NCBI GenBank assembly: GCA_030828165.1
Contig: JAURDA010000015.1
Coordinates: forward strand, 1 to 35,076
Source: Candidatus Poseidonia sp.
GTDB taxonomy: Archaea > Thermoplasmatota > Poseidoniia > Poseidoniales > Poseidoniaceae
Length of the DNA: 35,076 nucleotides
Direction of reading: 5' to 3'
Below, piece after piece: positions 1 through 35,076 of the stretch. A program made the position numbers and the translations under genes. The first letter of the stretch is position 1. Every line of letters starts with the position of its first letter. The notes below the pieces were generated by a model. That model was not told the DNA's origin and did no database searches. It saw only the letters and a program-made list of their open reading frames with translations.

Positions 1-333
1 TGGCGCCTGCCTGCACCTCAAATCATGATCGAAGGTTCCAACACGATTTTTCGTAATTTCAACGAGGTGGTCTCGATGATGGACCGAGATGAAAATCATG
101 TCTACCAGTTCATCCTCAACGAATTGGGGACCTCCGGTTCGCGAGACGGACCACGTGCCCGTTTCAAGGGTCGAATTCCACCAAAGCGAATCAAGGGAAC
201 CATCGCCAACTACGTCAACACCTACATCAAGTGCAGTCAATGCTCGGCTCCCGATACGCACTTCATCAAGGAAGACCGGACAACCTTGCTCAAGTGCCAG
301 GCTTGCGGTGCAACACGCCCCGTCAAACTTTGA
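1..333 (+). CDS. Translation initiation factor aIF2 beta subunit, 3' part (5' end outside window)
   Basis: The frame is open from base 1, and the residues before the first ATG (WRLPAPQIMIEG) already match the family, so the gene starts left of the window. What remains is the core alpha/beta domain (NF.EV...DR...H) and the C-terminal zinc ribbon, with Cys pairs in CSQC and CQAC and the typical ending CGATRPVKL. In archaea aIF2-beta joins the alpha and gamma subunits in the GTP-dependent complex that brings initiator Met-tRNA to the small ribosomal subunit. Its stop codon lies 2 bp from the stop of the convergent ferredoxin gene. Identification is confident; only the start is unknown. Confidence 0.93.
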   Translation, partial: WRLPAPQIMIEGSNTIFRNFNEVVSMMDRDENHVYQFILNELGTSGSRDGPRARFKGRIPPKRIKGTIANYVNTYIKCSQCSAPDTHFIKEDRTTLLKCQACGATRPVKL

Positions 334-335
334 GT

Positions 336-674
336 TCAATCCATGACCAGCGTTTTGGTCGTATCGATCTCACCGGTCTTGAGATGGTGGAGGAGGGCTT
401 CAAGCGTATCTTCATCGCTGAGCGAATACCAGGTGCCTTCCGGGTAAACAACACATGTAGGTCCGTACTCACAGTGGTCGAGGCAACCTGCTTTTTGAAT
501 CCGGACGGAGGCGACGCCCTCCTCTTTCACCGCTCTTTTCAACGATTTCAAGAGGTCAAGGCTCCCTTTTGGGAAACACGAAGGCCGGGATGCCCCCTCG
601 GCTCGCTCGTGACCGCAGACGAACGCGTGCCGCTCAAATCCCGATTCGGTACGACCTTTGGGGTCCTTGGTCAT
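336..674 (-). CDS. Thioredoxin-fold [2Fe-2S] ferredoxin
   Basis: This 112-residue protein has the cysteine spacing of thioredoxin-like [2Fe-2S] ferredoxins (NuoE C-terminal / Aquifex Fd4 type): C20 in FVCGHER, C33 in RPSC, then C64 and C68 in GCLDHC, followed by the characteristic GP..VVYPEGTWY. It should be a soluble cytoplasmic one-electron carrier; the partner is unknown. Its ATG overlaps the stop codon of the upstream pterin dehydratase (ATGA), so it is the last gene of a three-gene minus-strand operon. Family assignment rests on motif recognition and is fairly sure. A role specific to this operon cannot be read from the sequence. Confidence 0.85.
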   Translation of the reverse strand: MTKDPKGRTESGFERHAFVCGHERAEGASRPSCFPKGSLDLLKSLKRAVKEEGVASVRIQKAGCLDHCEYGPTCVVYPEGTWYSLSDEDTLEALLHHLKTGEIDTTKTLVMD

Positions 675-925
675 GCCCCTGCCTCCATCTCGTTGATGGC
701 TTGAGCGAGGTCGATATCCCGTTGCGTGATGCTTTGGGTGTCATGGCTGAACGTTTCAACCACAGCATAACCCCATCCAAAGTGCAATTCTGCGTGATGG
801 TTCAAGGCGTTGCAAAGGTCGCTTACTCGGTCAATGAAGGCTTTTGCTTCGTCGAAATTCGGAAAGGCAAATTCCCGCATGAGGCGGCCTTCGATGACGC
901 TCCAGTTCTCTGGGGCGTTCAGCAT
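671..925 (-). CDS. Pterin-4-alpha-carbinolamine dehydratase (PCD/PhhB family)
   Basis: An 84-residue protein close to the usual PCD length. It shows the family pattern of an N-terminal W..IEG.L.R.F.F segment, the histidine pair HHAELHFGW, then the distal His in FSHDTQSIT and the helix RDIDLAQAI. The family dehydrates 4a-hydroxytetrahydropterin after aromatic amino acid hydroxylation; in organisms without such hydroxylases a molybdopterin-related or other pterin role has been proposed. No hydroxylase is visible in the window. It begins 1 bp after the stop of the upstream gene and overlaps the ferredoxin start by 4 bp, so the three are probably cotranscribed. Confidence 0.85.
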   Translation of the reverse strand: MLNAPENWSVIEGRLMREFAFPNFDEAKAFIDRVSDLCNALNHHAELHFGWGYAVVETFSHDTQSITQRDIDLAQAINEMEAGA

Positions 926-926
926 C

Positions 927-1367
927 TCACCCCCAAAGGTGTGAGTCGTCGTTGCCCGTGGTCTCCTTTTCGACCTTCTCGTGAAGTTTTGAGCGGCGCT
1001 TCATGTCCTCGCGCTCGAAGGCCAGCAGTTCCTTGTCATCGATGTAGGCTGGCCTGGTGTGAGCGATCAGTTGGACGCGCACGATGACCTCTCTTGAGAT
1101 GAAGTGGCTCTGCCCGTCTTCGTCCAAAATTTCGAGGCTGCTCTTGCCGCTCGCAATAAGTCGGCCTCGCAGTGTAGCATCTTCCGGGTTTGCAAAGGCT
1201 TGAACGTTCATCAGGATTTCAACGAAATCGTCCCGGCGAAGGCCTTGGCGACGTTCGAGAAGGTCTCCGTTGTGAACCGGGTTCAATCCTTCGAGTTCTG
1301 GACTGCCCATGTCTTTCCACATCGGTTTCGCCCAGTCAGGCAAGGTGACGGTTCCTTTCTTCGCCAT
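927..1367 (-). CDS. Conserved-looking hypothetical protein
   Basis: I do not recognise this family. The frame extends upstream to 1505, but that part overlaps the start of the divergent NOG1 gene and has unlikely composition, so I chose the ATG at 1367 (MAKKGTVTLPDWAKPMWK), giving 146 residues. The protein is soluble and charged, with no signal peptide, membrane segment or cysteine motif. A central segment (DDFVEILMNVQAF, then TLRGRLIASGKSSLEI) looks like a small alpha/beta fold, and the C-terminal 30 residues are a charged helix (LAFEREDMKRRSKLHEKVEK). It is first in a tight operon with the pterin dehydratase and the ferredoxin. No Shine-Dalgarno or clear TATA box was seen at this start. Confidence 0.6.
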   Translation of the reverse strand: MAKKGTVTLPDWAKPMWKDMGSPELEGLNPVHNGDLLERRQGLRRDDFVEILMNVQAFANPEDATLRGRLIASGKSSLEILDEDGQSHFISREVIVRVQLIAHTRPAYIDDKELLAFEREDMKRRSKLHEKVEKETTGNDDSHLWG

Positions 1368-1477
1368 GTTTGATGGAACCGGCGAGCGTACTTGAACCTC
1401 CCCTTTGCCGAAGAGAAGCGGTCTGTGACGGATGACTTCTTTTAGGGGTGAGGTCGGGGTGGGGATGAGGTCTCTGC

Positions 1478-2593
1478 ATGAACGTCTCCTGGCGAACGCT
1501 AGCAACGGTTTTGTTGGCGGACGAGGTCCTCGACAAAGCGTTCTCTCGGGCCAAAAAAGCAGCCGACCGTGTTGACGACCCCGACCGTATTTTCCGTGTC
1601 AGGAAACAAATGACGAGAATGGTCCAAACCGCAGCGGATATCATTGCGACCGAGTTCCAAGACTTGGTCTCGGCTTGGCCTTCTCTCGACCAATCCCCCC
1701 TCTTCGATGTGGCCATGATCGACGCCTGTGTTGGTTGCGACGAATACCGAAAGAACCTCGCCACCCTGCAGTGGGCCGCAGGCCAAGTGCAGAGAATCGC
1801 CTCGCAAAATGCGAAGAAAATCATCCGGACAGGACGAACCGACTTGATGCACGAAGCTCGGCGAGAGGCGTATGGACGCATCTCGTCCATCATGCGCCAG
1901 GTTGGGCCGGCCCTTGATTGGTTGAGTGAGGCTCGTGAAACGCTCAAGCGGTTGCCGAAAATTGACCCGGTTCTTCCTTGCATCGTGGTTTGTGGTGCTC
2001 CGAACGTTGGAAAATCAGCCTTCATTTCGGCGTTGAGCACCGGAAAAATGGAAGTGAACCACTACCCTTTCACCACCAAACAAATTCACGTCGGCCATTT
2101 CACCCATCGCCGTTTGCCACATCAAATGGTGGACACACCCGGGCTCCTTGACCGTCCGATGGAGGAGCGAAACCACATCGAAATGCAGGCCCTTGCTGCT
2201 CTGGAGCACATCGGGTCCTTGGTCCTGTTTTTGATGGATGAAAGCGAATCCTGCGGTACGCCAATCAGCGAGCAGATGAACCTGCTCGAAGAGGTGCAAA
2301 CCCTCCTCCCCGAAACCAAGTTGATGATGGTGAGCTCAAAAGCCGACCTGCTCAACCCGCTTCCGCCCATGTGGGACGAGGTCGTTGATGCCGAGGCTGA
2401 GTGGCGGGCGAGCGGCTCAAAGGGAGAACCGGAGTTGCCGTTGCTTCTCGATCCCTCGGGTAGGGTGTGCATTTCCGCCACCGAAAACGTGGGTTTGGAC
2501 GCCATGCGTTTGGAAATTGTCCGGCAGGTCAAAGCCGCCCGGCCAACCAACCCGATGGAACTCCCGGAAGGTTGGTATCGTCAAGATATCTGA
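1478..2593 (+). CDS. NOG1-family GTPase
   Basis: A 371-residue protein with an N-terminal helical domain of about 160 residues followed by a GTPase domain: G1 GAPNVGKS at 173-180, G2 in the PFTTK segment, G3 DTPGLLD from residue 219, G4 as SKAD at 287-290 and a G5-like SATE later. The N-terminal bundle plus this G domain is the NOG1 arrangement; eukaryotic NOG1 acts in large ribosomal subunit maturation, and the archaeal version is presumed to act on the 50S subunit. The ATG is preceded by GATGAGG with 7-nt spacing. Its TGA is immediately next to the argS stop codon with no base between. Confidence 0.88.
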   Translation: MNVSWRTLATVLLADEVLDKAFSRAKKAADRVDDPDRIFRVRKQMTRMVQTAADIIATEFQDLVSAWPSLDQSPLFDVAMIDACVGCDEYRKNLATLQWAAGQVQRIASQNAKKIIRTGRTDLMHEARREAYGRISSIMRQVGPALDWLSEARETLKRLPKIDPVLPCIVVCGAPNVGKSAFISALSTGKMEVNHYPFTTKQIHVGHFTHRRLPHQMVDTPGLLDRPMEERNHIEMQALAALEHIGSLVLFLMDESESCGTPISEQMNLLEEVQTLLPETKLMMVSSKADLLNPLPPMWDEVVDAEAEWRASGSKGEPELPLLLDPSGRVCISATENVGLDAMRLEIVRQVKAARPTNPMELPEGWYRQDI

Positions 2594-4351
2594 TCACATC
2601 GTTTCCAGCCGCTGAATCCCCAAGGCTTCCATGCCGCTGTTGAGGGTTGAACGTGCGAGTTCAGAGACGGCGAAATAGAAACCGTTGACCTCATCTCCAT
2701 CAAGGATATGACAGTCTCTATAGAATCCATTGTACGCATTGGAGAGCTGCAATATATACTCTGCGAAGAGGTGGGGGCGATGTTCGCGAATGACTTTCTC
2801 AAGACAATCGTCGTGGACAGCAAGCGTTCGCAGGAGTTGAATCAACCCGTCAGGCATGTTGGCATCGATGGTGAATTCTGGCGCTTGTGGGTTTGCCCCG
2901 AGGTGCTGCTCGACGTTTCGAAGAATGGAGCATGCCCGGGTGTGGCTGTACATGACGAAGGGTGCGGAGCCCGCCTCAAAACTGAGTGCGTCTTCCCACC
3001 TGAAGGTGAAGCCTTTCTCGGGGCTGACATTGACGATGTTGAAGCGGACCGCTGAAGTTCCCACGGCCTCAGCGATGGTCGCCACGGATTCCTCGTCGTA
3101 CTCGGGTCGGCGTTCGCTCACCACGTTAGCGGCCTGAGCCTTGGCCTCCTCAAGCAGGTCGTCCATGAACACCACGTTGCCTTGACGGGTTGACATCTTG
3201 CCTTCGGGGAGTTTGATGAACGAGTAGAACATCACTTCCGGTCGGGGTTCGCCCAGTTCTTCGAGCGTCAACCCCACCTGTTGGGCTTGCAATTTGTGGT
3301 CTTCACCGAGCACGTTGATGAGTTCGTTGCTCTGGGTCCATTTCCACCGATGATAGGCGATGTCCCTTGTGGCGTAAAGCGACGATCCGTCGCCTCTTCG
3401 GTAGAAAAACTCGGTTTTGCCCTTCAGCCCCCGCTCGCCCAAATCAAGGTACTGTGCACCGTTCTCAGCATGGCCGTTGATGGCCAAGGCCCCCAATTCG
3501 TCCATCAGGGAGGCGACATCGCCGTTGGTCACAAAAACCGATTCTTTGGTGAACCGGTCGTAGGTAATGCCGAGGCGCCCAAGGGTGGCGAGCATCCCGT
3601 CGAGAACGGGTTGATAGGCCGCTTCAAACGATTCGAGCACGGCTTCATCACCGTTTTCACTCGCATGAACCAACGCTCCAATGGCTTTCTCAATCTCGGG
3701 AGATTGTTCGCTTTCCTTCCTGAGGAGTTGTGCGGCCTGATACCATCGGACGCGTTGGTGGTCGGGCTTGCTTGCCCAAAGCGGGTTGGGGGCTTCTCGT
3801 CCTTCGAGCAGGGCTTCGACATCATCCCGACTAAGAGCGTTCAATGCCCACGCCAGAACGGCGACTTGCTTCCCCATGTCATCCACGTAATATTCAGCCG
3901 TCACTTCGTTGCCCCACAACCGGTGCAGGCGAACCAAGGTGTCACCGAGAATGGCGTTTCTTGCCCGCCCGACGTGAAAGGGTCCGTTGGGGTTTGCCGA
4001 CGTGTGTTCGATCAAGACGCTTCGTTTTGCTTTCTCCATGCCGTTGTCAACGCCAACCGATAGCAGGTGGTTGGCGAGCCAAACAGGATTGACTCGGATG
4101 TTGAGATAACCGTTCACGGCGTTGATATCGCCGATGCTTTCGTGATTCTCCATCGCTGCGCGAAGTTCTTCGGCGATGCTGACCGGCGATTTCTTCAAGG
4201 CTTTTGCAAACGGAAAGCAGGGAAGAGTCAAGTCACCCTGGTCGGCTTCTCGTGCAGGTTGAAGCAGGCTCTTGACGAGGTCAGCGTCGCCTCCAATGGC
4301 TTCCAAAGCGGCCTCCACCCTTGAGATGACGTTGGTTTTGAGCAGTTCCAT
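2594..4351 (-). CDS. argS: Arginyl-tRNA synthetase
   Basis: A 585-residue class I synthetase charging tRNA-Arg. It has an N-terminal Add1-like domain (1-100) and the ATP-binding HIGH-type motif written as HVGR at 126-129 within SANPNGPFHVGRARNAILGD. The second signature is KMSTRQGN, and a C-terminal DALR anticodon-binding helix bundle ends near EALGIQRLETM. HVGR in place of HIGH is, as I recall, normal for a group of archaeal ArgRS, so it is not a defect. It lies 9 bp downstream of aRF1 on the same strand and is probably cotranscribed, coupling tRNA charging and termination genes. Confidence 0.95.
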   Translation of the reverse strand: MELLKTNVISRVEAALEAIGGDADLVKSLLQPAREADQGDLTLPCFPFAKALKKSPVSIAEELRAAMENHESIGDINAVNGYLNIRVNPVWLANHLLSVGVDNGMEKAKRSVLIEHTSANPNGPFHVGRARNAILGDTLVRLHRLWGNEVTAEYYVDDMGKQVAVLAWALNALSRDDVEALLEGREAPNPLWASKPDHQRVRWYQAAQLLRKESEQSPEIEKAIGALVHASENGDEAVLESFEAAYQPVLDGMLATLGRLGITYDRFTKESVFVTNGDVASLMDELGALAINGHAENGAQYLDLGERGLKGKTEFFYRRGDGSSLYATRDIAYHRWKWTQSNELINVLGEDHKLQAQQVGLTLEELGEPRPEVMFYSFIKLPEGKMSTRQGNVVFMDDLLEEAKAQAANVVSERRPEYDEESVATIAEAVGTSAVRFNIVNVSPEKGFTFRWEDALSFEAGSAPFVMYSHTRACSILRNVEQHLGANPQAPEFTIDANMPDGLIQLLRTLAVHDDCLEKVIREHRPHLFAEYILQLSNAYNGFYRDCHILDGDEVNGFYFAVSELARSTLNSGMEALGIQRLETM

Positions 4352-4360
4352 CGTACCACC

Positions 4361-5620
4361 TCACATCAACGGGTATCGGAGAATGGCGGCCAAGCCACCG
4401 AAACCCTGAATCAGTTGCGAACCTTCCTCGGTGTCCACCGAGATGTAGACGACCTCGGTGTTGCTTTCCTCCGCCATCATGGAGAGGGAATCGATGAACG
4501 AGATGCTCGAACGTTCTCGAACGGAATCGTTGGATGCCTCGCAACTCGCACAATCGGGCAGTTCTTGTTGGCGCGTCAAGCGTTCTTCCCAGGAACCGTC
4601 GTCGCCATGACCGCATTTCTTGCATTCCAATTCAACGATGTTCCCACGGAGTCCTTCGGAAAGAAGGAGCGTATCGACCGCACCTTTGCTGAGCGCGTCC
4701 TTGATCATCATCTCGCCGTACGTCGCTTTGGGGTGCGTTCGAATCAGTTCGGTTAGGAAACGGTTCATGATTTGCCGCTCGGCATCAAGTTCAATCTCGC
4801 CCATGAGTTGGCCTGCGTTTTCGACCAGTTCCCGAACACCGGATTCGTTGGAATAGCCGACGTCAAAGGTTGTTTTTGCAATTTTTTTGGCGATTTCGTG
4901 GTGGAAATACTCGTTTTTGACCACGAAATCCTTCGTTGCACCGGGACCCCCGATGATGACGGCCTGGATGTGCTCCAAATTCGGTAACCAATACGCCGAG
5001 GCGTGCTCGGTGGCTCGCTTGAAGAAATTGTGGGCCGCCTCCTCGATGAGTCGCTCGAACCGCTGGGCGGATTGACCACCTTGCCGGTGTTTGCCCATGA
5101 TGTTGGAGACAAGGTGTTCTTGGACGTGAATTCGCTTCCCCGAGGCAATGCCGTAGGCGGCTTCGGAGCGGTCGATCACAAACAAAGCATACGATTTTTT
5201 GTCAACCAACATGTCCTCTAGTTGCGTCAATTCAAACCTCGAGTCGCATCGGTATCTGAAGGAGATCAAGGGTTGAGGCGGGTCTTGAACCACGATGTTA
5301 ACCATTCGGGATTTGTTGTTGCCGATAATGATGGAACCGACAAAAATTGCAAGTCCGTTTTCCCCCGGCGTTTTGAAGCGAGAAAGGGTCGAAATGGCCG
5401 ACTCAATCGCACCTTGAACGTTCTTTCGGGTGCCTTTTGACTTGATGTTGGCCGCTTGTCCGTGTTCGTTTTGGAGCATGGACCTTGCGTCCGATATCTG
5501 TCGGTCGGGAGGGATGATCAGCGTCACAAGTTCGGTTCCAAACCCTTTCATTTCCCGCAGTTCTTCGAGGGCAAGTTTCAGCCGCATGCGGCGTGCAGAT
5601 ACTTTTGCATCATCTGCCAT
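4361..5620 (-). CDS. prf1: Peptide chain release factor aRF1
   Basis: A 419-residue archaeal/eukaryotic class I release factor that reads all three stop codons and triggers peptide hydrolysis on the ribosome. Domain 1 carries the stop-codon recognition motifs NIKS (58-61) and YRCDSRF (Y123 to F129). Domain 2 has the catalytic GGQ at 181-183 in GKHRQGGQSAQRF. Domain 3 contains a small zinc-binding insert with CKKC and CASC near residues 330-365, also present in many archaeal aRF1 proteins. The length is typical. It is first in an operon with argS and divergent from UMP kinase. No convincing TATA box or Shine-Dalgarno site lies before the ATG. Confidence 0.95.
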   Translation of the reverse strand: MADDAKVSARRMRLKLALEELREMKGFGTELVTLIIPPDRQISDARSMLQNEHGQAANIKSKGTRKNVQGAIESAISTLSRFKTPGENGLAIFVGSIIIGNNKSRMVNIVVQDPPQPLISFRYRCDSRFELTQLEDMLVDKKSYALFVIDRSEAAYGIASGKRIHVQEHLVSNIMGKHRQGGQSAQRFERLIEEAAHNFFKRATEHASAYWLPNLEHIQAVIIGGPGATKDFVVKNEYFHHEIAKKIAKTTFDVGYSNESGVRELVENAGQLMGEIELDAERQIMNRFLTELIRTHPKATYGEMMIKDALSKGAVDTLLLSEGLRGNIVELECKKCGHGDDGSWEERLTRQQELPDCASCEASNDSVRERSSISFIDSLSMMAEESNTEVVYISVDTEEGSQLIQGFGGLAAILRYPLM

Positions 5621-5741
5621 GCACTTCCCCCGTCCGCTGGGTCGGGGTGAGGCACTTCAAACCTCGCACACTTTCGCGAATCTTTCCAATGTGCGTTTTG
5701 GCGGGGATAGGATGAAAACTCGTCCGCGTTGCAATCCGCTC

Positions 5742-6449
5742 ATGAGCACCGTTCATGTCGTCGCCCTTGGGGGGAGTCTGCTCCGTCCCGAGGAAGCAGC
5801 GGACCGCTCGATGTGGATGGGCCAGTTCCGCCAATTGGTCGTCCACTTGGAGGGGAACGGACGAAAAATCGCCTTTGTGGTGGGCGGCGGTTTGCCTGCC
5901 CGAGAAGGTATCGAACTTGCGAAAGACACCGTGAGGGACCCGCGCCGCTTGGACCAAATCGGCATCGCCGGTACGCGTCTCAACGCCACCGTTCTGCAAC
6001 AGGTGCTGCTCGAAATTGGTTGCGATGTTGCCCCCAACGTCCCCCACACCGTTGATGAGGCTCGGCAAGCCCTCGAATCCCATCATGTGGTGGTCATGGG
6101 GGGGACCGTGCCCGGCCATACGACCGATACCGTGGCGGTTCGCTTGGCAGCGGCCTTGCATGCACGCCACTGCATCATCGCCACCAACGTCTCCCACGTG
6201 TACTCAAAAGACCCCCGCAAGCACGAAGATGCCGAAGCGTTGACCGAATTGACGTTGGCCGAACTCGCTGAGATCACCGGTATCGGGGAGCCGCTTGAAC
6301 CCGGTGCCTCTGCCGTTGTTGACCCTGTTGCCGTTCAAGTTGCAACGGACTCTGGCATGAGTCTCGCTGTGTTGGATGGAAGAGACCTGTCCCGTTTGGA
6401 CCGAGCGCTGGACGGTGAATTGTTTGAAGGGACGCTCATCAAGGCCTGA
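5742..6449 (+). CDS. pyrH: Uridylate (UMP) kinase, archaeal type
   Basis: A 235-residue amino-acid-kinase-fold protein that would phosphorylate UMP to UDP with ATP. Visible family features are the N-terminal VVALGGSLLRP loop, the glycine-rich VVGGGLPARE, DQIGIAGTRLNA, the VMGGTVPGHTTD segment and the nucleotide-binding ATNVSHVYSKDPRKH. I chose the ATG at 5742 because archaeal PyrH proteins begin directly with the first beta strand. An in-frame ATG at 5712 (MKTRPRCNPLM) would add ten residues and cannot be excluded. Longer upstream extensions overlap aRF1 and are rejected. It is followed after 9 bp by a small zinc-ribbon gene, probably in one transcript. Confidence 0.88.
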   Translation: MSTVHVVALGGSLLRPEEAADRSMWMGQFRQLVVHLEGNGRKIAFVVGGGLPAREGIELAKDTVRDPRRLDQIGIAGTRLNATVLQQVLLEIGCDVAPNVPHTVDEARQALESHHVVVMGGTVPGHTTDTVAVRLAAALHARHCIIATNVSHVYSKDPRKHEDAEALTELTLAELAEITGIGEPLEPGASAVVDPVAVQVATDSGMSLAVLDGRDLSRLDRALDGELFEGTLIKA

Positions 6450-6458
6450 GGTGAAACC

Positions 6459-6737
6459 GTGGTTGATGCAAGGAAAGTGAAGGAGATGGCGGCGAAAAAA
6501 GCGAATCAATTCATCGGAAACGTTTCCGGAAAAGTCCCTCCTCACAAACACTGCCGCATCTGCCAAGAACCGATTCCGGTCGCTGCAGACCCACGAGTTT
6601 GCAAACAGCAAACCTGCATCGAACAGAATGAAAAGGACGAAAAGAACCAGAAAACGGTCCGAATCGCCATGTTTGTGTTCTTTGGTTTGTTTGCAATTCC
6701 CTACATTCTCGCCCTCGCAGCGAGGGTCATGGGATGA
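6459..6737 (+). CDS. Small zinc-ribbon protein with C-terminal membrane helix (DUF2116-like)
   Basis: A 92-residue protein starting at GTG, preceded by GAGGTGA. The central part has four cysteines (HCRICQ then VCKQQTC) in the arrangement of small archaeal zinc ribbons of the DUF2116 type. It is followed by a charged helix (EQNEKDEKNQK) and a single membrane helix near the C-terminus (FVFFGLFAIPYILALAARV). It is therefore likely a tail-anchored protein with its zinc ribbon in the cytoplasm. Function is unknown. It follows UMP kinase closely and its stop is 4 bp from the stop of the convergent glycosyltransferase. Confidence 0.75.
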   Translation: MVDARKVKEMAAKKANQFIGNVSGKVPPHKHCRICQEPIPVAADPRVCKQQTCIEQNEKDEKNQKTVRIAMFVFFGLFAIPYILALAARVMG

Positions 6738-6741
6738 CGGA

Positions 6742-7677
6742 TCAGTCCAAGCCAAACTCTCGGACCAGGAGCAAACGAAGGAATCGCTGTGCGCTTTGCA
6801 AAACCAGCCCCGTCGCCATCAACGAGAGTCCGAGCAGGCCGATCCACACAGCGGAGATGCCGTGGCCGATGATGCTGTCAATTTGCAACGTGAATTCTTG
6901 AGCCGTACGCATGCCCATGGCGGCGCTTGCAGCGAGCAGGCCAAAGCCCGGAATGCCAAGAACCAACAAGGGTTTCTTTTGAGAAAGCGACAACATGGCC
7001 CAGGTCATCACCGTGAATCCGTGGGACACGGCAGTGAAATTGGAACCCTTCGGGACATCGTACCGAATGATGGTGGGAATCTCTTGGACACGAAGTTGTT
7101 TTTCGTTGGCATCCTCGAGTAGTTCGAGGGAGAGTTCCATGCCTTCCGAATCAAAGCGGAGCCTTTGGAGCGCTGTTTTTGAGAAGGCACGGAAGCCGGA
7201 TTGGGTGTCCTTGACGCCAAGTTCGCTCGTAAGGTTGGACGCTGCCGTGATGACCTTGATGCCGAGTTTTCGGTACGCCGGCATATCGGTGCCTCCTCCG
7301 CCCTCAACGAAGCGCGAGCCAATGGTGAAATCGGCCTCTCCGGAGAGAATCGGTTCAAGCATTTTCGGAATGTCTTCGGTGTCGTGCTGGCCGTCGGAAT
7401 CAAGCAGCACCAAGGCGTCGACGTCCATCTCCGATGCCTTCAGGAAGAGGGTTTTGAGCGCACCTCCGTAGCCTCGATTGACACGGTGTCGGATGACGGT
7501 TGCACCGCAAGCCTCGGCGATTCGCGCGCTTGCATCGGACGAGCCGTCATCGATGCAAATTACGGCGTCCACGTGGCGCAGGGTGCGGACGACAACTGAG
7601 CCGATGGTCTCCTCTTCGTTGTACATCGGCATGCCTGCGACGATGTACGGTTTCGATGGACCAGTGTCCTGTGACAC
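6742..7677 (-). CDS. Family 2 glycosyltransferase with C-terminal membrane helices (polyprenyl-phosphate hexosyltransferase type)
   Basis: With the GTG start at 7677 the protein has 311 residues. It begins just before the first beta strand (YIVAGMPMYNEEETIG), as usual in this family. The GT-A nucleotide-binding motifs are DDGSSD (43-48) and DSDGQHD (93-99), followed by GSRFVEG and DTQSGFRAF. Two hydrophobic segments near residues 235-257 and 272-292 anchor it in the membrane. It probably moves a sugar from a nucleotide donor to a polyprenyl phosphate, for N-glycosylation or surface glycan. A TATATAG box lies 24 bp upstream of this GTG with no Shine-Dalgarno site, so the mRNA is probably leaderless. 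An alternative ATG at 7812 would add 45 residues and place the TATA box inside the gene. Confidence 0.85.
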   Translation of the reverse strand: MSQDTGPSKPYIVAGMPMYNEEETIGSVVVRTLRHVDAVICIDDGSSDASARIAEACGATVIRHRVNRGYGGALKTLFLKASEMDVDALVLLDSDGQHDTEDIPKMLEPILSGEADFTIGSRFVEGGGGTDMPAYRKLGIKVITAASNLTSELGVKDTQSGFRAFSKTALQRLRFDSEGMELSLELLEDANEKQLRVQEIPTIIRYDVPKGSNFTAVSHGFTVMTWAMLSLSQKKPLLVLGIPGFGLLAASAAMGMRTAQEFTLQIDSIIGHGISAVWIGLLGLSLMATGLVLQSAQRFLRLLLVREFGLD

Positions 7678-7697
7678 GATTTGCCGTCCCCTATGTT

Positions 7698-7704
7698 CTA
7701 TATA
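7698..7704 (-). promoter_or_regulatory. TATA box of the GT2 glycosyltransferase
   Basis: TATATAG on the minus strand, centred 24 bp upstream of the GTG at 7677. This is the distance expected if transcription starts at the start codon. It supports the shorter glycosyltransferase. Confidence 0.6.
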
Positions 7705-7818
7705 TGGGCTTTTGAAAAAGAACGAAGCAAACTCGGAAAGGCCTCCCTGTTGGCCTTGGCCATCAAGAAGGCGTTGTACTTCTCGGTGAGAAGGAAGACG
7801 GGCGCTTGACATGCTGTC

Positions 7819-8067
7819 TCAGTCGTGCAACTGGGTCACGGTGGTGACGGCACGCTCTCCGGAGAGCACTTTTTCAAGCGCCCCCATCGAGATTACCAAC
7901 GGCACGTAGGCTTGGCCGTCGCTGGTCATGTACGTGCTGCAATCGGCAAAGGCAGCCGTGTTGATGGAGAGCTTGAGCGCTCCACCGGCATTGCTTCGAC
8001 GAACGTAGCCCACCAGGATGTTGTTGTCCTGCACTTCGGTTTGGGTTTCGGTTTTCGATTTCTTCAT
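7819..8067 (-). CDS. Small hypothetical protein
   Basis: An 82-residue soluble protein that I do not recognise. It has a charged Lys/Thr/Glu-rich N-terminus, then an apparent beta-rich core (ILVGYVRRS, ALKLSINTAAF, AYVPLVISMGALEKVLSGERAVTTVTQ). The start is well supported: the ATG at 8067 is preceded by GGAGGTGA with ideal spacing, and a TATA-like CATAATC sits about 55 bp upstream, implying a short leader. It is divergent from the epimerase and lies upstream of the glycosyltransferase on the same strand. Its compact size and strong ribosome binding site suggest a genuinely expressed protein. Confidence 0.65.
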   Translation of the reverse strand: MKKSKTETQTEVQDNNILVGYVRRSNAGGALKLSINTAAFADCSTYMTSDGQAYVPLVISMGALEKVLSGERAVTTVTQLHD

Positions 8068-8071
8068 AGAT

Positions 8072-8079
8072 TCACCTCC
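8072..8079 (-). promoter_or_regulatory. Strong Shine-Dalgarno site
   Basis: GGAGGTGA on the minus strand, 4 nt before the ATG at 8067. It is the strongest ribosome binding site seen in the window and contrasts with the leaderless-type starts of neighbouring genes. Confidence 0.7.
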
Positions 8080-8164
8080 TCCGAGGTCCGTTCCTCAGGA
8101 CCCGTGTGGATTCCGTTAACGATTATGAAGCCCATCGTGGTCGTTCGGCGTGGAACCATTTCCC

Positions 8165-8171
8165 TTATAAG
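8165..8171 (+). promoter_or_regulatory. TATA box of the epimerase operon
   Basis: TTATAAG centred 25 bp upstream of the ATG at 8193, with no Shine-Dalgarno site before that ATG. This suggests a leaderless transcript and fixes the epimerase start. Confidence 0.6.
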
Positions 8172-8192
8172 AATGCCTTTGGTGGTTGGTGC

Positions 8193-9146
8193 ATGCGAGC
8201 CTTGGTCACGGGAGGTGCAGGCTTCATCGGTTCCCACTTGATTGACCGTTTGGTCGCTCGTGGTGACCACGTGGTCGTCTTGGACAACCTCTCAAGCGGA
8301 AATCTGGCCTTCATCCAGGGCCATTTGGATTCGGGGGACGCCGTTCTTGTAAACGGTGATCTCCGTTCGCTCGACGATGTAAAACAAGCCATGGCCATGG
8401 ACATCGACTGCGTGTATCATCTTGCGGCGAACCCTGATATCCGTCTTGGGACCCGGGTAACGGACACCGATTTGAACCAAGGGACCGTGGCGACCTACAA
8501 CGTTGTTGAAGCCATGCGCTTGGCCGGCGTCAAGAAAATTGCCTTCGCCTCCAGTTCGGTGGTTTACGGTGAGAACGCACCCATGCCAACTCCAGAAAAT
8601 CACGGCCCCTGCATGCCCATCTCCCTGTACGGTGCTTCCAAGCAAGCCGGAGAGGGTCTCATCAGCAGCTGGGTCGGCACGTTCGGCCTCCAAGCCTGGA
8701 TCTTCCGTTTTGCAAACGTCGTCGGCGCACGTGGAACTCACGGGGTTATTTTTGACTTCATTCACAAACTGAAAAACGATCCAACGCGCTTGGAAGTGCT
8801 CGGCAACGGTCTCCAAGAGAAATCTTACATGGAGGTCGGCGATTGCGTGGACGCCATTCTTCACGTGATGGCCACGACGGACGAGCCGCTCAACCTCTTC
8901 AACTTGGGCAGTCACGACACCGCGTCGGTTCGGCGAATCGCTGAAATCGTGGTTGAAGTCACCGGTTGCGCTGACGCTCGTATCGAATACACCGGGGGCG
9001 ACCGCGGTTGGGCCGGCGATATCCCGCGTGCCCGTCTCGCCATCGAGCGCATGGTGGATTCCGGGTTCGATGTTCGCATGAACAGCGAAGATGCCATTCG
9101 CCACACGGCAACCTGTTTGCTCGAAGAAATTGGATTGGAGGAATGA
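8193..9146 (+). CDS. NAD-dependent sugar-nucleotide epimerase/dehydratase (extended SDR, GalE-like)
   Basis: A 317-residue extended short-chain dehydrogenase. The Rossmann NAD-binding motif TGGAGFIGSHL begins at residue 6, the cofactor acidic residue is in VVLDNLSSG, and the catalytic Ser and YxxxK lie in ASSSVVYGE and SLYGASK (Y146, K150). The substrate-binding part holds RFANVVGARGTHGVIFDFI. It probably interconverts UDP-hexoses (UDP-glucose 4-epimerase type) for surface glycans; exact substrate cannot be read. The start is the ATG at 8193 directly before the first beta strand; a longer frame from 8106 would run over the TATA box. The thioredoxin-like gene follows 3 bp later. Confidence 0.87.
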   Translation: MRALVTGGAGFIGSHLIDRLVARGDHVVVLDNLSSGNLAFIQGHLDSGDAVLVNGDLRSLDDVKQAMAMDIDCVYHLAANPDIRLGTRVTDTDLNQGTVATYNVVEAMRLAGVKKIAFASSSVVYGENAPMPTPENHGPCMPISLYGASKQAGEGLISSWVGTFGLQAWIFRFANVVGARGTHGVIFDFIHKLKNDPTRLEVLGNGLQEKSYMEVGDCVDAILHVMATTDEPLNLFNLGSHDTASVRRIAEIVVEVTGCADARIEYTGGDRGWAGDIPRARLAIERMVDSGFDVRMNSEDAIRHTATCLLEEIGLEE

Positions 9147-9149
9147 ACG

Positions 9150-9833
9150 ATGAAAAACGATATTGAAGCCGATGTGCGAACGGAAAGTGGAATCAAAATC
9201 ATGGCCTTGTTTTTTGTGGCCATCATGTTCCTCGCCTTCACCACCGATCCCATTGCCACCGGTACAAAGGCCGGTGAACGAGCACCGGATCTGGAGGGTA
9301 TGGCTTACAACGGCAGCGGCTGGACGAAGTTTGAGATGTCGGATTATTTTGAGAACAACTGGACCAAGGGCGATGCCTCGGGCGAATGGATGCTTATCGA
9401 TTTCATGGACACCGATTGCACCTTCTGTTTGCAGGCAGCGGAGAAGGTGGCTCAAAATTCTAACTACTTCATGAAATTTCAAAAAGACTCCGACGGGACC
9501 CCTGCTTGGAAAGGACCAACGGTGAATTTCGTCGCCAGTGCCACTCAACTTGACATTCCAAATCACGAGACCAGTCGCGACGAAATCATTGGTTTCCGTG
9601 ACAAAACCGGCGACGATGAGTGCGGCGGGTCCGCGTGTGCAACCCGAAACGGGGGCGCCCATGCCTTCGTGTACATTGACGACATCGACCAAGACAACAT
9701 GAAAGAATGGAAGGTTCCTGGCACACCTGCCTATTACCTGATTCAACCGGACGGCATCGTCGCATGGAGTTCTTCAGAAAACCCGAACGAAAAGGTAGCG
9801 GACGCCATCATTCGCCTGACCTTGGAGGAATGA
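9150..9833 (+). CDS. Membrane-anchored thioredoxin-fold protein (TlpA/DsbA-like)
   Basis: A 227-residue protein with one N-terminal membrane helix (about 16-33) and an extracytoplasmic thioredoxin fold. The redox motif is C90-T-F-C93 after a strand MLIDFMDTD, and the cis-proline loop is VPGTPAYYL (P192). A second cysteine pair, C157 and C162 (DECGGSAC), lies in an insert between the two. The ATG is preceded by GGAGGA at the end of the epimerase gene. The next gene encodes VKOR, so this is probably the thiol oxidase or isomerase that VKOR recharges, catalysing disulfide formation in exported proteins. Whether it oxidises or isomerises is not visible. Confidence 0.83.
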   Translation: MKNDIEADVRTESGIKIMALFFVAIMFLAFTTDPIATGTKAGERAPDLEGMAYNGSGWTKFEMSDYFENNWTKGDASGEWMLIDFMDTDCTFCLQAAEKVAQNSNYFMKFQKDSDGTPAWKGPTVNFVASATQLDIPNHETSRDEIIGFRDKTGDDECGGSACATRNGGAHAFVYIDDIDQDNMKEWKVPGTPAYYLIQPDGIVAWSSSENPNEKVADAIIRLTLEE

Positions 9834-9835
9834 GC

Positions 9836-10465
9836 ATGAACCAAAATCTCATTTTAATCGGCTACATCGTCCCCGTCGTCGTCGGTCTCGTGCTCATGAC
9901 GCCAGCAGGCACCTCGATTGGAAACATGCTTGTGGGCCGCAATCCGCTCATGATTCACGCAAGGCGTCGTCACATGCTCGGGATGAACCTCGTGGCGTTC
10001 ACCGGGTTTGTTGTCTCGGCCCACACGTTGTGGATCAGCAACAAAATCAGCGAAGGGGGCAACGTTTGCTCCAGCGCAACGGTGTTTTCATGCGACGATG
10101 TTTTGGGCAACGCCGCCTACAACACCGACCCCGTCTTTGGCCTCTCGTGGGGCTTGATTGGGATGGCCGCCTTCGGTGCCTTGTTGTTCATCACCAATTC
10201 TGTCGGGAAAGAGCCGGATTCGCTCTGGGCTGAGCGTTACCTCAAGTACGGCATGTACATGACTGGAGCCGGCCTTGCTGTCATCGCCCTCTTGGTTTCC
10301 TACGAGGTTGAGATGGGGAAAATCTGTCAATTCTGCACCATGGCTCACATTTCGAACGTTGTTGCTTTGTTTGGTTTTTGGAGAGCGGGACAAATGCACG
10401 ACCGCGGCGAATGGAACGACAACACCGAAATAATTTCGAAAGGTGATGGTGAAAACAAGGAGTGA
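9836..10465 (+). CDS. Vitamin K epoxide reductase (VKOR) family disulfide-generating membrane protein
   Basis: A 209-residue integral membrane protein with four to five predicted helices. It has the four VKOR cysteines: loop pair C78 and C86 (VCSSATVFSC) and active pair C164-Q-F-C167 at the start of a membrane helix. In prokaryotes VKOR replaces DsbB, passing electrons from an extracytoplasmic thioredoxin-fold partner to quinone. I chose the ATG at 9836, since GGAGGA then has 6-nt spacing; an ATG at 9830 overlapping the previous stop is possible. It is sandwiched between the thioredoxin-like gene and a His-rich exported protein that overlaps its 3' end region. Confidence 0.88.
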   Translation: MNQNLILIGYIVPVVVGLVLMTPAGTSIGNMLVGRNPLMIHARRRHMLGMNLVAFTGFVVSAHTLWISNKISEGGNVCSSATVFSCDDVLGNAAYNTDPVFGLSWGLIGMAAFGALLFITNSVGKEPDSLWAERYLKYGMYMTGAGLAVIALLVSYEVEMGKICQFCTMAHISNVVALFGFWRAGQMHDRGEWNDNTEIISKGDGENKE

Positions 10466-10470
10466 GCGGG

Positions 10471-10989
10471 ATGAACAAGGAAACGCTGTTTTGGTTGGTT
10501 GTCACGGTCGGCGCTTTGGCTGCCCTCGGTTTTTTACTTGGTGAAAGCGACGGGGAACCCCTGTACAATTCAGCCGATGAACGGCATGCGATCGCCGACG
10601 AATGCATCGGTTCCCACTCAGGAATTGACCGACACGACCATGCTGACCTTCGTATTTCCGTCCTCGGCTCGTTTATTGAGATTCCAGGTGATGTTGGGTT
10701 GAATGACGGAGATTGCACCATGCGTCCTCTTCACACGCATAGCGAGGATGGCCGTATTCACGCTGAATATCACGACAAAACGACCGATCTCCCTCTGGAA
10801 GCCTTCTTCGACACATGGGGGATACACATGGATGAGACGGGTTTTGATGACTACCGCGTGGATGACCAACACGAATTTGTGATGTTTGTCACCGAAAGCG
10901 GTGGCCAACGGACTCAAGTATTCGATTTCGGTGAACACATCATTGAAGACGGACAGTTGATCGAACTGGTTTACCGAGAAATCGCTTGA
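10471..10989 (+). CDS. Exported or membrane-anchored His-rich protein of unknown function
   Basis: A 172-residue protein with one N-terminal hydrophobic helix (6-24) and an extracytoplasmic domain. The domain has a histidine cluster: HDH at 55-57, LHTH ending at 90, and H97 in GRIHAEY, plus cysteines C45 and C82. The block IPGDVGL, CTMRPLHTH, GRIHAEY, FFDTWG resembles a conserved domain I recall from hypothetical bacterial and archaeal exported proteins, but I know no proven function. Metal binding is a reasonable inference. A GTG at 10462 overlapping the VKOR stop is an alternative start; the ATG at 10471 has GGAG at 8-nt spacing. It closes the VKOR operon. Confidence 0.7.
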   Translation: MNKETLFWLVVTVGALAALGFLLGESDGEPLYNSADERHAIADECIGSHSGIDRHDHADLRISVLGSFIEIPGDVGLNDGDCTMRPLHTHSEDGRIHAEYHDKTTDLPLEAFFDTWGIHMDETGFDDYRVDDQHEFVMFVTESGGQRTQVFDFGEHIIEDGQLIELVYREIA

Positions 10990-11259
10990 TCAGGGTGTGA
11001 AGTGACCAGCAAACAGCGCTGCGTTCGGCTCCTTTTCGATTTCTTCCATTCGAATCACCGTCACCTCAATTTCCGTAGCATCCTGATAGGTCGTTCGTAA
11101 TTCCCGCATGAGTTTCCGTTGGACGGCCTCCATGTCGTTGCCCACCAACACCGAGAGGTGATGGGTGGTGTTTGAACCAACTTTAGCGGTGTATTCAACC
11201 ACCCATTCCTTCGAGGGTGCAGTGTCTTCCCAAGCGACGTCCTCCCATGTGTTTGTCAT
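10990..11259 (-). CDS. Small hypothetical protein
   Basis: An 89-residue acidic soluble protein with no recognisable family. It has alternating beta-strand-like and helical segments (KEWVVEYTAKVG, HHLSVLVGNDMEAVQRKLMRELRTTY, TEIEVTVIRMEEI), suggesting a small alpha/beta fold. The ATG at 11259 has no Shine-Dalgarno site, but a TATA-like TTGATAAA at 11281-11288 is centred about 25 bp upstream, in line with other probable leaderless genes here. Its stop directly abuts the stop of the His-rich gene. Confidence 0.55.
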   Translation of the reverse strand: MTNTWEDVAWEDTAPSKEWVVEYTAKVGSNTTHHLSVLVGNDMEAVQRKLMRELRTTYQDATEIEVTVIRMEEIEKEPNAALFAGHFTP

Positions 11260-11376
11260 GGTAATACATTGGCTTGGCCGTTTATCAAGCCTTTGTCTTC
11301 CCGTGAGGTGTTTTTCCGGAAATCGGGGGAAATGTACGTTTTCCTATCGCTCATGTGAACTGTTGAGGCCAGAAAG

Positions 11377-12327
11377 TTACTTTTTTGGAAGGATGGCCGC
11401 TAAAGCGAGCAAGACAACCGCACCGATCAACACCGTGGAAAGACCGCCTTGGTCGCTAACAACGGCGCGGTCTCGGTAAGCGAGTTCAACGACACCCAAC
11501 GATTCGGTGCTGGAACCGTTCTCCAATGCGGAGGTGGTGTATTCGTGAACGAGGACGATGCTCCAGGTTTCGGTTTGAGGAAAGGTTACGGCGAAATCGT
11601 CCACGCATCCCGTCATCAGCGAGGCGTTGATCGGGCCGTGAAGTTCGGTGATGGTGTTGGTGTTGAGGTCGCATGACGCAGCACCGACGACGACCCGGTC
11701 GCGGGTTTCCTCCCCGGGATTTGCAAAACCTTCGGGCATGATTTTCCCGTGCTCGAGGACCAAGAAGGTGAGTTGGGTGTTGTTCTGAACAACGGGCGCC
11801 GCATGAAGGACCTCAACGCGAAGCCCGTCGTTGGTTTGGACTACTTGAAACTCCAGTTCGGAGACGGATTGGCGTTGCACTTCGGCGTCAAGAATATCCC
11901 GCTGCACGTCCCGCCATGCATCGTAACCAATGCGGAGCGGGCCATCCTCCACGACGAACGTCGGTGTTGAGGCGAGCGCGTCGCCGTAGGTGAGTTTCAA
12001 GCGTTCAATCCGATGTTGTGCAGCAGGTGGTTGGAAGGCATCTTCGCCGTCAGAGGGGTGAAGAGCAACCAAGGCGATTCGTGAACCGTGACTGTCGGCG
12101 ACTTGGACGAGTTCGGGATCGATTTCGGCGCACGATGGGCACCATGTTGCCGTCAATTCTTGGACGAGAACGGTTCGTCCCCCAACGTCGCTCGACACGG
12201 GTGCCTCAAGGGGCGTGTTGGTGTTGACCACGACCCCTTGGATGGGCATGCAAACGACGAGGGTCAAGAAAACGGCCCATCTCAGGGTGCGTCTCCTCCG
12301 AGGAACGGTACCCAGACTCGTGGCCAC
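11377..12327 (-). CDS. Secreted thioredoxin-domain protein with C-terminal membrane anchor
   Basis: A 316-residue protein starting at GTG. A signal peptide-like start (RRRRTLRWAVFLTLVVCMPIQG) is followed by a thioredoxin domain with the redox motif C63-P-S-C66 in TATWCPSCAEIDPE and a cis-proline segment ASTPTFVV. A beta-rich domain of about 150 residues follows, with two further cysteines (AASCDLN and TGCVDDF), and a final hydrophobic helix before the terminal PKK. It should therefore sit outside the membrane, anchored at its C-terminus. Together with the nearby VKOR operon it suggests a second extracytoplasmic thiol-disulfide protein. TlpA-like redox activity is inferred from the motif only. 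Confidence 0.8.
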   Translation of the reverse strand: MATSLGTVPRRRRTLRWAVFLTLVVCMPIQGVVVNTNTPLEAPVSSDVGGRTVLVQELTATWCPSCAEIDPELVQVADSHGSRIALVALHPSDGEDAFQPPAAQHRIERLKLTYGDALASTPTFVVEDGPLRIGYDAWRDVQRDILDAEVQRQSVSELEFQVVQTNDGLRVEVLHAAPVVQNNTQLTFLVLEHGKIMPEGFANPGEETRDRVVVGAASCDLNTNTITELHGPINASLMTGCVDDFAVTFPQTETWSIVLVHEYTTSALENGSSTESLGVVELAYRDRAVVSDQGGLSTVLIGAVVLLALAAILPKK

Positions 12328-12429
12328 GGTTTGGCGACATCGTTCGTCCCCTTGATTGCTTGCTTTTGCCGCCTATCAGGAAAAGGGTTGATGAGGGCGA
12401 GGTCGGCAGGTGACGATGGGGACCTTGAC

Positions 12430-13185
12430 ATGGCTGACCACTGGGTGGAGAATCACAAGCGTGATTCTTGGCGCCGTCAAGCCAAGGCAAGCGGGTATCG
12501 TGCGCGTTCTGCGTTCAAGTTGCTTCAGATACAGGAGCGTTTCAACCTCGTCCGCTCAGGCGACTTTGTGTTGGACGTGGGTTGTCATCCCGGGGGGTGG
12601 GCTCAAGTCGCCGTGGAGTTGGTTGGTGAGAAGGGTCGCGTGATCGGTGTTGACTTGCAATCATGTGCACCGGTTGAAGGTGCGGTGTTGCTTACCGGAG
12701 ACATCACCGACCCCATGACGCAAGAGAGAATCCTCGCCGAGTTGGAGGGTGAGTTGTTGAACGTCATCGTTTCCGATATCTCACCGGACATTACGGGAAA
12801 ATGGGACATGGACCAATCGGTAGCCTTGACGCTGGTTGCCGATGTCATGGATTTTTCACTCCCGCTGCTTCGAAAAGGCGGTGGGTTCACCACCAAACTG
12901 TTCCAAGGCGTTGGAGTGGAAGAGCTCATCCGTGCCGTGCAACCTCATTTTTCGAGCGTTCGCCGTTTTTCTCCCGATGCATCGAGAAATTCATCCTCGG
13001 AGGTGTATTTGGTTTGCAAGCACCACACGCCATGGAAAGCGCCGAAAGCGAGCATCCGAGCCCGGTTTGAAACCGAACTCGACGTCCTTCTTGGAGGGGG
13101 CGAAATCGCAGAAGACCCCGAGCCGACCGCTTCGTCGTTTAAAGTCCGCAAAAAGAAAACGAAGGACGACCTTGAAGAGGATTGA
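12430..13185 (+). CDS. rlmE: FtsJ/RlmE-type rRNA 2'-O-methyltransferase
   Basis: A 251-residue SAM-dependent methyltransferase with the complete K-D-K-E catalytic tetrad: K30 (RSAFKL), D116 (VSDISP), K156 (TTKLFQG) and E191 (SSEVYLV). The SAM-binding motif is VLDVGCHPGGWAQ (48-60). The family methylates the ribose of a uridine in the 23S rRNA A-loop. Residues beyond about 205 form a charged, Lys-rich tail that may bind rRNA. I chose the ATG at 12430, which places RDSWRRQAK close to the N-terminus as in homologues; the ATG at 12391 would add 13 residues. The OB-fold gene follows 17 bp after its stop. Confidence 0.9.
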   Translation: MADHWVENHKRDSWRRQAKASGYRARSAFKLLQIQERFNLVRSGDFVLDVGCHPGGWAQVAVELVGEKGRVIGVDLQSCAPVEGAVLLTGDITDPMTQERILAELEGELLNVIVSDISPDITGKWDMDQSVALTLVADVMDFSLPLLRKGGGFTTKLFQGVGVEELIRAVQPHFSSVRRFSPDASRNSSSEVYLVCKHHTPWKAPKASIRARFETELDVLLGGGEIAEDPEPTASSFKVRKKKTKDDLEED

Positions 13186-13202
13186 GGTCAAGTTGGCGGG
13201 TC

Positions 13203-13544
13203 ATGGAACCCAAACACGGCCTCACTTGGCCCACCCCTGCCAACCGCATTGCAAACTTGAAACCAAATGCACCCGTGAAAGACCTTGAATTGGTGGTGCT
13301 TCGCGTTTATCCAAAGCGGCTCATCGTCTCTACACGATACACCGGTTACGTCGCCGCTGCGTGCGGCCGTGACGAAACAGGGTTGGTCGGCCTTGTTCTG
13401 TGGGGCGACCAGATCGAGTCGGTTGTCATCGGTGATGTCGTTCGTCTCAATACGGGATGGTGCCGTTCCCGGGACGGTGCGTTGGTCGTGAGCACGGGGA
13501 AACACGGACGTCTCACCGTCGTGAGCCGATTTGACGCTGAATGA
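13203..13544 (+). CDS. Single-stranded nucleic-acid-binding OB-fold protein (SOSS-B/RPA-like)
   Basis: A 113-residue protein whose core matches a single OB fold of the RPA/SOSS-B type: IANLKPNAPVKDLELVVLRV, then GRDETGLVGLVLWGDQIESVVIGDVVRL, then a final strand with DGALVVSTGKHGRL. The element DETG.V.LVLW followed by GD..RL is the signature of archaeal ssDNA-binding OB folds. It could bind ssDNA in repair or replication, or RNA given its translation-related neighbours. The ATG at 13203 was chosen; a TTG at 13182 would overlap the ftsJ stop. Confidence 0.72.
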   Translation: MEPKHGLTWPTPANRIANLKPNAPVKDLELVVLRVYPKRLIVSTRYTGYVAAACGRDETGLVGLVLWGDQIESVVIGDVVRLNTGWCRSRDGALVVSTGKHGRLTVVSRFDAE

Positions 13545-13565
13545 ACCGATTCCGGCTCACGCAAC

Positions 13566-13572
13566 CATAAAG
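13566..13572 (+). promoter_or_regulatory. Probable TATA box of the zinc ribbon - aEF1B operon
   Basis: CATAAAG centred about 43 bp before the ATG at 13612. Transcription would start near 13594, giving a leader of about 18 nt that contains GAGG at 13601-13604. Confidence 0.45.
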
Positions 13573-13611
13573 AAGGGGAGGTCGTGGGCAGATTCGTTAC
13601 GAGGCATCCCC

Positions 13612-13779
13612 ATGAGTGAACGAGCACACCATTGCACATCGTCAGGCGTCCCCCTTGCCCAAGAGGGCTCAACCACGTTCCCTTGCCCGGGTTGTTTCAA
13701 ACCGATCGGTCGAAGTCCACGAGTTCGCAACCAAGGCGTCCTCTACAAGTGCCCCGAATGCGGGTTCGTTGGTCCCTGA
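13612..13779 (+). CDS. Small archaeal zinc-ribbon protein (HVO_2753-like)
   Basis: A 55-residue protein with CPGC and CPEC zinc knuckles and the C-terminal signature YKCPECGFVGP, typical of a small archaeal protein encoded beside aEF1B. The start is the ATG at 13612 with GAGG 7 nt upstream. In haloarchaeal relatives, as I remember them, four CxxC-type knuckles occur; here the first has become CTSS and the third is missing (IGRSPRVR), leaving four knuckle cysteines plus C8. It probably binds one zinc and perhaps RNA. aEF1B follows 10 bp downstream in a conserved arrangement. Confidence 0.78.
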   Translation: MSERAHHCTSSGVPLAQEGSTTFPCPGCFKPIGRSPRVRNQGVLYKCPECGFVGP

Positions 13780-13789
13780 GGTGATTTGA

Positions 13790-14062
13790 ATGGGTATGGT
13801 GGTTATGACGTACAAGGTGAATCCGAACTCTGAACTCCAGGATGTCGATACCGACGCCATCGCCGAGCAAATCGCTGCTCTGCGAAACGACGATTACGAC
13901 ATTCAGGCGGTTGAAACCAAACCGCTGGCGTTTGGATTGAAATTTGTTCAGGTTCACGTCAAAATGAACGACGGTGAGGGACTCGCTGACGCTTTTGAGG
14001 GCATGATGGCCGACATCCACGGTGTCGGTGAAATCGAGGTCCTCTCCATGGGCCTGCTCTGA
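13790..14062 (+). CDS. Elongation factor 1-beta (aEF1B), nucleotide exchange factor
   Basis: A 90-residue protein equal in length to the archaeal aEF1B family and to the catalytic GEF domain of eukaryotic eEF1B. It shows the alpha/beta pattern MTYKVNPNSELQDVDTD, the core PLAFGLKFVQVHVKMNDGEG and the C-terminal DIHGVGEIEVLSMGLL. It promotes GDP release from aEF1A so that aminoacyl-tRNA delivery can continue. The ATG at 13790 has GAGGTGA immediately upstream. It lies just downstream of the zinc-ribbon gene, probably in one transcript. Downstream is the only convergent gap of any size in this window. Confidence 0.9.
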   Translation: MGMVVMTYKVNPNSELQDVDTDAIAEQIAALRNDDYDIQAVETKPLAFGLKFVQVHVKMNDGEGLADAFEGMMADIHGVGEIEVLSMGLL

Positions 14063-14267
14063 GGCGAGATCAAAGCCATTCGTGCGCAAGGGTGAACCCT
14101 GCGCGTCGGCTTTACCCGACGTGAAAAGCCGAAACTTGACGAAGTTGAAGCGGGTCTGGCTTGATTTTCTTCCCCCAACGGTCGGTGTTGCTTGAGCAAG
14201 GAAGCAATCAATGAGCTTCGTTTCCACCCATCCGGCTTGTCCGTGCGGTGTTCGGCAGGTAGAGCGG
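14063..14267. other. 205-bp convergent intergenic region rich in hairpins
   Basis: No convincing gene was found between the aEF1B and TruD stop codons. Short perfect or near-perfect inverted repeats occur at 14084-14104 (GCGCAAGGG with CCCTGCGC, one bulge), 14104-14121 (CGTCGG with CCGACG), 14133-14146 (AACTT with AAGTT) and 14188-14207 (TTGCTT with AAGCAA). A T-rich run TTGATTTTCTT at 14161-14171 could terminate plus-strand transcription of aEF1B. A small RNA or a structured 3' UTR is possible but unproven. Confidence 0.4.
14161..14171 (+). terminator. Possible T-rich terminator after aEF1B
   Basis: TTGATTTTCTT follows three small hairpins about 100 bp downstream of the aEF1B stop. Archaeal terminators are typically short T-rich runs. 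The call is weak. Confidence 0.3.
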
Positions 14268-15662
14268 TCACATCTTGGACAGCGGGCCTTGAATGAACTC
14301 TCGCAGGAGGACGGTGGCGTAACTTCCAGAGCCCAAAGTGAAACGGAACCGCAGGCAGGCGCCATCCGGATGCCAGCGATCGCCTTCTTGAGGACCGCTT
14401 TCCCAACGCTTTCCCATGGTTTGAGCATCCGCCAGGGGCACGGTATCCACGGAAAACTCGTTGAATTGAGCCACCAATCCGCGTCGAGTGCCCTTTGTGG
14501 AAAGGCGAGGAATCGCCTCAACTTCCCACGTCGTATCTGCGAGTCCCTCTGCTTCGATGGTGGCTTGCTCAAGTTCACCCGGTTTGCCTTTGGAGGTGGT
14601 GATGTCGCTTCCGGGCAACGGGCCGGTTGTCATCAAACGCCCGAGCTCACAGTTTCTTGAGATACGAGAAAGGGTTCGTTGTTCGGCCACGATGCACGAA
14701 TTGACATCGAGTTGGCCTTTTTCATCAACCCTGCCAACGATGTCGCCTTCCACCGGGGTCGCCAAGGGAAGGCCTGCCTCGATCCTGCGCTGGAGGGATT
14801 TGTTGAACACGATGGATTGCAAGGCGTGGACCGTCATCAACTGAAGGTTGTTGGGCAATTGCCGGAACGCACCGGTATGGTCATCGGGGTGAGCGAGCAG
14901 GTGTTCGATCATCCTCCGTTCAAAACCCATCCAGCGAGGCATGGTCTCCACCAAGCCTTCGCTGATGCCGTTCTCTCGGATGGAGCGACGTATGCTTGCT
15001 GCCTCGTCTTCTTCGTTTTCACCCTCCATGCTCAGGTAGGTCATGACCGCAGCTTCAAAGTCTCCACGTACCACCTCTCTTCCAACATAGGGTGTGACCG
15101 GGCGTCCTGAACCGAAGCGTTGTGGCCCAATCCAGTTGGGGAATCGGTTCGCACCGAGCGACGATTCCATGGCCGCCGTGATTCGCTCGACTTCACTCAG
15201 TGCTTCTGAATCCGAAAGCGGCCGTCCTGCTTGGTCGCAACACCCCCGAACAACCACGGTAAACCGATTGCCCCGGTGGTTCCCGAATCCTATTTTTTGG
15301 TGCGTGCGCCCAAGAACTTCGATTTCGACATCAGGAAGTTCAACATCGGCGACTTTGTTCATGGGTGCGTCGATGACAAAGAGTTGTGACGTGACCGCTC
15401 GCTTGTCTTTGGTTCCTGCGAAAAAAATACGGTTGCGAGGAATACGGAGTTTTGCGGCGAGTTGGTTGCAAAACCGGTTCGTTTCCCAGTTGGTGAGCGT
15501 GATTTTGGCTACCGTGAAGCGCCCTCGGTTATCGAGATGGACTGGCGTGGCGATTTCTTCAACCCGGAAATCGGTGACTCTGGCCTTGATGATGCCTCCC
15601 ACGCCTGATGATTGGGTAGCGTAGCCGACCAAGCCGATGGCTTCGGCCAATGGGTCGGGCAT
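14268..15662 (-). CDS. truD: tRNA pseudouridine synthase TruD
   Basis: A 464-residue TruD-family enzyme, which isomerises uridine 13 of certain tRNAs. The catalytic motif FAGTKDKRAVTSQ carries the catalytic aspartate D86. Other family elements are DFRVEEI near residue 31, the GFGNHRGNRFTVVVRG segment, the NWIGPQRFG motif and the C-terminal GSYATVLLREF. A TRUD insertion domain occupies the middle. It follows rpoL by 13 bp on the same strand, so the two are probably cotranscribed. Confidence 0.92.
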   Translation of the reverse strand: MPDPLAEAIGLVGYATQSSGVGGIIKARVTDFRVEEIATPVHLDNRGRFTVAKITLTNWETNRFCNQLAAKLRIPRNRIFFAGTKDKRAVTSQLFVIDAPMNKVADVELPDVEIEVLGRTHQKIGFGNHRGNRFTVVVRGCCDQAGRPLSDSEALSEVERITAAMESSLGANRFPNWIGPQRFGSGRPVTPYVGREVVRGDFEAAVMTYLSMEGENEEDEAASIRRSIRENGISEGLVETMPRWMGFERRMIEHLLAHPDDHTGAFRQLPNNLQLMTVHALQSIVFNKSLQRRIEAGLPLATPVEGDIVGRVDEKGQLDVNSCIVAEQRTLSRISRNCELGRLMTTGPLPGSDITTSKGKPGELEQATIEAEGLADTTWEVEAIPRLSTKGTRRGLVAQFNEFSVDTVPLADAQTMGKRWESGPQEGDRWHPDGACLRFRFTLGSGSYATVLLREFIQGPLSKM

Positions 15663-15675
15663 GGTATCGACCTGT

Positions 15676-15933
15676 TCAGAGACTTGCGTTGTCGAATTCA
15701 GAGGCCACGCCGCTGATGATGTCGTTCAACACTTTGTCCACACCTGCCTTGGACGTGGTGCGGATGTAGAATTCCGGGTCGTCCAGTTCGGGGTGGCCAG
15801 GGAAATAGTTGGCGTAGTCCACGTCTTTGTGGCTGTTGAGGCGCTCTCGCAACACTTGCAAAGCGGTGTGGCTCTCGCCGATAATACGAAGTCTGAGTTC
15901 GTTTTTCTCTTTCTTAAGCACCGTGACCGACAT
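15676..15933 (-). CDS. rpoL: DNA-directed RNA polymerase subunit Rpo11 (RpoL)
   Basis: An 85-residue protein matching the archaeal L subunit, the homologue of eukaryotic RPB11 and of the bacterial alpha N-terminal domain. Recognisable elements are ELRLRIIGESHTALQVLRERL and the conserved region DVDYANYFPGHPELDDPEFYIRT, followed by the C-terminal dimerisation helix. It pairs with Rpo3 (RpoD) to nucleate RNA polymerase assembly. I chose the ATG at 15933 (MSVTVLKK); a TTG at 15942 would add three residues. It is divergent from the RND-type gene, and truD lies just downstream. Confidence 0.92.
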   Translation of the reverse strand: MSVTVLKKEKNELRLRIIGESHTALQVLRERLNSHKDVDYANYFPGHPELDDPEFYIRTTSKAGVDKVLNDIISGVASEFDNASL

Positions 15934-16032
15934 GATGACCAACCCGCCGACTGACCCCCTTGTCTTGAACCTTCGCCTTGAGATGTGCCAGCGCCATTGA
16001 TGGGGGAGGTGGACATCAAAACGACCTGTTTC

Positions 16033-16041
16033 TTTTTAATC
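16033..16041 (+). promoter_or_regulatory. TATA box of the RND/MMPL-type gene
   Basis: TTTTTAATC centred 24 bp upstream of the ATG at 16061, without a Shine-Dalgarno site. It fits a leaderless transcript. Confidence 0.5.
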
Positions 16042-16060
16042 TGCGTGCATAGGCCAAATC

Positions 16061-18619
16061 ATGGATACGGCGGGCCTTGAGGAACGCCTTGCAGAATTCG
16101 CTCCTCGATTTGAGCGGTCCGCACCGGTCATCGTCGCTGTGTTTTCGCTCATCACCCTTCTTCTCGCAGGCAATCTGTACCTTTCTCCCCCCACCTTCCA
16201 AACCGATCTCAACGATTTCTCACCCAACACGGATGCCTCGGCTGCGCATGAGCGGATTCACGAACACTTTCCCAACGAAATGCGCCCCCTCTTCGTGCAC
16301 GTGGAAGTCGATGATGGCAGCAACGTCTTGGCCCTCGAAATGCTTCAAGCGATGAGCGATGACTTGGCCCATTTCAAGGAAGAGTCTGAAAAGCGGCAAG
16401 ACGTTGTGAAGGTGTGGACGACCGCCCCCGGCATCGCACAATTGGCGCTTGATGAAGAAGCGAACAGCACCCTCCTCAACGACGTTGCTGATTGGCCATC
16501 TTACCTTGATTTGGTCTTCAACGAGAACGAAACGTGTGGCTTTGGTGTCGATGATCAACTGCTCTCCGCAGCCACCTACGCTTCTGCGGCCCTCTTGCAC
16601 AAGGATTTGGATTTCGACCCGGTGTGCGACTACTTGGGCAGCGGTGAAGGAAGCGGAACGCCTTATGCCTCCTCGACGATGTGGGTGCTCGAGGTGGACC
16701 CGGACCTCGAAGAGAGTGTACGACGAGAATTGCAAGACCAGCTTCGAGGCGTCTTTACGGAGCGCTCTACGTCCTCGCCCTTGACATACGTCGTCATTTC
16801 AAACGACCTTCTCGCTCACGACATTGACGAGGGGACGTTTGACAACCTCATGGTGCTGGTTCTCCTGGCGTCGCTCGTCGTTGTCCTGATGTTGGGCGTG
16901 TCCTTCAGGTCACCCAAACCCGTGGTGTTTCCGCTCATTGGCCTATCAAGCGCCTTGATTTGGACGTACGGCATTCTCAACCTGTCCGGGGCCGTGTTCA
17001 CGGCTCTTGAGGCCACGGTCGCCCCACTGGTGTTGGGGCTTGGCATTGATTACGCCATTCACCTCCAACGCTCCCAGCGACAAATCTCCGATACGCACCC
17101 GAACCCTGCCGAAGCATGGCTCCGCTCGGTTGCCCACCTCTCCATTCCGTTGTCGCTGGCAGTGGTCACCACGGTTGCAGCCTTCCTCGCCAACATCATC
17201 TCGCCCCTTCCCCCGCTCGCCACGCTCGGTTATGCGTTATCGCTGGGCGTGATTTCGGCCTTTGTCTCCTCGACGGTGTTTGTTGGTGCCCTTCACGTGA
17301 TGTTCTCCGGAGAGGGTCAAAAAGGGCCAGCACCTGAAGTTTTGACCCTTCCAACGTTGTCTGAAAACATCCTGAAGGTCCAGCAGAAGCAACAGGTCGG
17401 GGTTCTGCTCATCACCATTCTTGTCTCCGGCCTCGCCGTTTACGGGGCCGCTTCGCTTGAAACAGATTTTGACCTTGCCGACTTCGTCAACGAAGACATG
17501 CCCATCATGGAGGTCCGAGAGGAAATCGACACCAGTTACGAGAGCGCAGGTTGGAAAGTGGTCTATGTGCTCTTGGAGCCCTTGGCCGGTGAAGATTACA
17601 TTCCCGGAGACCAGACCTTGCTTTCCGAGCTAAATTATTTCCATTCGGACCTTGAGTCCAACAACGATGTCGTTGGTGTTCCCACGCCGTCCTACGAAGG
17701 ACCCCTCCCTGTGGTTCGTGACGCCATCTTGCGGGATGCATCGCTTGGTGTTGCCCACAACATGGAAGTGGACGGTGGAGAAGTTCAGCGTATTGAGCGC
17801 GATGAAACCATCGATCTCGGCATGTTCTTCGCCGCCCTGTCCGAAAACACCACCGTTGCCGACCCGCTGACGGGTGAAACTTGGCAGGAACGGGTTCGCC
17901 AGGTGGTCCATCTCAACGGCGACAACATTGTCCATCTTCGTCATGAGATTCGAGTTGAAGCATCGACCTCGGTTGAGTCGAGCAGGGTGATTGAGAACTT
18001 CATCGAAATCCTTGGCTCTCCAGAGGATTCAGGTACCCTAAAAGCCCAACTCGACGGACATGCTCAACTTCACGTGACCGGCGATTTGGTGATGCTGGAA
18101 ACGGTGCTCGACGGCCTAAGTCTCACTCAAATCGAGAGCACCGCCATTTCGCTTGTCGTCTCCTTCCTCGTGCTGTTTGCACTCACCCGTCGGCTCATGC
18201 CCGCGGTCATCGTTCTTTTCCCCGTCGGGGTTGCTTCGCTCTGGGTCGTGGGCTCCATGGCCCTGCTTGGCCTGAAGTGGAACGTGTTAACGGTCATGGT
18301 TACGGCGTTAACCCTCGGCATCGGCATCGACTATTCCATTCACATGTGGCGACGCTTTGAGGTTGAAATGGCGAAACGGGGCGATCACTGGGACGCCCTA
18401 CGTGCGGCGCTTGACACAACGGGCGTAGCGTTGATGCTAAGCGCAGCAACGACGATGGCCGGCTTTGCCGTCTTGCTCTTCTCGCCGATGCCCATCATCC
18501 AAGATTTCGGTCTGATCACGGCGGTGACGGTGCTGTTCTCGCTCCTTTTGGCCTTGATGTTGCTGCCCGTCTTGGTGGAACTTTCGGCTCGTGGCGAGGA
18601 AAACACGCAGAGCGAGTGA
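16061..18619 (+). CDS. RND superfamily (MMPL/SSD-type) membrane protein
   Basis: An 852-residue protein made of two similar halves, each with one membrane helix, a large extracytoplasmic domain and a five-helix bundle. The first half starts at the helix APVIVAVFSLITLLLAGNLYL, the second near residue 445. The RND proton-relay motif appears in both halves: GLGIDYAIHL with D330 and GIGIDYSIHMW with D757. The sequence resembles archaeal and bacterial predicted exporters of the MMPL group, which move lipids or hydrophobic compounds; the substrate here is unknown. It stands alone, with 2 bp separating its stop from that of the convergent DUF2240 gene. Confidence 0.87.
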   Translation: MDTAGLEERLAEFAPRFERSAPVIVAVFSLITLLLAGNLYLSPPTFQTDLNDFSPNTDASAAHERIHEHFPNEMRPLFVHVEVDDGSNVLALEMLQAMSDDLAHFKEESEKRQDVVKVWTTAPGIAQLALDEEANSTLLNDVADWPSYLDLVFNENETCGFGVDDQLLSAATYASAALLHKDLDFDPVCDYLGSGEGSGTPYASSTMWVLEVDPDLEESVRRELQDQLRGVFTERSTSSPLTYVVISNDLLAHDIDEGTFDNLMVLVLLASLVVVLMLGVSFRSPKPVVFPLIGLSSALIWTYGILNLSGAVFTALEATVAPLVLGLGIDYAIHLQRSQRQISDTHPNPAEAWLRSVAHLSIPLSLAVVTTVAAFLANIISPLPPLATLGYALSLGVISAFVSSTVFVGALHVMFSGEGQKGPAPEVLTLPTLSENILKVQQKQQVGVLLITILVSGLAVYGAASLETDFDLADFVNEDMPIMEVREEIDTSYESAGWKVVYVLLEPLAGEDYIPGDQTLLSELNYFHSDLESNNDVVGVPTPSYEGPLPVVRDAILRDASLGVAHNMEVDGGEVQRIERDETIDLGMFFAALSENTTVADPLTGETWQERVRQVVHLNGDNIVHLRHEIRVEASTSVESSRVIENFIEILGSPEDSGTLKAQLDGHAQLHVTGDLVMLETVLDGLSLTQIESTAISLVVSFLVLFALTRRLMPAVIVLFPVGVASLWVVGSMALLGLKWNVLTVMVTALTLGIGIDYSIHMWRRFEVEMAKRGDHWDALRAALDTTGVALMLSAATTMAGFAVLLFSPMPIIQDFGLITAVTVLFSLLLALMLLPVLVELSARGEENTQSE

Positions 18620-18621
18620 GT

Positions 18622-19215
18622 TCAAACAACGGCCAAGGCTTCGACAATGTCGTTCATCTCAAGTCCTTGCTCCCGTGCAACGAGTGCGTAGGCAAGCCAC
18701 GGCGTCATCAAATCGAACGCCGCCTGTTTCCGCTCGGCACGGCGGCTTAATTCCTCGTTTTCCAAACCGCTTTGACGAGCGACGTACCGGATGACCCTCT
18801 GAAGGAGTTTGGCTCTCGGGTCACCGGTATCCCTCGTCGATTCACGCCTTGACGAGGTTGTTGCCGACTGTACGGGAGCGGGGGTGGATCTCCTTTGTTG
18901 GGGTTCGACCTCGTTCTGTGTGGCTGGTTCGGAGGCACGCGATGCAGGAACGGGCTGAAGAAGGCGGCTGGGCCTTGGAAACCACCCAAAGGGTACGTTC
19001 ACGTTGCCCAGAGGCACGGTAGGCACCAACCGACCTCCCTCTTGTTTGAGCCATCCTGCAGCGTGCAACGCCTTGACGGCGGTTTCGGCTTCATCCGGTG
19101 CCACCCATTCCATGTCAAAGGACAGCGTTCGTTCAAAATCTTGGGCAGAAAGGCCATCTGTTCCACGAAAGGCGATGGTGAGAACACGGCGAATGTCCTC
19201 AACCTCTTCACGCAT
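18622..19215 (-). CDS. DUF2240-like archaeal protein
   Basis: A 197-residue protein. The N-terminal part (EVEDIRRVLTIAFRGTDGLSAQDFERTLSFDMEWVAPDEAETAVKALHAAGWL in two connected pieces) resembles the winged-helix-like start of the archaeal DUF2240 family. Residues about 85-130 are a low-complexity Pro/Ser/Arg linker. The C-terminal part is helical (AKLLQRVIRYVARQ, then FDLMTPWLAYALVAREQGL). Function is unknown; DNA or RNA binding is possible. It lies 45 bp downstream of the Kelch gene on the same strand. No ribosome binding site or TATA box was evident. Confidence 0.65.
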   Translation of the reverse strand: MREEVEDIRRVLTIAFRGTDGLSAQDFERTLSFDMEWVAPDEAETAVKALHAAGWLKQEGGRLVPTVPLGNVNVPFGWFPRPSRLLQPVPASRASEPATQNEVEPQQRRSTPAPVQSATTSSRRESTRDTGDPRAKLLQRVIRYVARQSGLENEELSRRAERKQAAFDLMTPWLAYALVAREQGLEMNDIVEALAVV

Positions 19216-19260
19216 GAACGGAGAGGAGTTCGAGGGCCTTCATGAAGGTAGGCGTTCGAA

Positions 19261-22200
19261 TTACTCTGAGATTTTGGTGAAGGATTTGTCCTCATTCAGC
19301 ACCCATCGCCCGCAGGTTTCACCGACGTAGAACGTTCCCTCTGCGGTGTATTCGTACGCACCACCCCCTGGGAGGTGGCTGTAGTCTTCGACTCGAACCT
19401 CTTCTTCGTTCGCTTCGGGTGCCGCCGTAGCCACACCGAGGGCGTCAATGTACTTGGCAGCCATCGATTGTGGGGATTCAGGTTCAGGAGTCGCTTTGGT
19501 TGGTGGTCCCCGTGGAGGTGATTTTGGCGGTCCTTTGGCGGGCGGGTTGGAAGGATTGCTTGCGATTTTCCCACCCGGTGGACCCCGGCGAGGTGAGCTC
19601 GTTTCAGGGACGGTGGTGGCAGGGGCAGGTTCGGATGCTTCAGCGCTCATCGCAGCCGCCAAGACCGCTTCGTCAACGTCTCCGTTGGTTCGGCGGCGAA
19701 GCAAGACGGCTGCGCCAAGCAGGGCCAATGCGCCGCCTCCACCCAAGACGGCCAGTGCACCGAAGCCCCCGCCCTCGGTGGTGAACGATGCGGTGTATAC
19801 GTTGTTGGTCTCGTCAATCTCCCATATCTGCTGCTCAAGGTCAACCGTGATCTCAAGGGTCCACTGGCCCTCAGGTGCGGTAAAGGAGCGGCGTACGGAT
19901 TTTGCCGTGTTTTCGTCCATGGAACTGAAGATCGAACGACCGACAAGGGTTCGTTCGTCACCTTGGACAAGCTCGATGCTTGCGTTGAACGGCGTGGTCA
20001 ATCCTTCTCCCTCGTTCACCACGAAGAACGAGAGCGAGACCTTCTCGCCAGCTTTGCTTCCTCCGGTGATCTTGACGTTTTCCAACCCCAAATCCGGTCC
20101 AATGTTGTTCAGCGATGCTTCCAGCCAAGGGTCAAGGTCAGAATTCCCCGTTTCAGAGGTCAACGACCAACCCGCATCGTCTCGACCTTCGGCCCAGCAG
20201 GCCAACGTCGCTTGAGGAGAGAGGGTGGACGGGTCTCCAAGTTGGCTGAAATCGTAGGTGAAACTGAACATGGTGTTGCCGTTGAAAACCGTGGTAGCGT
20301 TCCGTTCAAGCGGGATAGGCGTCCACTGAACCGCTAACGAGCGAATCTGGCAGGTCAGCGTGAGCGGGGAATTCCAGCCTTCCGCTTCGTCGATGTTCAC
20401 GCCGACCTGGACGGCGTCGAGGTGATACCTCGAGATGGTGTTGGAGAGGCTTGAGGGCAGAAGAGCGGGGGCGACGTGGTCAAGTTGGAACGTGGCGACC
20501 TCAAGGGAGGCAAGGACTTCGGTTTGCAACGGGTCCAACAAGGTCACCGTCAGGTCCTGAACCAACCCGGAATCCTCCGGCGTCGGAATGGAAGCGAGCA
20601 ACTCGCCGTCGACGATGGTCACAGGGAAGCCACCTCGCCAATCTTCTCCTTGAACGGTCCCGTCCCAGCGGAGACGAAGATCACCGGAGTACGGTGTACC
20701 GCTCGTCAGATGGTGGACGTTGGCTGACAAGTTCAAGCGGTCACCCGCCATCACCACGGCTCCTTCCTGAACGGTTTGTGTGACGACGCCGTCGTTGTCC
20801 ATCAGGCTGTTGAGGTCGATGCTCATGGATCGCTCGAGCACCCACGCCTCATTGAAATCGTACCGCTGCAAGCCGTCAAGGTCTCGAATGGAAAGGTCTA
20901 CCTCTCCATCAATCAGGCCAGCATCGGTCAAACTCCATTCAACCGTGGCCGTTACCTCGAGCGTCAACTGTTCGTCCTGCTCGCTGACCACGCATCCGTC
21001 GGGGAGAATCTGAAGGCGTTCATCGAGAACCGAACACGTGTTGTCAAGCACGGTGTAGGTGAAACCCAATCGCTCGTCGTTGCCCAATTCAAGCTTGATA
21101 TCGATCATGTCTTCAAGCCCGTTCGCATCGGTGACAACGATGGACCATGCCACTTCTTGGGACGGTTCAAACCTCATCAGCGTATCGGAAAGCAGGTTTT
21201 TGGTGGGGGTGAACGACACGAGTTCGCTCTTCGATGGGGTCCGGGATTCCCAGCGAGCATGACCGTTTTCCGGCAGGGCTTGAGGGACGGCGTATCCGGC
21301 GATATCATCGCCTTCCAAAAGGACACGGGCGCCGTCATGATCTTCGTTTACCGTGTCGTTCACGGAGAGGTTGACAAACCAAACGTTCCCGACGTTTTCG
21401 AGCAAATACGTCGCCGGGGTATATTCTGCCCGTTGTGCAACGCCATCCTTCACTTCACCAGCGGTACCGTCGTTGAGGCCCTCAAGCCACGTGTAAGCGA
21501 ACAGCGTCTCGCTGGTAAAACCCCCCAAGTCGTAGAATGCAAAGGAGACCTCCTGGTCGGCGGCCTCGTTGATGTAGGCGTCAAGGGGAGGCTCAACCGA
21601 TTGGAGAACAGGCGACCGTGCATTGACCACGAATTCGTGGGGTTGGGTGGTAAACACGAGTGACCAATCTTCGTTCGTCCGTGCCTCCATCCACAAGGCC
21701 ACGTCGCCCGAAAGGGTCTCAGGAACGTTGAGCAGGGCGTGGTGAGGTTGCCCAGAGTTAAGGCGGAACCATTGCGAACTTTCGTTGGCCCAAATTCGCT
21801 CGCCAACCACGTCCTCTTCGTAGGTTTCCATGTCAAGGTGGAGGCGAGCCTCGATGTTGCCTCCCAAAAGCCGAAGCCCGCTGTTGGTGAAGTAATGGTC
21901 AAGCGTAATGTTCAGCCCGGTGTTCCCCGGAATGACTTCGCCTTCCTCCAACGTGGCGTTGCCCTGACTCGATGCATCGGCGGTGATGTCGGTGACTTCC
22001 ACGGTGACGCTGCGGTCAACGGCGACCACGCCGGGATGAAGATACGTCGCATTTCGTTCGGCGTGGGTGGTGGTCTTCACGCGGAGGTGGCTGGATGGTA
22101 GATTCCCGCTGAGGGAGAAGCTCCAGTCCACCGTTTGGCCGTTCTCGGTTGCGGCGCCCAACGTTGCGGTGGGTTGGCCGAAGAGGAGTCCTTCTTGGTC

Positions 22201-23952
22201 GATCACCGAAAGGGTTGACATGGTCTCGTTCCAAATCAGTTGAGTCCACGATCCTCCAAAGGACATGCTGCCCACGGCATCGCTCGGGTGGAGTTGCAAG
22301 GTGTAGGTGCCGTTTTGGGTTGTGGAATGATGATGTGTCGTCAGCGTGATGGGCGTTGAGGTCGGCTGGAGGGTGCTGGGGACGCTCGTGACAAAGGCGG
22401 TGGAATCGGCGCCAATGTTCACGTTCACCAGCGTCGGGGTTTTCCACGTCATGATTTGGTTGGTGCTGTAGCGTGCTCGAAATTGAATGTAGGGTGCGTC
22501 TTCAAGCGTGTCGGTAAGCGAGGTGTTGCCTGCGGAGAGGTAGGTGTTCACGGGGACCGAGGTGGGCTCCCAAGCCGCCGAAGCCATCGCTTGCTGGGTT
22601 TGAGCCGTTCGGTATTGAACGCCGATGGATGAGCCTGAGGGTTCAACGGTGTTGAACTCAAACCAGAGCAAACTCGCTGCACCTTGGGTGTGGGTTCGCA
22701 TGTCTTGGATGGCCGATGTTAGCATGCCTACTTGTTCGGTGGGATTGATGTGATATTCGGTTTCGGCCAAGTATTGGATGCTCCACGTGCTGAACCGAGT
22801 GTAACTCGAATCGCCCGACGCATAAACGAGGGTGTTGTTGGCCCGAGCAAGCGTTGAATCGTAAATCCCGATTTGGAGCGTTGCTCGCGTAGCCCATCGG
22901 TTCGTGAACGGGTCGTAGCCGTAGGTTTTGTCACTGGCCGTTCCTGTCCAGCCCGTCACCTCATAGCCGCCGTGAATGACGATTTCGTCGTTGTACACTT
23001 CGGCTGCGTAGGCAGAAAGGGCATTCGTGGCGTTGGGGAGTTGCGACCAGGTGTCGGTCACCGGGTCATAGGCTTCGGTAAGGTTGGTGATTTGTTGGAC
23101 GGTGGTGTTGGCGACCGGATCGAAGAAGGTAGCCACACCACCGTACGCGATGAGTTTTCCACGGAAGGCGACCAAGGCAAACGAATGGCGCTTATTGTTC
23201 ATGCTCGCCACCTCCGCCCGCGCGTCGTTGACCGGGTCGTAACGCATCAAGCGGTCATTCATGTCAGAACGGTCCGAGGCGGTCACGCCTCCTGCAACGT
23301 AGACCAAGCCCCCCAGCGAGGCGACGCCAGCAAGACCGACGGCTTTGTTGGCCGGCATCGACGTGCCGTAACTCCAATTGCCTTGGTTGGGGTCGTAGAC
23401 TTGGACCAAACCGGTGGCTTGTTGTGCGGGTGAACTGAAGGGGTAATGGTCGCCGATGGCGTAGATTTTGTTGTTCACAACGGCGCATCCGTGGTATTGT
23501 TGCGTGGTTTTCATGTCTTCGAGAGCGGGCGACCAAGATTTGTTGGCCACATCAAAGATTTCGACCATTTTGGTCGGTGATTCGTCGCCCGTTTGAGTGG
23601 GGTTGGCGTCCATGCGTCCACCGATGAGGTAGACTTCATTGGTGTTGGGCAAGTAAGCCGAACACGCACCTGTTCGCAAGGTGCTCAGTCCCAAACCGGT
23701 CGTCGCCGTCCACGAAACATCGGGTCGGTTGAGCGTGGTGAGCCCCGTAGCGGTGTCGAGGCTGAGGTTGGTGAGCGTGAACCCTTGCCCGGAGGTGAAG
23801 TTTTGGTGGTTCATCACGGTCGGCAACGCTTCCGGGGGTTCGGAGAGCGGTGCAGTGTTCGGTGCAGGTTCATAGGCGGTTGACCAACTTCCGAGGAGGA
23901 AGAGACCAACGATGAAGGCCGAGGTCCACTGCCCGGACGGTCGGACTGCCAT
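19261..23952 (-). CDS. Giant Kelch-repeat surface protein with CARDB-like domain, membrane anchor and cytoplasmic tail
   Basis: A 1563-residue exported protein. A signal peptide (SAFIVGLFLLGSWSTAYE) is followed by about six Kelch-type blades at roughly residues 80-400, with repeats such as NEVYLIGGRMD, NNKIYAIGDHYP, GGLVYVAGGVT, RGKLIAYGGVA and NDEIVIHGGYE and partner strands like VYDPNQGNWSYG. A long run of beta-sandwich-like domains follows, then a CARDB-like domain (about 1290-1388; GSKAGEKVSLSFFVVNEGEG, IDETNNVYTASF). A membrane helix (1397-1418) with RRR stop-transfer leads to a Pro-rich linker and a small C-terminal module (YSHLPGGGAYEYTAEG, CGRWVLNEDKSF). Adhesion or glycan binding is likely; no enzyme motif was seen. 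Confidence 0.82.
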   Translation of the reverse strand: MAVRPSGQWTSAFIVGLFLLGSWSTAYEPAPNTAPLSEPPEALPTVMNHQNFTSGQGFTLTNLSLDTATGLTTLNRPDVSWTATTGLGLSTLRTGACSAYLPNTNEVYLIGGRMDANPTQTGDESPTKMVEIFDVANKSWSPALEDMKTTQQYHGCAVVNNKIYAIGDHYPFSSPAQQATGLVQVYDPNQGNWSYGTSMPANKAVGLAGVASLGGLVYVAGGVTASDRSDMNDRLMRYDPVNDARAEVASMNNKRHSFALVAFRGKLIAYGGVATFFDPVANTTVQQITNLTEAYDPVTDTWSQLPNATNALSAYAAEVYNDEIVIHGGYEVTGWTGTASDKTYGYDPFTNRWATRATLQIGIYDSTLARANNTLVYASGDSSYTRFSTWSIQYLAETEYHINPTEQVGMLTSAIQDMRTHTQGAASLLWFEFNTVEPSGSSIGVQYRTAQTQQAMASAAWEPTSVPVNTYLSAGNTSLTDTLEDAPYIQFRARYSTNQIMTWKTPTLVNVNIGADSTAFVTSVPSTLQPTSTPITLTTHHHSTTQNGTYTLQLHPSDAVGSMSFGGSWTQLIWNETMSTLSVIDQEGLLFGQPTATLGAATENGQTVDWSFSLSGNLPSSHLRVKTTTHAERNATYLHPGVVAVDRSVTVEVTDITADASSQGNATLEEGEVIPGNTGLNITLDHYFTNSGLRLLGGNIEARLHLDMETYEEDVVGERIWANESSQWFRLNSGQPHHALLNVPETLSGDVALWMEARTNEDWSLVFTTQPHEFVVNARSPVLQSVEPPLDAYINEAADQEVSFAFYDLGGFTSETLFAYTWLEGLNDGTAGEVKDGVAQRAEYTPATYLLENVGNVWFVNLSVNDTVNEDHDGARVLLEGDDIAGYAVPQALPENGHARWESRTPSKSELVSFTPTKNLLSDTLMRFEPSQEVAWSIVVTDANGLEDMIDIKLELGNDERLGFTYTVLDNTCSVLDERLQILPDGCVVSEQDEQLTLEVTATVEWSLTDAGLIDGEVDLSIRDLDGLQRYDFNEAWVLERSMSIDLNSLMDNDGVVTQTVQEGAVVMAGDRLNLSANVHHLTSGTPYSGDLRLRWDGTVQGEDWRGGFPVTIVDGELLASIPTPEDSGLVQDLTVTLLDPLQTEVLASLEVATFQLDHVAPALLPSSLSNTISRYHLDAVQVGVNIDEAEGWNSPLTLTCQIRSLAVQWTPIPLERNATTVFNGNTMFSFTYDFSQLGDPSTLSPQATLACWAEGRDDAGWSLTSETGNSDLDPWLEASLNNIGPDLGLENVKITGGSKAGEKVSLSFFVVNEGEGLTTPFNASIELVQGDERTLVGRSIFSSMDENTAKSVRRSFTAPEGQWTLEITVDLEQQIWEIDETNNVYTASFTTEGGGFGALAVLGGGGALALLGAAVLLRRRTNGDVDEAVLAAAMSAEASEPAPATTVPETSSPRRGPPGGKIASNPSNPPAKGPPKSPPRGPPTKATPEPESPQSMAAKYIDALGVATAAPEANEEEVRVEDYSHLPGGGAYEYTAEGTFYVGETCGRWVLNEDKSFTKISE

Positions 23953-23998
23953 GGATTTGGCTGGAGCCGACGATTGAAAGAGCCTTCCCTTGAAGACA

Positions 23999-24892
23999 TC
24001 ACATGGCAGGAGCGGACGAGGTTCCCAAACGGGGAATGTACTCCGAGGGGTTCATTGCAGCCAAGTAATCGCCGTCAGCAAGGTTCTCCAGTTCGTTCGG
24101 CGTTAGTGTGCGTCCGTCCAAGGTGAAAATCGTGTAGCCATTTTCAACGAGCGGCGCAAAGATGTCCTTCGCATGCTTCCCAATCGATGTGAGGAGGTTT
24201 CGGCGCAATTCAAACAATGCCAAACCGATTTTTTTCTCGGCCAACATGCCCGTCGCACCCTTGAGAACATCGTCTTCAAAGCCCTCAACGTCAATTTTGA
24301 GAAAGTCAATTCGCTCAATGCCGTTGTTCTGACAATACCTGTCAACCGTATCGACCTCAACGTCGATTTTCTCCACGGTTGGGCTCCCCGAGGTGTCCCC
24401 GAGCGAGTGGTGTCCGTGGAAGGTTTTCACGTGAAGTTGGAGAACACCCGGTTCTCTCCCGAGGGCCAACTGGGAGAGGGTGATGTTCTTGGTTTGGCGT
24501 AACACGATTTGGTCGTTTGTCATCTGGACGTTGTCGGGGTGCGGTTCAAACCCGTGCACGTGGGCCGTACGGCCGGCAAACCAATTGGCGATGGTTCCGA
24601 TATTGGTCCCCACATCAAACACGACGTCGTCTTTCGTGAGCAAGGGTTCCACCACGTCCAGCCAATACGTTGCATCAACGGAAATGTTCTCTTCCAAGGT
24701 CCATCGAAGCCGCTGTCCTTCCAGCACGGGGCGGAGCAGACCTCGCTTGGGGTCGTGCACGTAAACCATAAGTTCGGAGCGTTTGATCCATCGCTTGATG
24801 ATTGGCTCAGTGATGTACTTTGAATACATCCTTCCTGGGAGGCGAAATCCGTAACGTACCGCTCGATACGGGAACGAACCTTTGAACGGCAT
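23999..24892 (-). CDS. FkbM-family SAM-dependent methyltransferase
   Basis: A 297-residue protein with the FkbM methyltransferase core: SAM-binding FDVGTNIGTIANWFAG, the acidic loop FEPHPDN, then the conserved RIDFLKIDVEGFEDDVLKGA and the following strand IGLALFELRRN. The N-terminal 70 residues are basic and may associate with the membrane or a partner. FkbM proteins usually O-methylate sugars, lipids or natural products. Its position 46 bp upstream of the giant Kelch gene on the same strand would fit modification of surface glycans. The ATG at 24892 was used; M22 (24829) with AGGAAGG just upstream is an alternative. Confidence 0.85.
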   Translation of the reverse strand: MPFKGSFPYRAVRYGFRLPGRMYSKYITEPIIKRWIKRSELMVYVHDPKRGLLRPVLEGQRLRWTLEENISVDATYWLDVVEPLLTKDDVVFDVGTNIGTIANWFAGRTAHVHGFEPHPDNVQMTNDQIVLRQTKNITLSQLALGREPGVLQLHVKTFHGHHSLGDTSGSPTVEKIDVEVDTVDRYCQNNGIERIDFLKIDVEGFEDDVLKGATGMLAEKKIGLALFELRRNLLTSIGKHAKDIFAPLVENGYTIFTLDGRTLTPNELENLADGDYLAAMNPSEYIPRLGTSSAPAM

Positions 24893-25002
24893 GCAATATC
24901 AAGACACGCTCTCAAGGTCAGTTCTTCAACGTATTCATGCGATGAAGTCCGCAGACCCATCCCGGTGACGTCCTTCGCAAAAGGGAGAACCGAGCGCAGG
25001 GC

Positions 25003-25608
25003 TCAACGTGATTCCTCGTCGCCCTTCGCCGCTTTCCCAAAGGCAGCCAAGACGGTCAAGCCTTCAAGAATTCCCAGCGCAATGAGCAGCGTCGGTCCGG
25101 CGGCAGCGTGGGCTTCCACATTGAGGTCAAAGACCGTCACGAGTGGACCGCCATCGCCATCACCGAGGACCCCGTCCAGAACGCCTCCCGAATCATCGTC
25201 AACCAGACTCACCTCGCCGGTGATGGCATAGCGGTCGTCCTTATGCAAGGTCCACGAGAATCCTGTTTGGGATTGAGCATCCGGGCCTCCAGCGAGGAAC
25301 GTGATGGTTTCGGGGTCGCAGTCAACCACCACGTCGGAGTCCAGGGTGGAAGCAGCGATGAGGCGGTCTCGTTCTTGGCCCGAGATGATACCTACCCAGA
25401 CGCTTGAGACGTTCCAGTCGACATCGACCTCAACCGGAAGGAAATCGCCGTAGGGTGGCTTGGGAAGAACTTCCTCGGCGATGGCGCAGCCGGTTCCGTC
25501 GGCCGGGACGGGGATGTCCTCAACGGTGTCGGCATAGCGCACACCGAGGACTGCCCCAGCGAGCAGGCCTCCAAAAATCAACGCGAGGACCACCAACCAC
25601 CAACGCAT
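25003..25608 (-). CDS. Membrane protein of unknown function
   Basis: A 201-residue protein starting at the ATG at 25608 (MRWWLVVLALIFGGLLAGAVLG), which begins with a membrane helix; the frame continues further upstream but into the rhodanese gene. An extracytoplasmic domain of about 130 residues is beta-rich and acidic and holds two cysteines (GTGCAIAEE and VVDCDPETI) that could form a disulfide. A second helix near the end (AAGPTLLIALGILEGLTVLAAFGKA) returns the chain to the cytoplasm. I do not recognise the family. It is last in an apparent operon with the two rhodaneses. Confidence 0.65.
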   Translation of the reverse strand: MRWWLVVLALIFGGLLAGAVLGVRYADTVEDIPVPADGTGCAIAEEVLPKPPYGDFLPVEVDVDWNVSSVWVGIISGQERDRLIAASTLDSDVVVDCDPETITFLAGGPDAQSQTGFSWTLHKDDRYAITGEVSLVDDDSGGVLDGVLGDGDGGPLVTVFDLNVEAHAAAGPTLLIALGILEGLTVLAAFGKAAKGDEESR

Positions 25609-25633
25609 GATACCAAGAAGTGGGCTTGGTTTT

Positions 25634-25969
25634 TCAGTTCTCGTTTGAACGGGACTGCTGATGTCGGGCTTGTTCAACCGTCTGCCAGGCGCCACCGTTG
25701 TGAGCTTCAAGGCCGGCTTGACGGAGCATTTTGGCGGCCTTTCCGGAACGCATGCCGCTGGCGCAGCACGTGATGATGGGCTTCCGTTGTTTCTTCAGGG
25801 ATGCCGTTTTGGAAGCCAACGAAGCAAGGGGAATGTTTCGGCTCTCTTTGCCGTGGCCGTTGCGGTACTCGCCGGGCGTGCGAACGTCAACGATGACGGC
25901 ACCTTGAGCCAACAGTTCCTCTGTGGTGGGGCCACCACCACCAAAGAATTTCTTCAGCCAGCCGAACAC
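25634..25969 (-). CDS. Cytoplasmic rhodanese-domain protein
   Basis: A 111-residue single-domain rhodanese (sulfurtransferase). It has the family start VIVDVRTPGEYRNGH, the segment SRNIPLASLAS and the active loop CCASGMRS, in which C69 aligns with the catalytic persulfide cysteine (C-x4-R spacing). A short amphipathic N-terminus (MFGWLKKFFGGGG) could touch the membrane. It probably carries sulfane sulfur for thiolation, cofactor synthesis or detoxification. It follows the lipoprotein rhodanese by 9 bp. Confidence 0.85.
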   Translation of the reverse strand: MFGWLKKFFGGGGPTTEELLAQGAVIVDVRTPGEYRNGHGKESRNIPLASLASKTASLKKQRKPIITCCASGMRSGKAAKMLRQAGLEAHNGGAWQTVEQARHQQSRSNEN

Positions 25970-25978
25970 GTCATCGCC

Positions 25979-26368
25979 TCAACCGTAAACGACGGGCATG
26001 CCGGCATTTTTCCATCCCGTGATGCCGGATTCAAGTTCAATCAGGTTTGTGAAACCGAGATCTTGGAGCGTCTTCGCCGCATCTTGAGAGCGATTGCCGC
26101 TTCGACAATAGAGCAGAATGAGCGAATCCTTGTCGCTGGGGAGTTCGCTTTCCCGACTCTCGAGTTCGGTGTGTGGGATCAGGGTTGCGTTTTCAAGATG
26201 GCCGTCTTGTTCCCACTCGGATGCCGTACGAACGTCGAGGAGAAAACCCTCCGGATGGTCGTTGATGGCCTCGTTGAACCCTTCGACGTCCACACGCTCC
26301 CAAGAGGCTGAACCTCCCAAGCAACCGGAGAGGAGAAGAAACACCATGAACGGGAGATAGCGGCGCAT
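25979..26368 (-). CDS. Rhodanese-domain lipoprotein
   Basis: A 129-residue protein beginning with a lipoprotein signal: MRRYLPFMVFLLLSGC, with C16 as the lipidated residue. The mature part is one rhodanese domain (FLLDVRTASEWEQDGH, active loop YCRSGNRS with C88, then TNLIELESGITGWKNAG). It should face outward, unlike the next gene's cytoplasmic rhodanese. The ATG at 26368 was chosen because it starts the signal peptide; the frame continues upstream without coding character. A TATA-like CATAAAAAA lies about 27 bp upstream, so the mRNA may be leaderless. Confidence 0.83.
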   Translation of the reverse strand: MRRYLPFMVFLLLSGCLGGSASWERVDVEGFNEAINDHPEGFLLDVRTASEWEQDGHLENATLIPHTELESRESELPSDKDSLILLYCRSGNRSQDAAKTLQDLGFTNLIELESGITGWKNAGMPVVYG

Positions 26369-26375
26369 TGTGCGG

Positions 26376-26385
26376 GCCTCGAGGC
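26376..26385. repeat. 10-bp perfect palindrome between TATA box and rhodanese start
   Basis: GCCTCGAGGC lies between the TATA box (26391-26399) and the start codon (26368) of the rhodanese lipoprotein gene, where a repressor would block transcription. It could equally be chance. Confidence 0.3.
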
Positions 26386-26390
26386 GCCGT

Positions 26391-26399
26391 TTTTTTATG
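26391..26399 (-). promoter_or_regulatory. TATA box of the rhodanese operon
   Basis: CATAAAAAA on the minus strand, centred about 27 bp upstream of the ATG at 26368, with no Shine-Dalgarno site. Confidence 0.5.
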
Positions 26400-26461
26400 T
26401 TGTTGGAGGAAAGCCAACCTCCGAAATCGGTTGAAATCGTAAACGACAACCAATCATGACC

Positions 26462-26479
26462 GTATAAATTATTATATCC
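26462..26479 (+). promoter_or_regulatory. Promoter region of the Liv importer operon
   Basis: A highly AT-rich stretch with two overlapping TATA-like elements, GTATAAATT at 26462-26470 and ATTATATCC at 26471-26479, before the ATG at 26513. Depending on which is used, the leader would be roughly 12-22 nt. It has no strong Shine-Dalgarno site. This is the most AT-rich promoter in the window. Confidence 0.6.
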
Positions 26480-26512
26480 TGTCAAACATAGCGTAGCAAC
26501 TAAGATGATACC

Positions 26513-28792
26513 ATGAACAACAAGTTCCTAACTCTAATTTTGGCCCTAAGCTTCGTTTCGGCAGCCCTCGCAGGCTGTACAAGCAACGAAGACGAAACTG
26601 ACGATGACACGACGACCACCGTTGAGACGGTCAAAATCGGGTTTTTGAACCCGTTGACCGGCCCACTGGCACAAGATGCTGCTGGGTTTACTTACGGTGC
26701 TACGGAAGCCATCACTGACTTGAACGCCATGCAAAGCGACATCGTGTTCGAACTCGTCGAAGCCGACTCCGGCTGCGACGGTACGGTCGGCGCTGCAGCA
26801 GCCCAAACCGTCCTCGACGCCAACGTCGTTGCCGTTGCAGGTGCTGCCTGTTCAGGCGCTTCCATGGCCGCCAACGCCGTTCTCTCGGCTGCTGGCGTGA
26901 ACATGATCTCCTACGCTTCCACCAACCCCGGGCTGAGTGACGCTACCGCTTACCCCAACTTCTTCCGTGTCGTTCCCAGCGACGCCATCCAAGGACCCGC
27001 CGCTGCTGCCATGATGGTCAGCGCTGGCGTTGAGGCTCCAGCCCTCCTCCACATGACCAACGATTACGGCTCCGGCTTCGCTGACGCCATCGAGGGTGCA
27101 TGGGAAGGCGACCTCTGTGCAAAGATTGGCTACGCTGAAACGGCAACCGACCTCTCCTCTGAGATCACTCAAATCGCCGACGCAGAGTGCGACGCTGTCT
27201 TCATGGTCTCGTACGTGACCGACGCTGCCCTCATCATCAACGAAGTCAGCACGCAAGACCTGGACATCATGATGTTCAGCGGTGACGGACCAGCAGGCGA
27301 GGGCTTGCTCGAAGAGTTGACCGATGACATGGCTGCTGACGGACTCGCCGTGACGGCTCCTGCTGCAGGAACCTCCTACGGTGACTTCGAAGCCCGCTAC
27401 GACGCCTCCAACGTCGGAAGCATCAAGCAATACGTCTTGACCTCCTACGACGCTGTGAGCATCATCGGTAAGGCCTACATCGCCGACTCCACCGACATGG
27501 ATTCCTCCATCCGCTCCGTGGGTACCAACTACGAGGGTGCAAGCGGCTTGCACTCCTTCCTCGCCAACGGTGACGTGGGCGGCGCAGGATACGACATCTG
27601 CTTCTACTCCGCTGGTGCTGCCGATGACGGTGAGTACGGTTGCCACGGCAGCTGGAACGTCGCTGACGGCGTTTCCTACGACTGGGGCGACGAAGGCACG
27701 AACGTCAAACTCGGCTTCATGAACCCGTTGACCGGACCACTCGCTCAGGACGCTGCTGGCTTCACCTACGGCGCCGAGCAGGGCATTGCCGACCTCAACG
27801 CCATGGGCGGCTTCTGGGGCTACTCCTTTGAACTCGTTGAAGTGGACTCCGGTTGCGACGGTACCGTTGCCTCCTCCGCTGCTCAAACCCTCGTTGACTC
27901 GGGTGTTTGGGCCTCCGGTGGTGCTGCTTGTTCCGGTGCATCCATGGCCGCCAACTCCGTTCTCTCGGCTGCCGGCGTCCCCATGATCTCCTACGCTTCC
28001 ACCAACCCTGGCCTCAGCAACGCAAGTGCTTACCCTGACTTCTTCCGCATCGTCCCCAGCGACGCCATCCAAGGCCCCGCTGCCGCTGACATGATGGCTG
28101 CTATGGGCGTCACCAACCCCGCTGTGCTTCACATGACCAACGACTACGGCTCCGGATTCGCCGACGCCATCGAAGACGCATGGGAAGGCGACTTGTGCGC
28201 AAAGATTGGATATTCCGAAACCACCACGGATGTGAGTAGCCAAGTCTCTGAACTTGAATCGCTAGACTGCGATGCTGTCTTCATGGTGTCTTACGTGACC
28301 GACGGCGCCCTCATCCTCGAGGCCATCTCGGGATCGTCGCTCGATGTGATGCTGTTCAGCGGTGACGGACCTGCCGGTCTTGGTCTTCTCGAAGAACTCA
28401 GCGACGACGTCGCTGCAGACGGTCTTTACGTGACCTCGCCTCGTGCTGGAACCTCTTTCGGTGACTTTGAGGCCCGCTACGACGCATCCGGCGTTGGCAG
28501 CATCAAGGCCTACGTCCTGACCTCCTACGACTCGATCATGATGCTCGGCCAAGCTGCTGTCATTTGCACGATGATGGCGGACGAAGGCATGAACGAGTTG
28601 ACGCCTTCCGAGTGCATCGGCTTTGTTGGTGACGAGTACGAAGGCGCAAGCGGTCTCCACACCTTCTTGGAAAACGGTGACGTTGGCGGCGCAGGTTACG
28701 ACATCTGCGGTTACACGGCCACCACGACCGACGACGGCGTGTACGAGTGCACCAAGTACTGGACCGTTGAAGACGGCGTCCAGGACGCTTGA
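26513..28792 (+). CDS. Lipoprotein with two tandem Liv/HAAT-type substrate-binding domains
   Basis: A 759-residue exported binding protein. The signal peptide ends in LAGC with lipidated C22, then an acidic Thr-rich linker. Two LivK/ANF-receptor type domains follow, residues 41-397 and 399-759, about 70 % identical by eye. Identical blocks include NPLTGPLAQDAAGFTYGA, DSGCDGTV, ACSGASMAAN, MISYASTNPGLS, PSDAIQGPAAA and HMTNDYGSGFADAIE. Each domain has three conserved cysteine pairs (C88/C113, C202/C226, C363/C377 and equivalents), and the second has an extra pair (C685, C701). It probably captures amino acids or related amides for the downstream permease. Codons mostly end in C, suggesting high expression. 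Confidence 0.9.
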   Translation: MNNKFLTLILALSFVSAALAGCTSNEDETDDDTTTTVETVKIGFLNPLTGPLAQDAAGFTYGATEAITDLNAMQSDIVFELVEADSGCDGTVGAAAAQTVLDANVVAVAGAACSGASMAANAVLSAAGVNMISYASTNPGLSDATAYPNFFRVVPSDAIQGPAAAAMMVSAGVEAPALLHMTNDYGSGFADAIEGAWEGDLCAKIGYAETATDLSSEITQIADAECDAVFMVSYVTDAALIINEVSTQDLDIMMFSGDGPAGEGLLEELTDDMAADGLAVTAPAAGTSYGDFEARYDASNVGSIKQYVLTSYDAVSIIGKAYIADSTDMDSSIRSVGTNYEGASGLHSFLANGDVGGAGYDICFYSAGAADDGEYGCHGSWNVADGVSYDWGDEGTNVKLGFMNPLTGPLAQDAAGFTYGAEQGIADLNAMGGFWGYSFELVEVDSGCDGTVASSAAQTLVDSGVWASGGAACSGASMAANSVLSAAGVPMISYASTNPGLSNASAYPDFFRIVPSDAIQGPAAADMMAAMGVTNPAVLHMTNDYGSGFADAIEDAWEGDLCAKIGYSETTTDVSSQVSELESLDCDAVFMVSYVTDGALILEAISGSSLDVMLFSGDGPAGLGLLEELSDDVAADGLYVTSPRAGTSFGDFEARYDASGVGSIKAYVLTSYDSIMMLGQAAVICTMMADEGMNELTPSECIGFVGDEYEGASGLHTFLENGDVGGAGYDICGYTATTTDDGVYECTKYWTVEDGVQDA
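26633..28789 (+). repeat. Internal direct repeat encoding the two binding domains
   Basis: Units of about 1.07 kb start at 26633 and 27707. They are similar at both the DNA and protein level, indicating an in-frame gene duplication and fusion that has since diverged. Confidence 0.85.
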
Positions 28793-28803
28793 AATCCGAG
28801 TGA

Positions 28804-28841
28804 AGTTCACTGAACTCCACCTTTGCCTCCCTTGAAAGGGA
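28804..28841 (+). promoter_or_regulatory. Two inverted repeats between binding-protein and permease genes
   Basis: AGTTCA/TGAACT at 28804-28816 (1-nt spacer) and TCCCTT/AAGGGA at 28828-28841 (2-nt spacer) fill the 68-bp gap. Stem-loops after binding-protein genes in ABC operons commonly stabilise that mRNA or reduce read-through into the permease gene. That role is inferred here. Confidence 0.45.
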
Positions 28842-28860
28842 ACGGCAGAGCGGAGCCTAG

Positions 28861-31800
28861 GTGAGCAAGGTACGTGAGTCCATGGAAAGCTTTCGAGAAC
28901 GGTTGGGGGAACTCTCCCGTCTGCAACGTAGGTTGCTGGTTGCAGCCATCGTTGCGCTCGACGCCATCCTTGGTTTGCTCTACCAGTCCGGTATCAGCAA
29001 CGGCATCGACGCCGTGTTGGGGGGAAACATTCCCAACGACATGGTGTGGTTGTCGCAATCCCTCCAACTCATCTCCATGGGGTTTTTGCTGGTCAAGGTC
29101 GTTTTCGACGATCTCGCTTCCGGATGGCTTCGCTCAGGACTGATGGTGCTCTCGCCCCTCTTTTTGCTGCTTGTGGTGCTCTTTACCATCGAGTTGCTGA
29201 TGAAGGGGCTTGAGACACAGGCGACGATTTACTTCAACCTGTCATCCATCGGTTTCAGCACCTTAACCTGGTCTTCGACGTACTTGGCCATCGCCGTTGG
29301 CTGTACGCTCACGTACAGCGTTCAGCGCTACGGAAACTTCGCTCAAAGCGAGTTTTTCATGCTTGGCATGTACGTGGCCGTGATGTTGACGTGGATGGAT
29401 TTCTTCTATCCCCTCCACGCAACCCCCAAAGACGGGGTCCTGGTTTGGTCGCTCTTGGTTTGGACGTTGATTGGCGCTTTTGTCCTCACGGGCATTGCAG
29501 GGGTCATCATCGACCGTTTGGTGTTCCGAGGTTTCCGCGATCGCAAGTCCAACACGGACGTGATGATGATCGCCTCGTTGGGCGTTGCGCTCGTTCTCCG
29601 AGCCATTGTTTATCTTCGGTTTGGCGCAGGGACCAAGTTGTTTGAACCCGACATTGATTGGAGAATTGCTCGTGAACAGCGCTTTGAAGCCTCCACCGTA
29701 CTCACCAAACTCAATCTTGGTGACCGTTCGTTGGAAAGCGGTGAAGTGTATCGTTATGGGGCCTGTGAACAAGTGGGGACCGACCCCGATACTGGAGCTC
29801 CGCTCTACGAGAAAATCACGACCGAAGGGTCAGCACCGCTCGCCGATGTGTACAACGTCGGTGGTGACTGCGTAACGGAACTCACGGCCAATTACACCTA
29901 CTACAGCGCAGCCATGCCGTTTGTCATCTTTGCATCGGTGGGGTTGCTTCTCTTGTTGCTGACCAAGACCCGTCTCGGACGTCGCATGCGTGCGGTTGCC
30001 GACAACCCCGAACTTGCAGCTTCCTGCGGTATTAACGTGGAACGGGTGCACATGACGAGCGCCTTCCTCTCGGCAGGGATTTCTGGCATTGGTGGTGCTA
30101 TTTTCGCCATGACCATTCGCTACAGTCCCGAAACGGGGTTCACCCTGCTGTTGCCCGCCTTTGCCGTGATTGTTCTGGGAACCATCGGCTCCATTCCGGG
30201 CGCCGTTGTTGGTGCCCTGATCATCGGCTTTGTTCGGTCGGTTTCTTCGCCGATTTTGATGGGAATCGGGACGCCTCTTGAGCGCTCGAATTATGCCAAC
30301 CTCGCCGAAGTGATGCCATATGTACTCATCATTGCGATTTTGCTCATCATGCCGAAGGGCATCGGAGATGCATACGACCAGTGGAAAATCAAGAGGATTC
30401 GCCAACGGGCAGAGGATGATTTCACCCCGAATCCAAAACGTACTGCGCTCATCGGTATTTTCGCCGCTCCCTCAGGGCTTCACCACTTTAGCATGCGAAA
30501 CTCCATCCGTGGACAACGGTATCTGTTGACCACGGCGATGGCCTACATCGTGTATCGCTTTAGCGGCTTTGTTCGGGAACATTCGATTGCCGAGGATGGA
30601 ATTTTTGCCATGTTGACGGGCGGTGACGACGCCATTCGTCTCGCCCATGCACCACAATCGCTCTCGGTAGCCGAACAGGAGCAGTGGCTCTGGCTCATGC
30701 ACGGTGAAGAATTGCTCATCGCTTTCCTGGCCAACATTGGCTTCCTGCTGTGGCCAGCCGTACCGCTTGTCCTGTACCTCATCGCTTGGAGGGAGGCCTC
30801 GTACACTCTGCGTGACCGGGAGCACAAGCCCGATGAACGTCTTCCCAATCTCCTGAATGCGTTCTCGGCCAAACGCCATCAATGGGGAACGACGCTTGGC
30901 ACGAAGTGGAAAACTTTGCTTGAATTCGTTGATGAAAAAACGATGGTCATCAGTCATTTTGCGGGCAAAAAGCAGGCTGCAGCTACCGCCTACATCAGAG
31001 AAAAAGTCGATTTCAACCATCAAGACCTCTTGGCGAAATACAAGATGGGTTACGGGAGAGAAAGCGAACGCGGTTCTTGGGTTTTGTTTGCGCTCTTGGC
31101 CGTCGTCATGGCTCTTTTCATCAGTTGGTTGCCGGTGGCGGACTCTGACCAGGCTTCCTTCGTCAAGGCGCTCCAAGTTTCGAACGTCCTGGTCACGTTG
31201 GCGATCTTCGCCATTCTGGCCATGTCGCTGAACCTCCACACGGGCATCACCGGTCAGTTGAACTTCGGTGTGATTTTCTTCGCCTCCATTGGGGCAATTA
31301 CCGTTGGACTCCTTACCGCCCCCAAAGACCTGCACGGCTACGGTTGGCCGACCATCCCCGCCGTGCTCTTCTCGATGTGTTTGGGTGCGCTTGCTGGATG
31401 GTTTTTGGCCTATCCAACCGCAAGGCTGCGAAGTGATTATTTTGCCATCATCACCATTTCCCTTGGCGAAATCGTCCGTGTCCTGTTGAGCGGTGAACCT
31501 CTGCTTCGGGCGGGCTCATGGGGCAGCGCCGTGGGTATTTCCCGGTACACGCTTCCGTTGCAAGATTGGTGGTTCTGCGGGTCCGATGTACCTCTTGATA
31601 GCAACGGGGTTCCGTTACCAGCGACGGTGTGCTCAAACACCGACGGCATCGACAGCATGGCCGTCACGGTTGGAGATTTGCTGAACCTCGGTCAACCGGC
31701 ACCCTACCTCATGGTCCTTGCGTTCATCGGCGTCCTTGCGACGCTCTTTACCTGGTGGTTGCTTAATATCGTCCTCTCCTCGCCATGGGGTCGAATCCTT

Positions 31801-32463
31801 CGGTCCATCCGTGAGGACGAAATGGTCGCCCAACATCACGGTCACGATATTCTACGGCACAAAGCCGCAAGTTTGGCCCTCGGCGCCGCCATAGCCGCCT
31901 TTGCTGGCGCTTTGTGGGCGTGGAAGCTCACCGGCTTCCAACCCAGTTTCATGTCGCCTTCCAAAACCACCTTCCTGGTGTGGGCAGCCTTCATCATCGG
32001 AGGTGCTGGAAACAACCGAGGTATGGTGATTGGTGCAAGCATCATCGTGCTCATGGAATTCGTTTTCAACGTCCTCGTCGCGGCTCAAGGCAGTTCCGAC
32101 CTTCCACTCAATGAAACCGCAGACATGATCGACGGATGGTTTGAGTGGTTCGTGACCGATACCGTCGAAGCGATGTGGATTTGTGTGGCCATCATGGCCG
32201 TTGCCTATCTGTTGAGATGGCGTCCAACACAAGAGACCTTCATGCACTTCTCAATTCTTCTCGCCCTCGCCGCCTTGTTCTTTGACGACCGTTCCATCGA
32301 TGAGGTGTTCCTCAACGGAAACATCCGTGCTGGTATGGCCTACGTGAAGGTTCTGCTCGTTGGTTTGTTGCTGATTTTCTCCTTGAGATTCAACCCGAAG
32401 GGTCTGCTTCCAGAAGTGCCCTATCGACCAAACCATCCATTGAAGGGGGCTGAGGAACAATGA
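28861..32463 (+). CDS. Fused LivH-LivM branched-chain-amino-acid-type ABC permease
   Basis: A 1200-residue protein (GTG start with GGAG upstream) combining both permeases of a Liv/HAAT importer. The LivH half spans about 135-505, with the coupling-loop region GRRMRAVADNPELAASCGINVERV (in two parts) near 373-396. The LivM half spans about 738-1185, with ILAMSLNLHTGITGQLNFG and coupling loop GRILRSIREDEMVAQHHGHD. Between them, about 505-738, is a non-permease linker with two probable membrane helices (near 553-570 and 618-642) and charged segments. N-terminal helices precede LivH at about 25-115. Extracytoplasmic inserts carry cysteine pairs C302/C337 and C906/C924. The ATPase gene overlaps its stop by 4 bp. 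Confidence 0.9.
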   Translation: MSKVRESMESFRERLGELSRLQRRLLVAAIVALDAILGLLYQSGISNGIDAVLGGNIPNDMVWLSQSLQLISMGFLLVKVVFDDLASGWLRSGLMVLSPLFLLLVVLFTIELLMKGLETQATIYFNLSSIGFSTLTWSSTYLAIAVGCTLTYSVQRYGNFAQSEFFMLGMYVAVMLTWMDFFYPLHATPKDGVLVWSLLVWTLIGAFVLTGIAGVIIDRLVFRGFRDRKSNTDVMMIASLGVALVLRAIVYLRFGAGTKLFEPDIDWRIAREQRFEASTVLTKLNLGDRSLESGEVYRYGACEQVGTDPDTGAPLYEKITTEGSAPLADVYNVGGDCVTELTANYTYYSAAMPFVIFASVGLLLLLLTKTRLGRRMRAVADNPELAASCGINVERVHMTSAFLSAGISGIGGAIFAMTIRYSPETGFTLLLPAFAVIVLGTIGSIPGAVVGALIIGFVRSVSSPILMGIGTPLERSNYANLAEVMPYVLIIAILLIMPKGIGDAYDQWKIKRIRQRAEDDFTPNPKRTALIGIFAAPSGLHHFSMRNSIRGQRYLLTTAMAYIVYRFSGFVREHSIAEDGIFAMLTGGDDAIRLAHAPQSLSVAEQEQWLWLMHGEELLIAFLANIGFLLWPAVPLVLYLIAWREASYTLRDREHKPDERLPNLLNAFSAKRHQWGTTLGTKWKTLLEFVDEKTMVISHFAGKKQAAATAYIREKVDFNHQDLLAKYKMGYGRESERGSWVLFALLAVVMALFISWLPVADSDQASFVKALQVSNVLVTLAIFAILAMSLNLHTGITGQLNFGVIFFASIGAITVGLLTAPKDLHGYGWPTIPAVLFSMCLGALAGWFLAYPTARLRSDYFAIITISLGEIVRVLLSGEPLLRAGSWGSAVGISRYTLPLQDWWFCGSDVPLDSNGVPLPATVCSNTDGIDSMAVTVGDLLNLGQPAPYLMVLAFIGVLATLFTWWLLNIVLSSPWGRILRSIREDEMVAQHHGHDILRHKAASLALGAAIAAFAGALWAWKLTGFQPSFMSPSKTTFLVWAAFIIGGAGNNRGMVIGASIIVLMEFVFNVLVAAQGSSDLPLNETADMIDGWFEWFVTDTVEAMWICVAIMAVAYLLRWRPTQETFMHFSILLALAALFFDDRSIDEVFLNGNIRAGMAYVKVLLVGLLLIFSLRFNPKGLLPEVPYRPNHPLKGAEEQ

Positions 32464-33245
32464 AACCCTTGCTATCGGTGAAGAATCTGCGGAAGGAATT
32501 CGGTGGTTTGGTTGCGGTGAAGGACGTCTCCTTTGAGGTAGGTGAAGGAGAATTTGTCGGTTTAATCGGTCCCAACGGTTGCGGAAAATCCACGACGTTC
32601 AATTGCATCAGCGGTCTTTTGGAAAAAACATCGGGAAGCGTTGAGGTATTTGGCGTGGACGTCTCCGACAAACGTCCTGACGAAATTCAGAAACTTGGCA
32701 TGACGAGGACGTTCCAGCACACGAGGCTTTGGAAAGACATGACGGTGATTGAAAATCTCCTCGTCCCTCCCAGAAAGCAATTCTCTCCCAATCCTTTCCT
32801 TGCTTTGTTCCGGGGTCGCTCACGAGCGGAAGAGAAAGAGCGGCTTTCCAAAGCCTTCGCCGTCTTGGACCAACTTGAAGTCCCGCATATGGCTCACAAC
32901 ATGGCGGGTGAACTGTCTGGGGGTCAGAGCAAGTTGGTGGATATCGGGCGCTCCATGATGGGCGATCCACAACTGCTCCTGCTCGATGAGCCCGTAGCCG
33001 GAGTCGCAGGTCCGTTGGCGATGAAGATTTTCAACAACTTGCGAAATCTGGTTGATACGACCGGCATCTCGGTGCTGGTGATCGAGCACAACATGGACTT
33101 CATTCTTCGCCAAGGCGTTGATCGAATTGTCGTGATGAACGAAGGCAATGTACTGATGGTCGGTACACCTGATGAGGTCCGCTCCAATCGAGCGGTCATC
33201 GAGGCCTACTTGGGCGCCGCGGGCGATGGGGGTGAGGAGGAATGA
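32460..33245 (+). CDS. livG: Liv-type ABC transporter ATP-binding protein LivG
   Basis: A 261-residue ATPase driving the importer. Walker A GPNGCGKST is at 37-45, the ABC signature is LSGGQSKLVDIGRS, Walker B is LLLLDEP, and the switch histidine is in VLVIEHNMDFIL. The extra helical segment before the signature and the RTFQHTRLWKDMTVIENLL Q-loop region are LivG-like. The D-loop is slightly unusual (VAGVAGPL instead of the common AGLNP). Its ATG overlaps the permease stop and its stop overlaps the LivF start, so the three are translationally coupled. Confidence 0.92.
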   Translation: MKPLLSVKNLRKEFGGLVAVKDVSFEVGEGEFVGLIGPNGCGKSTTFNCISGLLEKTSGSVEVFGVDVSDKRPDEIQKLGMTRTFQHTRLWKDMTVIENLLVPPRKQFSPNPFLALFRGRSRAEEKERLSKAFAVLDQLEVPHMAHNMAGELSGGQSKLVDIGRSMMGDPQLLLLDEPVAGVAGPLAMKIFNNLRNLVDTTGISVLVIEHNMDFILRQGVDRIVVMNEGNVLMVGTPDEVRSNRAVIEAYLGAAGDGGEEE

Positions 33246-33964
33246 CCCGACTGCTCGATGTGAAGGGGCTCAGCGGAGGATACGGTAGCGTCCAAATCCT
33301 CTATGACATTGACCTGTACGTGGACGAGGGCGAATTTGTCACCATCATCGGTCCGAACGGGTGTGGGAAATCAACGTTCATCAAGACGCTTTTTGGTATT
33401 GCAACCCTTTACGGTGGTGAAGCCACGTATCGTGGAGAACGGATTGAAAAAATGCGAACGGACCAATTGGTTCGCAAAGGCATCGCCTATGTCCCTCAGG
33501 TTAACAACGTCTTCCCGACACTTTCTGTGGAGGAAAATCTGCAGATGGGCGGAAACTCCCTGCCCAGCAACGTGCTCAAGGAACGGATTGAACGGGCCTT
33601 GAGGATGTTCCCCGACCTCAGGTCCCGAGAACACGACTTGGCGGCCTCTCTTTCGGGCGGCGAACGGCAGATGTTGGCCATCTCGCGTGCGCTTATATCC
33701 GATCCCTCCTTCTTGCTCTTGGACGAGCCCACGGCAGCGCTCTCCCCGTTGTATCAACAACAGATCATCGAGCGAATTGACAACTTGCGAAAAGAGGGGA
33801 TCACCGTTCTCATCGTTGAACAGAACGCCCGCTTGAGCCTCGCCCGCTCCGACCGCGGCTACATTTTCGCCAACGGGAAAGTCGTTCACACGGGCGACGC
33901 AGATTTCATCCTCAACGACCCCGAAATCGGCGAATATTTCCTCGGCAACCACGACGACCATTGA
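33242..33964 (+). CDS. livF: Liv-type ABC transporter ATP-binding protein LivF
   Basis: A 240-residue ATPase, partner of LivG. Walker A GPNGCGKST is at 37-45, the Q-loop is in YVPQVNNVFPTLSVEENL, the signature is LSGGERQMLAISRAL and Walker B is FLLLDEPTAALSP. The H-loop position is Gln in LIVEQNARLSL, the normal LivF condition, as I recall. Its ATG overlaps the livG stop by 4 bp. It ends the importer operon; the H-NOX gene starts 66 bp later with its own TATA box. Confidence 0.92.
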   Translation: MTRLLDVKGLSGGYGSVQILYDIDLYVDEGEFVTIIGPNGCGKSTFIKTLFGIATLYGGEATYRGERIEKMRTDQLVRKGIAYVPQVNNVFPTLSVEENLQMGGNSLPSNVLKERIERALRMFPDLRSREHDLAASLSGGERQMLAISRALISDPSFLLLDEPTAALSPLYQQQIIERIDNLRKEGITVLIVEQNARLSLARSDRGYIFANGKVVHTGDADFILNDPEIGEYFLGNHDDH

Positions 33965-34000
33965 CGACGAAATTCTTGGCGTAATTCACAGCCCACAAAG

Positions 34001-34008
34001 AATATAAC
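34001..34008 (+). promoter_or_regulatory. TATA box of the H-NOX gene
   Basis: AATATAAC centred 26 bp upstream of the ATG at 34031, with no Shine-Dalgarno site. It indicates a leaderless transcript and separate expression from the importer operon. A nearer ATG at 34019 opens only a short out-of-frame ORF. Confidence 0.6.
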
Positions 34009-34030
34009 CACCCGTCAATGGCGAAAATCC

Positions 34031-34576
34031 ATGAAGGGCATTGTGTTTAGGGAATTCATTGACATGGTTGAAGCATCGTTTGGCGACGAGATGGTGGACA
34101 CCATCATTTCATCGTGCGACCTTGAGAGCGGAGGCGCCTACTCGGCCGTCGGTACCTACGACCACACGGAACTGGTGCAGATGGTTGTGGCTTTGTCCGG
34201 CCAAACCGGTGTTGAAGTCCCTACGTTGGTGGAAGCCTTTGGAACCTACCTCTTTGGGCGATTCCTTGAACTGTTCCCGGTGTTCTTCAACCACTCGACG
34301 TCGTTTGAATTCCTTGATTCCATCCACGATGTGGTGCACGTCGAGGTGCTCAAACTCTACCCGGACGCTGGCTTGCCCTCGTTCAACAGCTCCATTTCGG
34401 CAGACAAGAAAACCTTGCACTTTGAATACCATTCCTCGCGGCACTTCGCTGATTTGGCGGTCGGTTTGATGAAGGGGGCGTTTGCGCACTGGAAGGAAGA
34501 TGTTGACATCGCCATCGAAGATCGAACCTCGGGCGAAGTGCAAGTGGTGATGTTTACTTGCACTTTGAACGAGTGA
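34031..34576 (+). CDS. H-NOX (HNOB) heme-nitric-oxide-binding sensor protein
   Basis: A 181-residue stand-alone H-NOX domain of normal length. The N-terminus MKGIVFREFIDMV matches the family. The proximal heme ligand is H99 in FLDSIHDVVH, followed by the conserved proline in LYPDAGLPSF and the heme-propionate motif YxSxR at Y133, S135, R137. Compared with the Thermoanaerobacter O2-binding H-NOX as I recall it, the distal Tyr140 position is L142 and Trp9 is Phe9, giving a nonpolar pocket. That favours NO (and CO) over O2. It is soluble and should signal through a partner; the next gene, 11 bp downstream, is the obvious candidate. Confidence 0.88.
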   Translation: MKGIVFREFIDMVEASFGDEMVDTIISSCDLESGGAYSAVGTYDHTELVQMVVALSGQTGVEVPTLVEAFGTYLFGRFLELFPVFFNHSTSFEFLDSIHDVVHVEVLKLYPDAGLPSFNSSISADKKTLHFEYHSSRHFADLAVGLMKGAFAHWKEDVDIAIEDRTSGEVQVVMFTCTLNE

Positions 34577-34587
34577 TGGTGGCCTGA

Positions 34588-35076
34588 GTGGACATTTTTG
34601 AACTCGCAAAGCAGGCCAAAAAGAACAAAGGCGCTGCAGATGGTGATCCAACGGCCGTGATCGCTCGGCTTGAGCGGAAACTCGAGCGGGAGAAAAAAGC
34701 CCGCCTCACGGCTGAACAGACCATTGAAGAGAGTTCACGACGCCTGTACCTAGCCAACCAAGCGCTCGATGACTCCAACAACCAACTCGAATCGACCGTT
34801 CTTGAATTGAACGATACGATGTCAAAATTGACGTCTGCAGAAGTCAAACGTCAAGCGACCACGGCGACGTTAGTCGTGGCGTTGGTGCTCTTCATCATCA
34901 GCGAGTTTGCTATCGAACCCGAACTGGAGAAGTCCATCGAAAACACCTTGGTTCTTCAAATTTCAAAAATCGGCATCTGTTCCTTATTGATTCCGTTCGA
35001 AATCATCGCTTCTCGTGTCATCGAGAGTGGCTTGACCGAATCCGGTGAAATCAACCGGATGATGTACCGGAAACTT
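34588..35076 (+). CDS. Coiled-coil membrane protein, probable H-NOX signalling partner (3' end outside window)
   Basis: An open frame from a GTG at 34588 (MDIFELAKQAKKNKG) runs 163 codons to the window edge with no stop. Residues about 20-85 are a continuous coiled coil (RLERKLEREKKARLTAEQ, then SSRRLYLANQALDDSNNQLE), resembling coiled coils found before PAS, kinase or cyclase domains in H-NOX-linked sensors. Two hydrophobic helices follow (TLVVALVLFIISEFAI and IGICSLLIPFEIIASRVI) and then a charged stretch to the edge. It starts 11 bp after the H-NOX stop. The missing C-terminus would show whether it is a histidine kinase, cyclase or something else. Confidence 0.7.
   Translation, partial: MDIFELAKQAKKNKGAADGDPTAVIARLERKLEREKKARLTAEQTIEESSRRLYLANQALDDSNNQLESTVLELNDTMSKLTSAEVKRQATTATLVVALVLFIISEFAIEPELEKSIENTLVLQISKIGICSLLIPFEIIASRVIESGLTESGEINRMMYRKL

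Follow-up and report, generated by a model that had tools for sequence, protein, structure and literature searches.

The locus studied here lies within a 35,076-nucleotide stretch of DNA from Candidatus Poseidonia sp. (the window) and raises the question of whether the two permeases of a putative branched-chain amino acid-type ABC importer are genuinely encoded as one protein and, if so, what the linker that joins them does. A frame of 1200 codons without a stop contains a LivH-like and a LivM-like permease, and the gene order in the window is binding-protein gene, fused permease, livG and livF (table 1). The Pfam family BPD_transp_2 matched two stretches of the protein (E 9.3e-73, the best being residues 773–1074) with a whole-protein score of 245.1 against a cut-off of 26.8, bearing out the claim of an earlier note, made from the sequence alone, that both permeases share one frame. 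The NCBIfam matches did not reach their curated cut-offs: UrtB, a urea transporter (residues 354–501, 133.1 against 250.3 bits), LivH (334–501, 92.4 against 379 bits) and LivM (767–1066, 106.8 against 366 bits). A sequence search of the PDB gave no permease match, and the permease boundaries used here are our own choice, based on the alignment. Each half holds a highly conserved region that we take, from knowledge of the family, to be its coupling region, in agreement with the coupling-loop motif noted previously in each half. The extra helices described ahead of LivH were also recovered: three are predicted in the N-terminal extension, whose profile matched all fused proteins among the loci compared in which the N-terminus is intact and gave nothing below E 0.8 against 845 open reading frames (ORFs) from 12 loci outside the class. 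A further predicted hairpin near the LivM end is gapped in three relatives (L041, L057, and L058).

Table 1. Features of the fused permease locus (window coordinates) and related binding-protein genes
Feature	Position	Strand	Description
Binding protein	26513..28792	+	Two tandem Peripla_BP_6 domains; lipobox-like N-terminus
Fused permease LivH-linker-LivM	28861..32463	+	1200 aa; GTG start, ATG at 28882 as alternative
N-terminal extension	28882..29232	+	Residues 8-124; three predicted helices, before LivH
LivH-like permease	29233..30372	+	Residues 125-504; Pfam, NCBIfam, alignment
LivH coupling region (presumed)	29965..30060	+	Residues 369-400; highly conserved in alignment
Linker	30373..31071	+	Residues 505-737
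TM2-like core	30439..30588	+	Residues 527-576; H1 with G-x-H-H-F turn, then H2
H2-H3 loop	30589..30705	+	Residues 577-615; predicted outside
H3	30706..30810	+	Residues 616-650; strongly hydrophobic, conserved W-P
Predicted cytoplasmic spacer	30811..31047	+	Residues 651-729; poorly conserved
LivM-like permease	31072..32430	+	Residues 738-1190; Pfam, NCBIfam, alignment
LivM coupling region (presumed)	31765..31863	+	Residues 969-1001; highly conserved in alignment
Extra predicted hairpin near LivM end	32149..32295	+	Residues 1097-1145; alignment, hydropathy
LivG ATPase	32460..33245	+	4-base overlap with permease gene; Pfam, NCBIfam
LivF ATPase	33242..33964	+	4-base overlap with livG; Pfam, NCBIfam
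Triple-domain binding-protein genes			L042, L046-L051, L053, L054, L056, L107-L111; upstream of fused permease

Relatives occur in 26 of the 59 near genomes, 7 of 30 genomes of the window's genus, at least 129 of 339 genomes of the class and 58 of 292 genomes of the phylum (46 within the class and 12 outside), the window's own genome being counted in each figure. The loci of 52 class genomes were inspected and yielded 53 loci with a match, a later batch having been picked mostly for short-looking frames. In 45 of these loci a single frame covers LivH and extends at least into the beginning of LivM, several of the frames ending at contig ends; six of the remainder have only the LivM side on the contig, one has only the N-terminus and one (L125) is interrupted. 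A stop and start between the two halves was sought in these related genomes, and the single frame runs through the junction in 45 out of 46 class loci whose contig spans it, the exception being L125, where the frame is broken in the linker within a stretch of ambiguous bases. The frame of L133, one of the 45, is broken inside LivM. These two broken frames might speak for an assembly or binning artefact that united two genes, but this explanation has practically no chance of being correct since the survey, with the same fusion in many independent genomes, refutes it. The LivH–LivM fusion is genuine and widespread in the group, confirming the initial observation.

Four loci (L101–L104) were inspected from among the 12 genomes of the phylum that fall outside the class, and LivH and LivM occupy separate frames in all of them. 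None of 44 viral candidate contigs encodes a relative. Of the 264 plasmid matches, the best 30 comprise 22 with two annotated permease genes, one with a livM/livH pair and seven that are unannotated, and none of the plasmid matches listed reached 80% query coverage. One of seven plasmid records searched (Sinorhizobium) contains a 659-aa frame that holds both permeases and is present twice; the fusion is not unique overall, a simpler LivH–LivM fusion occurring in this bacterium. The fusion described here was not found by a literature search in the titles and abstract openings of the matches listed, which mostly excluded subscription papers, and the accessible part of one article gives LivH and LivM separately (PMC2821768).

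The order of binding protein (SBP), permease, LivG and LivF was found in 33 of 43 class loci, and nine of the ten loci without the full order lie near contig ends, the tenth being L041. The genome of L041 (G058) carries two fused permeases, with frames of 1132 aa (L041) and 1273 aa (L042), and the 16-kb stretch surrounding the first of these permeases, that of L041, gave no match to a binding protein. LivG of the window carries a BCA_ABC_TP_C domain; the best NCBIfam models for the two ATPases were LivG (229.2 bits, cut-off 362) and LivF (204.6 bits, cut-off 441), both below the cut-off. The binding protein resembles PRK15404 (199.6 bits, cut-off 477), and the system is a putative branched-chain amino acid-type importer, the substrates of which would be amino acids, judging from the family of the binding protein. 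One, two or three binding domains are encoded upstream of the fused permeases. The 15 triple-domain genes combine two SBP families in one frame of approximately 1030–1240 aa, a family-3 SBP and two Peripla_BP_6 domains; the SBP_bac_3 domain was verified by Pfam in L046 and L047, the two tested. Single and double binding proteins occur with both of the linker types described below; all 15 triple forms accompany the TM2-like type. Three loci (L058, L105, and L106) have LivG frames of 431–457 residues with long C-terminal parts, alongside permeases of the other linker type. The available part of a previous study describes livK, in its own gene naming, as common in the Thalassarchaeaceae and not in the Ca. 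Poseidoniaceae, the probable family of the window genome (PMC9723583).

Downstream of livF the window contains a gene for an H-NOX (haem-NO-binding) protein (34031–34576), which is also found beside the operon in L033 and L034 and is present in 7 of 59 near genomes (own genome counted) versus 1 of 14 control genomes. It is followed by a frame that runs off the window (34588–35076) with weak matches to coiled-coil families. Elsewhere, the window encodes a protein of 1563 aa that has Kelch repeats together with a CARDB domain (19261–23952, reverse strand), and its eRF1 and DUF2240 genes are of archaeal type.

The fusion is conserved and the linker is divergent. Mean pairwise identity over 19 aligned rows is 67% in LivH and 65% in LivM, and within the linker 41% in H1, 34% in H2, 32% in the H2–H3 loop, 38% in H3, and 13% in the spacer, where 0 of 79 columns is invariant. 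Linker length ranges from 117 to 311 residues in 21 aligned proteins and reaches 344 over all 45. Five positions between residues 527 and 650 are invariant in all 19 rows (G539, H541, S575, W609, and P632), and the H2–H3 loop contains at least two cysteines in 11 of the 19, the window protein not among them. The TM2-like core is present in 39 of the 45 fused proteins; its profile was built from 19 of these and the other 20 match it independently. The linkers of the remaining six show no detectable similarity to this type, and the fusion therefore does not need TM2. A tree of the 45 fused proteins and two outgroups (quick method, SH-aLRT only) places all 39 on one side of a branch and needs a single change between the two linker types (support 96), with the caveats that the program warns of meeting long branches and that the basal fork is open. 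Both sides include members of the families f1, f2, and f3, and the tree suggests two old lineages of fused permease; because the root is not secure, gain and loss of the TM2-like linker are indistinguishable.

The window linker alone gave no Pfam match up to E 10 and did not match the ORFs of the 12 loci outside the class. An origin from an ordinary LivH or LivM end was considered and found unsupported, the best match of the whole-linker profile to the 845 ORFs of the 12 loci outside the class having an E of 0.6, so that the earlier statement that the linker matches neither half holds: no convincing relation was found among these ORFs. Against the same ORFs the core profile reached E 0.04 at best (a 126-aa ORF) and the H3 profile matched none up to E 1. 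Ten of the 19 linkers scanned matched the Pfam TM2 family (PF05154) at E values up to 10, the best being 0.00082; L057 and L058 were left out of the scan, and the window's linker was not among the ten. Whole-genome Pfam scans returned 34 TM2 matches below the cut-off (at E values up to 1), 19 of which sit in the linker, come from 18 of the 26 permease-holding genomes and all start 18–26 residues into the linker. The gathering cut-off of 27.9 was not reached (best linker 22.5 bits, window protein 12.7 bits). A TM2 profile built from 20 proteins of these genomes was compared with 114 sliding segments of the permease alignment and scored 28–32 in the six that cover the core and at most 15.5 in the rest, this maximum belonging to a segment that touches the start of the core; the comparison aligned 27 columns only, comprising H1 and the turn. 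Based on these results the first approximately 50 linker residues resemble TM2, and we do not call them a TM2 domain. Apolipoprotein A-IV (E 0.00056) and further helical proteins, the best PDB matches of the linker profile, cover mainly the spacer half and were set aside as helix composition.

Since the C-terminus of LivH and the N-terminus of LivM are both expected to be cytoplasmic, an even number of linker crossings is required. The earlier note had proposed two membrane helices and charged cytoplasmic segments. Three hydrophobic segments are present instead, two of which are predicted to span the membrane. A hydropathy scan (threshold 1.0) detected H3 in all 19 rows, H2 in 14 of them and H1 in 8, and in the window protein it calls one linker helix, H3. 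The charge pattern of the 19 proteins fits the proposal: lysine plus arginine amount to 26.5 per 100 residues before H1, 21.5 between H1 and H2, 2.2 between H2 and H3 (residues 574–615, with aspartate plus glutamate at 16.8) and 15.2 after H3, counted over 19 of 21 rows with L057 and L058, which are without the TM2-like linker, left out. Taken together, hydropathy and charge suggest that, of the two helices of a TM2-like element, H2 spans the membrane and H1 does not. The pattern fits an arrangement in which H2 would run outward and H3 inward, so that both permeases keep their expected orientation. AlphaFold2 predictions for the complete chain and for the linker (three sequences) gave low mean pLDDT values of 31.7 and 45.0, and the topology therefore rests on hydropathy and charge. 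Linkers vary further in an additional weak segment in the spacer (L052, L053, and L056) and a further pair of strongly hydrophobic segments (L044, 7441–8370; L047, 7655–8581), and the L057 linker has no convincing hydrophobic segment.

The best explanation, which we consider probable, is a topology-preserving tether that makes a LivH:LivM pseudo-heterodimer. One chain would form the whole transmembrane part of a HAAT/Liv-type importer, in which LivH and LivM adopt their usual folds and pair within the molecule, LivG and LivF engage the two coupling regions and a membrane-anchored binding protein delivers the substrate. The linker would pass from the TM2-like segment, with H1 not spanning, through H2 to the outside and, after the loop, back through H3 into a flexible cytoplasmic spacer, and its main job would be to tether the halves at 1:1 stoichiometry with correct topology. 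The fusion most probably sets the stoichiometry and pairing of the halves, with the linker meeting the demands of topology. In favor of this explanation are the single frame and its retention in the class, the gene order, the charge pattern, the further pair of hydrophobic segments in L044 and L047 beside an L057 linker with no convincing segment, the variable spacer next to conserved permeases and the different linkers of the smaller group. Against the tether stand the hydropathy results, H2 failing the threshold in 5 of 19 rows, the window protein passing with H3 only and L052, L053 and L056 showing the additional weak spacer segment. Furthermore, five invariant residues are more than a bare tether needs, and the conserved core leaves room for a possible further role.

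Such a role was put forward as a possibility in the earlier note, which suggested a regulatory or docking domain in place of a simple tether. On this explanation the TM2-like core and H3 form a membrane-sensing or partner-binding module that is only incidentally a tether. The proposal draws on the occurrence of the core in every protein of one side of the tree, across three families and including the 20 outside the profile set, on the five invariant positions, on the relation to TM2 and on the loop cysteines. However, the cytoplasmic part is unconstrained, six fused permeases manage with dissimilar linkers and no partner was found; to our knowledge no function of TM2 in prokaryotes has been established. 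The conserved core agrees with the proposal and the variable spacer and the dissimilar linkers do not, and we regard a regulatory or docking module as unlikely. The broader suggestion that a TM2-type module was recruited between importer permeases, where it would serve regulation or docking within a pseudo-dimeric translocator supplied by a binding protein of several domains, is equally doubtful; an importer of this architecture has here been observed so far in a single class of marine archaea. A third explanation, that the whole 1200-aa chain is translated and then cut in the linker to release an ordinary LivH and LivM, with the linker as leftover, would account for the fast-evolving spacer but is very improbable given the conserved core and the frame kept in nearly all spanning loci.

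The preferred explanation, a topology-preserving tether, can be set against known systems. The locus shares with the HAAT/Liv importer (LivHMGF with LivJ/K) the BPD_transp_2 permeases, a LivG with the BCA_ABC_TP_C tail, LivF, Peripla_BP_6 domains and the arrangement in one gene block, and differs in the fusion of the permeases through a membrane linker, the extra N-terminal helices, the binding proteins of one, two or three domains and the scores far under the LivH and LivM cut-offs. The fusion on plasmid pEMPC1 of Sinorhizobium sp. BG8 likewise combines the two permeases in a single frame ahead of LivG and LivF, but is about half as long and matches neither the linker nor the N-terminal profiles. 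FhuB offers an earlier example of an ABC importer with two permeases in one chain, although it belongs to another permease family (FecCD), and we know of no TM2-like insert in it. More than one tandem binding domain per importer is also described in the accessible part of a study on GlnPQ, where the domains are joined to the transmembrane domain, whereas here they reside on a separate protein (PMC8025302). With the TM2 domain the linker shares H1, a G-x-H/D-x-F turn and a second helix, and it differs in scoring below the Pfam cut-off, in aligning over so few columns and in an H1 that is predicted not to span the membrane. The TM2 loop of TM2D proteins is intracellular according to the available part of a previous study (PMC8714088), as is predicted for the present linker. 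The locus offers a clear and testable case of how the permease halves of an ABC importer can be joined without loss of their topology, and it places a TM2-like element in a defined machine.
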